Of a DNA stretch of 56,806 nt, positions 1 through 56,806 are shown one piece after another (within the stretch, counting starts at the first letter, position 1; the number at the start of each line of letters is the position of its first letter). The position numbers were made by a program, and so were the translations under genes. The notes below the pieces were generated by a model that did no database searches, was not told where the DNA came from, and saw only the letters and a list, made by a program, of their open reading frames with translations. Source of the DNA: a virus; the IMG/VR virus record IMGVR_UViG_3300017989_000017, positions 1 through 56,806 of that record. The stretch is one strand, 5' to 3'.

Positions 1-123
1 GCGTGTGGGCACGGCCTACGTCCCGACGTCGCAGAAGATCCTGCGTGCGACCGGCGCCATCACCGGCACGTTCACGGTCGGCGAGAACGTCTTCCAGCTG
101 ATCGACACGACCAGCGCGGCGAC
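1..123. repeat. Left copy of 123-bp terminal direct repeat
   Basis: Bases 1-123 are identical to the last 123 bases of the window (56684-56806). The repeat lies inside the tail tube gene and the reading frame is preserved across the join. This is what an assembler leaves at the ends of a circular or circularly permuted molecule. A genuine direct terminal repeat would more often sit between genes. Confidence 0.97.
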
Positions 124-940
124 TGCGCTCGACGTGGCTTACGGCCGCGTCGTGGCGACCGGCGGCTCGGGCGGCTCGGCGTACGTCGACATCCAGACGT
201 ACGACTCGTCGTTCCCGTTCGCGATCGAAGCTGCGCCGCCTGCCGACATCACCGGCGTCGACTCCGGCGCGACGCAGGCGACCACGGCCGTCGAGCTGGT
301 GCAGGGTCAGTCGCTCACCGCGAAGTTCTTCGAGGACGGTATCTCGAAGACGTTCGCCGGCTGCCGGGGCTCGAACACCTTCAACCTGCCCACGGGTGGC
401 TTCCCCACGATGGACGTCAACCTGCAGGGCGCCTACAACGCTGTCGCCGACGAGGCGAACCTCTCGACCGGCGGTGCGACGCAGGCCGCCGTTCCGACGT
501 TCCTCGGCACCGAGTTCCGCGTCAACCGGACCTGGCTCCCGTGCGCGTCGCAGATCACGATCGACATGGGGCAGACCCTCGTGCGTCGGACCTGTCAAAA
601 CAACGCCGCAGGCCTGGAGGGCTTCATCATCACCGATCGCACGCCGACGCTGACGATGGACCCCGAGCAGGTGCAGGAGATCGTCTCCGGCGCCTACACG
701 AAGGCGAAGAACGCGACGACGTTCGACATGCAGCTGCGCTTCGGCAACTTCACGAGCGGCTCGGGCGTCGACGCCTGGCTGATCTCGATGGACGTCTGCC
801 AGTACGAGGCGCTCAACGCCGGCGATCGGGACGGACTGATCACCTACGACGCGACCGTCCAGATCAACTCGTACGACTCGGTGGAGGACGCCGAGATCGC
901 CATCTGCAACTACGACCGCGCGGTCGTGGACGCCATCTGA
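1..940 (+). CDS. Major tail (tail tube) protein, C-terminal part
   Basis: This is the 3' part of a gene that starts at 56082 at the other end of the window. Joined across the 123-bp repeat, it gives one 513-residue protein in a single frame (602 nt before the repeat plus 940 nt here). The deduced protein is rich in Thr, Ser and Val with alternating beta-type patterns and no signal peptide. It sits between the tail terminator and the tail assembly chaperone genes, which is the standard position of the siphovirus tail tube subunit. The product would polymerise around the tape measure to form the tail tube. At 513 residues it is longer than lambda gpV (246 aa), so it probably carries an extra surface domain. 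The role is assigned mainly from gene order. Confidence 0.75.
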   Translation, partial: RVGTAYVPTSQKILRATGAITGTFTVGENVFQLIDTTSAATALDVAYGRVVATGGSGGSAYVDIQTYDSSFPFAIEAAPPADITGVDSGATQATTAVELVQGQSLTAKFFEDGISKTFAGCRGSNTFNLPTGGFPTMDVNLQGAYNAVADEANLSTGGATQAAVPTFLGTEFRVNRTWLPCASQITIDMGQTLVRRTCQNNAAGLEGFIITDRTPTLTMDPEQVQEIVSGAYTKAKNATTFDMQLRFGNFTSGSGVDAWLISMDVCQYEALNAGDRDGLITYDATVQINSYDSVEDAEIAICNYDRAVVDAI

Positions 941-954
941 TCCAACCTAGCCGA

Positions 955-962
955 AAGGGGCC
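955..962 (+). promoter_or_regulatory. AAGGGGCC start-site element
   Basis: AAGGGGCC ends 6 nt before the ATG at 969. It is one of five near-identical elements of the form AGGGGCC-(A)ACC(C)-ATG in the window, the others ahead of 18254 (minus), 24278, 41143 and 53235. It is probably a Shine-Dalgarno variant with GGGG in place of GGAG. Confidence 0.55.
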
Positions 963-968
963 GTACCC

Positions 969-1433
969 ATGCAGCGCATCACCCGGAAGCCGAAGCTCCA
1001 CGAGTTCATCCCGACGTCGCAGAAGCGCGTCGTCGAACCCGGACGCATCGAGCCCATCCTCGACGACGACGGCGAGCCCGTTCTCGACGAGGATGGCAAC
1101 CCGACGCACGAGGTCATCGATCCCGTGCGCGAGCCGATCGACGAGCCGCTGACGTTCGTCTATCGGGAGCTTCGGCGTGCGGAGTTCTCCGCCGTGTCGG
1201 AGATCGTTCTTCGCGAGAAAGGCGAGTTCCAGTTCACGATCGACACCGCCTACGAGGTGGTCGAGATCGTGACCGAGGAGATCCGCAACGCCGAGATCGA
1301 GGAGGACGACGGGAGCGTGAGGCCGATCGAGATCCCCGGCGACCTCGACCTGCTCCCCGCTGCCGACGTCGCCGAGTTCGGCCTGCACGTCTTCGCCGAG
1401 GCGCGACTGCGAGGCGACCAGGGGGAAAAGTGA
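969..1433 (+). CDS. Tail assembly chaperone-like protein (gpG position)
   Basis: This 154-residue acidic protein lies between the tail tube and the tape measure genes, where lambda-like phages keep the tail assembly chaperone pair G and GT. It begins with a short basic stretch. An acidic Asp/Glu-rich linker follows (about residues 30-60), then an alpha/beta region. The ATG at 969 is supported by an AAGGGGCC element 6 nt upstream. The last codons (GGG GAA AAG TGA) overlap the next gene by GTGA, and that gene is in the -1 frame. A frameshifted G-T type fusion is therefore possible. The role is inferred from position and size; no diagnostic motif was recognised. Confidence 0.6.
   Translation: MQRITRKPKLHEFIPTSQKRVVEPGRIEPILDDDGEPVLDEDGNPTHEVIDPVREPIDEPLTFVYRELRRAEFSAVSEIVLREKGEFQFTIDTAYEVVEIVTEEIRNAEIEEDDGSVRPIEIPGDLDLLPAADVAEFGLHVFAEARLRGDQGEK
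1421..1433 (+). other. Candidate -1 frameshift site or GTGA coupling between chaperone genes
   Basis: The run GGGGGAAAAG directly precedes the stop codon of the upstream chaperone gene, and the downstream gene is in the -1 frame. The zero-frame codons are GGG GAA AAG. A slip re-pairs AAG on AAA perfectly but GAA on GGA only with a G-U middle pair, so this is not a canonical X XXY YYZ heptamer. The GTGA overlap (1430-1433) would also allow simple reinitiation. Confidence 0.35.
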
Positions 1434-1876
1434 TCGCGGCGGCGCATCGCGTGCATCGGCTCGACGACGGCGCGCCGGACTGCACCGTGTGCCGTCGTCC
1501 TAGTCGCGCCGCGCTGCGCGAGCGCTGGGGATGCGATCGACCGGCCGTCAGCGAGGTCTTCCGGTCGACGTGTACCGAGTGCCACAACACCCGCGACGAC
1601 TGCGAGACGTGCGGCGGCTCCGGCTCCCAGGGCTGGTACCGCTGCCCGTCTTCGCAGACCGACGACTTCGGCATGATGGTCGCCGAGGTCGCCGAGAACC
1701 TGACGGCGTGGGGCGAGTGGCCTGACGGGAAGCCCTGGCAGGACCAGCCGAACTCGCTCTACGAGGCGGTGAAGCTGTACCGGAGCGAGGTGGGTCGAAT
1801 CCGTGAGGCGCAGCGCGAGTCGGCGCAGCGCGAGGCTGAGAGCGCGCGCAGGGCCGCGCAGGCGAAGCACCGATGA
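1430..1876 (+). CDS. Cys-rich protein in the gpT / second chaperone position
   Basis: This 148-residue protein is encoded immediately after, and in the -1 frame relative to, the chaperone-like gene. It starts at a GTG overlapping that gene's stop codon. The first half carries several Cys pairs (CTVC near residue 18, then STCTECHNTRDDCETCGGSG near 46-66) that resemble a DnaJ-type zinc finger. The C-terminal half is helical and ends in a charged Arg/Glu/Ala-rich tail. Position suggests a role with the tape measure in tail assembly, as a separate protein or as the C-terminal part of a frameshift fusion. The zinc finger is visible in the sequence; the tail-chaperone role is inferred from order. 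Confidence 0.6.
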   Translation: MIAAAHRVHRLDDGAPDCTVCRRPSRAALRERWGCDRPAVSEVFRSTCTECHNTRDDCETCGGSGSQGWYRCPSSQTDDFGMMVAEVAENLTAWGEWPDGKPWQDQPNSLYEAVKLYRSEVGRIREAQRESAQREAESARRAAQAKHR

Positions 1877-4323
1877 CCGACCGCAGCGAATTCGTCGTCT
1901 CCTTCCGCAGCGAGGACCAGGGCCTCGTCGGCGACTTCAAGCAGATCGGTACCGCGGGCAAGCGCGCCGGCGACAAGATCGAGGATGCCTTCGAGGACGC
2001 CGGTCGCGAGGTGCGGAAGTTCGGTCAGACGACCGACCGCACGATGAACCGCGTGCGTCGGAGCACGTCGAGCGTGACGAAGGCCGCGACGAGCCTCCGT
2101 GGTGCGTTCCTCGGGCTCGGCGTCGGTCTCGCTGCCGCTGCCGGCGGGCGGGCGGCGTTCTCGCTCGGCACCGACCTCCTGAGCCAGGCCAGCGACGCCG
2201 AGGAGGCGCAATCGAAGTTCGACGTCGTGTTCCGCGGTGTCACCGAGGAGGCGACCGACGCGGTGCAGCGCATCGCCGACGAGACTGGCCGCTCGCGCTT
2301 CGCGCTGACCGACTTCTTCTCGACGCTGCAGGACACGTTCGTCCCGCTGGGCTTCGCGCGCGACGAGGCGCTGGAGCTTTCTGAGACGCTCGTGCAGCTC
2401 GGCGTCGACCTGGGCTCGTTCAACAACCGCGCGGACGCCGAAGTCATCAAGGCCCTGCAGTCGGCGATCGTCGGCAACACGGAGACGCTGCGACAGTTCG
2501 GCGTCGTGATCACCCAGGAGACTCTCAACCAGGAGCTGCTCGCGCAGGGGATCGAGGGCGGCGTCAAGGCTGCGACCGAGGCCGAGAAAGCGTACGCCCG
2601 TGTCGCGATCACGTTGCGCTCCACGACCGACGCGCAGGGCGACGCGGCTCGCACCGCGGAGTCGTTCGAGAACCGCGTCAAGCGCCTGCAGGCGGCCTTC
2701 GAGGAGGTCCGCGTCGAGCTGGGCGGCCAGCTGATCGAGCTGGTGAACGAGTTGGTGACGGACCTGGGTGGCCTGGACGAGATCGTCGACCTGGTCACGA
2801 TCGGCCTGACCGCCGGTGCCGAGGCGTTCGAGATCATCCTCAAGGCCGCCTTCGCTGCGGCCGAGGGCTTCCTGCAGACGGGGCAGGACGCCGACACGCT
2901 GACCGAGAACATCAGCGGGCTCTCCGACGACTTCGAGGGATTCTTCGAGATCGCCGAGGACGTCGGCGAGGGCGTGAAGCGCTTCACGGACACAGTCGCC
3001 GACGCCGGGCCGATCTTCAGTGCGCTGGGCCAGACCGGCGCGATCGTCTTCAACGCACTCCAGGTCGGCGTCGACTCGCTGATCCTGGGCTTCACGGCCT
3101 TCCAGGGGACGATCCTCCCGATCCAGGAGCAGCTGCTGGGCCTCGCGCGCAGCGGCTTCGAGCCCCTGCAGGCGGCCTTCTCGTTCTTCGTGCGGGAGGG
3201 GATCGAGGGCTTCGCCGACATCCTCGACGGCGCCGCGCGCTTCGTCGCGTTCTTCGACAAGGATCTCTCGTTCGCGGCGAGCGGTGCTGCGGCCGTGATC
3301 CGCGGAAGCGCGTCGAACATCGCCGAGGGCTTCACCGAGGACGTCGACAACCTGCTCACCGCTGCCGAGGCGACCGCGAAGGACGCCGGCGAGCGACTGG
3401 GCGAGATCCAGCGCGACGCCGTCGAGCGCATCCTCGGCGCGCGCCCCGACGGCACCGGCGCGCTCGGTATCGACGATCTGCTCGGCTTCGGCGACACGTC
3501 GCTCGGCCCGCTCACCGGCGAGGGCAACGCCGAGGAGTTGGCGAACGCGATCGACAAGTTGTGGGAGGCCGCGGTCGAGATCGCGAACCCGGCCGAGATC
3601 CCCGTCGAGGTGCTTCCGCCGATGCCGGAGGAGGTCAAGGAGACGGTCATGCAGATCGAGGCCGAGGCGCCGCCGGTGAAGGTGGAGGTCAAGGTCGAGG
3701 GCGACACCGAGGAGACGAAGAAGAGCGTCGAGGAGACGAAGGACGCAATCGACGAGTTCTCCGCGGTCGCGCAGGACTCGTTCGAGGGCCTCCTCGTCAA
3801 CCTCTCCGACGGCGAGCGCGGCTTCGAGGACTTCGCGAACACGGCGATTCGCTCCCTTGCACGCGTCGCCGCGCAACAGCTGACATCTTCGATCTTCACG
3901 GGGCTCGGGTTCAGCGAGGGTGGGACGCTCTCGTTCTCGCAGGGTGGCACGCTCACGAGCGGCGGGAAGCCGATCAGTTTCGGCGCGTTCCCGACCGGCG
4001 GGGTCGTGCGTGACCCAACCGTCGCCCTGTTCGGCGACCAGTCGCCCGCGTTCAAGGGCGAGGCGTTCGTGCCGATCCCCGGCGACGCGCAGGGCATCCC
4101 CGTCGACTTCCGTGGCGGCTTCCCGGAGCAAGCCGCGGGCGGCGACTCGGCGCCGATCTACAACTTCCGCTTCGACGTCAGCGCGACGGACGCCGCATCG
4201 TTCAACGATCAGCTCGTGCGCAGCTCCACGCGAGATCTGCTCACCGGCATCGTCGCCGACGGGATTCGTGGGGCGAGCCCGGGGCTCCGCGCCGAGGTTC
4301 GGAGTGTCGCGAACAGCGCATGA
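1873..4323 (+). CDS. Tail tape measure protein
   Basis: This 816-residue protein has typical tape measure features. The N-terminus is helical. A Gly/Ala-rich hydrophobic stretch lies near residues 75-95 and another hydrophobic region in the middle. Long helical, repetitive stretches follow, and the C-terminus (about 720-780) has the GG-rich segment with 'GGVVRDPTVALFGDQ' and 'GEAFVPI', as in lambda gpH-type tape measures. Its length should set tail length. At the usual roughly 1.5 angstrom per residue this would be about 120 nm (inference). It overlaps the preceding Cys-rich gene by ATGA and is followed 3 nt later by the tail-tip genes. No lytic domain was seen inside it. Confidence 0.92.
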   Translation: MTDRSEFVVSFRSEDQGLVGDFKQIGTAGKRAGDKIEDAFEDAGREVRKFGQTTDRTMNRVRRSTSSVTKAATSLRGAFLGLGVGLAAAAGGRAAFSLGTDLLSQASDAEEAQSKFDVVFRGVTEEATDAVQRIADETGRSRFALTDFFSTLQDTFVPLGFARDEALELSETLVQLGVDLGSFNNRADAEVIKALQSAIVGNTETLRQFGVVITQETLNQELLAQGIEGGVKAATEAEKAYARVAITLRSTTDAQGDAARTAESFENRVKRLQAAFEEVRVELGGQLIELVNELVTDLGGLDEIVDLVTIGLTAGAEAFEIILKAAFAAAEGFLQTGQDADTLTENISGLSDDFEGFFEIAEDVGEGVKRFTDTVADAGPIFSALGQTGAIVFNALQVGVDSLILGFTAFQGTILPIQEQLLGLARSGFEPLQAAFSFFVREGIEGFADILDGAARFVAFFDKDLSFAASGAAAVIRGSASNIAEGFTEDVDNLLTAAEATAKDAGERLGEIQRDAVERILGARPDGTGALGIDDLLGFGDTSLGPLTGEGNAEELANAIDKLWEAAVEIANPAEIPVEVLPPMPEEVKETVMQIEAEAPPVKVEVKVEGDTEETKKSVEETKDAIDEFSAVAQDSFEGLLVNLSDGERGFEDFANTAIRSLARVAAQQLTSSIFTGLGFSEGGTLSFSQGGTLTSGGKPISFGAFPTGGVVRDPTVALFGDQSPAFKGEAFVPIPGDAQGIPVDFRGGFPEQAAGGDSAPIYNFRFDVSATDAASFNDQLVRSSTRDLLTGIVADGIRGASPGLRAEVRSVANSA

Positions 4324-4326
4324 GCC

Positions 4327-7300
4327 ATGCACGTCATCCCCTCCGACGACTCCTTCGACTACGGCAACGCTGGTTCCGATCCCTACGGAACCTTCTTGCT
4401 CGGGTACTTGGGCTGGGAGCCGAAGAGCGGCGTGGACGCTGGGCTCCTCGTTCGCAGCGGCGCGGTCGGTCCGGGGCGCGCGTGGGCGATCGGCGAAGAG
4501 GACATCGCGACGAACGACGACGTGCCCGTCGCGTTCATGCGCCGGCAGTCGTTTCAGGCCGACTGCTCTGTCCGGGCGGCCTTCAAGTTCACTGCGCGTC
4601 AGGGTGTTGCGACCCAGGATCACGGGTACGAGCTGGGCGTCTTCGCTCGCGCTACTGGCGGCACCCTGACCGACGACGGGACCGAGTTCGTCCACTACGT
4701 CGATGGAAGCGCCTACGCCGCGCTGCTCACGCGGACCGGCACCGATGCGTACGACCTGACGATCGCGCGGTGGAGCGGCGGGACTGAGACGACGCTCGCG
4801 ACGAAGTCGCTCACGCTGATCGCTCCGACGCTCGTCAGCAAGGCGCTGCGGCTGCGCCTCGACTGCGTGACGAACGTCTCAGGCGACGTCGAGCTGTCCG
4901 CGCAGGTGCAGAACCTCGCGGCCTACGACGTCACGCCGAAGAAGCCGTCGCGCCCGGTCGGCGGCTTCCAGCTTCCCGGCGCCTCGGTCGGCATCCTGGA
5001 CATCGAGGACGACTGGACGGAGCTGCTCTCGCACACCGACAGCTCGGGCTCGAAGCTCACTTCGGCTGGCCGCTGCGGGTTCCTGATCGAGCGCGAGCGC
5101 GAGTACGACTCCGGCGCGACGCGGATCGTGACGGCGATCTCGAACTTCACGGTGCGCACCGAGGCGGAAACGATCCTGTTCGCCGACGGCTTCAAGCGTG
5201 CGGCGATCAACCTCGGGCGCCCCTTCACTGACGCGTGGTCGGACCCGGCGACCTCGGTGCAGGGCGACTGGACGCACGACCTGTTCAGTGTCGAGCAGGA
5301 CGCGAGCGTGATGCTGCGCCGCGACACCGCTGCCGAGGAGGTCACGCAGACGCCGACCGCGTCTCCGGGCTCGTCGATGAACCTGACGCCGGCGACGAGC
5401 GACTACCTCTCGATCGACCTGAGCGACGCCGGCTACGTCGGCGCGATCCCGCTGCGCTCGGCGACCCTGTTCACCTGGGCGTGCCGCACGAACCTCGACG
5501 CGAACGCCGCGGGCAACGTGCTCTGGGACGACTTCCTCTCGCTCGGCAACGGGCAGTCGATCGGGTTTACGCTCGGGCTGACTCCGGGCGGCGCGGCGAA
5601 CACGTTCCGCATGTACGCGATCGTCAGCGGCACGGGGACCTCGTCGGGGACCACCTACGAGACCGCCGACATCGCCGAGGCGTCGATCCTCTCGACGACG
5701 GCGCACCTGGCCTGGACCCTCAGCTCGGCGAACGACCGGGTGCGCTTCTACCTGAACGGGACCCTGCAGGTGGAGCGCGCGATGACCGAGGACCCGGAGA
5801 TCCGCGGCGCGACCGAGACCCGGGTGGGCTGGAACGGCACGGCCGGCGCCACGACCGCGAACTTCCTCGACGGGCGCGTCGACGACCTCCGGCTCTACTG
5901 GCTGGAGCTGGACGCCGCGGCCCTGCAGCACCTCGCCGCGACCAGCCTCTCCGGGGTCGGGACGGGGATCGACTTCCCGTCCCTGGGACTCCTGATCGAC
6001 TTCGAGGCGGCTCAGAGCCAGGTCGCGACCCTCGGCGGGTACTTCCCGGCCACGCACGGCGTCTCTCCTGGCGTCTCCTGGGCTTTCGAGGGGTCTGCGG
6101 CGACGACGACCGGGATCAGCGCCGCGGCCCGTACGCGGGCGTACAGCGCCTCCCAGCGCCCCGTCGACGACGACCGGAACCAGAACCGGGCCGTGACGGT
6201 CGAGCTGGCCGACGTGAACACCACGGCCGGGCCCTTCGTGCGGGGCGCGCTGGCGGCCGACGGGACCTTCACGGGCTACCGCCTGGACGTCCGCCCGGCC
6301 CCCGACGCCGTCGCGCTGCTCTACCGGGTCAACTCCGGGGCCGAGACCCTGCTGGCGCAGGCGTCGATCACGCTGGCCCTCTCGACCCAGTACGTCGTCC
6401 AGCTGCAGGTGAGCCGCTCGAATTCCGGGCAGCCCGACTCGGCCAGCACGCTCGCGGCCTACCTCGGCGGGACGCAGATCGTGCTCGTCGCCGAGACGGC
6501 CGCCGACAACGTGTTCGCGGACAGCGCGGGGACGATCCGCGACGCGAGCACCAACCGGATCGCGTCGGGCAAGCTGGAGGGGTTCCACATCCTCACGCCC
6601 GGCGGGACCGGCGCGACCGACATCGACACCTGGGCCCAGGGCCCCCTCGACAACCTGACCTTCGCGATCGAGGGCGACTCGATCGTCCTGCGGTCGGAGG
6701 TCAGCGGGGTCACCGGGAACCTGACGGACGGCGTCGGGACCGGGAACGCTCCGCTGCAGCCGCTGCGCCGCGCGCAGCTCGCGCACATCGACGTCGCCCG
6801 GTACGAGTCGTCCCACCCCGTGCGCAAGCTGCGCGGGGAGGTCTCGCGGCGCGGGTTCGAGAGCGTGTCGTTCCTGCTCTCCGACTCGGAGCTGACGGCG
6901 TTCCGCACGTTCTTCAACGACCACCGCGCGAGCGAGATCCCGTTCCTCTGGACGCCGCCGGACGAAGCGCAGGGGACCTTCTCGTTCGGCCGCCCGCAGT
7001 TCACCGCGACGCCGATCGTCCCCGGGCAGACGCAGGTTACCTTCGACCTGATCGAGCGGCTCGACTACGTGGACAGCCCGCCCGCGCTCCTCACGCCGGC
7101 GCAGGCGCCCGGTCGCCTCTTCTGGTGCTCGGCGCAGACGAACTGCTTCACGATCTCGCCGACGCCCGACGCGGTCCCCGACGACAAGACGAAGACGTTC
7201 ACCTCGCTCCTCGGTCCCGTCGATCGCTGGTCGAACGCCGACGCGCAGTACCCCTCCCCGACGGACGGCTCGGTCGGTCGTCACCTCAGCGCGGCCTTCT

Positions 7301-7962
7301 CGGACTCGGTGGGCAACGGCACCCCGCGCTGGGGGCTCGTCGAGTTCGCGTCGACGGCGGTCATCAACGGCAAGCGCACGATCGAGTCGCGCGAGAACGA
7401 CGTCTACTACCTCGCGAATCCGAACCTGAACTTCTACGTCCTGCCGTGGTGGGGCGAGTCGGGGTTCACGTTCATCGCACACATCATCCCGCCGACGTCG
7501 GGCTACGGCGCGAGCGAGCACATCCTCCGGCTCGCCGACCCCAGCGGGAACGAGATCTGCCGCGTCGGCTGGACGACGTCGCAGTTCTACGCGGTGCCCG
7601 GTGTCGTGATCGCGGGGGGTGCGCTCTCTGGCTACGACCTCGGCGGCTCCACGGCAGCGAAGACGATCGTCGTGCGCTGGCAGCCGAACTCGCCGATTCG
7701 GATCTACGACGGCGGCGGCGCGGCAGTGGCCTCGACCTCGGCGTCCATTCCGGCGCTGCCGCTGGCGGTTCCCCTCTTCCAGTCGATCTTCCAGTCGTCG
7801 ACCTCGGAGGGCACCGCGCTCTCGCCTGACGCCGACATCGGCACGCGGCTGTTCCTGCAGGAGGTCGCCGCCTTCTCGCGCGGCCTCACCGACGACGAGA
7901 TCAACGGCATCGGGAGCTACTTCGCCGCGCAGTACGGCTCGACCTGGACGGACTTGGCATGA
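4327..7962 (+). CDS. Minor tail protein with LamG/concanavalin-like domains and a gpM-like segment
   Basis: This 1211-residue tail-tip protein follows the tape measure. Three beta-sandwich stretches can be read. One near residues 350-540 has the LamG hallmarks of a strand with 'RVRFYLNGTLQ' and a terminal 'VDDLRLY'. A second lies around 545-800. A third at the C-terminus (about 1010-1205) ends in 'AFSRGLTDDEINGI', typical of phage LamG domains. Residues about 815-930 contain 'FRTFFNDHRASEIPFLWTPP', like the lambda gpM/DUF2460-type minor tail fold. The protein probably forms part of the distal tail and binds surface glycans. Codon use changes noticeably inside the gene (about 5740-6750), suggesting that a domain was swapped in. 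Confidence 0.8.
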   Translation: MHVIPSDDSFDYGNAGSDPYGTFLLGYLGWEPKSGVDAGLLVRSGAVGPGRAWAIGEEDIATNDDVPVAFMRRQSFQADCSVRAAFKFTARQGVATQDHGYELGVFARATGGTLTDDGTEFVHYVDGSAYAALLTRTGTDAYDLTIARWSGGTETTLATKSLTLIAPTLVSKALRLRLDCVTNVSGDVELSAQVQNLAAYDVTPKKPSRPVGGFQLPGASVGILDIEDDWTELLSHTDSSGSKLTSAGRCGFLIEREREYDSGATRIVTAISNFTVRTEAETILFADGFKRAAINLGRPFTDAWSDPATSVQGDWTHDLFSVEQDASVMLRRDTAAEEVTQTPTASPGSSMNLTPATSDYLSIDLSDAGYVGAIPLRSATLFTWACRTNLDANAAGNVLWDDFLSLGNGQSIGFTLGLTPGGAANTFRMYAIVSGTGTSSGTTYETADIAEASILSTTAHLAWTLSSANDRVRFYLNGTLQVERAMTEDPEIRGATETRVGWNGTAGATTANFLDGRVDDLRLYWLELDAAALQHLAATSLSGVGTGIDFPSLGLLIDFEAAQSQVATLGGYFPATHGVSPGVSWAFEGSAATTTGISAAARTRAYSASQRPVDDDRNQNRAVTVELADVNTTAGPFVRGALAADGTFTGYRLDVRPAPDAVALLYRVNSGAETLLAQASITLALSTQYVVQLQVSRSNSGQPDSASTLAAYLGGTQIVLVAETAADNVFADSAGTIRDASTNRIASGKLEGFHILTPGGTGATDIDTWAQGPLDNLTFAIEGDSIVLRSEVSGVTGNLTDGVGTGNAPLQPLRRAQLAHIDVARYESSHPVRKLRGEVSRRGFESVSFLLSDSELTAFRTFFNDHRASEIPFLWTPPDEAQGTFSFGRPQFTATPIVPGQTQVTFDLIERLDYVDSPPALLTPAQAPGRLFWCSAQTNCFTISPTPDAVPDDKTKTFTSLLGPVDRWSNADAQYPSPTDGSVGRHLSAAFSDSVGNGTPRWGLVEFASTAVINGKRTIESRENDVYYLANPNLNFYVLPWWGESGFTFIAHIIPPTSGYGASEHILRLADPSGNEICRVGWTTSQFYAVPGVVIAGGALSGYDLGGSTAAKTIVVRWQPNSPIRIYDGGGAAVASTSASIPALPLAVPLFQSIFQSSTSEGTALSPDADIGTRLFLQEVAAFSRGLTDDEINGIGSYFAAQYGSTWTDLA

Positions 7963-8642
7963 GAGACATCCCCGAAGAGTTCCGGCTCGCGAAGGACGAG
8001 CGGTTCCAGCAGTACCCGTGGGTGTGGCTGGTCGAGACGAGCGTTCCGACGACGCCGATCAAGCCGCTGCGCATCTGCAACTACACGAAGGTCGTCGAGT
8101 TCGACGCCGACAACACCGGCATCCCGCAGAAGTTCTACCCCGCGCCGTTCTCGTTCGGTGACGTGCGCATCGACACGGAGGGCTCGCTCCCGTCGCTGCC
8201 GCTGACGATCGGGAACGTGACGCGGGAGGTGCTCGCGATCCTGCTGAACAACGACTACCTCGTCGGGCGCGACGCGAAGCTGACGCTCGTCAACGCCGCG
8301 TCGCTGGACAACGCCGACGCCAAGATGGAATTCCCGGTGCAGATCCGCTCCGCGTCGGAGAACAACTCGACGATCACGTTCAACCTGTCGAGCTTCGCCC
8401 TCAACAACGTCACCGCGCCCCAGTTCCGCGTCTCGCGTACGGGCTGCTGGCACAACTACGGCGACGACGGCTGCGGCTTCGATATCGCCGGGCTCGACCC
8501 CGGGCAGGCCACGCTGGGCGCCTGCGGGAAGACGATCCCCGAGTGCGAGGCCCGCGGCGCCCTTGAGGTGGCGGACGGCCGTCCGCAGGATCACCCGAAG
8601 CGGATCGGGCTGTTCCCTGGACTCCCGCTGGCTGGACAATGA
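7959..8642 (+). CDS. Minor tail protein L-like, Fe-S cluster tail-tip protein
   Basis: This 227-residue protein matches the lambda gpL family. It has a beta-rich body and a C-terminal four-cysteine module, C163, C172, C189 and C196 (spacing C-x8-C-x16-C-x6-C). In lambda gpL the equivalent cysteines bind a [4Fe-4S] cluster. The gene order here, L-like, K-like, I/J-like, is the lambda tail-tip order, which strengthens the call. The start is an ATG overlapping the previous stop (ATGA). The product should sit at the junction of the tail tube and the central fibre. Confidence 0.88.
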   Translation: MRDIPEEFRLAKDERFQQYPWVWLVETSVPTTPIKPLRICNYTKVVEFDADNTGIPQKFYPAPFSFGDVRIDTEGSLPSLPLTIGNVTREVLAILLNNDYLVGRDAKLTLVNAASLDNADAKMEFPVQIRSASENNSTITFNLSSFALNNVTAPQFRVSRTGCWHNYGDDGCGFDIAGLDPGQATLGACGKTIPECEARGALEVADGRPQDHPKRIGLFPGLPLAGQ

Positions 8643-9049
8643 CCTCGCGCGACTTCAAGGACCTGATGGAGATTCCCTGGCGGGAGCTGCACTGCGGGCA
8701 GCTCGCCTACCGGGTCCTGACCGAGTTCTTCGACATCGACGTCCGCGAAAGCGACCTCTGGATGTCGAGCAAGGACATCGGCACCGCGGAACTGGAGCGC
8801 CTCGTCGATCGCTACCTGCAGACGCAGGGGCATCGCTGGCAGCTCGTCGAGGATGCCCAGATCGGCGACGTCGTCCTCTCCGCTGGCTCGCAGGAGTTCG
8901 GGCGGCACCACCTCTCGGTGGTCATCTCGACCGAGCCGTTCGCGAAGGTCATCACCACCTCGCGCAAGGCCGGCTACCCGTTCATCCAGCACCTCGATCG
9001 CACGCCGCAGGTGATGGGGATCTACCGCTTCGTCGGAGACCAGGGATGA
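8639..9049 (+). CDS. Tail-tip NlpC/P60 peptidase, gpK-like
   Basis: This 136-residue protein is a small NlpC/P60-type cysteine peptidase. The catalytic Cys is probably C19 in 'ELHCGQLAYRVL' at the start of a helix. The His is H91 in 'GRHHLSVVI', and a third polar residue may be H118. In lambda the equivalent gpK lies between gpL and gpI and is needed for tail-tip assembly. Such domains cut peptidoglycan stem peptides locally during entry. It overlaps the L-like gene (ATGA) and the J-like gene. The N-terminal JAB domain found in lambda gpK is missing, so this is a short version. Confidence 0.87.
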   Translation: MTSRDFKDLMEIPWRELHCGQLAYRVLTEFFDIDVRESDLWMSSKDIGTAELERLVDRYLQTQGHRWQLVEDAQIGDVVLSAGSQEFGRHHLSVVISTEPFAKVITTSRKAGYPFIQHLDRTPQVMGIYRFVGDQG

Positions 9050-12000
9050 AGCACGTTGTCGCAGTCAGGCCGCGGAACTGGTTCGACGTCGAGATCGAGC
9101 GTGACATCGTCTCGTGGCGCGAGGGACTCAAGGTCGCCGACCTCCACCCGACCGCCGATCACGCGAAGGCAATCTTCCGAATCGGTGGACGCATCGCCGA
9201 GCCCGACGAGGACGTCCTCCCCGGCGACGTCGTGATGTGCATCGAGTCGCCCGGCGACCCGGTGTCGGCCGTGACCTGGCTCTTCACGAAGGCGATCGAG
9301 ATCGCGATCTACGCGGCGGTCGGCGCGCTGGTCTCGAAGCTGATCGGCAAGCCCGACCCGCCGAAGGCGATCGGCGACGACTCGAAGCCCTCGGAGTCGT
9401 TCACGTTCGGCGGAACGCGAACGCTCTACTCCGGGGTCGGCGTCCCGCTCCCCGTCATCTACGGCGAGCGAGCCGTCGGGGGCATCGTGATCGGGCAGCG
9501 CGTCGTGGCGACCGGATCCCCGCAGCCGCAGCAGTTCCTCACGCTGACGCTCGCGCTCTCCTGGGGCGAGGTCGAGTCGATCGCTGGCATCACGGAGGAC
9601 CGCGACAACATCGCCGGCAGCAAGCTGCCGAAGTCGATCCTGATCAACGAGAACCCGATCACCGAGTACGAGGGCGTCGAGCTGGACGTGCGGATGGGCA
9701 CGCCGGATCAGGAGCCGATCCCCGGCGCTCCCACGACCGCGGTCATCTCGGAGATCGGCCTGCCGCTGACGAACAACCACATCGACGACGGCCTCGCGGC
9801 GGTGACCGACTGGACGAACGCAGTCACGTACACGATGCCCGAGGCGGGCGACGGCGTGCTGCTGAACTTCGGCTTCCCCCTCGGCCTCTACAAGCAGGGC
9901 GGCGCTTCGCTTCTCGCGGAGAAGGTCGAGCTGCAGATCCGGTACCGCGCGCTCGATGGCGGCGGGTCTCCGACCGGCGACTACTTCCCCGGCGGTTCGG
10001 CTTCGCCGGAGGATGGGATCGCGTTCGACGTCGAGCGCGCGCTGCTCTCGCCGTTCAGCGAGTCGTTCTTCCTGCCGCTGTACGACCCTGCGCTCGGCCC
10101 GGCGCTCCTGGTACCCGAAGGCATCTTCTTCAACTCGTTCATCTCCAGCGGGGTGACGCAGGGCTACAACGCCGGCAGCGACCTCGACACCACCTGGCCG
10201 CTGGAGGGGCAGAACGTCGAGAAGCTCTCGATCGAGATGTGGGTGCAGCTGACTGGCTCGAACGTCTCCGGCGTCTTCGAGTCGGTGCTCATGCACATCA
10301 CCGACGATCTCGCTGGCGCGCTGAACTCGTTCCAGGGCCAGGATCCCGACGCGAACGCAGGCCCGGCGGCGTTCACTGGCCTCGGCATCTACGATCGCTC
10401 GGTGGGGCAGAACAAGGTGATCGGTTTCTACTGGGGCGACGGCGTCGGCCTCGGTGAGGACACCGGCTGGGTTCGATGCGAGGCGAGCGACTTCATCGTC
10501 GACTGCCCGGAGGGGACGTTCCTCCCCGACGACTACCAGGAGCAGGTGAACGGCCAGACCTCCGGCTTCAACGAGAAGGTCCAGGTCTTCATCACCTACG
10601 AGCGGGACTTCGATGGCAGCGGCAACAACCGCGGGCGCATCTACATGAACGGCACGCTGCAGGCCGAAACGATCTCGACGATCGAGTTCAAGTGGCCTGC
10701 GAACGCCGACCTTCCTGCTGCGAGCACCGGCGCTGGGCCCGTCGTGATCAACTCCGTCGGCGGCCAGGGGATCCGCTTCAAGGTCTACAGCGGCCGCCGC
10801 ATCTACGACCGCGTCGTGATCTACAACGACGTCATCGAGTCCGACGCCATCTTCTTCAAGTACAGCAGCGCCTCGATCCCCGATCTCGCGAACGAGGACG
10901 TCGAGGCGTGGTGGGAGATGGACACGCCCGACGTCCAAGACATCGGCGGCAGCCAGCAGCGCCTGCTCGACCGTTCGGGCAACGGGCACTCGATGCGGTT
11001 CTACAACTCGTCGACGGGCGGCACGTTCCAGTACTACACCGCGTCGTTTGGCCCGAACCTTGGTGCCGGCGCCGGCTGGTCCTCTGGAGATTGGCCCGAC
11101 AGCACGATCGGCGGATCGCTCGGGATCGGTAACGTGCGCGGCCTCACCGGTTCTGCGCAGCCGTTCGCCGGGTCCCCGCTTCGCGGTCGGTACGCGATCG
11201 AGGTGCAGCGGGTGGACCTGGTCGAGAACGCCGACGACCTCGCGGACAAGGTCGAGCTTTCGACGGCGTCGGTGATCTCGACGACGGAGTTCTCCTACCC
11301 GAAGGTCGCGGTCGTCTCGATCCGCCTGCCGGCGCAGGACCAACTCTCGAACCTGCGGCCCAACATCTCGATCCCGGTGCGCGGCCTGCGCGTCAACGTG
11401 TGGGATGGCGTCGACGAAGACGCGCCGGTCTTCAACAAGATCTGGACGCGGAACAACGCGTGGATCGCGCTCGACATGCTGACGAACCCGCTCGTCGGGC
11501 TCGACCAGTTCTTCTCGATCGACCAGTCGCCCGTACTGCCGAAGTTCCTCGCCTGGGCGGAACATTGCGCCTTCAACGTCAGCAACCAGTCCGAGGTGTG
11601 GTCGCCGGCGCCCTCGGGATCGGGCTACGTCACGGAGATGCGCTGGGTCGCCGGCGTGCCGAACCGGCTGATCTTCACGGTGACGAACGTCAACAGCGAC
11701 CCGGCGGTGAAGGCCGTGCCGGTCGGCTGGAACAACAGCACGACGCAGGTGACCGTCTCAGGCATCCCCGCGGCCCAGGTCGCGCAGGGGTGGCCGAACG
11801 ACTTCACCGCCGACCTACTCTCCGTCGATCCGTCTGGGAACATCCAGTCGATCGAGTTCGACCTCGCCGACATCGGCAACCCGACGATCCTCGATCCGCC
11901 CGGCCCGTCGATCCTCCTGCCCGAGGCGACGTTCACGGCGGGCACTGCGGTCGAGCCGCGGCACGAAGCCGACGTTGTGCTCGACGCCGAGAACCAGAGC

Positions 12001-14109
12001 GCGTGGGACGCCATCGTGCAGGTCGCGCACGCCGGGCGCGCGTCGCTCTTCCGTGTCGGCAACCGCGTCTCCGTTGCGATCCAGAATATCCGCGAGCCGG
12101 TGCAGATGTTCAGCGACGCGAACATCATCCCGGGTACGCTGACGACGTCCTCGATCGCGGCCGACGAGGAGTTCAACTCGGTCGGCTACACGTTCCCGAA
12201 CCGGAACAAGCAGTACCGCTCGGACTCGCTACCGGTCGACGACACGGGGCTGAACAACGCGTCGACCGATCGCCGCGTGACGCGTGCGCTCTCCTCGTCG
12301 GTCGTCACACGCCCCTCAGAGATCCGCCGTGCGGGTCGCTTCGCCATCAACGCGAACCAGCTCACGCGCCAGTGGGTCGAGTTCGAGACGCTGGCCGAGG
12401 CGCTCGCGGTCGAGCCTGGTGACGTCTTCCTCCTCTCCGCTGCCCGCCCCGCGCTCGGATTCGCAGGCAGGCTCCCGGCGATCGCCGGCGGCACGACGTT
12501 CACGCTCGACGTGCCCGTCACGCTCCAGCCGACCGAGAGCTACAAGGCCGCGCTGCAGACGCAGGACGGCTCGATCTTCGTCGCCAACGTCGTGACGGCG
12601 GCCGGTTCCTACGAGGCCGGCGACACGATCACCCTGGACGCGGTCATCACCTCGGGCGGTGGCGGCGTCGCGCTCGCCGACGCGCACTGGGCGATCGGCT
12701 CGACCGACGAGGTGACGCGCGAGTTCCAGGTCGTCGCGGTCGAGATGACGATCGACCTCCGGTTCAAGATCCGGGCGGCGGCCTACTACGACGAGGTCTA
12801 CGACGAGACCGGGTTCCCCGACCTCCCCGACGAGTCCGGCTCGGAGCTGTACGACCCGTCCGAGGTCTCGATGCCGCCCCCGCTGCAGTCGGTCGCGGTC
12901 GAGGAGGCCGCGGGCCCGTCGAGCTTCGGCACCTCCGGCTCCGAGGGGCTCCTGGTGAGCGTCCAGCGGGCCCCCAGCGACAACCTCTCGGCCGCGGCCG
13001 GGGACGTCCAGGTGTTCGCCCGCCGGGCCTCGGGGGGCGGCGTGGGGCAGCCCCTCCCCTGGTCGGCCGTCGGGACCATCCCCGCCGGCAGCAACCTGGG
13101 CACGTTCCCCCTCCCGGGCGGCTCCTGGGCCCCTGGCGACGTCGTCGAGGTGGCAGCGTCCCACAGGGGCCTCGCTGGAGCGTCCCTGGGGCCGCTCAGG
13201 GCCCGCAAAGCCCGCGTGGTCCTCACGGGCCGCGGACCGGCCCCGAGCGCACCACGGGGCCTTGAGGCGCGTCAGACGGGGACCTCCGTGCTCTACCGCG
13301 TCACCGAGCCGACCTCGACGGAGCGCGCGCGGCCCGTTCGGACCGAGGTCCGCGCCGGCGGCTGGAAGCTCGGGCAGCACATCGCGACCCTCGTCCCCGG
13401 CGAGTGGAGCCGCCCCACCGACGCCTGGCTCTCCCTCCCGACGTCCTCCCAGAGCCGCACGGCACCGAAGCTGGTCGTCAGGCACGAGTACGCGAACGGG
13501 CAGTTCAGCGAGGCGATCGTCAGCCGACCGACCTTCACGGCTCCGGGCACGACGCTGAAGGAGGACTCGTTCGAGGACGGGCCCTGGAACAGCGTGACCG
13601 GCGACTCGGGTAGCGTGGCGCTCAGCGAGCTGGAGAACGAGACGCAGATCGACGGCGACGAGGTGCTGCGCTTCACGGACGCGAGCACCTCGACGGTCGG
13701 CACCTGGACCTCGCCCGAGTACGACCTCGGCTCGCGTCAGCAGGTCGCGGTGTTCTGGTACATCGAGGGCTCGCAGATCCACCCGATCAGCCTGCAGGAG
13801 TTCACCGAGCCGTTCAGCGGACGCGGGCCGGTGCGCGACTGGTCGGTCGAGGGCCCGCTGTCGGACTACCCCGACATCCCGACGCAGTACCAGGGCGACG
13901 TCGAGCTGACGCTGGAGATCGCGTTCAGCGACACCGCGACGCCGGGCACCGACTGGCAGGAGTATCGGCCGGGTCTCTACACCGGGCGCTCGTTCGCGTT
14001 CCGCATCTCGATCGAGCGACCGAGCGAGGACTGGAACGTCGAGGTCTGGCGCGGCGCGTTCCGCATCACCGAGCCGGCGCAGGTCGTCACCTTCGGGGGG
14101 AGCTTCTGA
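9046..14109 (+). CDS. Central tail fibre / tip attachment protein, gpI-gpJ-like
   Basis: This 1687-residue protein, starting at an ATG overlapping the NlpC/P60 gene, is the host-specificity fibre of the lambda gpJ type. Residues 1-80 form a small ubiquitin-like gpI-type domain. A hydrophobic segment follows (about 82-105, 'AVTWLFTKAIEIAIYAAVGA'), so gpI and gpJ are fused. The gpJ-type tip core spans about 130-330 and 750-1250. A LamG-like insertion of roughly 380 residues sits within it (about 355-700, including 'LLDRSGNGHSM'). Fibronectin-like and beta-rich C-terminal segments follow, where receptor binding is expected. A GC-extreme, codon-shifted stretch (about 12840-13270) suggests recombination near the C-terminal part. 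Confidence 0.88.
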   Translation: MKHVVAVRPRNWFDVEIERDIVSWREGLKVADLHPTADHAKAIFRIGGRIAEPDEDVLPGDVVMCIESPGDPVSAVTWLFTKAIEIAIYAAVGALVSKLIGKPDPPKAIGDDSKPSESFTFGGTRTLYSGVGVPLPVIYGERAVGGIVIGQRVVATGSPQPQQFLTLTLALSWGEVESIAGITEDRDNIAGSKLPKSILINENPITEYEGVELDVRMGTPDQEPIPGAPTTAVISEIGLPLTNNHIDDGLAAVTDWTNAVTYTMPEAGDGVLLNFGFPLGLYKQGGASLLAEKVELQIRYRALDGGGSPTGDYFPGGSASPEDGIAFDVERALLSPFSESFFLPLYDPALGPALLVPEGIFFNSFISSGVTQGYNAGSDLDTTWPLEGQNVEKLSIEMWVQLTGSNVSGVFESVLMHITDDLAGALNSFQGQDPDANAGPAAFTGLGIYDRSVGQNKVIGFYWGDGVGLGEDTGWVRCEASDFIVDCPEGTFLPDDYQEQVNGQTSGFNEKVQVFITYERDFDGSGNNRGRIYMNGTLQAETISTIEFKWPANADLPAASTGAGPVVINSVGGQGIRFKVYSGRRIYDRVVIYNDVIESDAIFFKYSSASIPDLANEDVEAWWEMDTPDVQDIGGSQQRLLDRSGNGHSMRFYNSSTGGTFQYYTASFGPNLGAGAGWSSGDWPDSTIGGSLGIGNVRGLTGSAQPFAGSPLRGRYAIEVQRVDLVENADDLADKVELSTASVISTTEFSYPKVAVVSIRLPAQDQLSNLRPNISIPVRGLRVNVWDGVDEDAPVFNKIWTRNNAWIALDMLTNPLVGLDQFFSIDQSPVLPKFLAWAEHCAFNVSNQSEVWSPAPSGSGYVTEMRWVAGVPNRLIFTVTNVNSDPAVKAVPVGWNNSTTQVTVSGIPAAQVAQGWPNDFTADLLSVDPSGNIQSIEFDLADIGNPTILDPPGPSILLPEATFTAGTAVEPRHEADVVLDAENQSAWDAIVQVAHAGRASLFRVGNRVSVAIQNIREPVQMFSDANIIPGTLTTSSIAADEEFNSVGYTFPNRNKQYRSDSLPVDDTGLNNASTDRRVTRALSSSVVTRPSEIRRAGRFAINANQLTRQWVEFETLAEALAVEPGDVFLLSAARPALGFAGRLPAIAGGTTFTLDVPVTLQPTESYKAALQTQDGSIFVANVVTAAGSYEAGDTITLDAVITSGGGGVALADAHWAIGSTDEVTREFQVVAVEMTIDLRFKIRAAAYYDEVYDETGFPDLPDESGSELYDPSEVSMPPPLQSVAVEEAAGPSSFGTSGSEGLLVSVQRAPSDNLSAAAGDVQVFARRASGGGVGQPLPWSAVGTIPAGSNLGTFPLPGGSWAPGDVVEVAASHRGLAGASLGPLRARKARVVLTGRGPAPSAPRGLEARQTGTSVLYRVTEPTSTERARPVRTEVRAGGWKLGQHIATLVPGEWSRPTDAWLSLPTSSQSRTAPKLVVRHEYANGQFSEAIVSRPTFTAPGTTLKEDSFEDGPWNSVTGDSGSVALSELENETQIDGDEVLRFTDASTSTVGTWTSPEYDLGSRQQVAVFWYIEGSQIHPISLQEFTEPFSGRGPVRDWSVEGPLSDYPDIPTQYQGDVELTLEIAFSDTATPGTDWQEYRPGLYTGRSFAFRISIERPSEDWNVEVWRGAFRITEPAQVVTFGGSF

Positions 14110-14714
14110 TGGGCGGGCGCGACTACGACGGCCAGGTCATCCATCGGCACCGCACGGGCGACAGCGCGGATCGTACCTCGATCACGCCGCTGAACGGCGA
14201 GCTGATCGTGACGCAGGACGGACCGAGCCCGCGCGTCTGGGCGCAGGGCGACACGCCGATCGCGGGCGGCTATCTCGTCGGCCCGGCAGGCAAGTGCTAC
14301 GTCCACCAGTCGGCGAACCAGGATATCGGCACGTTCACGGCGTTCCCGTGGAACCAGCAGCGCACGGTCACGCCGGAGTTCACGCACTCGACGTCGACGA
14401 GCAACAGCGAGGTGACGGTCGAGGAGGACGGCGAGTACAACATCGAGGCGAACCTGTCCCTGCTCTTCGTAAACGCGACGACGTTCGAGATCGACATCCA
14501 GCGTTACAACGGCTCGTCGTGGAACACGCTGCCCGGCGGCAAGGCGATCGTCAGCGGCGCTGCGTCGTCCTCGGCCAACCTCCACGCCGTTGTCAGCGTC
14601 GGGCTCCTGGCGACCTGGAAGATCCGCGTGCTCGCGTTCAACTTCCTCTTCGCCACGGGCAACACGACTGTCTACGGCACGTTCGGCAACCTGAACATCA
14701 CACGCATTCGATGA
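14109..14714 (+). CDS. Tail-tip adhesin with jelly-roll (C1q/TNF-like) C-terminus
   Basis: This 201-residue protein starts with TGATG coupling to the central fibre gene. Residues 1-65 contain an 'ITPLNGELIVTQDGPSPRVW' segment resembling N-terminal attachment sequences of phage receptor-binding proteins. Residues about 80-201 alternate beta strands ('VTVEEDGEYNIEANLSLLF', 'TFEIDIQRYNGSSW', 'WKIRVLAFNFLFATGN') in a pattern like C1q/TNF trimeric heads. It is probably a trimeric receptor-binding or fibre-tip protein attached to the gpJ-like fibre. The fold assignment comes from the strand pattern only. Confidence 0.6.
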   Translation: MGGRDYDGQVIHRHRTGDSADRTSITPLNGELIVTQDGPSPRVWAQGDTPIAGGYLVGPAGKCYVHQSANQDIGTFTAFPWNQQRTVTPEFTHSTSTSNSEVTVEEDGEYNIEANLSLLFVNATTFEIDIQRYNGSSWNTLPGGKAIVSGAASSSANLHAVVSVGLLATWKIRVLAFNFLFATGNTTVYGTFGNLNITRIR

Positions 14715-15637
14715 ACCGAAACACCCTGGCCGCCTGCGCGGCCTTCACCCTTGCGTTCCTGATCCCCATGAGCACCTTCCCCCTGTCCGACGCGCAGCCC
14801 GAGGTTGCCGTTTCGAAGCTGGCCCGCGAACTGAACCAGCGGGCGAACGCCGTGCGCTCGAACGAGGCGGCGACGTCGTTCCCCACCAACCCCGTCGCGG
14901 GGCAGTTCGCGTACCGCACCGACCTCGGGTGGGTGTACCAGCGGAACAGCGCGAACACGGCGTGGATCGCGATGTGGGAACTCGACAACGGCCCGCGCGC
15001 GCCCGAGTACTTCTACGAGTCGAGCATCAGCGACAGCGAGTGGGTGAGCACGACCGAGGTCGCGGTCTCGCCTGGTGGCGGCGCTGAGACCGAAGGTGTC
15101 GACGTCGTCGTGTTCGTGAACAAGCTCGGCGCGCAGAACTTCGACGTGAAGCTGAACGACGACGCCGATTGGAACGGGCGCAACGCGCGCATCGTCCACG
15201 GCCAGGGGCTGAACCAGTACTACATCGACGTCCTGAACGAGAGTGACGACTCCCAGATCGTCCGGCTTCACTACCCCGGCGAGTGGATCGAGCTTCAGAA
15301 CGTCGCCGGCGGATGGACGCCCGTCGCCTGGAAGCTCAACGGCTTCAAGGAGATCACGGCCGACGAGTCGCCGTGGCTCTCGACGAACTGGTGGGTCACG
15401 CGTTGGTTCTGCGACGCGAGCGGAGGAGCTTTCAACGTCACGCTGAACGACCCGAGCAATATCACGACGATCGCCGAGACGCCGCTCTACTACAAGAACG
15501 TCGGCAGCTCGAACAACGTCACGCTCACGACGAGCGGGAACCTGATCAACGGCAGCACGAGCACGCACGTTCTCACGCCGGGCGACTCTGTGACTCTGAT
15601 CCCGGATCCGGCGGCGGGCGTCTACTACACGTTCTAG
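14711..15637 (+). CDS. Putative adhesin / fibre protein with N-terminal signal-like segment
   Basis: This 308-residue protein starts at an ATG overlapping the previous stop. Residues 1-29 look like a Sec signal peptide: basic 'MNRN', a hydrophobic core 'LAACAAFTLAFLIPM', and a possible cleavage site after 'SDAQ'. This is unusual for a tail protein. A helix follows, then 'AGQFAYRTDLGWVYQRNSANTAWIAM', the kind of short beta repeat seen near fibre trunks. The rest is Asn/Thr/Ser-rich beta structure (about 110-308) typical of fibre shafts or lectin-like heads. It ends the tail block. It could be a fibre, an exported decoy or a surface protein; the sequence does not decide. Confidence 0.5.
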   Translation: MNRNTLAACAAFTLAFLIPMSTFPLSDAQPEVAVSKLARELNQRANAVRSNEAATSFPTNPVAGQFAYRTDLGWVYQRNSANTAWIAMWELDNGPRAPEYFYESSISDSEWVSTTEVAVSPGGGAETEGVDVVVFVNKLGAQNFDVKLNDDADWNGRNARIVHGQGLNQYYIDVLNESDDSQIVRLHYPGEWIELQNVAGGWTPVAWKLNGFKEITADESPWLSTNWWVTRWFCDASGGAFNVTLNDPSNITTIAETPLYYKNVGSSNNVTLTTSGNLINGSTSTHVLTPGDSVTLIPDPAAGVYYTF

Positions 15638-15643
15638 GCACCA

Positions 15644-16126
15644 ATGGACCTCAGGGAGCTAGCGGATATGGCTTCGGAGGAGTACCGCGCGACACGAGAG
15701 GATCGCGCGATGCTCTACGCTGCTTTGGACGCGCTCCCTGTCCCTTTCTGGATCAAGGAGCCCGACGAGAGAGACGGGCGCATGGTTTGGATCAACAACG
15801 CATATTCCCTGCGTTGGGCTGTCCCAAAGGAAAAATACGTTGGCGCTCGTGACTCTGAGGTCTGGGGTGCCGAGCTTGCCCTAACATTTGCAAGGAATGA
15901 CATGGCTGCACTCGAAGCTTCCCCGCGGCCCTACTTCACCGAAGAGCCTGTCCCCGAAGTGCCTGGTGACCCCCTGGAGGGTGCCCCGATCTGGCAGATC
16001 ATCAAGCAGTCCATCGAGTGGAAGGATCGCAGCTGTGTCGTGGGCATCGCCGTATTCGGCGGCGACGCTGCGCGGATGGTCGCGAAGCTCGGTGCCGTGT
16101 ACGGGGCAGGCGGTGAAACGCGATGA
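15644..16126 (+). CDS. Single PAS-fold sensory-domain protein
   Basis: This 160-residue protein has no signal peptide. Residues about 25-135 read as a PAS domain: 'ALDALPVPFWIKE', then 'GRMVWINNAYSLRW', 'YVGARDSEVWG', a helical connector, a long strand with 'WQIIKQSIEW' and a final strand 'CVVGIAVFG'. No kinase, cyclase, HTH or other output domain is attached. Codon use is less GC-biased at third positions than in flanking structural genes (many Ala GCT, Lys AAA and Pro CCA codons). That suggests a more recently acquired cargo gene. It overlaps the next gene by ATGA. The PAS call rests on pattern reading; its role in a phage is unknown. Confidence 0.6.
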   Translation: MDLRELADMASEEYRATREDRAMLYAALDALPVPFWIKEPDERDGRMVWINNAYSLRWAVPKEKYVGARDSEVWGAELALTFARNDMAALEASPRPYFTEEPVPEVPGDPLEGAPIWQIIKQSIEWKDRSCVVGIAVFGGDAARMVAKLGAVYGAGGETR

Positions 16127-16494
16127 CCGAGGATGTGAAGCTCGTCGAGCAGCTCTTCACCAGACTGGCTGCGGAAATCACGTCACTGCGCGAGGGCCTT
16201 ACGGACGTTCGCGAGACGATGATCCGAATCGAATCCGACGTTCAGGTTCAGGCTCGCATGGCAACACAGGTAGAGAAAGTCTTCGAGCGCGTGGAGGAGA
16301 TCTCTCGCTGGCGCGCTGCGGCTGAACCCGAGATGGCGAGGCTTCGCGTGGACCTGGACGAGATGCGCGAGGAGCGCGACGAGGCCCGCGCTGACGTTCG
16401 CAAGATGATGCTCGGCGTCCTCGGCTCGATTCTCGCGACGGGCGTCATGGGTGGGCTCTTGCTATGGATGAAGTTCGGAAATGGCGCCGGGTAA
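16123..16494 (+). CDS. XhlA-like coiled-coil protein with C-terminal membrane anchor
   Basis: This 123-residue protein has a long charged coiled coil (about residues 5-95, rich in Glu, Arg, Val and Met heptads). One transmembrane helix follows at the C-terminus (about 96-116, 'MLGVLGSILATGVMGGLLLW') with a short tail. This is the layout of the phage haemolysin XhlA family, which helps holins and endolysins in lysis. The adjacent genes are also membrane or lipoproteins, supporting a lysis-associated role. An inner-membrane scaffold of another kind is possible. Confidence 0.6.
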   Translation: MTEDVKLVEQLFTRLAAEITSLREGLTDVRETMIRIESDVQVQARMATQVEKVFERVEEISRWRAAAEPEMARLRVDLDEMREERDEARADVRKMMLGVLGSILATGVMGGLLLWMKFGNGAG

Positions 16495-16838
16495 TCGGAC
16501 GCGCGTCCGTCGCGTTCGCGACGGCCTGGTTCTTAGTGGCCCTGATCGTGGGGCTTTCGTTTGTTCCTAGAGAGACAACCGTAGAGGGAGACATTCGGAT
16601 GTTCCCTGATTACATCGATTGCTGGCAGTACGAAGCCCCGCCCGGGAGTGGAAACAAGGCGTCCACGTGCGTGCTCACGACCTGCGAACCTGACGAGACG
16701 GAGGAGGAGTGCGAAGCGCGCCACGACGCCAAGGTCGCGCGTCGCCAGGCTTCGAAGCCGCCCTGCGCTCCGATGGCTCCGGTGATCATGGGGTCCCCTG
16801 CCCTCGCGCCGATCCAGCCGAGCCGCGAGGGTCGCTAG
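16464..16838 (+). CDS. Single-pass membrane protein with Cys-containing outer domain
   Basis: This 124-residue protein overlaps the upstream gene by 31 nt in a different frame. A positively charged start (MDEVRKWRR) is followed by one hydrophobic helix (about 11-34, 'ASVAFATAWFLVALIVGLSF'), predicting N-in topology. The remaining 90 residues would be periplasmic. They carry several cysteines (near 53, 69, 74, 83 and 98) that could form disulfides, and end in a Pro-rich tail. No family was recognised. A holin regulator or inner-membrane lysis component fits the neighbourhood. It lacks the coiled coil expected of an Rz-type spanin. Confidence 0.6.
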   Translation: MDEVRKWRRVIGRASVAFATAWFLVALIVGLSFVPRETTVEGDIRMFPDYIDCWQYEAPPGSGNKASTCVLTTCEPDETEEECEARHDAKVARRQASKPPCAPMAPVIMGSPALAPIQPSREGR

Positions 16839-17204
16839 TTGAAACCCGCCGCCGTCATCGTTCTCGTCCTGCTTCCGTCCTGCCACGGGATTCGCGCGGG
16901 GTTCTTCGGCGGCGTCCTCGAGCAGCGCACGCAGCTCGACGATCCGTTCTCCGTAGTCGCTGCCGACGCGAGCGGTCCGTTCTACGGAGCCTTCGCGTCG
17001 TTCCAGCTCACGCCGGATATGCCGCCGGAGCGGTTCGGCGGCAGCGTCATCCTCAATCGACCCGACCCCGATCCGATCGACCCGTACGCGCAGCCCGATG
17101 CGGTCGCGCCGACGTTCGACCCGGCGGGGCCATACGCCATCGCGACGTACATCGCGACCGCGCTCGCGATCGTCGTCAAGGCGATGGGCGGGCGGAAGGA
17201 CTGA
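16839..17204 (+). CDS. Candidate unimolecular spanin (lipoprotein with C-terminal TM)
   Basis: This 121-residue product starts at a TTG directly after the previous stop codon. It has a short hydrophobic signal ending in a lipobox, LPSC, with the modified Cys at residue 15. A periplasmic region of about 80 residues, beta-like then Pro/Asp-rich, follows. The C-terminus has one membrane helix (about 99-113, 'YAIATYIATALAIVV') and a short basic tail 'KAMGGRKD'. An outer-membrane lipid anchor plus an inner-membrane helix in one chain is the defining layout of u-spanins such as T1 gp11 (134 aa). Such a protein would fuse the two membranes at the last step of lysis. The start codon is the weakest point. 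Confidence 0.6.
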   Translation: MKPAAVIVLVLLPSCHGIRAGFFGGVLEQRTQLDDPFSVVAADASGPFYGAFASFQLTPDMPPERFGGSVILNRPDPDPIDPYAQPDAVAPTFDPAGPYAIATYIATALAIVVKAMGGRKD

Positions 17205-17207
17205 ACC

Positions 17208-17855
17208 ATGAACCGACTGCTGAACACCGTGGCCCTCGTGCCGTTCCTCTTCGCGCCGATCGGGCTCGCGACGAGCTGCCGCGCGCCGTACCCGGCGCAG
17301 GACCCGAACCCCGCCGTCGTCGAAGAGCACGCGAAGCGCACGGCCGAACTGGATGCCGCCTACAGCGCCCTGGAGCTGGCGAGGGCGACGTACGCCGCGA
17401 ACCCGACGGTCGAGACGCGCGCGGCGCTGGACGCCGCCCAGGCCGACTACGACGCGAAGGAGGCGGCGTTCGTCGAGTGGGAGCGGAACTACACCCGCGA
17501 GAAGTGGGGGCCGGTCGCGAGCTTCTTCGCGACGACCCTCGGCACGCTCCACCCCGCGCTCCAGGCTGTCGCGCTCCCTGGCGCTGCCTTCGCGACGAAC
17601 ATCGCTGCAGGCCTCGCGACGCGCCGTGGACGCAAGCACGCGGCGAAGGCGGTGAAGCATTTCACGCCGTGGAAGAACGCCGACGGCACGCCGTTCAAGC
17701 CGGTCGAGGCTGCGGCAGACCTCGCGCGCATGCTCGGCTGGAAGCACAGCTCGGAGGCCACGGAGCTGGTCGCCGACGGGAAGGTGTTCATCACGGCGAA
17801 CCCCGACGCGGAAGTTGCCGGGCCGACGCCTGACAACGCCTCGACGCCGACCTAG
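17208..17855 (+). CDS. Lipoprotein with coiled coil and hydrophobic segment
   Basis: This 215-residue protein has an N-terminal signal with a lipobox-like 'ATSC' (Cys 24). A helical, coiled-coil-type region follows (about 37-98, Ala/Glu/Asp-rich), then a moderately hydrophobic stretch (about 105-140, 'ALQAVALPGAAFATNIAAGL') and a basic segment 'RRGRKH'. The C-terminus is about 60 soluble residues. It is the last gene of the morphogenesis and lysis transcript, 33 nt before a strong terminator. The layout suggests an envelope-spanning lipoprotein made late. No family was recognised, and a second spanin-like role is only a possibility. Confidence 0.6.
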   Translation: MNRLLNTVALVPFLFAPIGLATSCRAPYPAQDPNPAVVEEHAKRTAELDAAYSALELARATYAANPTVETRAALDAAQADYDAKEAAFVEWERNYTREKWGPVASFFATTLGTLHPALQAVALPGAAFATNIAAGLATRRGRKHAAKAVKHFTPWKNADGTPFKPVEAAADLARMLGWKHSSEATELVADGKVFITANPDAEVAGPTPDNASTPT

Positions 17856-17887
17856 GATCGGGTGGTCAAACGGCCCCGGCCACCCCG

Positions 17888-17930
17888 GCCCCCCACCGAC
17901 TTCTCGGTTCGGTGGGGGGCCTCTTTCGTT
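17888..17930 (+). terminator. Strong rho-independent terminator ending the late transcript
   Basis: A perfect 12-bp stem (17888-17899 with 17909-17920, GGGG/CCCC-rich) encloses a 9-nt loop and is followed by a T-rich tail, CTCTTTCGTT. It lies between the plus-strand late genes and the converging minus-strand operon whose last gene stops at 17931. It may also block read-through from the other side, though there is no T-run in that direction. Confidence 0.9.
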
Positions 17931-18254
17931 TCACTTCGACGTCCGCCAGAAGCCGGCCATCGGCATCAGCACGCCGTTCCGCTGCCGGTGCCAGTCGAGG
18001 TCGTCGGTCGCCTTGATCGCGACGACCTCTTCGCGGAACTCCTCGCCCTCCATGCGGAGCACGGTGAAGCACGAGACGAACGCGTGCGGGTAGTTCGGCT
18101 TCACGTTCGCCTCGATCTCGTCGGAGTACTCGATCGCCTTGCTGATCACGCGAGCCCGCGCGCTCGCGTCGCCTTCGATGATCAGCTCGTGATGGTGCTC
18201 GGCAGAGTCTCCGGGCGCGGTCGTGATGCAGAGCTTCAGTCGGTGGTGGAACAT
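17931..18254 (-). CDS. Small protein of unknown function (107 aa)
   Basis: This is the last gene of the minus-strand operon. The ATG at 18254 is preceded by AGGGGCC four bases upstream, one of five such start elements in this genome, and that fixes the start. The protein is a soluble alpha/beta type without signal or membrane segments. A His cluster 'AEHHHELIIEGD' is near residue 20, a helix with Glu and Lys follows, then a beta-type C-terminal half ('CFTVLRMEGEEFREEVVAI'). It follows the sulfatase stop by 17 nt, so the two are probably co-expressed. No family was recognised. Confidence 0.7.
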   Translation of the reverse strand: MFHHRLKLCITTAPGDSAEHHHELIIEGDASARARVISKAIEYSDEIEANVKPNYPHAFVSCFTVLRMEGEEFREEVVAIKATDDLDWHRQRNGVLMPMAGFWRTSK

Positions 18255-18258
18255 GGTC

Positions 18259-18265
18259 GGCCCCT
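18259..18265 (-). promoter_or_regulatory. AGGGGCC start-site element (minus strand)
   Basis: The minus-strand sequence AGGGGCC-GACC-ATG leads into the gene starting at 18254. It matches the elements at 955-962, 24267-24273, 41131-41137 and 53223-53230. Confidence 0.5.
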
Positions 18266-18271
18266 CTTCGG

Positions 18272-19777
18272 CTAGGTGGTAGGAGTGATGGCGTCGAACT
18301 CGCGCTGCAGACGGCGCAGCGCGGTGTAGGCGTCGCAGTCGCCGGCGCACGACTCGAAGGTCTCGGTCACGCCGGCGCGGAGCAGGTTCTCCTTGGGGCG
18401 CTCGAACTGCCCGACATCCAGTCGGTACAGCTCGCTTCGACGAATCGTGCCGTCGCGCTCGTCGTAGAAGCGGATCAGCTTCCAGAGGCCGTCGGAGCCG
18501 TAGTCGCCGGTCAGGCCGCGACGGAGGAAGGTGAAGCCCGCCGACTGGAAGCCGTCCTCCGTGAAGATAGGCACGCCCTCGGGCGACCACTGCTCGGAGA
18601 GCGAGACGGTGCGACCGGTCGAGGCGCTGACGTCGGCCAGCGTCGCGGTGAAGTCGTTCGCGTCCTCGGCCCCGGTCAGCGTCTCGCCGTCGAGCGTGGC
18701 GATCGCGGCGCAGAGGTCGGTGGCGTTGACCAGGCCGTCGCAAACGCCCGTGTCGGAGACGTCGGCGCCGCGGACGATCAACGGGACCAGCGTGCCGGTG
18801 TCGTAGACCGTGCCCTTCGAGTTCTGGCCTAGCTCGGGCGGGACGACGACCTCGAAGTCGGGCCCGTTGTCGCCGGTGATCCAGATGGTCGTGTCGGTCG
18901 CGAAGTTGATGTCGCCCGACCCTTCGAGCGTCGAGATCAGTCGCGCGATCTCCGTGTCGAGAGCCTCCATGCCGAGGCGGATCAACTCCCAGCGGTACTC
19001 GTTCTCGTTGCGCAGGCCGAGCCCGGAGTACTGGTTGAAGAGCGACAGCGCTGAGATGCCGGCGTTGGGGTCGTCGTTGTCCTGTGCGTCGATGATGTGC
19101 TGACGGATGACTTGGGAACCCGCAGACAGGAGCGCCGCCGGGGGGAGGTGCAGCGGGTCGTGAACGGTGTTCATCGCGAGGTAGAGGACCCAGTCGCCGG
19201 ACTCACCCTGGACCCAGTCGATCGCATCATCGACGAGCACGGTCGGGTTGTAGTTGTCAGGGTTCTCGATGACGAACCCATCTTCGTCACGCTCCCCGAT
19301 CAATGCGGTCTTCGTGCTCGCGCTGTCGAAGCGATCCCAGTAGTAGAAGCCCATCGACCCGGAGCCGAGGACCGAGTTGCCCACCAGGTTGGCGAGCGGG
19401 CCGACGTAGCGGTCGAATCCCATATACCCGGTCGGGTCGAATCCGTTGCCGGCGTGGCCCAGGTGGAACTTCCCGATGAGCCCCCAGGGGCGCGAGTCCT
19501 GCGCGGGGATCCAACTCTCGGTGCCGTTGGGCAAGAGCGACGAGCTGAAGACGTTCGTGCCGATGCCGGTGCGCCAGGCCGCCTGCCCGGTAAGCCACTC
19601 GACGCGCGTCGCGCCGCACACCGGGTTCACGCGGCAGTTGGTGTAGCGGACGCCGGCGGTCGCGAGCGCGTCCATCGTCGGCGTCAGGGGCGGGCGTTCG
19701 ATCTGGATCTGCGCAGCGTAGGCGCCGACGCCTGCGATGCCGATGTCGTCGATGGAAAGGAAGATGGCTTTGCTCAT
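18272..19777 (-). CDS. Type I sulfatase with complete active-site motifs
   Basis: This 501-residue protein is a formylglycine-type sulfatase (alkaline phosphatase superfamily), which hydrolyses sulfate esters. Nearly all active-site positions are visible. D10-D11 in 'LSIDDIG' bind the metal. C54 in C-G-A-T-R is the residue converted to formylglycine, followed by 'VEWLTG'. K103 and H105 are in 'GKFHLGH', H206 is in 'NTVHDPLHLPP', D303-N304 are in 'TGDNG', and K321 is in 'KGTVYDTGTLVPLI'. Formylglycine motifs usually have Pro two residues after the Cys; here it is Ala, a variant associated with radical-SAM maturases. There is no signal peptide, so the enzyme is cytosolic unless packaged in virions or freed at lysis. 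It lies in a phage operon with a methyltransferase and a helicase. A sulfatase in a phage is rare. Confidence 0.92.
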   Translation of the reverse strand: MSKAIFLSIDDIGIAGVGAYAAQIQIERPPLTPTMDALATAGVRYTNCRVNPVCGATRVEWLTGQAAWRTGIGTNVFSSSLLPNGTESWIPAQDSRPWGLIGKFHLGHAGNGFDPTGYMGFDRYVGPLANLVGNSVLGSGSMGFYYWDRFDSASTKTALIGERDEDGFVIENPDNYNPTVLVDDAIDWVQGESGDWVLYLAMNTVHDPLHLPPAALLSAGSQVIRQHIIDAQDNDDPNAGISALSLFNQYSGLGLRNENEYRWELIRLGMEALDTEIARLISTLEGSGDINFATDTTIWITGDNGPDFEVVVPPELGQNSKGTVYDTGTLVPLIVRGADVSDTGVCDGLVNATDLCAAIATLDGETLTGAEDANDFTATLADVSASTGRTVSLSEQWSPEGVPIFTEDGFQSAGFTFLRRGLTGDYGSDGLWKLIRFYDERDGTIRRSELYRLDVGQFERPKENLLRAGVTETFESCAGDCDAYTALRRLQREFDAITPTT

Positions 19778-19798
19778 GGTTCGCCGGGCGTAGCAGAA

Positions 19799-19829
19799 GG
19801 CCCGCGCCGCCGCAAGGACGACGCGGGCC
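19799..19829 (-). terminator. GC-rich hairpin between the small membrane gene and the sulfatase
   Basis: Perfect 8-bp arms (19799-19806 and 19822-19829, GGCCCGCG/CGCGGGCC) enclose 15 nt. On the minus strand the hairpin is followed by TTCTGC, a poor T-run. It may act as an attenuator lowering sulfatase expression or as an mRNA stabiliser. The 19778-19859 gap contains nothing else recognisable. Confidence 0.4.
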
Positions 19830-19859
19830 CAGGTCCGCGTGAAGGGTCAGGACAGAGCG

Positions 19860-19994
19860 TCAACCGGGCCGAGAGCCCTTCGCGCGGTCGGCGACGACGA
19901 TCAGCGCCAGGAGGAGCGCCGCCTCGACGGGCCGGTGAGAGAGGATCAGGACGGCGAGCAGCGGGAAGCCGAAGGCGTGGATGATGGATCTCAT
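19860..19994 (-). CDS. 44-residue two-helix membrane protein
   Basis: This very small protein starts 2 nt after the methyltransferase stop codon, so it is translationally coupled. It is almost entirely hydrophobic, with two segments (about residues 4-19, 'IIHAFGFPLLAVLILS', and 22-37, 'PVEAALLLALIVVADRA') separated by 'HRP', ending in a basic tail. Two short helices with a tight turn would be a hairpin in the inner membrane. It could be a small holin, antiholin or membrane regulator; nothing in the sequence decides. Confidence 0.5.
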   Translation of the reverse strand: MRSIIHAFGFPLLAVLILSHRPVEAALLLALIVVADRAKGSRPG

Positions 19995-19996
19995 GG

Positions 19997-20914
19997 CTAG
20001 AAGAGCTGTGTCTGTTTGAGTTCCGCGTCCGCTTGCCGGAGGTTCTTGACCGCAAGGTCGTAGTAGCTCGGCTTCAGCTCGATCCCGACGAACCGGCGCC
20101 CCATCTTCACAGCGCAGTAGCCTTCGCTGCCGATGCCCGCGAACGGGCTCAGAACGACGTCGCCCTCGGCGCTCCATAGCTGGATGCATCTTTCGATCAC
20201 GTCCAGTTGCAACGGGCAGATGTGGCGTTCGTCTTCCTTCTCGCGGGCGGCGCGGTACTGCAACGTCCGTGACGGGTTGATGTCCGACCATACCGGCGAG
20301 GCGTACCTCTGCCAGATGTCGATGGAGAGGTTGCCGTCGTTGCGAAACGACTTGTCTCCGCGCCATTCGGACAGCTCGCCGCTAACCGGATCGGGGTTCT
20401 GTCCCGGCTTCCGAAACGTGCACACGTAGTCGGGGATCCCCATGCGGGACATCGCGGAGTCCTTGCAGATCTGCTTATGCAGGAGGCCCAACGCCTTCGT
20501 CCGTTGCATCGCCGTCACTGGATCTTTCCAGATGCACACCTCGGAATGGTAGATCCACCCGGCGCGCTCCATCTCCCGGATGATGTCGCCTCGGAAGTCC
20601 TGGATCCCGATGTACCCGTGCCACTGCTTGGTCGTCGGCAGGTTCATGCAATGGATCGAGCACAGCCGCCCCGGCTTCGTGGCACGCAGGATGTCGGCGA
20701 GGATGAACCGGAAGTGCGCCCAAAACTCGTCGTAGTCGGTGCTGTTGCCGAGGTCGCGAGAAGACGACGAGTAGGTGTAGAGCGATGCAAACGGCGGCGA
20801 GAACACCGAGAACCCCACGGAGTCGTCCGGCATGGCCTTGAGAACCTCGACGGAATCTCCGTTATAGAGGGTCCAGTCGTCGCCGTGCTCCTGCGTCGTG
20901 CACTTTACATCCAT
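19997..20914 (-). CDS. DNA methyltransferase (N4/N6, beta-class order)
   Basis: This 305-residue amino-methyltransferase has the catalytic motif IV first ('SPPFASLY', near residue 39). The AdoMet-binding motif I comes near the C-terminus ('DVVLSPFAGIGSEGYCAV' followed by 'GRRFVGIEL', about 255-285). This order is that of beta-class adenine-N6 or cytosine-N4 enzymes. SPPF rather than DPPY favours cytosine N4, though this is not decisive. The ATG at 20914 overlaps the end of the helicase gene by 10 nt. No restriction endonuclease is adjacent, so it is a solitary phage methylase, likely protecting phage DNA. Confidence 0.88.
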   Translation of the reverse strand: MDVKCTTQEHGDDWTLYNGDSVEVLKAMPDDSVGFSVFSPPFASLYTYSSSSRDLGNSTDYDEFWAHFRFILADILRATKPGRLCSIHCMNLPTTKQWHGYIGIQDFRGDIIREMERAGWIYHSEVCIWKDPVTAMQRTKALGLLHKQICKDSAMSRMGIPDYVCTFRKPGQNPDPVSGELSEWRGDKSFRNDGNLSIDIWQRYASPVWSDINPSRTLQYRAAREKEDERHICPLQLDVIERCIQLWSAEGDVVLSPFAGIGSEGYCAVKMGRRFVGIELKPSYYDLAVKNLRQADAELKQTQLF

Positions 20915-22284
20915 CGCGGCACCCTCACCTTCTCTTGCGGGTTGTAGCTGTCCATGTGGCCATACTCGTTCCGTGTTGCGTGCTGCATGTGCGCCAGCAT
21001 GTGTGACACGACGCTCTCGAACATCCTTGCCGCGTCGCTGTTCTTGCGCATGACGTTGCGCACCACGCCCGATTCCTGCGACGAGACGATGTAGTGAGCC
21101 TTCACCGTGCGCGTCTGCCCGAACCGCCAGAATCGGCGAATCATCTGGTACCACTGTTCCCACGAATCGGTCGGGAAGATCGCAGTATTCGGACAATGCT
21201 GCCAGTTCAACCCGAAACCGCCGATGCGGGGCTTGGTGATGAGCACCCGGTCATTGCCCAGCGTGAACGACTCCAGCCGGTCCTCTTTCTCGGCCGTGGT
21301 ATGCCGCCCGGCAACCTCCACAGCGTCGGGTATCAAAGCTGCGAGCCTCTCGCCCTCGTCGTTGAGGTTGCACCAGATCACCCACGGCTCGCTGCTGTCG
21401 TTCGCCAGGTCAGCAGCGCGCTCGCACCTTTCGTCGAGAGACATGCGCCGGGCGGCGCGACGCTCGGCAAGCGTCGAAGCCTCAGACTCGAACAGCATGC
21501 CAGGCTCGCGAGCGTTCGTTTCGATGATGTGCGGCACGTACTCCATCGGCGGCAAATCGTAGCCGTTGGCATCGAAGCCGATATCCGCTGGTGAGCGCAT
21601 CATCACCGCCCATGACGCCAGCCACGCCCAAAAAGCGTCGTGGGCGTGCCCCTTCAGTCGCCACTTCGATGTCTCGCCTCCGTCGTGGATGAAGTACGTG
21701 GCGAGCATCTCCATTCGATCGAGGACGCCGCAGAACTCGCTCTGATTGCCGATCTCCATGTAGTCGTTCGGCGCGGGTGTCGCGGTCCACGTTTGCCGGT
21801 ACGGAACGCCCTTGAACATCGACAGAACTTGCGCGCGGATCTTGCCGTCCACGCTCTTGATGATGCTCCCCTCGTCGAGAATGACCCCGGCGAAGCGTGC
21901 AGCGTCGAAGAGGTGTAGCCGCTCGTAGTTGGCGACGTTGATCCCGGGCCGGACATCGTCCGATGACCGGCAGACCGTCACGTCGCAGGCGATGTCGAAC
22001 TTATCAGCCTCGCGTTTCGTTTGGGCTGCCACCGCGAGGGGGGCGAGGATCAAGACGTTGCCGCCGGTTTCACGCACGATCTGACGCGCGCATTCAAGCT
22101 GTTGCAGCGACTTGCCGAGCCCGCAGTCCTCGAAGCCGCCGAACCTGCCGCGACGGCACGCGACGCGAACGATGGCCGCCTGCCAGTCGAACAGACGATG
22201 GTTGATGTCGTCCGCCTCGAATCCGGCGTGTACGGTCCGCCGCGATTTTCTGGACAGGAACTCTTGGTAGGTAGCGGCGGTCAA
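20905..22284 (-). CDS. SNF2-type DEAD/DEAH helicase
   Basis: This 459-residue superfamily 2 ATPase starts at a TTG that overlaps the previous stop (TTGA), in frame with the motifs. It shows Walker A 'DCGLGKS' (near residue 53), a DEAH-type box 'ILDEGSIIKS', a TAT-type motif III 'WTATPAPN', motif V 'GGFGLNWQHC' and motif VI 'QMIRRFWRFGQTR'. Walker A of the D-x-GLGK form and motif VI with RxGQ are SNF2 signatures. It is immediately followed by, and overlaps, the methyltransferase gene. The pair is probably co-translated and may act together on phage DNA, for example remodelling it to expose methylation sites (inference). Confidence 0.9.
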   Translation of the reverse strand: MTAATYQEFLSRKSRRTVHAGFEADDINHRLFDWQAAIVRVACRRGRFGGFEDCGLGKSLQQLECARQIVRETGGNVLILAPLAVAAQTKREADKFDIACDVTVCRSSDDVRPGINVANYERLHLFDAARFAGVILDEGSIIKSVDGKIRAQVLSMFKGVPYRQTWTATPAPNDYMEIGNQSEFCGVLDRMEMLATYFIHDGGETSKWRLKGHAHDAFWAWLASWAVMMRSPADIGFDANGYDLPPMEYVPHIIETNAREPGMLFESEASTLAERRAARRMSLDERCERAADLANDSSEPWVIWCNLNDEGERLAALIPDAVEVAGRHTTAEKEDRLESFTLGNDRVLITKPRIGGFGLNWQHCPNTAIFPTDSWEQWYQMIRRFWRFGQTRTVKAHYIVSSQESGVVRNVMRKNSDAARMFESVVSHMLAHMQHATRNEYGHMDSYNPQEKVRVPRWM

Positions 22285-22712
22285 ATCACCACCGCCGTCC
22301 CGTACTGCGCGTCGCGCAGCTCCTGCCAGCGGTCCCAGACGAGGGCGCTGATCGGCTCGACGTGGCTGGAGTCCACGAGCACGCCGCAGAACGCCTTCGA
22401 GACGTGCTCGGTGGGGACGTCCTGCTCGATGTCGCCGCCGCCACCGATGGTGTGCTCGCCCAGTACGAGTTGCCATCGCTTGTCGCCGCGTCGGGCGTAG
22501 TGGCACCAGCCGTCGTCGTAGCGGAACTCGCTCACGGCAATGGACTCCTCGTGCTGCTCGCAGTGCGCGCAGCCGATCGACCGCTCGCAGGCGTCGCACA
22601 TGGCCGCGCCGCACGCGGGGCAGGACGACGTCCACGGCTGGTTCTCGCTGCAGCCTTCGCACCAGGAGCCCTCGGGCTCGTCGCGGTAGGGGTTCAGGTC
22701 GGGGGCGCTCAT
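22281..22712 (-). CDS. Zinc-ribbon protein of unknown function
   Basis: This 143-residue protein begins at the ATG overlapping the upstream gene (ATGA). Residues about 17-46 contain dense Cys pairs (WCEGC, SSCPAC, MCDAC, GCAHC) able to bind two zinc ions in tandem ribbons or a cross-brace. The C-terminal 95 residues are alpha/beta ('WQLVLGEHTIGGGG', 'SKAFCGVLVDSSH'). Tandem ribbons of this kind often contact nucleic acid or protein partners. The position upstream of the helicase and methylase suggests a DNA-related accessory role (inference). Confidence 0.7.
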   Translation of the reverse strand: MSAPDLNPYRDEPEGSWCEGCSENQPWTSSCPACGAAMCDACERSIGCAHCEQHEESIAVSEFRYDDGWCHYARRGDKRWQLVLGEHTIGGGGDIEQDVPTEHVSKAFCGVLVDSSHVEPISALVWDRWQELRDAQYGTAVVI

Positions 22713-22930
22713 CGGATCTGCTCCTCCTTCAAGGTCTTCTCGATGGCCGCGTCGATCGCGGCCTCCTCTTTGGGTGTCAGTTCGGGGCCGGTGCCGTCCC
22801 AGGCGGCGCCGCGGGCGAGCTTCATCGAGCGCTCCCACTGCGCGAGCACCTCGTTGGCGCCGATCGTGATTCCGCGGGCGAGGCCCGCGCGGTAGATCGC
22901 GCGGGCCTCCTTCGTGCTGAGGTCAGCCAT
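22709..22930 (-). CDS. Small helical protein (73 aa)
   Basis: This 73-residue, mostly helical, charged protein starts at 22930 and overlaps both neighbours by a few bases. It has no Cys, signal or membrane segment. The C-terminal half ('LTPKEEAAIDAAIEKTLKEE') would form an amphipathic helix. Function unknown; operon position is early in the minus-strand unit. Confidence 0.65.
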   Translation of the reverse strand: MADLSTKEARAIYRAGLARGITIGANEVLAQWERSMKLARGAAWDGTGPELTPKEEAAIDAAIEKTLKEEQIR

Positions 22931-23249
22931 TGCTCTCGGCGGCCTTGCGGGTGGCCGACAGCGTGTCCTGGAGCTTGTTGATCAGCCGCTTCACCGCGGC
23001 CGTGTCACCCGGATCGCCGGCGTACCCGCCGCTCTTTCCCTGGGCCGCCGGGCAGCCCTGGAGGGATCGGAGGAACTCCTTCGCGTCGGCGAACTGGAGG
23101 GTGACCTCCACGTGGCCTCGGGATCCACGCTCGTGAGACCAGTGGCCCCTGTTGAGCGGGTGGTTCCCCTCTGCGATGGCGTCGTCGAGCCCCGCGGCCG
23201 AGAAGGCCCGGTGTCCGATGGTGATGGTGATTACCGTCTTAGTGGTCAT
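22923..23249 (-). CDS. First gene of the minus-strand operon, unknown (108 aa)
   Basis: The ATG at 23249 was chosen because GAAAGGA lies at Shine-Dalgarno distance upstream; an in-frame ATG at 23315 would lie upstream of the predicted transcript start. The protein begins with a beta strand 'TTKTVITITIGHRAF', then a His/Gly-rich segment and a helical C-terminus. No family was recognised. It is the leader gene of the unit that ends with the sulfatase. Confidence 0.7.
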   Translation of the reverse strand: MTTKTVITITIGHRAFSAAGLDDAIAEGNHPLNRGHWSHERGSRGHVEVTLQFADAKEFLRSLQGCPAAQGKSGGYAGDPGDTAAVKRLINKLQDTLSATRKAAESNG

Positions 23250-23290
23250 GGCTCTGTCCTTTCGGTTGGTGGTGGGCGTCGCCGCCCTCG

Positions 23291-23388
23291 GTTGACGGGT
23301 GAATATTAGCGCCATCGGCTATCGCGTCAATCGACCTGAGCCAAAAATGCGCCCGGAAATATCAACATCACACAAGCCCGTTGACGGG
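23291..23388. promoter_or_regulatory. Divergent control region with GTTGACGGG repeats
   Basis: The 227-nt gap between the minus operon and the HTH regulator has two direct copies of GTTGACGGG (23291-23299 and 23380-23388), and TTGACG also occurs inverted at 23325-23330. The first copy covers the minus-strand start site; the second could be a -35 element for the regulator gene, but no good -10 follows. It may be the operator region of the HTH protein encoded at 23477. Confidence 0.4.
23303..23330 (-). promoter_or_regulatory. Sigma70-like promoter of the minus-strand operon
   Basis: On the minus strand, TTGACG (23325-23330) and TAATAT (23303-23308) are separated by 16 nt in a locally AT-richer stretch. 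The expected start near 23296 gives a leader of about 47 nt before the ATG at 23249. A GTTGACGGG repeat (23291-23299) covers the start site and could be an operator. Confidence 0.6.
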
Positions 23389-23476
23389 GCAACTTTAGGG
23401 CGCCACCATCCCTGCGAGGTGAAAGAATCCCTGTCACGCGCCTCGTCTTCCGGGCCTTCGCCGCTACTGTTCCGGC

Positions 23477-23755
23477 ATGGAAACCACGAAGACGCGGGCG
23501 GCGGCTGGCCGCTGCCCCCACTGCGGGCGGGCGACACCGGGGCGGAAGCCTCGGAAGGTCCCGCGGGGCTGGCCGACGCGACTCAAACGAGCACGCGAGG
23601 CCGCGGAGATGACCCAGGGCGACCTGGCGAAGCTCCTCCTGGTGAACCGCCGGACGGTCGGCACCTGGGAGCGTGGCGAGGCGACGCCGAACGTGACGCA
23701 GTCGCGCTCCCTGGCGAAGGCCCTCTCCGATCCGAAGCTGGAGCTGAAGCGATGA
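23477..23755 (+). CDS. XRE-family HTH regulator with N-terminal CxxC
   Basis: This 92-residue protein has a classic Cro/C1-type helix-turn-helix over about residues 34-72 ('RLKRAREAAEMTQGDLAKLL', then 'NRRTVGTWERGEATP'). A short N-terminal extension carries one CPHCG knuckle. It is encoded divergently from the minus-strand operon and overlaps the next gene by ATGA. The position, next to direct repeats in the divergent control region, suggests it regulates that operon and itself. There is no sign of a cleavable repressor domain or an integrase, so lysogeny is not indicated. Confidence 0.85.
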   Translation: METTKTRAAAGRCPHCGRATPGRKPRKVPRGWPTRLKRAREAAEMTQGDLAKLLLVNRRTVGTWERGEATPNVTQSRSLAKALSDPKLELKR

Positions 23756-24258
23756 CCGCGGCCGGGGCCATGACACCGCCGCGGATCCACAACGGCACCT
23801 ACACGCTCTCCCACCCCGAGCGCGGGCACGTCACCCTGAAGCTGCACACCGTGGCGAGGGGCAAGTTCGCGGGGAAGCGGATCCTCTCGCTGCTGACCGG
23901 GTCAGACAACGAGACGAGCTACACCGGCGTCGGCTACTGGTTCGACGACGAGATGCGCGCTGTCGTCTGGCGTCGCTTCCGCGGTGAGCGGAGCCGCCTC
24001 CCGATCGACGGCTACAACTGGGACGAGGGGTGGTCGACCGAGGAGCGCAAGGTCGCGCTCTGGGCCGACCTCGCTATCCGTGGTCCGCTGTTCGACATCA
24101 AGGGCGAGATGAGCTTCGCGCCGGAGCGATCGTCACACTGGGCGAAGAAGGGCTGGGAGATCCAGCTCGCCGGCCGCTGCGCGAAGTGCAACAAGAAGCT
24201 GACCGATCCCGAGTCGATCCGCACCGGCCTGGGGCCGAAGTGCGGCGGCCGAACCTGA
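23752..24258 (+). CDS. DUF6011-type zinc-knuckle protein
   Basis: This 168-residue protein is coupled to the HTH gene. Residues 10-130 form a beta-rich domain with many aromatic residues. The C-terminus has the motif 'GRCAKCNKKLTDPESIRTG' followed by 'LGPKCG', the CxxC...PxC signature of the small zinc knuckle often annotated as DUF6011 at the end of phage and plasmid proteins. The start at 23752 is set by the ATGA overlap. The role is unknown; such modules are common in early phage regions. Confidence 0.75.
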   Translation: MTAAGAMTPPRIHNGTYTLSHPERGHVTLKLHTVARGKFAGKRILSLLTGSDNETSYTGVGYWFDDEMRAVVWRRFRGERSRLPIDGYNWDEGWSTEERKVALWADLAIRGPLFDIKGEMSFAPERSSHWAKKGWEIQLAGRCAKCNKKLTDPESIRTGLGPKCGGRT

Positions 24259-24266
24259 TCCCCACG

Positions 24267-24273
24267 AGGGGCC
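24267..24273 (+). promoter_or_regulatory. AGGGGCC start-site element
   Basis: AGGGGCC-AACC-ATG leads into the gene at 24278. It is one of five similar elements in the window. Confidence 0.5.
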
Positions 24274-24277
24274 AACC

Positions 24278-24661
24278 ATGAACCTGACCGAGAAGATCAA
24301 GCGCGCCTGGCGCGCATTCAACGAGCCGCCCCCGGAGCCGCCCCCGCGCGTCACCTACGCGGTGATCACGAGGGTGCCCGACTCCGACGACCCGGAAGAG
24401 GCGAAGGGCAACCTCGCCCTTCGGACCGCCTACCACCCCGAGGCCCATCGCCCGCTCGACTTCCCCACCTACGGCGAGGTCTTCCTGCTCGGCGAGATCC
24501 TGATCCTCGATGCCCTCGGGCATCGCGAAGAGGGTGGCGAGCAGAGGTGCCCCGCGAAGTGGGACGTCGAATTCGAGCTGTTCGGGAACGACGTCGAGGC
24601 TGCGGTGCGTCGCGCGAACGACGTGATCCGCGAGAGCTGGAAGGGACTGGTGGCCGAATGA
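24278..24661 (+). CDS. Unknown early protein (127 aa)
   Basis: This 127-residue soluble protein starts at the ATG after the AGGGGCC element. A Pro-rich segment near residue 18 ('EPPPEPPPR') separates a basic helix from an alpha/beta domain ('YGEVFLLGEILILDALG', 'WDVEFELFGNDVEAAVRRAN'). It overlaps the downstream nuclease gene by ATGA, so co-expression with the recombination genes is expected. No family was recognised. Confidence 0.65.
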   Translation: MNLTEKIKRAWRAFNEPPPEPPPRVTYAVITRVPDSDDPEEAKGNLALRTAYHPEAHRPLDFPTYGEVFLLGEILILDALGHREEGGEQRCPAKWDVEFELFGNDVEAAVRRANDVIRESWKGLVAE

Positions 24662-25662
24662 ACACCTTCACCAACAGCTCGCTGTCGGTCGCACGCTCCT
24701 GCCTGCGCAAGTACGACCTGAAGTACAACGGCAGGCTCGGGCTCGCGCACCGGGAGGAGAGCGAGGCGCTCGCTGTCGGAACGTGCTGGCACGGGATCCA
24801 GGAGACGTTCGGCAGGGAGATGGCTGCCCCGCCGCCGAGGCGCGACCCGGTCGCCGCTGCGGTCCAGTACGCGACGGAGCACGCCCCGAACCCGCTGTGG
24901 GCCGAGAAGCTCCGGCGGCTCTTCGTCGCGCACGCCTGGTACTGGAGCGACCACCCGCTGGAGTACGTCGCGCAGGAGAAGCAGTTCGAGATCGAGATCG
25001 CGGGCGCGAAGGTCGCCGGCGTGCTCGACGGCATCATCAAGGTCGACGGCCGCCTCGGTCTGCACGAGTACAAGACGACCGCCGACTCCCTCGATGCCGA
25101 GTCGAACTACTGGACGAAGCTACGGATGGACACGCAGGTCGGGATCTACGCTCTCGCGATGCAGGAGCTGTACGGGTCGCCGCCGGAGTTCATCCTCTAC
25201 GACGTCACGCGGAAGCCGACCATCAGGCCGAAGCGTGTGCTCAAGAAGGAGATGGAGCGCATGCGGCGCGAGGCTGTCGGCGGTGCGACGACGACCTATT
25301 ACGGCGAGGCGTTCGACGAGCTGGCCGTCCTGCAGGCGTTCGAGAACGACGAGGAGACGATCGCCATGTACGGCGCGCGCCTCACCGCTGACATCGGCAA
25401 CGAGCCCTCGAAGTTCTTCGCTCGCCGCGAGGTCCCTCGCACCGCCGCCGACTTCGGCTCGCTGCGCAAGGATCTCGCCGACCAAATCCAGTTGCTCGAA
25501 CAGGCTATGCTGAGCGACAACATGCACCGGAACCCGAACGCCTGCGGTGACTACGGCACATGCGAGTTCTTCGGGCTCTGTTCGCGCAACGTCTACCCGA
25601 TGGGGACCGAGGTCCCCGACGGGTACGTTCAACGAGAGAAGCTCCACCCGGAGTTGGACTGA
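24658..25662 (+). CDS. PD-(D/E)XK nuclease, RecB/Cas4-like with Fe-S cysteines
   Basis: This 334-residue nuclease has the RecB-family core, 'GVLDGII' (D124) and 'LHEYKTT' (E137, K139). Four cysteines are placed as in Cas4/AddB-type iron-sulfur nucleases: C15 near the N-terminus and C296, C302 and C308 near the C-terminus ('ACGDYGTCEFFGLC'). The substrate is probably DNA ends, giving single strands for recombination. The next genes encode a Sak4-like ATPase and an SSB-like protein, a typical phage recombination set. No CRISPR array was seen, so a Cas4 adaptation role is not indicated. Confidence 0.85.
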   Translation: MNTFTNSSLSVARSCLRKYDLKYNGRLGLAHREESEALAVGTCWHGIQETFGREMAAPPPRRDPVAAAVQYATEHAPNPLWAEKLRRLFVAHAWYWSDHPLEYVAQEKQFEIEIAGAKVAGVLDGIIKVDGRLGLHEYKTTADSLDAESNYWTKLRMDTQVGIYALAMQELYGSPPEFILYDVTRKPTIRPKRVLKKEMERMRREAVGGATTTYYGEAFDELAVLQAFENDEETIAMYGARLTADIGNEPSKFFARREVPRTAADFGSLRKDLADQIQLLEQAMLSDNMHRNPNACGDYGTCEFFGLCSRNVYPMGTEVPDGYVQREKLHPELD

Positions 25663-25693
25663 TCCCCGCAACCCTCAGACACATCGAACCGTC

Positions 25694-26542
25694 ATGAGTG
25701 AAGCACCTCCCGCACCCGCGGCACCTACCGCCCCGGCTGCACCGACCGCGCCCGCGGCTCGGAAGTCACCCCGCTCGACGATCCCTGCGACCGTCGCGCT
25801 CAACCTGCAGACCGGAGAGATCACCGGGTCCGATCGGATCCTCATCTTCGGCACCGGCGGCATCGGCAAGTCGACAGCCGCCGCCTACCTTCCCGCCCCG
25901 ATGTTCCTCGACCTCGAAGGCTCGACGCGAAGGATGAACGTCCTCCGCGACACCGCCCTCGACTGGGAGGAGCTGCGCGGCAAGCTCGCCTCGATCGCGA
26001 CGGCGCCGCCCGAAGGTGTGCGCTCGCTCGTGCTCGACACAGCGACCGTCGCGGAGGAGCTGGCGAAGGAGTACGTCATCGACACCCGACGCACCGAGAA
26101 GGGCCACAAGGTCGACTCCATCGAGGGGTTCCCCTGGGGCAAGGGGTGGCAGTTCGTCTACGACGAGTACTGCGCGCTCTTCGCCGACCTGGACCGCATC
26201 GTCGCGAAGGGACTGAACGTGTGCATCATCGCGCACGACGTGAACTCGCCCGTGCCGAACCCGGCCGGCGAGGACTACATCCGTTGGGAGCCCCACCTGT
26301 ATCGCGGCGACAAGAACGGTCGCGGATCGATTCGCGATCACGCGAAGCAGTGGGCCGACCACGTCGTCTTCATCGGCTACGACGTCTACACCGAAGACGG
26401 CAAGGGCCAGGGGACAGGAACGCGTTCGATCTACACGCAGGAGCTGCCGACGCACGTCGCGAAGAGCCGCTCGAAGCAGATCACCATGCCGTTTGACATC
26501 TCGGACCCCGGCGCTGTGTGGCGCGAGCTGGGGATCGAGTAA
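25694..26542 (+). CDS. Sak4-like RecA-fold recombinase ATPase
   Basis: This 282-residue protein opens with a Pro/Ala-rich tail (1-22) followed by a RecA-type ATPase core. Walker A is 'GTGGIGKST' (53-61), Walker B is near 'SLVLDTAT' and a sensor-type 'VCIIAHDVN' follows. It matches the phage AAA_24/Sak4 type of single-strand annealing or RecA-like protein, which works with a phage SSB. The start at 25694 sits 32 nt after the nuclease gene in a leader containing ACATCGAACC, also seen before the next gene. It probably catalyses recombination during replication. Confidence 0.8.
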   Translation: MSEAPPAPAAPTAPAAPTAPAARKSPRSTIPATVALNLQTGEITGSDRILIFGTGGIGKSTAAAYLPAPMFLDLEGSTRRMNVLRDTALDWEELRGKLASIATAPPEGVRSLVLDTATVAEELAKEYVIDTRRTEKGHKVDSIEGFPWGKGWQFVYDEYCALFADLDRIVAKGLNVCIIAHDVNSPVPNPAGEDYIRWEPHLYRGDKNGRGSIRDHAKQWADHVVFIGYDVYTEDGKGQGTGTRSIYTQELPTHVAKSRSKQITMPFDISDPGAVWRELGIE

Positions 26543-26590
26543 CCGAGACTCGCGCGCCACTGAGTCACATCGAACCGACGAAACGAAACC

Positions 26591-27391
26591 ATGACACTCC
26601 AAATCGAAGACTACCTGCAGAACGCGATCAGCGACGAAGTCGGAGGCGCCGGTGAGTACCGCTGCTTCCCTGTGGACTGGACCTTCAAGACCTTCGACTC
26701 CGGCTCTGCCGCGATCGCCTACAAGCTCTCGATCGTGTCGCGATGGCACGGCAAGGAGCAGGGTTGGTCGAAGCAGTGGGGGCCCGGCTTCTGGGTCGAG
26801 CACAACGCCTGGGTCGTCAAGTCCGACGGCACCCTCAACGACAAGACGGTCAAGCGCCTGATCGAGTGCGGTCTCTGGGACGGCGACTTCGAGAAGATCC
26901 AGCCGGGGCAGAACGTGCCGAACCAGGTCGTGATCGCGACGGTTCAGGTCGCGACGAACAAGGACGGCACGGTGCGGATGTACCAGGGCCAGCCGCAGTT
27001 CGAGGCGAGCTGGGTCGACGCGAACGCCGACGCCCCGCCGGCGAAGGGCGGTGGCTACCAGCCGAGCGACCCGAGCGCGCTCGCGAGCATGCGGGCGAAG
27101 TTCGGCCCGGCGATCCGCGCGATCGCTGGCGGCGGCCAGGCGAACGGAGCGGCGCCCGCCCCGCCCGCGGTCGCGCCGCCGGTCGTGCCGCCGGCTCCGC
27201 AGGTCCCCCAGGCGCAGGCAGCCCCGGAGGCCGCCTCTGCTCCCGCGCAGCAGCCCCAGGCGGCTCCGCAGGCCCAGCCGCCCCAGCAGGCCGCTCCTGG
27301 CGCTCCTACGGCCGCTGCGCCGCAGGGCGTGACCCCGCCGCCGCAGGGTGAGGACCCGGAGCCGTCGCCGGACCTGGCGACGCCCTTCTAG
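26591..27391 (+). CDS. SSB-like single-strand DNA-binding protein
   Basis: This 266-residue protein has an N-terminal beta-rich domain (about 15-150) with exposed aromatic residues ('WHGKEQGWSKQWGPGFW'), consistent with an OB-type ssDNA-binding fold. A long Pro/Gln/Ala linker (about 180-250) follows. The last residues, 'EDPEPSPDLATPF', resemble the acidic SSB C-terminal tip ending DDDIPF that recruits partner proteins. Position after the Sak4-like ATPase fits a phage SSB. The fold is inferred from pattern and context; the tail is visible directly. Confidence 0.65.
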   Translation: MTLQIEDYLQNAISDEVGGAGEYRCFPVDWTFKTFDSGSAAIAYKLSIVSRWHGKEQGWSKQWGPGFWVEHNAWVVKSDGTLNDKTVKRLIECGLWDGDFEKIQPGQNVPNQVVIATVQVATNKDGTVRMYQGQPQFEASWVDANADAPPAKGGGYQPSDPSALASMRAKFGPAIRAIAGGGQANGAAPAPPAVAPPVVPPAPQVPQAQAAPEAASAPAQQPQAAPQAQPPQQAAPGAPTAAAPQGVTPPPQGEDPEPSPDLATPF

Positions 27392-27426
27392 CCGCGGTAG
27401 GCTTCGGGCCGACTCATCTTCTCCTC

Positions 27427-27461
27427 GCGCCCGCGTCGGGACCTGTTCCTGGCGCGGGCGC
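27427..27461 (+). terminator. Perfect 9-bp hairpin after the SSB-like gene
   Basis: GCGCCCGCG (27427-27435) and CGCGGGCGC (27453-27461) can pair around 17 nt, followed by TCTCG. There is no strong T-run, so it may be a weak terminator or an mRNA 3' end stabiliser between the SSB-like and ERCC4 genes. Confidence 0.4.
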
Positions 27462-27478
27462 TCTCGTAGGCTCGCCGC

Positions 27479-27907
27479 ATGAGGGTCGTAGTTGACACGC
27501 GGGAGCAGAGCCCGTGGACGTTCGAGGGGCAGTCGATCGAGACGGTGAGGTCCAAGCTGGACACCGGCGACTACTCCGTCGAGGGGCTGACGAATCGAGT
27601 CACGATCGAGCGCAAGTCGCTCGCCGACTGGACGGGGACGGTGCTGCGTGACCGCGCGCGCTTCTACCGCGAGCTGGAGCGCATGCGAGCGTTCGACTTC
27701 CGCTGCGTGATCATCGAGGTCGGCGTGCGCGAGATCATGGAGGGGAACTACCGCTCGGCGGCCAACCCCGCTGCGATCCTCGGGTTCGTCGCGGAGGTCA
27801 GCGTCGGGCAGGCCGTGCCGGTGTACCTGGCCGGCAGCCGAGCCGAGGCTCAGATCCTCGCGGGGCACTTCCTTCGCATGGCCGCGAAAAAGATCGGGAA
27901 TCTCTAG
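27479..27907 (+). CDS. ERCC4-domain nuclease
   Basis: This 142-residue protein is almost exactly one ERCC4/XPF nuclease domain. It has 'VVVDTREQSPW' at the N-terminus, 'LDTGDYSVEG' and then 'VTIERKSLADW', giving the D-x-REQ, GDY and ERKxxxD catalytic signature. There is no HhH or helicase domain, so it is a free-standing structure-specific nuclease of the type found in phages and archaea. It probably cuts flaps or branched DNA made in recombination-dependent replication. It starts at 27479 and is followed by a promoter for the RecD2 gene. Confidence 0.88.
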   Translation: MRVVVDTREQSPWTFEGQSIETVRSKLDTGDYSVEGLTNRVTIERKSLADWTGTVLRDRARFYRELERMRAFDFRCVIIEVGVREIMEGNYRSAANPAAILGFVAEVSVGQAVPVYLAGSRAEAQILAGHFLRMAAKKIGNL

Positions 27908-27940
27908 AGGGCCCTTGCTCTTCAGCCGGCCTCGTGGCGG

Positions 27941-27946
27941 TATAAT
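27941..27946 (+). promoter_or_regulatory. Perfect TATAAT -10 box upstream of RecD2-like helicase
   Basis: TATAATG stands out in the GC-rich background. A -35-like TTGCTC lies 20 nt upstream, which is long, and no extended -10 is present. Transcription starting near 27953 would give a leader of about 70 nt that includes the hairpin at 27967-27985. Confidence 0.45.
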
Positions 27947-27966
27947 GTTTACCTGTCAGGGCGAAG

Positions 27967-27985
27967 GGCCTCCAGCGCGGAGGCC
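27967..27985 (+). promoter_or_regulatory. Leader hairpin before RecD2-like gene
   Basis: GGCCTCC (27967-27973) and GGAGGCC (27979-27985) pair perfectly around a 5-nt loop, just after the predicted transcript start. The right arm contains GGAGG, so the hairpin could hide or mimic a ribosome site. The real start at 28023 uses GAGGA close by. Confidence 0.35.
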
Positions 27986-28022
27986 GCCCCGGCGGTGACA
28001 AACGATTCCCCACGAGGACGCG

Positions 28023-30281
28023 ATGAGCCACACCGAGACGCTGCACGGAGTCGTGCGGCGAGTGTTCTTCTGCAACCCCGAGAGCCCGTTCACGACGGGC
28101 GTGATCGAAACGAAGGAGCGTGAGGCGAAGTTCGCCGGCAGCTGCGTTGCGCAGGTTGGCGACACGATCACGCTCCACGGCCACTGGACCGAACACCCGA
28201 AGTTCGGTCGGCAGCTTCAGGTCGAGAAGGGCATCGTCAAGATCGACGAGAGCCCGGAGGCGCTCGCGAACCTGCTCGCATCACACGACGCTTTCGCCGG
28301 CATCGGCCCAGCGCGCGCGAAGAAGATCGCCGAGGCAGCGCAGCGAGTCGCTGAGTCCTCCGGCGGCGACCCGACCGACCTCACCTTCGCGATGACCCAC
28401 AAGCCTGAGGTCGTCGCGCAGATCGCCGGCGTGCAACCGGCGCTCGTGATCGAAGCGGCCGAGGAGTGGTCACGACGCAGCGAGTTCTACGGCGCGCTCG
28501 CGCAGCTCACCGAGCAGGGATGGACGCCCGCGCAGGGCGCGAAGATCCTCAAGAAGCTCGGCAACGGTGCGCCGCAGATGGTCGAGGGCGACCCCTACAT
28601 GCTGATCGGGCGAATCGCTCGCTTCGGCTTCAAGACCGTCGACGTCGTCGCGCGGAAGATGGGGATCGCATCCACCGACCCGATGCGCCTGCAGGCCGGC
28701 GTCGCCTACTGCCTGGACAAGATCGCCGAGAACGGCAGCACCTGGACGAGCTACGAGGCGCTGATCACGCAGGCGATGGAGGAGCTGAAGCCCGACACGC
28801 TGGAGGGCGAGAAGAAGATCCGCGAGGCCGCCGACGAGCTGATCACGACGGGGATCATCTACGTCGACGATTCGCCGGTCGGTACACAGGTCGTCGCGAA
28901 CGCGAAGCTCGCGCAGAAGGAGATCAAGGTCTTCGAGCTGATGCTCGCCGGCCTCGGGACGGAGGTCGCGCCGCTCGACTCGACCGAGGACTACGTCGCC
29001 GAGTTCGTCGCCTCGCTCAACGAGGGACAGCGCACCGCGCTGGAGGGCTTCTCGCACCGGCGCTTCTCGGTGGTCAGCGGAGGCGCTGGCGTCGGCAAGA
29101 CCTACACGATGCGCGCCATCTGCGAGGTCGCCGAGTCGAACGGGATGGTCGTCGAGCTGTGCGCTCCAACGGGCAAGGCTGCTCGGAAGCTCTCGCACGC
29201 GACGGAGCGCGAGTCTCGCACGATCCACAGGCTCCTGGAGCCCATCTTCGACGAGGGCGAGTTCAAGTTCACTCGCGGGAAGGACAACCCCGTCGAGGCT
29301 GACCTGGTCGTGGTCGACGAGGTCTCGATGGTCGACGTCCGGCTGATGTGGTCGCTCCTGATGGCGCTGCCGCCGCACTGCAGGCTGCTCCTGGTCGGCG
29401 ACCACCACCAGATCCCCAGCGTCGGACCCGGCGCGATCCTGCGCGACCTACTCGCCGCCCAGGCGAAGTACCCCGAGGCGGTGCACATCCTCTCCGAGGT
29501 CGTCCGCCAGGCCGGCGTGCTCGCGCGAAACACGACCGCGCTGCTGCACGGCGTCGTCGTCAAGGAGCAGAGCGAAGCCTGGGGGATCATGGAGACCGAG
29601 CGCGGGCACGTCGAAGGCTCGCCGGCGATGGTCGCGATGGCGGTCGAGTCGCTCTTGACCGCCGGACCGACCGAGCCTTTCAACCGCGACCTCGACTTCG
29701 CCTGGGACATCCAGGTGCTCGCGCCACAACGCAAGGGGCCGTTCGGAACCTACGCGCTGAACGTCGCGCTGCAGAAGCTCCGTCAGCGTCTGCTCGGCAA
29801 CCCGCCGCCCGAGGAGACGCCGGAGGGGAAAGCGCCGAAGCCGCTGGTCGGCGACCGCGTCATCTGGACGAAGAACGACTACCAGCTCGACCTCCTCAAC
29901 GGCACGCAGGCGATCGTGATGCAGCTGCTCAAGGGTGGGGCGATGAAGCTCTACACCGAAGACGGTCGCGAGGTGACGGTGCCGCCCGAGAAGCGACTGA
30001 ACGTCGAGGTCGCCTACGCGATGACGATTCACAAGTCGCAGGGGTCGGAGTGGCCGTGCGTCATGCTCATCGCGAGCAGCTCGCACTGGCACATGCACGA
30101 CCGCAACCTCCTCTACACCGGCGCGTCGCGCGCAGCGGAAGGGCTCACGATCATCGGCGACCGCACGGCGATGTCGAACTTTGCGAAGCAACAGAAGAGT
30201 GCCGCCCGCTGCACCTTCGGTGGCTTCCTGATCCACGGCTGGCGCTCGCAACAGAGCATCGAAAACGAGGTGTCCGCGTGA
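28023..30281 (+). CDS. RecD2-type 5'-3' DNA helicase
   Basis: This 752-residue superfamily 1B helicase has the RecD2 layout. An N-terminal OB-like and helix-hairpin-helix region (about 1-260) includes 'GIGPARAKKIAE', and a motor domain follows. Walker A is 'GGAGVGKTYT' (near 353-360). 'CAPTGKAARKL' (motif Ia), 'LVVVDEVSMVDVRL' (Walker B), 'LLLVGDHHQIPSVGPG' (motif III) and 'YAMTIHKSQGSEWP' (motif V/VI) can all be read. It probably unwinds DNA at forks or ends. Start at ATG 28023 with GAGGA upstream. It overlaps the next gene by GTGA. Confidence 0.93.
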   Translation: MSHTETLHGVVRRVFFCNPESPFTTGVIETKEREAKFAGSCVAQVGDTITLHGHWTEHPKFGRQLQVEKGIVKIDESPEALANLLASHDAFAGIGPARAKKIAEAAQRVAESSGGDPTDLTFAMTHKPEVVAQIAGVQPALVIEAAEEWSRRSEFYGALAQLTEQGWTPAQGAKILKKLGNGAPQMVEGDPYMLIGRIARFGFKTVDVVARKMGIASTDPMRLQAGVAYCLDKIAENGSTWTSYEALITQAMEELKPDTLEGEKKIREAADELITTGIIYVDDSPVGTQVVANAKLAQKEIKVFELMLAGLGTEVAPLDSTEDYVAEFVASLNEGQRTALEGFSHRRFSVVSGGAGVGKTYTMRAICEVAESNGMVVELCAPTGKAARKLSHATERESRTIHRLLEPIFDEGEFKFTRGKDNPVEADLVVVDEVSMVDVRLMWSLLMALPPHCRLLLVGDHHQIPSVGPGAILRDLLAAQAKYPEAVHILSEVVRQAGVLARNTTALLHGVVVKEQSEAWGIMETERGHVEGSPAMVAMAVESLLTAGPTEPFNRDLDFAWDIQVLAPQRKGPFGTYALNVALQKLRQRLLGNPPPEETPEGKAPKPLVGDRVIWTKNDYQLDLLNGTQAIVMQLLKGGAMKLYTEDGREVTVPPEKRLNVEVAYAMTIHKSQGSEWPCVMLIASSSHWHMHDRNLLYTGASRAAEGLTIIGDRTAMSNFAKQQKSAARCTFGGFLIHGWRSQQSIENEVSA

Positions 30282-30955
30282 TCGTCATGCCCGCCAACAG
30301 TACCGGCTGGCGCGTGAGTTGGCTGCAAGGCCGCTTCGGCGGTCTCGGCCATCTGTTCTCGCCAGGCGCGCAGCGAGGCCCCTATCCGCACATGCCGTAC
30401 GCACTCGACAACGGTGCGTTCCCTGCATTCACGAACGGCGTCGAGTGGCGCGAGGAGGCTTTCGTTGACCTGCTTCGCTGGGCCAGCCAGAACCCTGTTT
30501 CTCCTCGATGGGTGGTGGTCCCTGACGTGGTCGGCGAGGCCGAGCGCACGCTGGTCGAGTGGGCCAGGTGGGCGAGGAAGATCAGCGGCGACTACGGCTT
30601 CCGCATCGCGCTCGCTGTGCAGGACGGCATGGGCATCAAGGCGATCTCACAGCTACGCCCCCAGCCCGACGTCATCTTCGTGGGCGGCACAACGGAGTGG
30701 AAGCGAAAGACGATCCGCAAGTGGTGCAGGGAGTTCCCGCGCGTCCACGTCGGGCGCGTGAACACGAAACACTGGCTGTGGGAGTGCCATCACGCAGGCG
30801 CCGAATCGGTAGACGGGACCGGGTGGTTTCGGGGCGACCCGAAACAGCTCGCCGACCTCACGGACTACCTGCGCGAGAACGCGACCCAACAGCCGCTCAT
30901 GGTCCCCGATTGGCGCGACCTGTCTTCTACCCCCTTGCTCGACTTCCCCTCATGA
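30278..30955 (+). CDS. DpdA-like (TGT-fold) deazaguanine DNA transglycosylase
   Basis: This 225-residue protein resembles tRNA-guanine transglycosylase/DpdA TIM-barrel enzymes. 'YALDNGAF' (D44) stands for the TGT 'DSGGF' loop. 'VVVPDVVG' (D83), 'DVIFVGGTTEWK' and 'HHAGAESVDGTGW' (D179) follow the barrel order. DpdA enzymes exchange guanine in phage DNA for a 7-deazaguanine base. The next gene, overlapping by ATGA, is a QueE-like enzyme that makes a 7-deazaguanine precursor, which supports DNA modification rather than tRNA modification. It is short compared with classical DpdA and lacks an obvious zinc site. The start is taken as the GTG overlapping the RecD2 stop; an ATG at 30287 is possible. 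Confidence 0.72.
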   Translation: MIVMPANSTGWRVSWLQGRFGGLGHLFSPGAQRGPYPHMPYALDNGAFPAFTNGVEWREEAFVDLLRWASQNPVSPRWVVVPDVVGEAERTLVEWARWARKISGDYGFRIALAVQDGMGIKAISQLRPQPDVIFVGGTTEWKRKTIRKWCREFPRVHVGRVNTKHWLWECHHAGAESVDGTGWFRGDPKQLADLTDYLRENATQQPLMVPDWRDLSSTPLLDFPS

Positions 30956-31569
30956 AGGTTCACAGCACTTTTCTCACTGCCCAGGGCACTGGGCACCTCA
31001 CCGGACTTGAGCAGTTCTTCGTTCGTACCGCAGGGTGCTCGATCACGACCTGCCCCCTTCGACGGGTATGCGACGAGCCGGAAGCGCTCACCATTCGCAA
31101 TGCCGACGACGTTGAACCAGAGGCGCTCGCCGACGCCGCCCTCGCGGCCGTTGGGCCCGGCGGCTGGCTGCACATCACGGGTGGCGAGCCGATGGATCAG
31201 GCCGACGAGGTCGGTCGGCTTACAACCGAGGCTCGCGACCGTGGCCTGTTCGTCCACATGCAGACGTCCGGGCTTCGGCCAGTCGACTTCGCGTTCGACT
31301 GGCTCACGGTCTCGCCCAAGGGCGAGTTGGCGCAGACCTTCGGTCAGGAACTTGTCGTCGTCTATCGCGGGCAGCGAGCCGACGAACTCGCGGCGCTAAT
31401 GTCGGACACGTCGTTCTTCTACTACTACCTCCAGCCGGAGTGGGGACAGTCAGCTGATTCGGTCCTGCGGATGATCCGACACATGAACACGTCCCATCGT
31501 TCGCCGCACCACAACGGGCGACGGTGGATGCTCGGCATTCAAGCCCACAAGCACCTCGGAATTGAGTAA
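30952..31569 (+). CDS. queE: QueE-like 7-carboxy-7-deazaguanine synthase (radical SAM)
   Basis: This 205-residue radical-SAM protein resembles QueE, which converts carboxytetrahydropterin to 7-carboxy-7-deazaguanine. It shows 'FFVRTAGCS' as in QueE, and 'WLHITGGEP' (GGE motif for AdoMet, about 71-79). 'GLFVHMQTSG' and 'FDWLTVSPKG', the substrate- and AdoMet-binding strands of the family, follow. The cluster cysteines are C29, C34 and C40 (C-x4-C-x5-C) rather than C-x3-C-x2-C. This is unusual, as QueE is known to vary but not commonly this way. Coupled to the DpdA-like gene, it probably supplies the base for phage DNA. The other pathway enzymes (FolE, QueD, QueC) are absent here and would come from the host. 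Confidence 0.78.
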   Translation: MKVHSTFLTAQGTGHLTGLEQFFVRTAGCSITTCPLRRVCDEPEALTIRNADDVEPEALADAALAAVGPGGWLHITGGEPMDQADEVGRLTTEARDRGLFVHMQTSGLRPVDFAFDWLTVSPKGELAQTFGQELVVVYRGQRADELAALMSDTSFFYYYLQPEWGQSADSVLRMIRHMNTSHRSPHHNGRRWMLGIQAHKHLGIE

Positions 31570-31602
31570 CCCACCACCATCAACCGCAGAGGATCCAGGT
31601 CG

Positions 31603-34600
31603 ATGACCACAGCGAAACGAGAGTCGATCTATGAACGCCTACGTCCACACCTCAACGCCGAAGACCTCATCGCTCGACTCGGCATCGAGCACGTTCGAAC
31701 GCTCGGGAGCGAGGCTTACTGCAAGCCGCTCTGCCACGAGTCGTCCTCCGGCGAGTCGCTGCAGATCAACACCCACACCGGAAGGTGGAACTGCAAGGCG
31801 TGCCAGCACTCCGGGGTCTACGGCGACCTCGTGCAGCTCGTCGAGTACGTGCAGACCGGCGGCCAGCCGCCGCACCGAGGCCCCGACCAGGGGCGCAGCG
31901 AGACGCACCGGGCCGCGCTCGCTTGGCTCTGCCAGCAGTACGGCCTGCCCTTCGACGAGCGGCAGGTGCGCAGCGACGCGGGGCTCGACGTCGTCCACAT
32001 GGTCGCGATGCAGGCGCACGAGAACCTGCTCGCCGACGAGGAGACCCTCGCCTGGGTCCAGGAGAAGTGGGGCTTCGACCGCGCGACGGTCGAGCAGTAC
32101 GGGCTCGGCTACCTGCCGACGCCGCTGCTCCCCTCCGTCCTGAACGAAGCGGCGCGACCCGAAGCGCGCGGAGCCTTCAAGTCGTCGGGGCTCGGGTGGT
32201 ACGGCGCGAACAACTGGTGGCACACGCGGTTCGAGGGACGCGTCACGTTCCCCTACCTCGAACACGGCAAGGCGGTCTACTTGATCGGTCGCGCGACGCC
32301 GTGGACGCCCGCACCCGAAGCGGGGCGCCAAGCTCCGAAGTACCACAAGCTCTCGGTCCACTCCGAGCAGCGACCGTGGATCTCCGAGAGCGTCACGAAC
32401 GACCACCTCTACAACGAGCCGGTGATGTCGAGCGCTTCCGAGATCGGCATCGTCGAGGGTGTCGCTGACGCCGTTGCGCTCTCTGCCCTCGGTGTCCCCG
32501 TCGTCTCGCCGGTGACGATCAACTTCAACGCCGCCGACGAGGAGCGCTTCCTGCGGAAGTGCAAGGACAACGAGATCAAGTCGGTCTGGATCCTCTTCGA
32601 CAACGAGCTATCCGGCTCGGGCAACTGGGGAGCCAGGCGCACCGCGCTCAAGTTGATCCGCGGCGGGCTCTGCGTGAAGATCGTCACTCTTCCACTGGGG
32701 CCCGAGCAGCGCGCGGCGCGCGACGAGGTGCTGGCGAAGCTCGGAGCCGATCGCTTCGAGGAGCTGGAGCGAAGCGACCCGCGCGAGCGTTCACTGATCA
32801 TCGCCGAGGCCGGCGAAGCGTGGACGAAGGAAGAGCACGAGTGGATCGAGGCCCAGATCGAAGCCACGAAGATCGACGCCGCCGAATGGTGCGCGCAGGT
32901 CGGAGCGGGCGCGGCAGGGAAGTTCGACACCCTGCGGCGCGACGGGCAGGACGTGATCGCGCTGGAGATCGCGGACGTCGAAGTCGACGAAGACGCTGGC
33001 GCGGTCGAGCGCATCGGCGCCTTCGGCGAGGTGATCAAACTCATCGCCCACGTCGACGAGAGCCTGATGCGCCAGGAGTACTCCGGGCTCGTCGCTGCCG
33101 CCGCCGGCAAGGGCGTCTCGAAGGCCGAGGTGAACAAGCGGGTCTCGCGCTACCGCAAGGAGGTCTTGCAACCCGAGCGCAAGGAGGCCGAGAGGAAGAT
33201 GAAGGCGAGTGCCGCCGAGCTGGAGCGGGGACTGGTGGTGCTGCCGCCGGACCAGGGGCATGCGCAGCCCGCCGCTCCGACTGCGCCCGAGCAGCCTCAG
33301 CTGCAGGACGACCGCCCCGATGCTCCCGCTGCACCGTCTGCGCCGAAGCCTCCCGAGCTGACCGAACACGAGCGCTACCGGACGTGCCGTGAGGCGGTCG
33401 CTCGCGCGATCGAGGGAAAGCTCTCCGAGGAGGCGGTCGGGCAGTACGTCGCGCAGACGATCCTGGAGTCGATGGGCTTCACAGCCTTCCGCACCGCCGA
33501 CGACCTCTACCTGATCCGCGGCAACGAGCGCGTCCCGATGGGACGCAACTCTCCGACGCAGCTATTCAGCGACCTGCTCTACGTGTCCGGCGGGCTTACG
33601 AACAGGAAGACGTCGCACCGCGCCTACATCGCGGCGGTGATGTACTTCCTCGGGAAGGACGCCCGGCGAGTCCTCGACGTTTCCTGGTCGCACGTCAACG
33701 ACGAGGGCGTGGTGCACTTCCCGCTTGGCGACACCTTCGGTCGGATCCTTCGGATCTCACCGGGCGAAGTCGAGCTGATGCGCATGGCCGAGCTACAGGT
33801 CCCCGCCGTCGCCGGCGCAGAGTTCCAGCCTATCGAGTACGTCGAGAGCGGTGGCGGGATCGACGAGGCCCTCCGGGTCTTCGAGTGGGTCTCCCTGTCG
33901 CGCGGCGACCGGATGCTCCTGATCTACTGGCTGGTCTGCCTGCCGATCCTCCGGCGGGTCGGTACCATCCCGATCGTTCGGATCGAGGGCGGCAGCGCGA
34001 GCGGGAAGACGCGCGCGGTCGACGCGGTGTCCTTCCTCGTGAACGGGCAGAAGTCGTCGAGTGTCCCGACGGCGTCGGCGCTGACCTCACGGCTCTCCGC
34101 GAACATGCTGACGATCGACGACAACCGGGAGTCCGGCGACGTCTCGCCTTCGTTCCTCGGGACGATGCTGCAGGCGACGAACCTGGGCGCTCGCGAGAAG
34201 CGCCGGGCGAACACCGACACCGGCACCGTCGTCGAGCGCGTCTGCGGGGCCCTGCTCATGAACGGCATCGAGCCGATCCACGACGGGAAGTCGGAGCTGG
34301 CCTCGCGGATCCTGACGCTGCGCGCGGCGCGCGGGTACCGGGCGCCCGACTCCCCCTCCTCTGAGGCGAAGCTCGCCGCCGGCATCCGCTCCTGCAGGTC
34401 GGCCTTCTGGTCGGACGCCGCCCGGCGCTGCGCGGCGGCGCTCGCGCTCGACGAGGTCCACGGCGAGGCGCTCGGCGAGGAGATCGAGGAGCTGTTCGGC
34501 TCGACGAAGATCGGGCGGCTCGCCGCCTACCTGCGCCTGATGTACCTGGCCTGGGTCGCCGGCATCCCCGACGAGGAGCGGCAGGCGATCGCGCTCACCG

Positions 34601-35076
34601 AGCTGGCCGGGCCCTGGCGGGAGGCGTTCGGCCGCGTCGCGGGCGGCTCGCTCTCCTCGCTGCTCGCCGAGGAGCTGTCGGTGACGGCGCTCCGGTACGT
34701 CTTCGCCTACGGCATCGAGAACGCCCGGCCGGCCTACGACGGCGCGAGCACCATGCGCTCCTTCGACGGGAAGCTCACGCTCGACCCCGAGGCTGGCCTG
34801 GCCTACCTCGGGCCGCTGTCCGCGCGCCACCTCGCGCGGCTGGTCCGGCTCGCCGCGAAGGAGATGAACGGCCCCCAGGCGCTCTCGGGCTCGCTGCGGG
34901 CGGGGCAGCTGGAGGAGCGGCTCGTCGACGGCCGGGGCTTCATCGAGGCCGACGGGATGGCCGTGGTCATCGAGACGACCGGCCGCGGGCGGCGGCGGTT
35001 CAGCTTCAGCCGCCCGCTGAAGGACTCCGAGGGCCCTGGGACGCCCCCGCGCCCCGAGGAGGGCTGGACCCCGTAG
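31603..35076 (+). CDS. Fused primase-helicase
   Basis: This 1157-residue replication protein starts with a CHC2-type zinc finger (C40, C44-H45, C64, C67). A TOPRIM primase domain follows ('EIGIVEGVADAVALSALG' near 280 and 'VWILFDNELSGSGNWG' near 325). A DnaG-like helical region and a Pro-rich linker (about 540-590) lead to an ATPase domain with Walker A 'GGSASGKT' (about 797-804) and 'MLTIDDNRESG' downstream. It would both lay primers and unwind DNA at the fork. No phage DNA polymerase is present, so the host replisome must be used. The last third has strongly GGG/CCC-biased codons unlike the first part, suggesting a fused or recombined module. Confidence 0.87.
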   Translation: MTTAKRESIYERLRPHLNAEDLIARLGIEHVRTLGSEAYCKPLCHESSSGESLQINTHTGRWNCKACQHSGVYGDLVQLVEYVQTGGQPPHRGPDQGRSETHRAALAWLCQQYGLPFDERQVRSDAGLDVVHMVAMQAHENLLADEETLAWVQEKWGFDRATVEQYGLGYLPTPLLPSVLNEAARPEARGAFKSSGLGWYGANNWWHTRFEGRVTFPYLEHGKAVYLIGRATPWTPAPEAGRQAPKYHKLSVHSEQRPWISESVTNDHLYNEPVMSSASEIGIVEGVADAVALSALGVPVVSPVTINFNAADEERFLRKCKDNEIKSVWILFDNELSGSGNWGARRTALKLIRGGLCVKIVTLPLGPEQRAARDEVLAKLGADRFEELERSDPRERSLIIAEAGEAWTKEEHEWIEAQIEATKIDAAEWCAQVGAGAAGKFDTLRRDGQDVIALEIADVEVDEDAGAVERIGAFGEVIKLIAHVDESLMRQEYSGLVAAAAGKGVSKAEVNKRVSRYRKEVLQPERKEAERKMKASAAELERGLVVLPPDQGHAQPAAPTAPEQPQLQDDRPDAPAAPSAPKPPELTEHERYRTCREAVARAIEGKLSEEAVGQYVAQTILESMGFTAFRTADDLYLIRGNERVPMGRNSPTQLFSDLLYVSGGLTNRKTSHRAYIAAVMYFLGKDARRVLDVSWSHVNDEGVVHFPLGDTFGRILRISPGEVELMRMAELQVPAVAGAEFQPIEYVESGGGIDEALRVFEWVSLSRGDRMLLIYWLVCLPILRRVGTIPIVRIEGGSASGKTRAVDAVSFLVNGQKSSSVPTASALTSRLSANMLTIDDNRESGDVSPSFLGTMLQATNLGAREKRRANTDTGTVVERVCGALLMNGIEPIHDGKSELASRILTLRAARGYRAPDSPSSEAKLAAGIRSCRSAFWSDAARRCAAALALDEVHGEALGEEIEELFGSTKIGRLAAYLRLMYLAWVAGIPDEERQAIALTELAGPWREAFGRVAGGSLSSLLAEELSVTALRYVFAYGIENARPAYDGASTMRSFDGKLTLDPEAGLAYLGPLSARHLARLVRLAAKEMNGPQALSGSLRAGQLEERLVDGRGFIEADGMAVVIETTGRGRRRFSFSRPLKDSEGPGTPPRPEEGWTP

Positions 35077-35571
35077 GAGCCGCTGTACGGCCCCGTGTTC
35101 GCTCCGGCGCCTCGCAGGTCTCCCAGGGCCTGCGGGGCGCTCTGCGTTCGGCGTGGCGCGCGCCGCAGCCCAGGGGCGCGCGAGGGGAGGGAGCGAGGAG
35201 GGGAGAGGGGATGGGGCACCGGCAGGGGAGAGGGCCCCCTCGACAGGTGAGTTGAAAAATCGAATCCAGTAAAGGAGCGACGCCAAACGCGGGCACAGGT
35301 GCTTAGGGCTGCCCGTGACGCGCACCCGCACGCCCGCACGCGTATACACAGGCCCCTATGCACGGCGCGAGCGTTTTCTCTCTTCTCCTCTACATTCTCG
35401 TTTTCGTTCCATCTCCCTCCTCGGAGCCCCTCCTCCTCCGTCTCCGGTGCGGCACCCTCTGGCGAGGGATTCTGGGTTCCCGCTTGCGTCTGCCGGCGCC
35501 CGATGCCACGGTCCTTTTCGTCGCCGCGAAATCCGTCGCGGCTGCATCGAGAAAAACCGAGAGGAAGAAAA
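35077..35571. other. 495-nt noncoding region, candidate replication origin
   Basis: This is the longest gene-free stretch in the window. It holds a hairpin near the primase stop (35107-35140), a purine-rich run of about 30 nt (35184-35216) and an AT-richer segment (35249-35276, including TTGAAAAATCGAATCC). A set of CGCACCC/CGCACGC repeats (about 35318-35340) and a long pyrimidine-rich run (about 35377-35445) follow. Strand-asymmetric purine and pyrimidine tracts plus an AT-rich patch next to the primase gene fit an origin, but no initiator sites were identified. Confidence 0.35.
35107..35140 (+). terminator. Hairpin terminator after the primase-helicase gene
   Basis: A 12-bp stem (35107-35118 with 35129-35140, one G-T pair) with a 10-nt loop is followed by TCTGCGTT. 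It is 30 nt after the primase-helicase stop codon, so a terminator is likely though the T-run is weak. Confidence 0.5.
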
Positions 35572-35877
35572 ATGTCGAAGACCTACAGTCAGGGGCAGCA
35601 GATCGTGGACAACCTGGAGATCGTCAACTCGAAGAGCGTGGGTGAGGCCCCGCTCTACTACGCCTGCATCTTCGTCTCCGGCGAGACCCCGGGCGAGAAG
35701 GAGTCGCGGCACGCGCTCCTGCAGGGCGGGCTGTCCGACGGCGAGGTGCTCCGGGTCGTCTTCTCGTCCCGCCGCGTCCGCGACCTCGCCGGCGAGGTCA
35801 ACGCTCGCCTGGTGAAGGCGATCCGCGGCGAGGCGAGCGGCACCACCACGCAGGAGAGCGCGGGGGCGGCGCAGTGA
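35572..35877 (+). CDS. Unknown early protein (101 aa)
   Basis: This 101-residue soluble protein has a good ribosome site (AGAGGAAG) before the ATG at 35572. It is alpha/beta ('PLYYACIFVSGETPGEKES', 'VLRVVFSSRRVRDLAGEVNARLVKAI') with no Cys-rich motif or signal. It is coupled (GTGA) to the SMC-like ATPase gene, suggesting a partner in the same process. No family was recognised. Confidence 0.75.
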   Translation: MSKTYSQGQQIVDNLEIVNSKSVGEAPLYYACIFVSGETPGEKESRHALLQGGLSDGEVLRVVFSSRRVRDLAGEVNARLVKAIRGEASGTTTQESAGAAQ

Positions 35878-37145
35878 CGGGGTCGGGGCCGATGACCGTC
35901 GTTGGGCTGCACGTCGACGCCTACAAGCGGCTGCGCGCCGCGGAGCTGCACCCCTCGCCGACCGGGCTCATCCCGGTGCGCGGGCGGAACGGCGCGGGCA
36001 AGTCGTCGCTCATCGGCGCGATGCTGGAGGCGCTCGGTGCCGAGAAGGCCGAGCTGCCGATTACCGAGGGTCAGCACGCCGGTGAGGTCGTGCTCGACCT
36101 TGGCGAGCTGGTCGTGCGGAAGAAGTTCACGCGCGACGCGAGCGGGAAGGCGAAGGCCGCGCTCTCGATCACCGGCGCGGACGGCGGGAAGGTCTCGTCG
36201 CCGGCGTCGGTGCTCAAGGAGCTGCGCGGTCGCTTCGCCGACCCGGTCGCGTTTCTCGACCAGAAGCCCGAGGACCAGGTGAAGACCGTGGTCGATGTGC
36301 TCGGGGTCGGGGAGACGCTGGCCGAGCTGGAGGCGCAGGCGCTCGCGATCTTCGAGGAGCGCCGCGAGTTGGGGCGCGAGCACAAGCGGCTGGAGGCGAT
36401 CGTCTCGGCCACGTCGGTGCCGCCCGATCCGCCCGAGGGTCTTCGTTCGTACGCCGACGTGAGCGCGGACCTAAGGCGTGCCGAGCTTGTGAACGACGAG
36501 TACGACGCGCTTGTCACCCGTCGTGACTCTGCCGAGAGGGATGGCAAGGGCCTGGCCGCTCGCATCGAGCGAGCGAAGCTGGAGCTGGCCGACCTCGAAG
36601 AGCAGCGGGCCGAGCGAGAAGTCGAGTGGAGGGACGCGGCGCAGGCGTTGGTCGGCCGCGAGCGCATCGACACCGCCGAGTTGCACGCCGAGCTGCAGCG
36701 TGCATCGGAGGAGCGCGCATTCGCTGTCGCTCGCGACCAGTACGTCACGATCACCGAGGAGCGCAACGAGGCGGCACGCGCGCACGACGTCGCGAACGCT
36801 GCGCTCGGCGAGAAGCGCAGCGAGATCTCCACGTTGCTCGCCGGCGTCGAGATGCCCGTCGACGGCATGGCCTACCACCCCGACGACGGGCTGACGATCA
36901 ACGGCATCCCGTTCTCGCAGGCGTCGCAGGGCGAGCGGCTTCGTGCCGCCGCCGGCGTCGCGATGGCGGGCTCGCCGAGCATCCGCGTCCTCTTCGTCAA
37001 GGAGGGCTCGCTGCTCGACGACGAAGCACGCCAGGTGCTCGCCGAAGCCGCCGCCGAGAAGGGCTTCCAACTCTGGATGGAGATCGTCGACTCGGACGCC
37101 GAAGGCGCGGGCGTGTGGATCGAGGACGGCGAGGCGAGCGAGTGA
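35874..37145 (+). CDS. Rad50/SMC-like ATPase
   Basis: This 423-residue protein has an ABC-type ATPase split by a short coiled coil. Walker A is 'GRNGAGKSS' (about 38-46) in the RecF/Rad50 context. The coiled-coil arm spans about 145-320, rich in Glu, Arg and Ala. The C-terminal lobe has the signature 'ASQGERLRAA' (near 350) and a Walker B region 'IRVLFVKEGSLLDDEA'. It probably acts in DNA repair or recombination. No SbcD-like nuclease partner is adjacent; the RecB-like and ERCC4 nucleases elsewhere could serve. The start is taken as the GTG overlapping the previous stop. ATG 35892, preceded by GGGGCC, is an alternative. Confidence 0.85.
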   Translation: MTGSGPMTVVGLHVDAYKRLRAAELHPSPTGLIPVRGRNGAGKSSLIGAMLEALGAEKAELPITEGQHAGEVVLDLGELVVRKKFTRDASGKAKAALSITGADGGKVSSPASVLKELRGRFADPVAFLDQKPEDQVKTVVDVLGVGETLAELEAQALAIFEERRELGREHKRLEAIVSATSVPPDPPEGLRSYADVSADLRRAELVNDEYDALVTRRDSAERDGKGLAARIERAKLELADLEEQRAEREVEWRDAAQALVGRERIDTAELHAELQRASEERAFAVARDQYVTITEERNEAARAHDVANAALGEKRSEISTLLAGVEMPVDGMAYHPDDGLTINGIPFSQASQGERLRAAAGVAMAGSPSIRVLFVKEGSLLDDEARQVLAEAAAEKGFQLWMEIVDSDAEGAGVWIEDGEASE

Positions 37146-37282
37146 AGCTCGTGCGCGTAACCAGGCTGGCCTTCGAGGCGCTCTGGCTGTTCGCGTTGTA
37201 CGTGTTCACCATCCCGTTCGACCTCATGCTGCGATGGGTCGAGCGCGGAGAACGAAAACGTCGAGGACGGAGACGCAGATGA
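37142..37282 (+). CDS. Small membrane protein with basic tail (46 aa)
   Basis: This 46-residue protein starts at a GTG overlapping the ATPase stop. One hydrophobic helix (about residues 10-30, 'AFEALWLFALYVFTIPFDLML') is followed by an Arg/Lys-rich C-terminus. It is coupled by ATGA to the next membrane protein. A role in a membrane or lysis cluster is possible; nothing specific can be read. Confidence 0.6.
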   Translation: MKLVRVTRLAFEALWLFALYVFTIPFDLMLRWVERGERKRRGRRRR

Positions 37283-37617
37283 AGAACTACCGACGCAAGC
37301 CCGAGCCGCCGACGAACTACCAGGAGGAGTCGATCGGCGAGAAGATCATGGTGTGCTTCCCGCTTCTCTTCGGGGCGGTGATGATCCCGATTGTCCTCGT
37401 GATGTCTCTCTCGTCAGCGCTCAGGTGGGACCTGACACACCGGACCTTTTCCGGCGAGGTCATCGCGAAAGAGCGCGTGGGCGGAGGACGCCATTCAGAG
37501 ATCCTCTACCTCATCGTCGAGTCACCCGATGGCGAAGTGGAACAAGTCCGCGCGAGCGTTGCGACGTTCGCGGTAACCCAGGTGGGCGACGAGCGCACCT
37601 ATCGAATCCCGAGGTAG
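37279..37617 (+). CDS. Membrane protein with one helix and soluble tail (112 aa)
   Basis: The 112-residue protein has an N-terminal cytosolic segment of about 20 residues. One strong hydrophobic helix follows (about 25-48, 'IMVCFPLLFGAVMIPIVLVM'), then a beta-rich C-terminal domain (about 60-112, 'TFSGEVIAKERVGGGRHSEI', 'EVEQVRASVATFAV') likely outside. It sits in a run of four small envelope proteins. No family was recognised. Confidence 0.65.
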   Translation: MKNYRRKPEPPTNYQEESIGEKIMVCFPLLFGAVMIPIVLVMSLSSALRWDLTHRTFSGEVIAKERVGGGRHSEILYLIVESPDGEVEQVRASVATFAVTQVGDERTYRIPR

Positions 37618-37622
37618 AAACT

Positions 37623-38030
37623 ATGAATGCACTCGCCCCCGCAGGTCGCGTCGCGGCTCTGCTTGTCGTCGTCACTCTCCCGTTCCTCGCCGGCCTGGCT
37701 ACGCGGCCATCTGCTTCCGCGCCGGCTTATCCGCTGCCCGGCACCTGGTCGGTCACGTTCCACGACCACTGCTACGACTACGAGGTCGAGCAGGGCGGCA
37801 CGGTCGTTCAGCGTGTCGTGGACCTGACGTTCCACACGGGGCTCTCCGACCTGTCCGCCGCGAACGAGTTCGCGCTGCAGGCGTACCAGCTCCAGTTCGA
37901 CGCGAACGGGCCGTTCGGCGCGGCGTCGGACAAGGTCTCGGTGTGCGCCTCCCCGTCGCCGCTGCGCGCGGACGACGAGCCCTGGGTCACGGGCCACCAC
38001 CCGATGCCGACGACCGGGGAGGTGAGGTGA
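37623..38030 (+). CDS. Exported protein (135 aa)
   Basis: The 135-residue protein begins with a typical Sec signal (basic start, hydrophobic core 'VAALLVVVTLPFLAGLA', likely cut after 'ASAPA'). The mature part is beta-rich with one pair of cysteines (in 'HDHCYDYEVEQ' and 'VSVCASPSP') that could form a disulfide. It overlaps the next lipoprotein gene by one base (TGATG). A periplasmic role in this envelope cluster is likely; function unknown. Confidence 0.65.
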   Translation: MNALAPAGRVAALLVVVTLPFLAGLATRPSASAPAYPLPGTWSVTFHDHCYDYEVEQGGTVVQRVVDLTFHTGLSDLSAANEFALQAYQLQFDANGPFGAASDKVSVCASPSPLRADDEPWVTGHHPMPTTGEVR

Positions 38031-38236
38031 TGCGCCGCACGACTTTCCTCGTCGCACTGTTCATCGCGCTGTTCGCCGTCTCGTGCGTCGCAACTCCCGA
38101 GGTCGCCGACCGCGGCGAGGAGCTTCGCGCCGCGTACGGCGAGACCGCGCAGCCCTACCTCTCGCAGCCCACGCCGCTGTGGCAGACCGTCCTCATCGTG
38201 GCGGCCTGTCTCGCCGGCTTCGCACTCGCACTCTAG
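38030..38236 (+). CDS. Tiny lipoprotein with C-terminal TM (68 aa)
   Basis: A 68-residue protein with a lipoprotein signal (hydrophobic core 'FLVALFIALF', lipobox A-V-S-C, Cys 19). About 30 periplasmic residues follow, then one hydrophobic helix to the very end (about 49-68, 'LWQTVLIVAACLAGFALAL'). Lipid anchor at one end and membrane helix at the other is a miniature version of the u-spanin layout seen at 16839. The periplasmic part is too short to span a normal periplasm, so inner-membrane placement is equally likely. Confidence 0.6.
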   Translation: MRRTTFLVALFIALFAVSCVATPEVADRGEELRAAYGETAQPYLSQPTPLWQTVLIVAACLAGFALAL

Positions 38237-38245
38237 CCCAGCCCG

Positions 38246-39406
38246 ATGTTCTCACTGAACCCCTACGTCTGCCCGCTCGCGGGCCTCCAAGGCATCGTCA
38301 TCGGCTCTCCCGAGTGGGTCGATGGCGGCCTGCACGTCGAGTCGCACCGCTCCGGCGGCCACCCGATCTACGGGTGGAATCACATCTGGAAGGTGACGAA
38401 AGCGTTCGCGCGCGCGGCCTTCTCGAACATGTCGGCGCGACCGAACCACTACCTCTACGCGAACCATCGCCTGCTCAACTACCAGGAGGCGGGGCGTCCG
38501 GTCGGCTACAAGCCTGAGGAGGCCGGCGTCGACCTCAAGAACGGTCGCCGCCGCTACGTCACGCAGCTCGGGAAGATCGATGTCACCGGCATCGACATGC
38601 AGCACTTCTGGCTCGACGGCCTGTGGGCCGTGATGGACAGCGACGTCGAAGACCTCGACGTGATCGGTCCCTTCGGTCCGCAGCCCGCGAAGCCGTCGTG
38701 CCAGCTCCTCGGCGAGTCGCTGATGCGCTCGCTCGCTGGGATGGCGCGCGAACTGGACCCGGCCTACGCGCAGGGACGTTCGCTTGCCCGGTGCCTCGAC
38801 TCGTTCCTGCAGGCGTTCAAGCACCGCGCGCTCCCGAAGGAGGACATCTCGTTCTGGCTCGACTGGATCGACCAGGTCGCGCTGCCGAACCTGGAGAACG
38901 CTCCCGGCGTTGGTCCCATCTGGGGCAAGCCGAACGCCGACGGGAGCTACTACTCGAACCTGAACCAGTCGCTCTCCTGGATGCTGCTTCCGGTGTGGGA
39001 GTTGGCCGAGGCGTTCACCTCTGCGAACCTCGACGACGAGCGTCGCTTCGCCGAGCGCTTCACCTCGGTCGCGGTGCGCCTCTCGCAGTGGATGCTCGAC
39101 ATCGAGGAGATCAAGGGCGGCCTCGGCAAGTGGGAGAGGCTGCAGCTGAACCCGACCGTCATGGCCGGCGTCGGCGGCAATGCGCTCCCGACGCTGAAGG
39201 GCGCCGTCACCGCGAACGACATCGGCGGCGACCCGTGGTACCAGCGCTGGGCCGTCGCCTCGGCCGACGTCGCGGCGCACGTGCTCGGCACGCCCGAGGC
39301 CCTTGCCTTCGGCGACGCCGTGCTCCAGAGGGGCTTGAAGGGTCACAAGAAGGCCGACAGGGTGTGGCTCGTCGACAGGAACCGGGCCCCGCGCTGGGCC
39401 GCGTAA
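38246..39406 (+). CDS. Unknown 386-residue helical, Trp-rich protein
   Basis: This protein has no signal peptide and no recognised family. It is mainly helical with many aromatic residues ('YGWNHIWKVTKAFARAAF', 'DISFWLDWIDQVALPN', 'SLSWMLLPVWELAEAF', 'PWYQRWAVASADVAAHVLG'), a repeating helix-hairpin look seen in alpha/alpha-toroid enzymes. A histidine and acidic residues occur at 'DMQHFWLDG'. It follows directly after a cluster of four small envelope proteins, where an enzyme acting at lysis would be plausible. Gene start has no clear ribosome site. Any enzymatic role is speculation. Confidence 0.75.
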   Translation: MFSLNPYVCPLAGLQGIVIGSPEWVDGGLHVESHRSGGHPIYGWNHIWKVTKAFARAAFSNMSARPNHYLYANHRLLNYQEAGRPVGYKPEEAGVDLKNGRRRYVTQLGKIDVTGIDMQHFWLDGLWAVMDSDVEDLDVIGPFGPQPAKPSCQLLGESLMRSLAGMARELDPAYAQGRSLARCLDSFLQAFKHRALPKEDISFWLDWIDQVALPNLENAPGVGPIWGKPNADGSYYSNLNQSLSWMLLPVWELAEAFTSANLDDERRFAERFTSVAVRLSQWMLDIEEIKGGLGKWERLQLNPTVMAGVGGNALPTLKGAVTANDIGGDPWYQRWAVASADVAAHVLGTPEALAFGDAVLQRGLKGHKKADRVWLVDRNRAPRWAA

Positions 39407-39433
39407 CCGCAACTCGAATCGAAACCTGATCTC

Positions 39434-39775
39434 ATGAGCTGGACGAAAGAACCTCCGACGATCGCTGGCGAGTACGCCATGTGCATGGTCGGCCAGGACG
39501 GAAATCGAACTCGCTACCCCGGGATGCAACACATCGCCGAGGGGCACGTGCTCCCCGCGCCGTTCGAGCGCTGGAGCGAACCGAACGTCGATCCTCCGAT
39601 CGGCGACGACGAGTCCGCTCCTAGCGGGCGAGCTACCGACGGTGGCGATCGCGAGGCGTCGGCCGACGAATCCGTGCCCGTCTCGCCGACGCCGGAGGAT
39701 GCGGACCTCTCCGGCCCGCCGCAGGGCGATCCCGACGCTCCGGCTGCGCCGCCTCTCGGCGACCCCGAGGAGTAG
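39434..39775 (+). CDS. Unknown protein with acidic, Pro-rich tail (113 aa)
   Basis: The 113-residue protein has a short N-terminal folded part (about 1-50, 'EYAMCMVGQDGNRTRYPG') and then a long disordered tail rich in Asp, Glu, Pro and Ser. The ATG at 39434 follows an unstructured leader (CTCGAATCGAAACC) of the kind seen before other genes here. No family was recognised. Confidence 0.6.
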   Translation: MSWTKEPPTIAGEYAMCMVGQDGNRTRYPGMQHIAEGHVLPAPFERWSEPNVDPPIGDDESAPSGRATDGGDREASADESVPVSPTPEDADLSGPPQGDPDAPAAPPLGDPEE

Positions 39776-39787
39776 GTGACGCGAACC

Positions 39788-39892
39788 GGGTCTCGATGCG
39801 TGGAGTGGTGCGCTCGATCTAGCAGAGCGACCTTCGAGCGCGCATCGCATTCGGCACTCGATCCAAGCGCAAGCGGGAGCGCATCGAGACCC
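39788..39892. other. Structured noncoding element (long inverted repeat with inner hairpin)
   Basis: GGGTCTCGATGCG (39788-39800) and its perfect complement (39880-39892) bracket 79 nt. Inside, GCGCTCGA (39810-39817) pairs perfectly with TCGAGCGC (39834-39841), extendable by two pairs including one G-T. Lying in a 146-nt gap just upstream of the terminase gene cluster, it could be a packaging recognition site, a small RNA or a recombination site. No coding gene covers it. Confidence 0.5.
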
Positions 39893-39921
39893 ACCCTTCC
39901 AACTACGAACACCTGAGGGCC

Positions 39922-39990
39922 ATGCGAATCAAGGGACAGACTTTCAACGACCGCGAGAAGGAGGCGCAGGGTGCCGACGCCGAAGACTGA
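39922..39990 (+). CDS. Possible 22-residue leader peptide
   Basis: A short frame with ATG preceded by GAGGGCC encodes a 22-residue charged peptide and overlaps the start of the next gene at 39971. The next gene has its own perfect ribosome site inside this frame. It may be a leader or simply chance. Confidence 0.25.
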   Translation: MRIKGQTFNDREKEAQGADAED

Positions 39991-40243
39991 GCTGGAGCGC
40001 CTGCGAGCGCTGGAGTGGGATGGCAAGATCGCCGCCTACGCCGAAGACCTGGCTGACGTCTGCCCCGTCTGCGAGCGCGGCAGTCCAGCTGAGGTCTCTC
40101 GCTGCCGCGATGGTCGCTCCATGTTCGATCTCGACGAACTGGGTGATGGCCACGAACCCAACTGCTGGCTTGCCGCACGCATCGCAGAGCTGGAAGGAGG
40201 CGACGGTGCCGACCAATCCGAAGGCGCCGGGCAAGTATCGTAA
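39971..40243 (+). CDS. Small Cys-containing protein before the terminase (90 aa)
   Basis: This 90-residue acidic protein starts at a GTG 5 nt after a perfect AAGGAGG ribosome site. A CPVC knuckle near residue 31 and further Cys residues (near 45 and 65) could bind zinc. Its start region (AAGGAGGCG...GTGCCGAC) is nearly repeated at the start of the next gene at 40206, which it overlaps by 38 nt. No family was recognised. Confidence 0.6.
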   Translation: MPTPKTELERLRALEWDGKIAAYAEDLADVCPVCERGSPAEVSRCRDGRSMFDLDELGDGHEPNCWLAARIAELEGGDGADQSEGAGQVS

Positions 40244-41108
40244 GCCCGACCCGGCGCCGGACGACGGCGTCATGTTCACTGTCGACGAGGACGGCCGCGG
40301 TCCGAAGTGGCCTTACGGCTCGGCGCTCCGCTGCATCCACAGCTCGAAGCAGCGCACGAACGAGGCCCGCAAGCAGGGCTTGATCGGCCCGACCGAGATC
40401 CGCCGTTGCCGCAAGCCCGTCGCCTACGAAGGCGCGAAGCGGTGCAAGCGACACGGCGGCTCGGTCGGATCGAAGAAGCTCTCGCCGAAGCTCGGCCGCC
40501 CGATCAAGCACGGTCGCTACTCGCGGGGCGCTGGCATCCTTCGCGCGCACTACGAGGCGTCGCTCGGCGACCAGTCGCTCTACGATCTGCGCGAGGGACT
40601 GGCGGTGATGGACTCGGTCGTCAAGCGCTCGCTGGAGCGCATCGGCGAACTCGACACCGCCGATTTCCGCGCTCGCGCGCTGAAGCTCTACAACGAGGCG
40701 CAGGACGCGCCCTCCTCCGGCGACGCCGTCGCCGCGCAGCTGAAGCTCCGCGAACTTGGCGAGCTTCTGGAGCAGGGCGGTGAGGAAGACAAGGCGCTCA
40801 ACCTCCTCACGAACTCCGTCTCCACGATGCAGCGACGCGTCGAGGAAGCCTGGAAGATCAAGCTGATGCGCGACGAGACGATGAACGTCCGCGACCTCGT
40901 CGGGACGCTCGGCCAGATGGTCGAGATCGTCTTCCAGGTGTGCGGCGAGAAGGCTGGCAACGAGGTCGCCGCTCGCATCGACAGCATGATCCGCAGCTTC
41001 GCTCCGAACGGGGCTGGCGGGTCGTGGGCGACGAAGAGCTACAACGAGACGAAGAGGCGACTCGAAGGCGGCGGCAAGGTCGTCGACGCCGAGTCCACCA
41101 CAGACTGA
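40206..41108 (+). CDS. Terminase small subunit-like protein
   Basis: The 300-residue protein has an N-terminal zinc-type module with 'IRRCRKPVAYEGAKRCKRHG' and 'GRPIKHGRYS'. This Cys/His plus 'KHGRYS' pattern is typical of many phage small terminase proteins. The rest is helical with a coiled-coil region (about 115-215), consistent with ring formation. It would recognise phage DNA and load the large subunit encoded at 43221. The GTG start has AAGGAGG upstream. The structured element at 39788-39892 could be its recognition site. Several small genes separate it from the large terminase, which is unusual. Confidence 0.7.
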   Translation: MPTNPKAPGKYRKPDPAPDDGVMFTVDEDGRGPKWPYGSALRCIHSSKQRTNEARKQGLIGPTEIRRCRKPVAYEGAKRCKRHGGSVGSKKLSPKLGRPIKHGRYSRGAGILRAHYEASLGDQSLYDLREGLAVMDSVVKRSLERIGELDTADFRARALKLYNEAQDAPSSGDAVAAQLKLRELGELLEQGGEEDKALNLLTNSVSTMQRRVEEAWKIKLMRDETMNVRDLVGTLGQMVEIVFQVCGEKAGNEVAARIDSMIRSFAPNGAGGSWATKSYNETKRRLEGGGKVVDAESTTD

Positions 41109-41130
41109 ACCGAGAAACCCGAGACCCAGA

Positions 41131-41137
41131 AGGGGCC
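41131..41137 (+). promoter_or_regulatory. AGGGGCC start-site element
   Basis: AGGGGCC-AACCC-ATG precedes the gene at 41143. It belongs to the family of five such elements in the window. Confidence 0.5.
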
Positions 41138-41142
41138 AACCC

Positions 41143-41559
41143 ATGTCCGAGCTTCGAAACCTTCCGCCCTCAACTCCCATCGTGGAGGTCAACGTCGACG
41201 TCCTGATCGCGTCGGCCAAGCTGTGGAAGGACATCTTCCTGATCTCGATCGATCGCACGCCGGTGCGCGTCGCGGGCAACAGCTACGACGACGGCAGGAG
41301 GCTCGCTCACTGCATCGACACCGCGCACGCTGCCGTCGATAAGGTCTTCAATGCGAATCTAGCCCCTGATGCGGTGACCTCACATGCGGACGCTTCCGCT
41401 ACGCCGTTCACCGAGACCGAGATCTACGCTGCGGTCAAAGAGGCAGAGGAACTGCTGAGGGAGTCGAAGGTTTGCATCCAGCCGGGTTCGAACGTTCACG
41501 AACGCCTTCGCAATGCGCTCTACGTCGGCGTCGGGAACAAGCCGGGCGGTGCATCGTGA
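41143..41559 (+). CDS. Unknown protein (138 aa)
   Basis: The 138-residue soluble protein starts at the ATG after AGGGGCC-AACCC. An N-terminal beta/helix unit ('PIVEVNVDVLIASAKLWKDI') is followed by helical segments ('EIYAAVKEAEELLRES'). It is coupled by GTGA to the next gene. No family was recognised. Confidence 0.65.
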   Translation: MSELRNLPPSTPIVEVNVDVLIASAKLWKDIFLISIDRTPVRVAGNSYDDGRRLAHCIDTAHAAVDKVFNANLAPDAVTSHADASATPFTETEIYAAVKEAEELLRESKVCIQPGSNVHERLRNALYVGVGNKPGGAS

Positions 41560-41855
41560 GCCGCATCAAGCGCATCGCGACGACCGAGTTGGTCGAGTGC
41601 CCGACTTGCGGGAACCTGGAGGCGTTGTCGGCGATCGCTGACCCGCGCACGCGTCCGGCCTGCACGAACTGCGACCGCATCTACTCGTCGCACGTCTGGC
41701 GCGACGTCAACATCGTCTATCGCTCGAACGCCACCTGGTGGAAGCCCTGGACGTGGGGGCGCGTGATCGCAGAGACGGTCTACGCGGACACCGGGATCTC
41801 GACTCGCTACGCGGTCAGCCGCGGCATCGTCATCGACACGGAGGTGGCATCGTGA
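41556..41855 (+). CDS. Zinc-ribbon protein (99 aa)
   Basis: This 99-residue protein (GTG overlapping the previous stop) has one zinc ribbon formed by CPTC (near residue 16) and CTNC (near 36). A Trp-rich segment 'WWKPWTWG' and a short beta tail follow. Small zinc ribbons of this type usually mediate nucleic-acid or protein contacts. No family was recognised. Confidence 0.6.
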   Translation: MSRIKRIATTELVECPTCGNLEALSAIADPRTRPACTNCDRIYSSHVWRDVNIVYRSNATWWKPWTWGRVIAETVYADTGISTRYAVSRGIVIDTEVAS

Positions 41856-42136
41856 GCTTGCCCGAGAACATCCCGTCTCCGTGGAACAATGCCTTGAGCG
41901 TTGATGGCGAAGGCACGCAGCGCCCGACCATCGTCATGCTCGATGCGGTTCACGGCCAGATGTGCGTGGTCGCTGACCTGCTTCGGGTGATGATTGCCGA
42001 CGAGGTGGGCGATGGGGTTGGTGATATCGAGAGCACCTTTGCTGGCGTCCCGCCGGGCGACACAATTCGCGATCTGATGAGGGAGCGGGATCACCTCCAG
42101 GATGTGGTCGAAAACACACTTGGCAGCTCGTGGTGA
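41852..42136 (+). CDS. Unknown protein (94 aa)
   Basis: The 94-residue protein starts at a GTG overlapping the zinc-ribbon gene's stop. It is helical in the second half ('HGQMCVVADLLRVMIADEVG', 'TIRDLMRERDHLQDVVENTL'). The next gene overlaps by 35 nt. No family was recognised. Confidence 0.55.
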   Translation: MSLPENIPSPWNNALSVDGEGTQRPTIVMLDAVHGQMCVVADLLRVMIADEVGDGVGDIESTFAGVPPGDTIRDLMRERDHLQDVVENTLGSSW

Positions 42137-42338
42137 CGGATGGAAGGCCCGCGCCGAGAAGGCCGAGGCCGAGGTCGAGCGGCTGCGGGAGGTCGTGCGG
42201 GAGTGCCGCAACGCCATAGCTCGCTACCAGTCAGGCCGACATCCGGCGCAGGGAGAGTGCCCGATCGGTTCGGCGGCCTTCGCGATGTGTCAGGAAGTGC
42301 TCCGTGCCGAGGCCGCGCTGGGCGAGGAGGAAGCGTGA
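42102..42338 (+). CDS. Short coiled-coil protein (78 aa)
   Basis: The 78-residue protein overlaps the previous gene by 35 nt. Residues about 13-45 form a coiled coil ('WKARAEKAEAEVERLREVV'). Three cysteines lie in the C-terminal half. It is coupled by GTGA to the next gene. No family was recognised, and the exact start is uncertain. Confidence 0.5.
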   Translation: MWSKTHLAARGDGWKARAEKAEAEVERLREVVRECRNAIARYQSGRHPAQGECPIGSAAFAMCQEVLRAEAALGEEEA

Positions 42339-42586
42339 GCACACCCACGAGCAAGGATGAACTACAGCTGATGGCCGCCATCGCCGCAGAGGGCCGACTC
42401 TTGGGGCGGCGCTGCGCCAAGGAGCTGGCCGAAGAGCAGGGGATGCATCCCCGGCGTGCGGAATACATCTACGAAAAGTGGATCCGCAAGGGTTGGTGGG
42501 AATGCGGCATCAGTAGGCGTACGGGCTGGCTGACCGAGGCTGGCTGGGAACGCGCTGCCGCGCTGGGCGAGGATGGGCGGGGCTGA
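42335..42586 (+). CDS. Small winged-helix-like protein (83 aa)
   Basis: The 83-residue protein starts at a GTG overlapping the previous stop. Helices ('KDELQLMAAIAAEGRLLG', 'PRRAEYIYEKWIRKG') followed by 'WWECGISRRTGWLTEAGWE' resemble a winged helix with a beta wing. It could bind DNA in this terminase-proximal region. The fold is inferred from pattern only. Confidence 0.5.
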   Translation: MSTPTSKDELQLMAAIAAEGRLLGRRCAKELAEEQGMHPRRAEYIYEKWIRKGWWECGISRRTGWLTEAGWERAAALGEDGRG

Positions 42587-42630
42587 TGGGCTGCAACCAC
42601 CGACCAGCCCGGGGCAGGGCTCACGGCGCG

Positions 42631-42753
42631 CGGTGTTTTTCACACCGAAAGGGACTTCTCTGGGTTCCCATCGCGCGCACGGAGCCGGGGCGGGTGGACG
42701 CTCCACGCCCCGGGCTGACCTACCGAGGACGACCGAGGACGACCGAGGACGAC
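42631..42753. promoter_or_regulatory. Hairpins and triple 10-bp repeat upstream of 42754 gene
   Basis: The 167-nt gap 42587-42753 holds a 6-bp hairpin (42631-42647, TTTTC loop) and a strong 12-bp hairpin with a 2-nt bulge (42685-42713). A perfect tandem triplet of CGAGGACGAC (42724-42753) abuts the ATG at 42754. Each repeat contains GAGG, so the last one is the likely ribosome site. A longer reading frame from 42586 exists, but this structure argues for the later start. Confidence 0.45.
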
Positions 42754-43224
42754 ATGATCGCCATCAACGAGAACTGGAAGCGGGCCGAGTTCCTCGCTTC
42801 GCGCGCGACCGACATCGCCTGCAACCCGGCCGACGTCGAGACCGTCTGCGCGCTCGTCAGGGAAGCTGGGCTTCAGGACCGGATCACGGTTCGCGAGACG
42901 CCGCTTCTCCCGCCGGGGCGCTACTACGCCATCGACCGCACTGCGCTCGACGCCATCTCGAAGCTGGCCTGGGGCCCGATGTCGATCGAGCCGATCCCGC
43001 CGGCGCTGCAGGACGACGACTTCCCGGCGGTCTCGGGACTCGACGCGACGGAGCGCCGCGCGACGTTGCTGGACGGTGAGCACGCCTGGCAGCACGCCTG
43101 GCAGTGCGGCTGCGATTCGGAGCCGTGGGTCGCGGACGGCGCGGCGTGCCCCGAGTGTGGCTACAACCCGGACGACGAAGTCGGTCCGTACGGCGGCGAG
43201 GAAGAGGGCACCGTCGAGGGATGA
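42754..43224 (+). CDS. Unknown protein with C-terminal zinc ribbon (156 aa)
   Basis: The 156-residue protein starts with ATG 42754, after a GAGG-containing repeat. The N-terminal part is alpha/beta ('NPADVETVCALVREAG', 'LPPGRYYAIDRTALDAI'). The C-terminus has cysteines in 'WQCGCDSEPW' and 'AACPECGYNPDDE', able to form a zinc ribbon. It overlaps the large terminase gene by ATGA, suggesting a packaging-linked role. An in-frame upstream ATG at 42586 would add 56 residues of low-complexity character. Confidence 0.6.
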   Translation: MIAINENWKRAEFLASRATDIACNPADVETVCALVREAGLQDRITVRETPLLPPGRYYAIDRTALDAISKLAWGPMSIEPIPPALQDDDFPAVSGLDATERRATLLDGEHAWQHAWQCGCDSEPWVADGAACPECGYNPDDEVGPYGGEEEGTVEG

Positions 43225-44720
43225 CCGACGGCGCACTCGGTCGGGCCTGGTCTCAGGTCATGATGTCTCGCGGCTCCGGCGACTTCGCCCGCTACCGCGA
43301 CGACCCGGTCGCGTTCAGCGAGGACATCCTCGGCCGCCCGCTCTGGGGCGCCGCCGACTCGCCGACCGGCAGACCCGGCCAGATGGAGGTCGCGCGCGCG
43401 CTCGCCGATCCCAACGTCATCGACGTCGCCTGGGGCACCTGCCACGGCGTCGGCAAGACGTTCTTCGAGGCGAACATGGCCCTGTGGTGGTGGTGCACTC
43501 GCAAGGACTCCATCGTCGTTACGACCGCGCCGAAGTGGGACCAGGTGAAGGACCTCCTCTGGCGCGAGATCCGCGAGGCCCACAAGGGCGCGCGCGTCCA
43601 GCTGCCCGGCATCGTCACCACCGTCCGCGCCGAGATGATCGGCGCTCCCCGCTGGTTCATGTTCGGCTTCTCGACCGACACGCCGAAGGGCCAGGAGACC
43701 GCGGTCAAGGCTCAGGGCCTCCACGCGAAGGGCGGGCTGCTCTTCCTCGCCGACGAGGCGTCCGGCGTCCCCGAGCCGACGTACAAGACCTCGAACGGCT
43801 ACATGACCGGCGGCAACGCGAAGCGTCTCCTCTGCGGGAACCAGAACCACCGCTACGGGACGTTCTTCGACGCGCTGCACTCGCCGACCACGGATTTCTC
43901 GTCGTTCCAGACGTCGGCCTTCGACGTGCCGGAAGAGTTCAACGGGCAACAACTTATGTCGCCCGCGTGGATCGAGAAGATGAAACGGGAGTGCGGCCCG
44001 AACTATGAGGAATCCCCTCTGTACCAAGTGCAGGTGAAGGGTCAGCCGCCCACCAGCGATGCTCACGGGCTGATCTCGATCGACCTTCTGCAGCAAAACG
44101 AGGGGTTGCAGCCCGCTCTGGAGTTTCGTTCGATCGGCGTCGACATCGCTCGCTTCGGGGACGACAAGAGCGTCGCCTACCTGAACGACCGAGGTCGAAT
44201 CAAGGCCCGTCACCAGTGGGAACACGCACGCACGAACGAGAGCGCCACGATCATCAGGCAGCTGATGGAGAAGTGGGACGTCCCGAACGCGGAGGACGTA
44301 CACGTCGACTCGACGGGGCTCGGCGCGGGCGTGGTGGACGACCTCTTCAACTCGGGCTACTACGTGGACCCGGTCGAGTTCGGCGCCGGCCCGTCGGAGG
44401 ACTGGGACGACGTGCTGGACTACGACCTGTACGAGTTCAGGAACCGTCGCTGCGAGTTGCACTTCATTGCGTGGAAGCTGCTGCAGCTCGGCTGGCTCTC
44501 GATCCCGAAGCGCTATCAACAGGCGTGGGCGGATGCGATCGCGATTCGGCTCTTGCCCGACGACCGGTACTTCAAGGTCGAGTCGAAGCAGAAGATGAAG
44601 GAGCGCATCGGTCGATCGCCCGACGATCTCGACGCGATCCTCTGCTCGCTGTCGAAGGCGTCCGTGGCGCAGTCGTACGAGGGCGAGGGCTTCGTCGTCC
44701 CCGGCGCGGGCGGCTGGTAG
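43221..44720 (+). CDS. terL: Terminase large subunit
   Basis: The 499-residue protein is the DNA packaging motor. The ATPase part has Walker A 'CHGVGKT' (74-80) and Walker B 'GLLFLADEASG' (about 173-183). The C-terminal RNase H-type nuclease begins with 'GVDIARFGDDKS' (near 306), carrying the first catalytic Asp, with further acidic residues at 'VHVDSTGLGAG' and 'DLDAILCSL'. It would pump DNA into the prohead through the portal encoded downstream and cut it. The ATG at 43221 overlaps the previous stop. Confidence 0.95.
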   Translation: MTDGALGRAWSQVMMSRGSGDFARYRDDPVAFSEDILGRPLWGAADSPTGRPGQMEVARALADPNVIDVAWGTCHGVGKTFFEANMALWWWCTRKDSIVVTTAPKWDQVKDLLWREIREAHKGARVQLPGIVTTVRAEMIGAPRWFMFGFSTDTPKGQETAVKAQGLHAKGGLLFLADEASGVPEPTYKTSNGYMTGGNAKRLLCGNQNHRYGTFFDALHSPTTDFSSFQTSAFDVPEEFNGQQLMSPAWIEKMKRECGPNYEESPLYQVQVKGQPPTSDAHGLISIDLLQQNEGLQPALEFRSIGVDIARFGDDKSVAYLNDRGRIKARHQWEHARTNESATIIRQLMEKWDVPNAEDVHVDSTGLGAGVVDDLFNSGYYVDPVEFGAGPSEDWDDVLDYDLYEFRNRRCELHFIAWKLLQLGWLSIPKRYQQAWADAIAIRLLPDDRYFKVESKQKMKERIGRSPDDLDAILCSLSKASVAQSYEGEGFVVPGAGGW

Positions 44721-44914
44721 GAGCACGGACCTGGGGCGGGCGACGAGGCGCCCCCGCCCGCCCTGGGTCTGGCCATTCGAACGCCGGCGCGGGTAACAGT
44801 CTCGCCGGTAGCTTCCCGGTGTTCACCGAGCCGGGATCGCGACAGCGCGAGGAAGGGCCGCGGACTTCGGCGTGCGCACGCCGGCCGCTGTGCCCGACCT
44901 CGCATCGGTCTTAC
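44721..44914. other. Hairpin-rich intergenic region between terminase and tRNA
   Basis: No gene was found in these 194 nt. They hold a 9-10-bp GC hairpin (44733-44764), a TCCCGG/CCGGGA hairpin near 44816-44836 and a perfect 16-nt palindrome (44868-44883, CGGCGTGCGCACGCCG). The first could terminate the terminase transcript, but it lacks a T-run. The palindrome could be a protein-binding site or part of tRNA processing. Confidence 0.4.
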
Positions 44915-44990
44915 CTCGGGGTGGCGCAGTTGGCAGCGTGCTCGGCTCATAACCGAGAGGCCGCCGGTTCGAATCCGGCCCCCGATACCA
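44915..44990 (+). tRNA. tRNA with CAU anticodon (Met or Ile2)
   Basis: A full 76-nt cloverleaf can be drawn. The acceptor is CTCGGGG/CCCCGAT, the D-arm GCGC/GCGT and the anticodon arm CTCGG-CTCATAA-CCGAG with CAT at 44948-44950. The T-arm is GCCGG-TTCGAAT-CCGGC, and the CCA end is encoded at 44988-44990. The first acceptor pair is a C-T mismatch, as initiators have a 1-72 mismatch. The D-stem C11-G24 pair and the 29-41 C-G pair are elongator-like. Whether it is elongator Met, initiator, or lysidine-modified Ile tRNA cannot be settled from sequence. Confidence 0.92.
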
Positions 44991-45012
44991 ATCACCGCGG
45001 GCGAGGTGCGGC

Positions 45013-45183
45013 GTGAAGCTCTACCCGTCGGACATGATCGTCTCGCCGAACCTGGCGCAGGCGCTCCTGCGCAGCGCGCGGCTCGAACAGGACGCTCGCC
45101 GGGTGCGGATGACCGAGAAGCGCAAGGCGAAGCGCGAGGCGTCGAAGCGTGCGCGCAAGGCGCGGAAGGCGGCCCGCCGATGA
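45013..45183 (+). CDS. Small basic protein (56 aa)
   Basis: The 56-residue protein starts at GTG 45013, 22 nt after the tRNA. Its C-terminal half is highly basic ('RMTEKRKAKREASKRARKAR'), suggesting nucleic-acid binding. It is coupled to the next gene by ATGA, which supports it being real. Confidence 0.55.
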   Translation: MKLYPSDMIVSPNLAQALLRSARLEQDARRVRMTEKRKAKREASKRARKARKAARR

Positions 45184-45374
45184 CCCCGCTCGACGACCGC
45201 TCCAACATGGAGATCGCGCAGCGCGCGACGCTCATCCGCTCGGCACGCCACTGGGTCTGGCAGTACATGCAGGGCAAGGACCGCGTCCCCGTCAGCGACA
45301 TGGGGCGCGAGCTGCGCGCTGCGATTCGCTCGGTCATCTACCGGAGGGGCATTCGCATGCCGGCCGGCCTGTGA
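45180..45374 (+). CDS. Small helical protein (64 aa)
   Basis: The 64-residue protein is helical and basic toward the end ('ATLIRSARHWVWQYMQGKD', 'GRELRAAIRSVIYRRGIRM'). The start overlaps the upstream stop, and the stop overlaps the next start (GTGA). No family was recognised. Confidence 0.6.
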   Translation: MTPLDDRSNMEIAQRATLIRSARHWVWQYMQGKDRVPVSDMGRELRAAIRSVIYRRGIRMPAGL

Positions 45375-45619
45375 AGCTGACTCGCCGATCGCTCTTCGGG
45401 GCCGTGGCCGCCGCCGCTGGCGCGGTGCTCGGCCGGCGTCGTGAGGCTGCGCAGCCTTCGATTCCGTACACGTCCGAGCGGGTCGCCGCTCGCGACCCGC
45501 TCGCCTGTACCTGCAGCAACTGCGAACTGATCCGTTCCGAGCGTGAGCGGGTCGCCCGTGCGTTCGCCCAGGACTTCGCTCGCCGCCTCGACGAGCAGAT
45601 CTTGGGGGACCTCACCTAG
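45371..45619 (+). CDS. Small protein with Tat-type signal peptide (82 aa)
   Basis: The 82-residue protein begins 'MKLTRRSLFGAVAAAAGAVL', a clear twin-arginine (Tat) signal: an RRSLF motif, a weakly hydrophobic core and a further basic stretch. The mature part has a CTCSNC cysteine motif near residue 48 that could bind a metal or cofactor. Tat export carries folded, often metal-bound, proteins to the periplasm. No family was recognised. It is placed directly before the portal gene. Confidence 0.6.
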   Translation: MKLTRRSLFGAVAAAAGAVLGRRREAAQPSIPYTSERVAARDPLACTCSNCELIRSERERVARAFAQDFARRLDEQILGDLT

Positions 45620-45625
45620 AAGCCG

Positions 45626-48460
45626 ATGGCAGCCAAGAAGCGCGGGGCCAAGCGCACGACTCGGAAGACGACCGGCGGGAAGCGGACTGCCCGCGTCGTC
45701 CCCGTCGAGGCTGCCGTCGAGGACGAGGTCTCGAAGACGAAGGACGTTTTCGCGTCCGGCGAGACCGGCCTTGTTGCTGGCCCGGCGATCCAGGTTGGCG
45801 AGGACCCGGTCGCCGACCTGACGGGCCTGGCCGAGCACTCGACCACGAACGGGCACTCGAAGGGCATCACCAGCGGCTTCGTCGACGAGCCGGGCATCAG
45901 CTCGTTCATCCGCCGCCTCTACCCGGGCACGCAGGTTGGCGACGTCATCGAGGACCCGTTCCGCGAGAACGCTCGGGTCTTCTCGGCCATCTCCATGATC
46001 GCCGACGCCGCGATGTCGGTGCCGATCGTGGTGTTCGATGGCAACCCCGAGGTCGACGAGGACGCGAAACCGGTCCCCGAGGGCGACCCGATCGTCCAGC
46101 TCCTGAAGACCGTCAACCCGCTCATGTCGCAGTCAGAGCTGCGCGAGCGGATGGCGCTGTCGATGGAGACGACCGGCGGCGTCTTCTGGATGCTCACCGA
46201 CAGCGGCGGCAACGACGTCGCCGCGACCAACCCGGAGCGCCCCGACAGCGAGATTGCGCTGCCCGAGGAGATCTGGCCGATCTCCCAGGCCGCCGTCTCC
46301 CCGGTGCGTGACGAGACGACGGGCCTGCCGGTCGGGTGGCGCCAGACGCTCGCGAACGGCAAACAGGTCATCCGCTCGACCGCGTCGATGCTGCACTTCC
46401 GCTACCCCAGCTCGAAGGGTGGTGTCATGGGCCTCGCGCCGATGGAGGTCGCGCGTCGCCGAGCGCAGCAGGAGCACCGGGCAGCGATCTACCAGGACTC
46501 GATCCTGCGCAACGGTGGCGATCCTGGCGGGATCATCATCCAGAAGTCGGCGATGCGGCCCGAGGTGCGCAAGCGCTTCGAGCGCACGATGCGCGAGAAG
46601 TTCAACGACGGCGCGCAGGCCGGCGACACCCGCGTCCTCTACGGGGACGTCGAGTACCACGCCAACCCGGTCACACCGAAGGACATGCAGTACGCGACGT
46701 TGTTCGAGATGAACGACGCCGCGATCAGCGAGGTGTTCCGCGTCCCCGAGGCCCTCCTGATGGGCGGCGCGAACTACGCCGAGCACAAGTCGCAGCTGCG
46801 CGTCTTCTGGACGATCAAGATGCTCGCCGTCTTCGCCCGCTGGGAGGACGCGATCAACGTTCGCCTGCTGCCTCGCCTCCGGGGCACCCGCGGCGCCAAC
46901 TACCACGCGAAGTTCGACACGTCGAAGGTCGAGGCTCTGCAGGGTGACCTGTTGGAGATGGCCCAAGCGGCGAAGGCGCTTCGCGATCTCGGTGTCCCGC
47001 TGAACCAGGCGCTGCGCATGGCGGGCATCCAGACCGATCCGATCCCCGGCGGCGACGAACCGCTCGTCCCGACGACCCTCACTCCGCTTTCGAGCCTTCT
47101 GGACGAAGACGAGGACGCAGACGGAGATACGCCGGCGGGGACTTCCAACGACGACGACGAGGTCGTGGTCGAAGACGACGAGGACTCCGACAGCGACGAG
47201 TCGCCGGAGAGTGAGGAGGGCGACGAAGAGCGCTCGAAGCTCGACGCCGAGGTCCGCGCGCTGTCGGGCAAGAGCGTCACCGAGCGTCTGCGCGACGGCG
47301 AAACGCGCGACGCGGTGAAGCGGGTGGTGGCCGAGTCCCTGGCGAAGCTCGGTCTCCGCAGCCCCGATGGGGGGGCGGCCAACGGGAGCGGCGACACATC
47401 TGGCCGTGCCGTCGCTCCCACTGCCGCCGCGAAGGAGACGCCCGAGGAGGGCTACAAGCGGCGCCGCGCGCTGATGCGGAACATGGAGCGTCGTCGCGAG
47501 AAGAGCGACGCCCGCATCGCCGCCCGCGCGCGGAAGTGGGGTCGCGCGCAGCGGGCTGCGCAGCTCGCCCACCTCGACAAGGTCGCGAACGGTCGCTCGA
47601 AGTCCGCTCCGGCGCCCACCCGTCGTCGCTGGGGCATGAGCCGCAGCCAGGCCGAGGGGCTCGTCGACGCCCTCGGCTTCGATCTGTGCCTCACGGTCGA
47701 GAACGAGAAGGCGATCGAGCAGTGGTGCGCGCGCAACCGTCGCCTCGCGACGACGCGCAACCTGGACGACCTGATCACCGAGTCGCTGCTCGTGAAGGCG
47801 CAGCTGACGAAGAAGGAGCTGGACTCCCTCATCGTCGCGGCCCGCGCGCCGAAGCACTGGGAGGCCGAGTTGCGCAAGCTGTTCCGCGACGCGTTCCGCT
47901 CGGCCTACGACGACGGCGCCGCTGCCGTCGCGAGCGAGCTGGGCGCCGAGGCGCTCGACTTCGACCGCGCCGCGCAGGACTTCATCTCCTCGAAGCTGAT
48001 CAAGGTCTCCGAGGGCGTGAACTCGACGAACGCCGACCTCCTGCGTCGCGCGCTCGCGAAGGCGTTCGCCGAGTCGCCGACAGACTCGACGGGCACCATT
48101 GCCGAGCGGCTGCGTGAAGTGCTCGAACCGGCCAAGACCGCCTCGCGCGACGTCTACACTTCGTTCCACAAGCGAGCGAAGACCATCGCCCGCACCGAGA
48201 CGGGCGCGATCGACAGTCACGTTCGGCAGGAGTCGTTCATCGCGAGCGGCGTCGAACTCCACGAGTGGGTCGCTGCCGGCGACGACCTCGAACGCCCGAC
48301 GCACGATTCGATCGACGGAGCGACCGTTCCGGTCGGCGAGTCGTTCGAGCTGCTGCAGGCGAACGGGTCGATCGTCGAGATGAAGCATCCCCACGATCCT
48401 TCGGGGCCAGCCCACGAAGTCGTCAACTGCCGCTGCGGCGCATTCCCCGTGATCGAATAG
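45626..48460 (+). CDS. Portal protein fused to a MuF-type head domain
   Basis: The 944-residue protein combines two head functions. Residues about 80-480 are an HK97-family portal ('IEDPFRENARVFSAISMIAD', 'LRNGGDPGGIIIQKSAMRPE', 'EVFRVPEALLMGGANYAEHK'), the ring through which DNA passes. A long acidic, disordered and basic linker (about 490-670) follows. The C-terminus (about 740-944) is a MuF/SPP1 gp7-type minor head domain with 'ARTETGAIDSHVRQE' and the ending 'HEVVNCRCGAFPV'. MuF proteins are usually a separate gene product. The N-terminal 40 residues are Lys/Arg-rich. The large terminase and the protease flank it, as expected. Confidence 0.88.
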   Translation: MAAKKRGAKRTTRKTTGGKRTARVVPVEAAVEDEVSKTKDVFASGETGLVAGPAIQVGEDPVADLTGLAEHSTTNGHSKGITSGFVDEPGISSFIRRLYPGTQVGDVIEDPFRENARVFSAISMIADAAMSVPIVVFDGNPEVDEDAKPVPEGDPIVQLLKTVNPLMSQSELRERMALSMETTGGVFWMLTDSGGNDVAATNPERPDSEIALPEEIWPISQAAVSPVRDETTGLPVGWRQTLANGKQVIRSTASMLHFRYPSSKGGVMGLAPMEVARRRAQQEHRAAIYQDSILRNGGDPGGIIIQKSAMRPEVRKRFERTMREKFNDGAQAGDTRVLYGDVEYHANPVTPKDMQYATLFEMNDAAISEVFRVPEALLMGGANYAEHKSQLRVFWTIKMLAVFARWEDAINVRLLPRLRGTRGANYHAKFDTSKVEALQGDLLEMAQAAKALRDLGVPLNQALRMAGIQTDPIPGGDEPLVPTTLTPLSSLLDEDEDADGDTPAGTSNDDDEVVVEDDEDSDSDESPESEEGDEERSKLDAEVRALSGKSVTERLRDGETRDAVKRVVAESLAKLGLRSPDGGAANGSGDTSGRAVAPTAAAKETPEEGYKRRRALMRNMERRREKSDARIAARARKWGRAQRAAQLAHLDKVANGRSKSAPAPTRRRWGMSRSQAEGLVDALGFDLCLTVENEKAIEQWCARNRRLATTRNLDDLITESLLVKAQLTKKELDSLIVAARAPKHWEAELRKLFRDAFRSAYDDGAAAVASELGAEALDFDRAAQDFISSKLIKVSEGVNSTNADLLRRALAKAFAESPTDSTGTIAERLREVLEPAKTASRDVYTSFHKRAKTIARTETGAIDSHVRQESFIASGVELHEWVAAGDDLERPTHDSIDGATVPVGESFELLQANGSIVEMKHPHDPSGPAHEVVNCRCGAFPVIE

Positions 48461-48462
48461 CC

Positions 48463-50211
48463 ATGAGCCTGACCCTCGCAGAGAAGGTGCGCCTCGGCGC
48501 CGCGACCCCGGCCGAACTCGAATCGTTGTCGGCCGACGACCTGTTCGAGATCAAGACGAACGACGACCACACGCACTACCGCGGCAATGCGGTTCGTGCG
48601 ATCGAGGCTCCGGCCGGATACGCGAAGGACCGCAAGGTGCTGCGCCTGGTCGCGTCGACGAACGACAAGGACTACTACGGCGACTCGATCGAGGTCACCG
48701 GCGGGAAGACGAAGACCGGCGAGCAGGGCGCCGGCTGGAAGATCGACGACTACAACCGCCAGGGCGGCGTGTACCTGTGGTCGCACAACCTCGGGTCGGT
48801 GAAGGCTCCGATCGGCCAGGCGCTGAAGACCTGGAAGGGTCGCATCGGCATCGACGAAGCCGGGCAGGACAAGCTGAAGGCGAAGACCGGTGGCCAGACG
48901 AAGAAGGCGCTGCTGCAGGACGTCGAGTTCCTGTCCGCCGACGACGGGCCCGACGACCACTTCAAGTTCGCCGAGACGATCTACCTGCTGATGAGCGGCA
49001 AGGGCACGCGCTCGGGCAAGGGCGTCGGCGGCAGCTCGGTCGGCTTCATCCCGACGAAGTGGATCCGTCCCGAGAACGCCGAGGAGCGCGAGAAGCTCGG
49101 CCTCGGCCCGTGGGGGATCAAGTTCCTGGAGCAGACTCTCCTGGAGAACAGCGCGACGCCGACCCCGGCGAACCCGTTCGCCTCGGTGATCCCCGGCGCG
49201 GCCTCCCAGAAGGCGAAGGGTGCGTTCGAGCGCACCGTGCTGGAGGAGCTGAAGTTCATGGAGGCCGAGTGCCGCCACCTGATCAGCCCGACCCTCGTGC
49301 GCTTCTTCCGTGAGCGCGCGGTGCTCGGCCACGACGACGCCGCCGAGAAGCTGGAGGCGCGGGTCCGCTCGCGGGTCTTCATCTTCGACGACGTGGCGAA
49401 GGCGGCCGGCTTCGACGTGACCACGGGCGACGCCACGGACTGCCTGGTCGTTCCGAAGGCGATCCCCGACGAGACCGGCGAGGTCGAGGAGCCCGCGGAC
49501 CGCGGCGGCCAGGGAGCCCTCCTGCGGGCCCTGGGCGGCTCCGAGGGCGAAGAGGCCCCGGAGGGCGCGGAGGAGGCCCCGGAGGGCACCGAGGCGCAGG
49601 AGGCGAGCCCGGAGGCCCCCGAGGCCGGTAGCGAGGGGAAGTCGGCGGTCCCCCAAGAGTCGGCCGCGTTCGGCGTGTGGAACGCTGAGGGCAAGCTGGT
49701 CGCCGTCTCCGACGATCAGGACGACGCCCAGACTGCGTGCCCCGAGGGCGGTAGCTGGGGCGAGATCACCGTCGTCCCGAAGCTGGCGGACGCCGAGAAG
49801 GCGGGCGCCCCGGCCCGTCCGGAGATCCGCGCCGACCGCGGCGAGGACGAGGTCCGCATCGTCATCGACGGCGAGGCCCGCAGCGTGATCGAGCGCGCGT
49901 ACGACGCCGCCGACCTCGCGATGGCGACCCTCGGCGCGATCCTCGACGCGACCGAATCGAAGACCACCGACCCCGAGTTCGAGTCGTCTCTCGGGGGCGG
50001 CACCGCTTTGGACCAGCTCGTCGAGCGCCTGGACAAGGTGCTCGACCGGCTGGAGACCGAGCCCGGCGAGAAGGCGACCTCGCGAACGGGAAGCGATCAG
50101 AACGTGACGGAGGCCGAGGGCGACGAGTCCGAGGCCGAACCCACCACCACCGAAGAGGCCGTCGCGAAGACGCTGAACGACCTCCTCCGAATCCTTTCCG
50201 ACCAGCAGTAG
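48463..50211 (+). CDS. Prohead protease with C-terminal scaffold-like region
   Basis: The 582-residue protein starts as an HK97/U35-type prohead serine protease. H108 is in 'LWSHN' and S230 in 'LLENSATPTPANP' are the probable catalytic His and Ser. The part beyond about 340 is acidic, Glu/Pro/Ala-rich and probably disordered, followed by helices. It has the look of an internal scaffold that is cleaved during maturation. Fusing protease and scaffold is known in HK97-type phages. The capsid gene follows 4 nt downstream. Confidence 0.85.
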   Translation: MSLTLAEKVRLGAATPAELESLSADDLFEIKTNDDHTHYRGNAVRAIEAPAGYAKDRKVLRLVASTNDKDYYGDSIEVTGGKTKTGEQGAGWKIDDYNRQGGVYLWSHNLGSVKAPIGQALKTWKGRIGIDEAGQDKLKAKTGGQTKKALLQDVEFLSADDGPDDHFKFAETIYLLMSGKGTRSGKGVGGSSVGFIPTKWIRPENAEEREKLGLGPWGIKFLEQTLLENSATPTPANPFASVIPGAASQKAKGAFERTVLEELKFMEAECRHLISPTLVRFFRERAVLGHDDAAEKLEARVRSRVFIFDDVAKAAGFDVTTGDATDCLVVPKAIPDETGEVEEPADRGGQGALLRALGGSEGEEAPEGAEEAPEGTEAQEASPEAPEAGSEGKSAVPQESAAFGVWNAEGKLVAVSDDQDDAQTACPEGGSWGEITVVPKLADAEKAGAPARPEIRADRGEDEVRIVIDGEARSVIERAYDAADLAMATLGAILDATESKTTDPEFESSLGGGTALDQLVERLDKVLDRLETEPGEKATSRTGSDQNVTEAEGDESEAEPTTTEEAVAKTLNDLLRILSDQQ

Positions 50212-50215
50212 AACC

Positions 50216-51502
50216 ATGAACATCACCAGCACCGACACGGCCGAGCAGATCGCCGAGAAGCTGAAGAGCATCGTCAACAAGCGCGTGGCCGAGGAGTCGG
50301 CCGCTCGCGACGAGAAGACGAGCGACCTGGAGCAGCGCTACATGCAGCTCAAGGAGGGCCTCGACGCGATCTCCGAGCGCCTCAAGTCGAACGCCCACCA
50401 CGGCGCCTCGTACGTCGAGGGCGCCGACGACGCCTTCAAGACCGACAACCCGGACAAGCAGTTCAACCTGCACCGCGGGCTCGTCGGCTGGCACACCGAC
50501 TTCAACTACGACAAGACCCCGTACGGCGACCTCGCCGGCGAGAAGTCGCTCTGGCCCGAGCGTGACATCCTGATGGAGGCGACGAAGAAGGCGCAGAGCG
50601 CCGACGTCGACATCGAGGGTGGCTTCGCCGTTCCCGAGCAGTTCATGGCGGACTTCATCCCGATCCTGCTCGCGCGTTCGATCGCGGCGCAGCTCGGCGT
50701 CCGCTTCGAGACCGGCTTCTCCGGCTCGCCCGTGGTCTGGCCGAAGATCACCCGCGCCGCGCAGGCGTACTGGGTCGGCGAGAACACCGCGCCGACCGAG
50801 ACCGACATCGAACTCGGTCAGGTGAGCATGGAGCCGCACGACCTGGCGGCTCTCGTCCCGATGTCGAACCGCCTGCTCCGCATGAGCGCCGGCGGCTTCG
50901 AGGCGATGTTGCGCAACCACCTCGCGCGGATCATGGCCCTGAAGCTCGACCTCGCGGTCTTCAAGGGCACCGGTGCCAGCGGCGAGCCGCTCGGCATCCA
51001 GAACGTCCCGTCGGTCCCGACGCTCGACTGGGACACCGTCCCGGCCGCCGCGGAGAAGGGCGACGCGTCCACCATCCAGAACATCACCGACAAGCTGTCG
51101 ATCATGATGGAGACGGTGGACACCTCGAACGCCCTCGAAGGCGAACTGGGCTGGGCTGCGCACCCGCAGGTGCTCGGCTACTTCCGCGAGGTCAAGGACA
51201 CGGACGGCCACCCGCTGTTCAAGTTCGGCGACCCGAACGAGACCGGCGAGCGTCAGCTCTACGGCTACCGCCTGCTGACCTCGACGCAGCTCGCCAACGG
51301 CGACCCGGCCGACTTCATCTTCGGCAACTGGGCCGACGCGATGGTCGGGCAGTGGGGGACGATGGTCCTCGACAGCTCGATGCACGCCGGCAACGCGTTC
51401 TTCAAGCGTCAGACCTACATCCGCGCGCACCTCGCCGCGGACGTCGGCGTGATGCACGAAGAGTCCTTCGTCCAGGCGACCAACTTCGACGCCACGGCCT
51501 AG
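50216..51502 (+). CDS. Major capsid protein, HK97 fold
   Basis: The 428-residue protein has an N-terminal helical delta-type region (about 1-60) and then the HK97 core. 'SADVDIEGGFAVPEQFMADF' leads the core, with 'SPVVWPKITRAAQAYWVGEN', 'LVPMSNRLLRMS' and 'KLDLAVFKGTGASGEPLGIQ' in the usual order. 'PADFIFGNWADAMVGQWGTM' and 'QTYIRAHLAADVGVMHEESF' complete it. The N-terminal region is probably removed by the adjacent protease near residue 110-120. It forms the capsid shell. Confidence 0.94.
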   Translation: MNITSTDTAEQIAEKLKSIVNKRVAEESAARDEKTSDLEQRYMQLKEGLDAISERLKSNAHHGASYVEGADDAFKTDNPDKQFNLHRGLVGWHTDFNYDKTPYGDLAGEKSLWPERDILMEATKKAQSADVDIEGGFAVPEQFMADFIPILLARSIAAQLGVRFETGFSGSPVVWPKITRAAQAYWVGENTAPTETDIELGQVSMEPHDLAALVPMSNRLLRMSAGGFEAMLRNHLARIMALKLDLAVFKGTGASGEPLGIQNVPSVPTLDWDTVPAAAEKGDASTIQNITDKLSIMMETVDTSNALEGELGWAAHPQVLGYFREVKDTDGHPLFKFGDPNETGERQLYGYRLLTSTQLANGDPADFIFGNWADAMVGQWGTMVLDSSMHAGNAFFKRQTYIRAHLAADVGVMHEESFVQATNFDATA

Positions 51503-51556
51503 GCCGTAGCCGAGAACGAACCCGCTCGAACAGACTCGAACGACAAGGACAAAGCC

Positions 51557-52000
51557 ATGACGGCCAACAACCTCGACAGCCACATCAACCACTCGGCGCT
51601 TCCGTCGATCGACATCAAGACGACGTCGGACGCCGCCGGTACCACCACCACCGCAGCCGTGGACCTGCAGGACAGCTCGGGCTGCCTGTGGATCTTCGAC
51701 CTGACGGACATCAACACCTCGGGCACGGTCGATTCGATCACCGTGCAGACCGACGACAACTCGGGCTTCTCGTCCGCGGCCACGGCCACGGACGGCGACG
51801 GCAACAACATCGCGTACACGACGCAGATCACGGCGACGGGGATCTTCATGGTCCGCGTCGACGCGAAGCACTGCGAGCGGTACGTGCGCCTGGCGATCGT
51901 GGACGCGACGGCCAACGTCGCCTTCGCCGTCGCCTCGCTGCCGTTCGGTTCGCAGTACAAGCCGAACCACGACTCGACCGAGCTGATCCTCTCGGCCTAG
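51557..52000 (+). CDS. Capsid decoration-like protein 1
   Basis: The 147-residue beta-rich protein directly follows the capsid gene, the usual place of head decoration proteins. It shows strands in 'LWIFDLTDINTSGTVDSITV' and 'GIFMVRVDAKHCERYVRLAI'. The ending '...ASLPFGSQY' and the 'VDAK...RYVRL' segment align with 'LIDAKNVKRYLSA' and 'AMPIGPIY' of the third protein, so the three appear related. The leader before the gene has repeated CGAAC and no clear Shine-Dalgarno. Confidence 0.55.
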   Translation: MTANNLDSHINHSALPSIDIKTTSDAAGTTTTAAVDLQDSSGCLWIFDLTDINTSGTVDSITVQTDDNSGFSSAATATDGDGNNIAYTTQITATGIFMVRVDAKHCERYVRLAIVDATANVAFAVASLPFGSQYKPNHDSTELILSA

Positions 52001-52085
52001 AACGACTCTCCTCCTTCGGAGCGGCGCCGGTTGGACATGGCCGGCGTCGCTCCCCTTCCCCTGAACCAGACGACCAGACGACGAC

Positions 52086-52652
52086 ATGGGAGCCACGCAG
52101 AACTCGATCGACGCGCAGGTGGGCGAAGCCTTCGACCTGCTGCCTCTGCTCGCCTACCCGAACGGGACCTACAACCCGACGCCGTCGACCTACACCGGAG
52201 CGTTCGACGCCGGCCTGGGTACGTCGCGGGAAGGCTCGGGCATCGTCGACGTCTCCGACTACCGCGGGATCGTGATGCAGTGCGTCGTCTCGCGGCCGAG
52301 CGGTTCGGGTACGCCCGCCGTCTCGATCATCCCCCACCACGGGCCCTGCCCCGACTTCGTGACCCACGACCCGTTCGGCACGGGATGGGGATTCTACGTC
52401 AACGGCAAGGGCGCCGGCGCTCCGGGTACGACCGTGATGCGCAACGTCTTCATCGACACGCGCCGGATCATGTCGCACCTCTCCGTCGAGGTCACCGTCG
52501 CGGGCACGGCCGCCGGCTGCCTCCTCGGCGTCTACGCGATCCCGATCGGGCCGAAGGGATCGCGCTCCCAGATCGACTTCGACTCGGACGACCTGCTCGA
52601 CCTCTACAGCTCGGGCGATCGCTCCTTCCCCATCTCCACGAAGATCCCCTAG
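52086..52652 (+). CDS. Capsid decoration-like protein 2
   Basis: The 188-residue protein is clearly a paralogue of the next gene product. 'MGATQNSI' against 'MGASNKSI', 'YRGIVMQCVVSRPSG' against 'YRGAIVTVWHSPRAG', 'GWGFYVNGKGAG' against 'GWGFFRVSTAGLG', and 'YAIPIGP' against 'TAMPIGP' line up. It is beta-rich, with no signal. It is placed between capsid and connector genes, so a head decoration or fibre-like role is likely (inference). Confidence 0.55.
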   Translation: MGATQNSIDAQVGEAFDLLPLLAYPNGTYNPTPSTYTGAFDAGLGTSREGSGIVDVSDYRGIVMQCVVSRPSGSGTPAVSIIPHHGPCPDFVTHDPFGTGWGFYVNGKGAGAPGTTVMRNVFIDTRRIMSHLSVEVTVAGTAAGCLLGVYAIPIGPKGSRSQIDFDSDDLLDLYSSGDRSFPISTKIP

Positions 52653-52661
52653 AGCACCGAC

Positions 52662-53210
52662 ATGGGCGCTTCCAACAAGTCGATTCGAACGATCGTCGGG
52701 CCGCCGGTCATGCTGATCCAGCCGCAGTTCTGGAACAACTCGACCGACCCGGCGACGGACAAGGTGTTCGGGCTCGACGCCGACACGCTCGCGGGCGCTG
52801 CCGGTGACCCGGCGCCGTCGGTGCTCGACCTCAACGGCTACCGCGGCGCGATCGTCACGGTCTGGCACTCGCCTCGCGCGGGTGGCGCGGGGGCCCAGTC
52901 GCAGTTCCGCATCAAGCACGGCGACGCGGCGGATAGCGACACGCACGAATTCCTCGACGACGACGTCGGGGGCTGGGGCTTCTTCCGCGTGTCGACGGCC
53001 GGCCTCGGCTTCCCGCGTCCGCTGACGTTCCTCATCGACGCGAAGAACGTGAAGCGCTACCTCTCGGCGAGCCACGAGGCGAACGGGAACCAGTACTACG
53101 CGGCGACGGCGATGCCGATCGGGCCGATCTACGCGAAGAACGACCTGGACGACACGCGCGATCTCTTCATCACCGGGAGCGGCGAGCTGTCGTTCCCGGA
53201 TCTCTCCTGA
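52662..53210 (+). CDS. Capsid decoration-like protein 3
   Basis: The 182-residue protein is a paralogue of the preceding one along its whole length, with the same N-terminal MGA(S/T)xxSI start and terminal 'SFP' motif. The pair probably arose by tandem duplication and divergence. Function as for its neighbour is inferred from position. Confidence 0.55.
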   Translation: MGASNKSIRTIVGPPVMLIQPQFWNNSTDPATDKVFGLDADTLAGAAGDPAPSVLDLNGYRGAIVTVWHSPRAGGAGAQSQFRIKHGDAADSDTHEFLDDDVGGWGFFRVSTAGLGFPRPLTFLIDAKNVKRYLSASHEANGNQYYAATAMPIGPIYAKNDLDDTRDLFITGSGELSFPDLS

Positions 53211-53222
53211 ACCTGAAACCCA

Positions 53223-53230
53223 AGGGGGCC
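53223..53230 (+). promoter_or_regulatory. AGGGGGCC start-site element
   Basis: AGGGGGCC-ACCC-ATG precedes the gene at 53235. It belongs to the family of five such elements in the window. Confidence 0.5.
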
Positions 53231-53234
53231 ACCC

Positions 53235-53705
53235 ATGACCCGCAAGCGAGGACGCGCACAGGCGCACGAGATCGTCGAGAAAACGGAGCAGGCCCAGGCC
53301 GGCGTCGTCACGGAAGAGCCGCAGGCCGAGACGAAGGCGGATGGCGAGGTCGTCCCGATCTACGTCGTCAAGAAGCACGGCGCGATCTACTGGGAGCGCG
53401 GCGGCGAGCTGCGAGGCACCGAGGGCTACGCGGTGCGCGGCGACGACCCGTTCATCCAGTACTACTTCCGCGAGGACCAGCCGGGCATGGTGCCGGCGAT
53501 GCTGGTCCGCGACGACACGGCGACGCCGGACCCGCCGTCGAACTGGCCGCAGCACTACCGCAAGAAGGCCGGCCCGGCGTTCATGACCGCGCTGGAGAAG
53601 CAGTCGATGGCGGCGGCCCGCGAGCGCAAGCTCAAGGAGGCCGCAGAGGCGAAGGCGAACGCCGAGAAGATCCTCGGCGAGATCCCGGAGCAGGACGAGC
53701 TGTGA
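53235..53705 (+). CDS. Unknown head-region protein (156 aa)
   Basis: The 156-residue protein starts at the ATG after AGGGGGCC. A basic, then acidic N-terminal tail (1-40) is followed by a small folded domain (about 42-100, 'IYVVKKHGAIYWERGGELRG') and a C-terminal helix of Ala/Lys/Glu. It overlaps the next gene by GTGA. It could be a scaffold, connector-associated or decoration component; no family was recognised. Confidence 0.65.
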   Translation: MTRKRGRAQAHEIVEKTEQAQAGVVTEEPQAETKADGEVVPIYVVKKHGAIYWERGGELRGTEGYAVRGDDPFIQYYFREDQPGMVPAMLVRDDTATPDPPSNWPQHYRKKAGPAFMTALEKQSMAAARERKLKEAAEAKANAEKILGEIPEQDEL

Positions 53706-53980
53706 GCATCTTCGTGCCGCAGAAGGTCGCCGACGAGATCGAGCGCGAGCGTGCCCGCAAGGTGCGCCTGGAGACGACCCTACTTCGCTTCGAGGTAGAG
53801 GTCGCGGCGAAGGACGTCGTGTCGATCCAGCGATCCTCGGGGCTTTTCCGCGGCGAGCATGCCGGCGGCACGACCCTGCGCATGCGTGACGGCAAGAGGG
53901 TCTTCGTCGCCGACTCGACCGAGGTCGTCGCCGCGAAGTTCCGTGCCGCCGACATCCCCTGCCCCGAGGAACTCTGCTGA
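53702..53980 (+). CDS. Unknown head-region protein (92 aa)
   Basis: The 92-residue protein starts at a GTG overlapping the previous stop. A helical N-terminus (about 8-25) is followed by a small beta-type domain ('LLRFEVEVAAKDVVSIQRSS', 'TTLRMRDGKRVFVADSTEVV'). No family was recognised; position between capsid and connector genes suggests a virion or assembly role. Confidence 0.6.
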   Translation: MSIFVPQKVADEIERERARKVRLETTLLRFEVEVAAKDVVSIQRSSGLFRGEHAGGTTLRMRDGKRVFVADSTEVVAAKFRAADIPCPEELC

Positions 53981-54600
53981 TGCCCGCACTCGCTCTGACC
54001 ACGCTGGCCAACGTCAAGGTGCTCGCGAAGGAGACCGGATCCTCGGATACCGACTTCGACGCGATCGTCGGTGCGTTGATCACGGCTGTGTCGGAGCGAG
54101 CGCAGAGCTACATCGGGCGGGAGTTCGCGACCGCGGCGCGCACCGAGCTGTACTCGATCGGCATGCGTACGCGGTCGATCTTCCTCCGCAACCCGGCGGT
54201 CGACACGGGGCAGACCTTCGAGATCCGCAACGACCTCCTTCGGAACTTCACCGGCGACGCGATGAGCGACGACACGTACTCGCTCGACGCGGAGTCGGGC
54301 GAGATCTACTTCGTCTCCTCGCTGCTTGCTGGCCCGAACGTCCTGCAGGTGATCTACACCGGCGGGATGGCCGCCGACGCGGCCACCCTGCAGGCCACGT
54401 ACCCCGACCTGGAGTTCGCCGCCCGGCGCCAGGTGCTGCACGAGTTCAACCGGCGCATGTCGCCCGGCGTGAAGCGCGCGACGTCTCGTCGTGGCAAGCA
54501 GAGCACGGAGGGCGAGGGCGAGCTGAACTGGCTCGACTCGACGCGCGAGGTACTCGACTCGTTCCGCCCGACGTGGATGGGCGAAGAGGGGGTCTTCTAG
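53980..54600 (+). CDS. Head-tail connector (adaptor) protein, HK97 gp6-like
   Basis: The 206-residue protein resembles gp6-type adaptors. An N-terminal helical bundle ('TTLANVKVLAKETGSSDTDF', 'AIVGALITAVSERAQSYIGR') is followed by a strand region ('DDTYSLDAESGEIYF') and C-terminal helices ('DLEFAARRQVLHEFNRRM'). It would form the ring below the portal. Gene order capsid, connector, tail completion fits. It starts directly at the previous stop (TGATG). Confidence 0.72.
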   Translation: MPALALTTLANVKVLAKETGSSDTDFDAIVGALITAVSERAQSYIGREFATAARTELYSIGMRTRSIFLRNPAVDTGQTFEIRNDLLRNFTGDAMSDDTYSLDAESGEIYFVSSLLAGPNVLQVIYTGGMAADAATLQATYPDLEFAARRQVLHEFNRRMSPGVKRATSRRGKQSTEGEGELNWLDSTREVLDSFRPTWMGEEGVF

Positions 54601-55245
54601 GTGGTCGAGGTCAAGACCAACGCCGACGACTTCGATCGGCGGGTTCGCGCGTTCGCTCGCATCTTCCCCGAGGAGTTCGACACCGCGCTGAACAAGCTCG
54701 GCGCGCGCTGGCTCCGCGGCATGGCCGGCCGGCTGAGTCGCGACTCGCGCAACCGTTCGCGGACCAAGGTCCGCTGGCGAACCGGCCGTCTCGCACGCTC
54801 GTTCTTCTTCAACCTGAACGGCAAGGGCGGGAAGCTCGAAGGCAAGGAGCTGGCGTTCGGCTCGCGCATGCCGGGGCAGACCAACTACGCCGGTGTCCAC
54901 GAGCTGGGCACGCGCGGCGCCGGCGGCACGCTGCCGACGATCCGCCCGACCCGCAGCCAGTACCTCGCGATCCCGCTGCAGGCGGCGTTTGAGGGCACTG
55001 CCGAGGCGCGGCCGACGTCGGCGTTCCGGCCCGACTCCTTCGTCCTGAAGGCCGCCGACGGGCGCCTGTTCATCGTGCGGCGCTCGGGCGACGGCCTGCA
55101 GCTGCTCTTCAAGCTCCAGAAGACCGTCGACATCCCGCCGCGGCTCGGCATGCGCGACACGATGCGCAGCGTGCTGAAGAACAACCTCCGGCGCGAGACG
55201 CTCGCCGCGCTCGACCGGGCGGCGAGGAAGGCGTTCGTAGCATGA
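54601..55245 (+). CDS. Tail completion / neck protein, HK97 gp10-like
   Basis: The 214-residue protein starts at GTG right after the connector stop. It shows 'FPEEFDTALNKLGARWLRGM', then a basic region 'RDSRNRSRTKVRWRTGRLAR' and 'NYAGVHELGTRGAGG', the pattern of gp10/gpZ tail completion proteins that join head and tail. It overlaps the next gene by ATGA. Confidence 0.72.
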   Translation: MVEVKTNADDFDRRVRAFARIFPEEFDTALNKLGARWLRGMAGRLSRDSRNRSRTKVRWRTGRLARSFFFNLNGKGGKLEGKELAFGSRMPGQTNYAGVHELGTRGAGGTLPTIRPTRSQYLAIPLQAAFEGTAEARPTSAFRPDSFVLKAADGRLFIVRRSGDGLQLLFKLQKTVDIPPRLGMRDTMRSVLKNNLRRETLAALDRAARKAFVA

Positions 55246-55601
55246 CCTCGTTCGCCACCGTCGACGTCCTCGACGTCCTGCTCCCCTTCGCGGGCTTCAC
55301 CGAGACCGGCTCGATGCAGGCCGAGTCGACGAACTCGGGCGACCTGGTCGTGCAGGCGCGCGCCTTCTCGGGCCGCGTCGAGCGCTCGTGGTCGTGGGAG
55401 GTCACCTTCGACACGGTCGTCGCGCGCGATCGACTCCTCGACCTGCACGAACGCTCCGGGTACGGCGTGCTCCCGCTTCGCTGGACGCCTCCCGGCGAGA
55501 GCGAGATCAGCGTGTTCCTCACCTTCCCCGACGGCCTGCCGACGCGCGAGAACCCGGACCTCGGGCACTCGTTTCGGATCCAACTGGACGAGGTGCTCTG
55601 A
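55242..55601 (+). CDS. Small tail protein (119 aa)
   Basis: The 119-residue beta-rich protein lies between the gp10-like and tail terminator genes. 'LHERSGYGVLPLRWTPPGES' recalls the 'FNDHRASEIPFLWTPPDEAQ' segment in the tail-tip protein at 4327, both in the gpM/DUF2460-like minor tail style. It may be a tail component that shares that fold. Start overlaps the previous stop (ATGA). Confidence 0.6.
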   Translation: MTSFATVDVLDVLLPFAGFTETGSMQAESTNSGDLVVQARAFSGRVERSWSWEVTFDTVVARDRLLDLHERSGYGVLPLRWTPPGESEISVFLTFPDGLPTRENPDLGHSFRIQLDEVL

Positions 55602-56068
55602 TGGCGACCGCTACCGCCGCCGAGCAGGTGCTCCAGGAGCTGAAGACCGCGCTCGAAGACATCACCGTCGCGAACGGCTACAAGACCGACATCGGCGTGG
55701 TCGAGTTCGAGGAGAAGATGCCCGAGAACATCTACTCCTACCCCGCGATCGCGATCAGCGAGATCGGGACGGACGAGGACCAGGACTCATTTGCCGACTA
55801 CAACGCGTACTGGATGCGCTGCCTGCTCGAAGGGTTCATCGAGAGCACCCTCGACAAGAAGGGGCTGGCCGGCCAGCTCTGCGGCGACATCCGCGACCGC
55901 CTGTTTTCCGAGCTGCCGGCGGTGCTGGGCAGCCTCTCCAGACAGGTCAAGATCGACTCGACGTTCCGCATCTACGGAGACGAGAGCGACCCGAGGGCCG
56001 GCTTCCTGATGGTGATTCGGATCTACTTCCGAACGCCCATCCAAGACTCTTTCACTCTGATCCCCTAG
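55601..56068 (+). CDS. Tail terminator protein, gpU-like
   Basis: The 155-residue protein starts with TGATG coupling. An N-terminal helix ('AEQVLQELKTALEDITVANG'), a strand-rich core ('PAIAISEIGTDEDQ', 'AYWMRCLLEGFIE') and a C-terminal 'GFLMVIRIYFRTP' strand match tail terminators, which stop tube growth and bind the neck. Position just before the tail tube gene fits. Confidence 0.72.
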   Translation: MATATAAEQVLQELKTALEDITVANGYKTDIGVVEFEEKMPENIYSYPAIAISEIGTDEDQDSFADYNAYWMRCLLEGFIESTLDKKGLAGQLCGDIRDRLFSELPAVLGSLSRQVKIDSTFRIYGDESDPRAGFLMVIRIYFRTPIQDSFTLIP

Positions 56069-56081
56069 CCCCGACCGACTC

Positions 56082-56806
56082 ATGGTTCTTCTCACTCAAC
56101 GGAAGCAGCTCGGGCTGAAGATCGAAGCCGTCGAGGGCACGCCCGAGACGATCACGTCTTCCGAGCTGGTCACGGTTCTCTCTCCGAACCCCACCATCAA
56201 CCTGAACAACGTCCGTCGCCCGGTGCTGCGCGGCACGTTCTCGAAGCTCGCTTCGCTGACCGGCATCCAGGACGCCGCGCTCTCCTACCAGCAGGAGTTC
56301 GCGGGCAACCTCGCCGGCGACCCGACCATCGCCCCGGCCATCGGTGTCTCGATGAAGGCGTGCGGGTTCCGCGAGGTCGATCTCTACGCGGTCGAGATCG
56401 CGTCGTTCACGGGCGACCGCGTCGTCGTCGGCGACATCCTCACCGGCGACAACAACGCGTCGGGCACGGACACCGTCCGCGTCATGGCGACGATGAAGAA
56501 GGACACGTTCGACGACGCCGGCGGCGACAAGAACACGCACGCCGACATCCTCTTCTTCGAGCAGCTCACCGGCGCCCTCACCTCGTCCGACACGTCGCTG
56601 ACGTGCCTGAACCCGAACCTCGCGGTCGGCGTCTCGCACTCGCTCGCGGCTCCGGTGCTCGGCCTCTCGTCGCAGACCCCGACGCGTGTGGGCACGGCCT
56701 ACGTCCCGACGTCGCAGAAGATCCTGCGTGCGACCGGCGCCATCACCGGCACGTTCACGGTCGGCGAGAACGTCTTCCAGCTGATCGACACGACCAGCGC
56801 GGCGAC
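56082..56806 (+). CDS. Major tail (tail tube) protein, N-terminal part
   Basis: This is the 5' end of the tail tube gene that continues at position 124 of the window (see 1-940). The ATG at 56082 is 13 nt after the tail terminator stop. The visible N-terminal part has 'LTQRKQLGLKIEAVEGTPET' and 'INLNNVRRPVLRGTFSKLAS', a typical start of phage tail tube subunits ('LG.K.E...GT'). The reading frame runs unbroken into the terminal repeat and matches the frame at the other end, which shows that the two pieces are one gene. Confidence 0.82.
   Translation, partial: MVLLTQRKQLGLKIEAVEGTPETITSSELVTVLSPNPTINLNNVRRPVLRGTFSKLASLTGIQDAALSYQQEFAGNLAGDPTIAPAIGVSMKACGFREVDLYAVEIASFTGDRVVVGDILTGDNNASGTDTVRVMATMKKDTFDDAGGDKNTHADILFFEQLTGALTSSDTSLTCLNPNLAVGVSHSLAAPVLGLSSQTPTRVGTAYVPTSQKILRATGAITGTFTVGENVFQLIDTTSAA
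56684..56806. repeat. Right copy of 123-bp terminal direct repeat
   Basis: Identical to bases 1-123. Removing one copy leaves a 56,683-bp circle with the tail tube gene intact. Confidence 0.97.

Follow-up and report, generated by a model that had tools for sequence, protein, structure and literature searches.

Introduction

Phages CAjan and Rosebush encode DpdA together with the full FolE-QueD-QueE-QueC set, and in CAjan the dpdA gene is essential for DNA modification (PMC6884629). The DpdA of Escherichia phage CAjan (AJT60520, 306 aa) belongs to the TGT superfamily and is linked to 7-deazaguanine synthesis genes. Smaller proteins described as DpdA-like, all of them putative, occur in Mycobacterium phage Phegasus (gp54), Arthrobacter phage Aoka (gp40) and Rhodococcus phage ReqiPine5 (gp03), where the partner is a YhhQ-type transporter pointing to salvage. 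A different use of 7-deazaguanine is found in type IV CBASS, in which the QueC-like Cap9 and the TGT-like Cap10 modify a protein N-terminus, Cap10 being a remodelled TGT that binds the deazaguanylated N-terminus (PMC11996544). The QueE enzymes of Burkholderia multivorans (TIGR04508) and E. coli differ in their cluster motifs, which are CX14CX2C and CX3CX2C, respectively. Phages with dCDG or dDG in their DNA, as well as the subfamilies DpdA3 and DpdA4, were reportedly described by Cui et al. in 2023, a study listed in PMC13329287.

In the present study we have analysed a viral record of 56,806 nt (the window), in which a small DpdA-like protein stands beside a QueE-like radical SAM protein. The phage appears to share with CAjan and Rosebush the pathway and a DpdA-type insertion, but encodes only the QueE step.

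Results

The locus

The phage genome appears complete, since the two ends of the record form an exact direct repeat of 123 bp and an ORF runs uninterrupted through the terminal-repeat junction; thus the absences of pathway genes described below are those of an apparently complete genome. The virus is a virus of bacteria. The matches of its terminase and capsid proteins, of 24-32% only, were spread over phages of many hosts, and no host was assigned from them.

The two open reading frames which the initial annotation had located at 30278-31569 are present on the plus strand, with starts and stops overlapping. The first (30278..30955, stop included) starts with GTG and encodes 225 aa, and the second (30952..31569, stop included) starts with ATG and encodes 205 aa. 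The start codon of the first (GTG at 30278) runs into the TGA of a RecD2-type helicase gene (28023..30281, plus strand; phrog_4412, E 2.7e-114), and that of the second (ATG at 30952) into the TGA of the 225-aa gene at 30953-30955, an arrangement consistent with translational coupling at both genes. A primase-type replication protein is encoded downstream (31603..35076, plus strand; phrog_47, E 6e-40), and the pair is therefore located within a replication module. The matches of the products to PHROG and QueE models, together with a periodic GC content at the three codon positions (0.65/0.49/0.83 in the 225-aa gene and 0.68/0.46/0.77 in the 205-aa gene), indicate that both are real genes and rule out chance ORFs. 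A family search with positive controls found no FolE, QueD, QueC, QueF or YhhQ in the window, bearing out the earlier statement that the first three are missing.

The 225-aa protein is DpdA-like

Homology, fold and gene linkage support the assignment of the 225-aa product to the TGT superfamily as a DpdA-like protein. It matches phrog_15826 (E 3.3e-34), a PHROG separate from that of CAjan DpdA, and the same model is matched by all 50 aligned members of this small-TGT family, 39 of which also match the queuine tRNA-ribosyltransferase PHROG 887. The family profile aligns with the CAjan-type DpdA profile (hhalign 97.2%, E 3.4e-11); the two proteins are related by profiles only, as pairwise BLASTP between CAjan DpdA and the 225-aa protein gave no significant match. 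The Phegasus, Aoka and ReqiPine5 proteins belong to the same family, with roughly 30-37% identity in the regions that match. The family profile gave no hhalign alignment with the single sequence of E. coli Tgt and no relationship with the single nt-1 DpdA2 sequence YP_008125322 (probability 0.24%), and the PADLOC DpdA model did not match the 225-aa protein.

The TGT fold, for which structure prediction had been named beforehand as a possible refutation, stands: the model has a pLDDT of 91.8 and, of the 50 PDB matches listed, TGTs score best, with TM values up to 0.58 and rmsd 4.5-5, against 0.44-0.52 for other barrels. The fold scores alone (0.58 versus 0.52) are insufficient to separate a TGT from other barrels, matches at TM around 0.5 being non-specific, and it is phrog_887, the hhalign match to CAjan-type DpdA and the gene linkage that rule out a generic TIM barrel. 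In a viral fold library the named matches are mostly queuine tRNA-ribosyltransferases, and the matches include a 464-aa nt-1 protein whose length fits nt-1 DpdA2.

Alignment with CAjan DpdA reveals the same conserved Asp and His positions. D44 in the DNGAF motif (codon 30407..30409, plus strand) aligns with D63 of CAjan DpdA, and D83 in the VPD motif (30524..30526, plus strand) with D105, both being invariant in 50 sequences; H157 in the RVHxxRxN motif (30746..30748, plus strand), more than 90% conserved, aligns with H187, and the invariant D179 in the ES-DGTG motif (30812..30814, plus strand) with D206. By analogy, these four residues are candidate catalytic positions, and D179 is the candidate nucleophile.

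Gene linkage of the small-TGT family

Gene linkage was surveyed at 60 non-redundant loci of the small-TGT family, with QueD, QueC, QueE or the transporter YhhQ counted as pathway genes. One of these was found in the retrieved flank at 27 loci, within 300 bp at 24 of them, and always on the same strand; the other 33 had none in their flanks, many of which are short. YhhQ adjoins or stands near the small TGT in ReqiPine5, Aoka and Phegasus, whereas the partner in the window is QueE. At one locus (L048) the order is QueD-TGT-QueE-QueC, and its TGT is 51% identical to that of the window. DpdA-QueE pairs lacking QueC recur in both gene orders (L050, L125, L153, L158, L160, L181, L186 and L187), and no QueC was found in the whole records of these loci.

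The 205-aa protein and its clade

The 205-aa protein is, from its sequence, QueE-like and non-canonical. It is homologous over its full length to the QueE enzymes of B. multivorans and E. coli, matches TIGR04508 over model positions 2-208 of 208 (74.7 bits, E 8.9e-21) and the sequence of the QueE crystal structure 4njg (E 9.4e-13), and QueE is the top PDB fold match of its model. The TIGR04508 score, however, is far under the NCBIfam equivalog cut-off of 240 bits. The model was built on an alignment of 7 sequences and has a mean pLDDT of 60.7, with the cysteine loop below 50, and therefore gives no view of the convergence of the three cysteines.

In comparison with those enzymes, Q13 and R27 (EcQueE numbering) are kept, as are the cluster cysteines, TGGEP, SPK and the C-terminal Q-HK motif. 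The canonical CX3CX2C or CX14CX2C motif is missing and replaced by C29-X4-C34-X5-C40 (31036..31071, plus strand), a spacing common to the clade of the protein. Three further positions are changed: T13 (codon 30988..30990, plus strand) occupies the position of the substrate ligand E15 of EcQueE, E42 (31075..31077, plus strand) that of the Mg ligand T40 (PMC11142719), and Q104 (31261..31263, plus strand) that of the Glu in the ETNG motif. Thus the radical SAM partner proposed in the initial annotation was confirmed as a homologue of the QueE family, but not as a canonical QueE. Its sub-cut-off score, odd cysteine spacing and three replaced residues mean that CDG synthesis by this variant is not assured.

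The protein falls in a supported clade of 22 phage QueE-like proteins, in which the Fe-S cysteines follow the pattern CX3-4CX5C (or CX4CX9C), versus CX3CX2C or CX14CX2C elsewhere. The 10-member subclade that holds it is characterised by E15 to T/S, T40 to E and ETNG Glu to Q. The E15 position is T/S in all 10 subclade members and E in 50/51 other phage QueE; the T40 position is E in 18/22 clade members and T/S in 48/51 of the others; and the ETNG position is Q in 15/22 clade members and Glu in 51/51 of the others. Judged from these alignments, the rewiring of active site and cluster is common to a family of related viruses. The clade members are not independent, and with this proviso FolE occurs at 0/22 of their loci versus 41/51 other phage QueE loci, and QueD at 1/22 versus 47/51, the search for both having extended to whole records. 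An own QueC stands beside QueE and TGT in 11 of the 22, and at L106, L127, L165, L167, L169, L173, L175 and L179 the genes linked to clade QueE include both QueC and a TGT or DpdA. The variant clade, the altered active site and the recurrence of DpdA-QueE pairs in either order had not been described in the initial annotation.

Discussion

The role of the pair in the 7-deazaguanine pathway is well supported, and we consider it likely that the two genes form a shortened cassette, in which host CPH4 is converted into CDG by the phage QueE variant and reaches phage DNA via the small DpdA, directly or after the action of host QueC. In this mechanism 6-carboxy-tetrahydropterin (CPH4) would be supplied by host FolE and QueD, and the CX4CX5C variant, from its homology and linkage, would turn it into 7-carboxy-7-deazaguanine (CDG). 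The small DpdA, whose TGT-type base exchange is supported by homology, fold and linkage, would then exchange guanine in phage DNA for CDG, or for preQ0 made by host QueC, and the modified DNA may resist host restriction as in CAjan and other phages. The previously suggested entry into the pathway at the CDG step fits these data, the same enzymes being placed with QueC and QueD in relatives, and the QueC beside 11 of the 22 clade members lends indirect support to a CPH4 to CDG activity of the variant. Counting against the cassette are the departures of the QueE variant from the canonical enzyme, the failed alignments of the small-TGT profile with single E. coli Tgt and nt-1 DpdA2 sequences, the missing PADLOC DpdA match, the 33 of 60 small-TGT loci with no pathway gene in their often short flanks, and phage Orion, which has DpdA only and whose DNA is without modification (PMC6884629).

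The identity of the inserted base is the point at which a competing explanation comes closest. The phage QueE might only raise the flux, with host QueC (and QueF) completing the base to preQ0 or a later product; we regard this as a serious, if doubtful, possibility. In the 11 clade members with their own QueC, preQ0 is the likely product, and CAjan and Rosebush DNA contains dPreQ0 (PMC6884629); on the other hand, neither the window nor the whole records of several DpdA-QueE pairs contain QueC, and a preQ0-proficient host would be required. As the phage is without QueC, CDG itself is the more parsimonious inserted base. The substitutions at E15, T40 and the ETNG Glu could instead mean that the QueE-like protein performs another chemistry, its altered cluster loop and substrate/Mg site pointing away from CPH4 as the substrate; a different substrate would also account for the QueD and FolE missing from the clade. 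Such a change of chemistry seems unlikely: the variant retains Q13, R27, its three cysteines and the SAM residues, loss of R27 abolishes the activity of the E. coli enzyme, overexpressed E. coli E15A and T40A still yield Q-tRNA (PMC11142719), and the linkage to QueC argues for CDG as the product. A related and speculative proposal, to which we give little weight, is that the CX3-4CX5C clade, in which both the cluster loop and the metal/substrate site would be rebuilt, obtains a 7-deazaguanine base from a substrate or route different from that of canonical QueE and feeds it to a stand-alone small DpdA, leading to DNA with dCDG or an undescribed 7-deazaguanine.

The target of the transglycosylase has likewise been considered. 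TGTs are primarily tRNA enzymes, and the best PDB fold matches include Cap10 (9ntn; TM 0.53-0.54); in place of DNA, the modified molecule might be a host tRNA or, by analogy with type IV CBASS, a protein. We find this improbable, given that it is the CAjan DNA enzyme which the family profile matches, that the gene is positioned in a replication module and that TIM-barrel matches at such TM values are non-specific. The window pair resembles Cap9/Cap10 in its predicted use of 7-deazaguanine and in its barrel; an identity with Cap10 was set aside, as neither protein has a PADLOC match and the window holds no QueC-family (Cap9-like) gene. DNA remains the favoured target of the small DpdA. It is very improbable that the pair is an inactive, decayed remnant of a longer pathway, as the missing FolE, QueD and QueC and the unmodified DNA of Orion might suggest, because neither ORF is interrupted, divergent relatives retain the motif residues of the two proteins, and the pairing of the two genes is found again in several phages, in either order.

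Most likely, the system is of a known type, and what is unusual is its shortness and the rewired iron-sulphur and substrate site of its radical enzyme. The variant clade, which keeps R27 and the SAM site while E15, the Mg ligand T40 and the ETNG Glu are swapped, and whose phages are without FolE and, but for 1/22, QueD, would offer a natural test of how much change is tolerated in radical SAM cysteine spacing and in the QueE metal/substrate site. The shortened cassette, if real, predicts dCDG in the DNA of phages with DpdA and variant QueE but without QueC. If the shortened cassette is true, two genes would suffice for a phage to hijack the host 7-deazaguanine pathway, entering it at the QueE step.

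Results

Both open reading frames that the initial annotation had placed at 30278-31569 were found there. The small TGT gene (30278-30955, + strand, GTG start) encodes 225 aa and the QueE-like gene (30952-31569, + strand, ATG start) 205 aa, the start of the latter overlapping the stop of the former in ATGA, which is consistent with translational coupling. A RecD2-type helicase gene (28023-30281, + strand; phrog_4412 match) contains the small-TGT start in its stop region, and a primase-type gene lies downstream of the QueE-like gene. An exact direct repeat of 123 bp occupies both ends (positions 1-123 and 56684-56806), and a 512-aa-class ORF from 56082 stays open across the junction when the ends are joined. 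The window, an IMG/VR virus record with 67.7% GC, therefore probably represents a complete genome of about 56.7 kb that was assembled as a circle. Family searches with positive control genomes gave no match in it for FolE, QueD, QueC, QueF or YhhQ, in agreement with the claimed absence of the first three. The genome also carries a sulfatase-family gene adjoining the tail genes (18272-19777, - strand; PF00884, E 5e-15), a gene whose small product matches the PAS_4 fold (15644-16126, + strand) and a single tRNA gene, tRNA-Met(CAT), between terminase and portal (44915-44990, + strand).

No Pfam or NCBIfam family recognises the 225-aa sequence, and PHROGs returned family 15826 (function unknown) with a weak match to 887 (queuine tRNA-ribosyltransferase). 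Among 50 relatives scanned, 15826 was matched by all and 887 by 39 (best E 1.7e-6). The AlphaFold2 model (pLDDT 91.8) gave its top TM-scores among the PDB matches listed with TGTs (to 0.58), followed by Cap10 (0.53-0.54) and other barrels (0.44-0.52), which together with the 887 matches supports the TGT fold that had been claimed. In a viral fold library the named matches were mostly queuine tRNA-ribosyltransferases, including a 464-aa protein of phage nt-1, equal in length to nt-1 DpdA2. The motifs DNGAF, VPD, QDGM, GGTxEWK, VHxxRxN and ES-DGTG are invariant or nearly so in the family, whose profile matches CAjan-type DpdA (97.2% probability, E 3.4e-11), aligning D44, D83, H157 and D179 with CAjan D63, D105, H187 and D206. 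Run against one sequence each of E. coli Tgt and nt-1 DpdA2, the same profile gave no match, and the small TGT is therefore a distant, separate branch. A homologue in Erythrobacter phage ZS04 (L003:6004-6645; L numbers denote collected phage loci), annotated as a 'DarB-like antirestriction protein', is by homology a small DpdA-like TGT.

Loci were gathered by the TGT-like protein alone and pathway genes searched afterwards. At least one 7-deazaguanine gene occurs in the fetched flank of 27 of 60 non-redundant loci, always on the same strand and in 24 of the 27 within 300 bp (QueD 20, QueC 7, QueE 5, YhhQ 3, FolE 1). A YhhQ-family gene (PF02592) adjoins or lies close upstream of the small TGT in Rhodococcus phage ReqiPine5, Arthrobacter phage Aoka and Mycobacterium phage Phegasus (L146:6192-7342, L147:3861-5345, L002:11367-12597); YhhQ transports preQ0 (PMC6884629), which suggests salvage of preQ0-like bases in those phages. 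The small TGT is therefore tied to 7-deazaguanine synthesis as well as uptake. In L072, L077, L079, L087, L094, L101 and L107 QueD comes immediately after the small TGT and the flank yielded no QueC or QueE, which is another partial-pathway arrangement. Several phages have PAPS-reductase-like genes in the vicinity of the small TGT or of the variant QueE (L146:7436-8350, L050:3555-4379, L123:1790-2569, L001:13466-14509).

The QueE-like protein is homologous to QueE over its full length (TIGR04508, 8.9e-21, at 74.7 bits under the 240 cut-off; 4njg, 9.4e-13), its cysteines being spaced C29-X4-C34-X5-C40. Motif and profile scans of viral contigs yielded 73 phage QueE sequences; in a quick tree, with the motif columns left in the alignment, the 22 with a long second gap form one group (SH-aLRT 97), and the window's protein falls in a 10-member subgroup of it (support 98). 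Spacings in this clade are CX3CX5C, CX4CX5C and, assigned by eye, CX4CX9C (L174, L180, L181, L176). The E15 position (E. coli numbering) is T/S in all ten subgroup members, against E in 50/51 non-clade sequences. Across the clade, E replaces the Mg ligand T40 in 18/22 (T/S in 48/51 others), and Q replaces the ETNG Glu in 15/22 (E in 51/51 others). Q13, R27, the three cysteines, G94, S136 and Q189 are kept. According to the study from which residue roles were taken, R27A abolished Q-tRNA, whereas the overexpressed variants E15A and T40A still supported it (PMC11142719), so the replacements signal a rebuilt site and not necessarily a loss of function. A second unusual group (L220, L234, L240; CX5CX6C) retains FolE and QueD, unlike the window's clade, and CX15CX3C and CX16CX3C spacings occur in L226 and L237.

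Within 6 kb of QueE, FolE was found at 0/22 clade loci against 41/51 others, QueD at 1/22 against 47/51 and QueC at 11/22 against 29/51. Whole-record searches, in which many records are fragments, gave the same picture: a first set held no FolE and QueD only in L048, outside the clade; 19 further records gave FolE 0, QueD 1 and QueC 11. L048 has the operon QueD-TGT-QueE-QueC; its TGT shares 51% identity with that of the window, and its QueE is a canonical CX14CX2C one. The genes lie side by side in various orders: TGT-QueC-QueE (L167, L169, L173, L175), QueE-QueC-TGT (L106, L165), DpdA-QueC-QueE (L127, L176), DpdA-QueE (L181), QueE-TGT (L050, L125, and L153, whose minus-strand location makes the order TGT-QueE) and TGT-QueE (window, L158, L160, L186, L187). 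Persistence of the linkage despite this reshuffling is good evidence that the TGT/DpdA, QueE and QueC products work together. The QueC-free pair is recurrent, since the whole records of L158, L186 and L187 (35-53 kb) contain no QueC.

Discussion

Phages with DpdA and QueE as such are already of a known kind, and Cui et al. 2023 reportedly described dCDG. The CX3-4CX5C clade, its substituted site and its anticorrelation with QueD/FolE found no mention in the literature searched, outside which Cui et al. 2023 lies.

In phage CAjan, deletion of dpdA led to loss of dPreQ0 and to cleavable DNA, and CDG insertion was considered for phage Bipper, which is devoid of QueC (PMC6884629). From the homologies, fold, linkage and gene absences described here we infer the following chemistry. 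Host FolE and QueD would supply CPH4, which the phage QueE variant would convert into CDG; the small DpdA would then replace guanine of the DNA by either CDG or preQ0, the latter produced by host QueC, and this replacement would block restriction.
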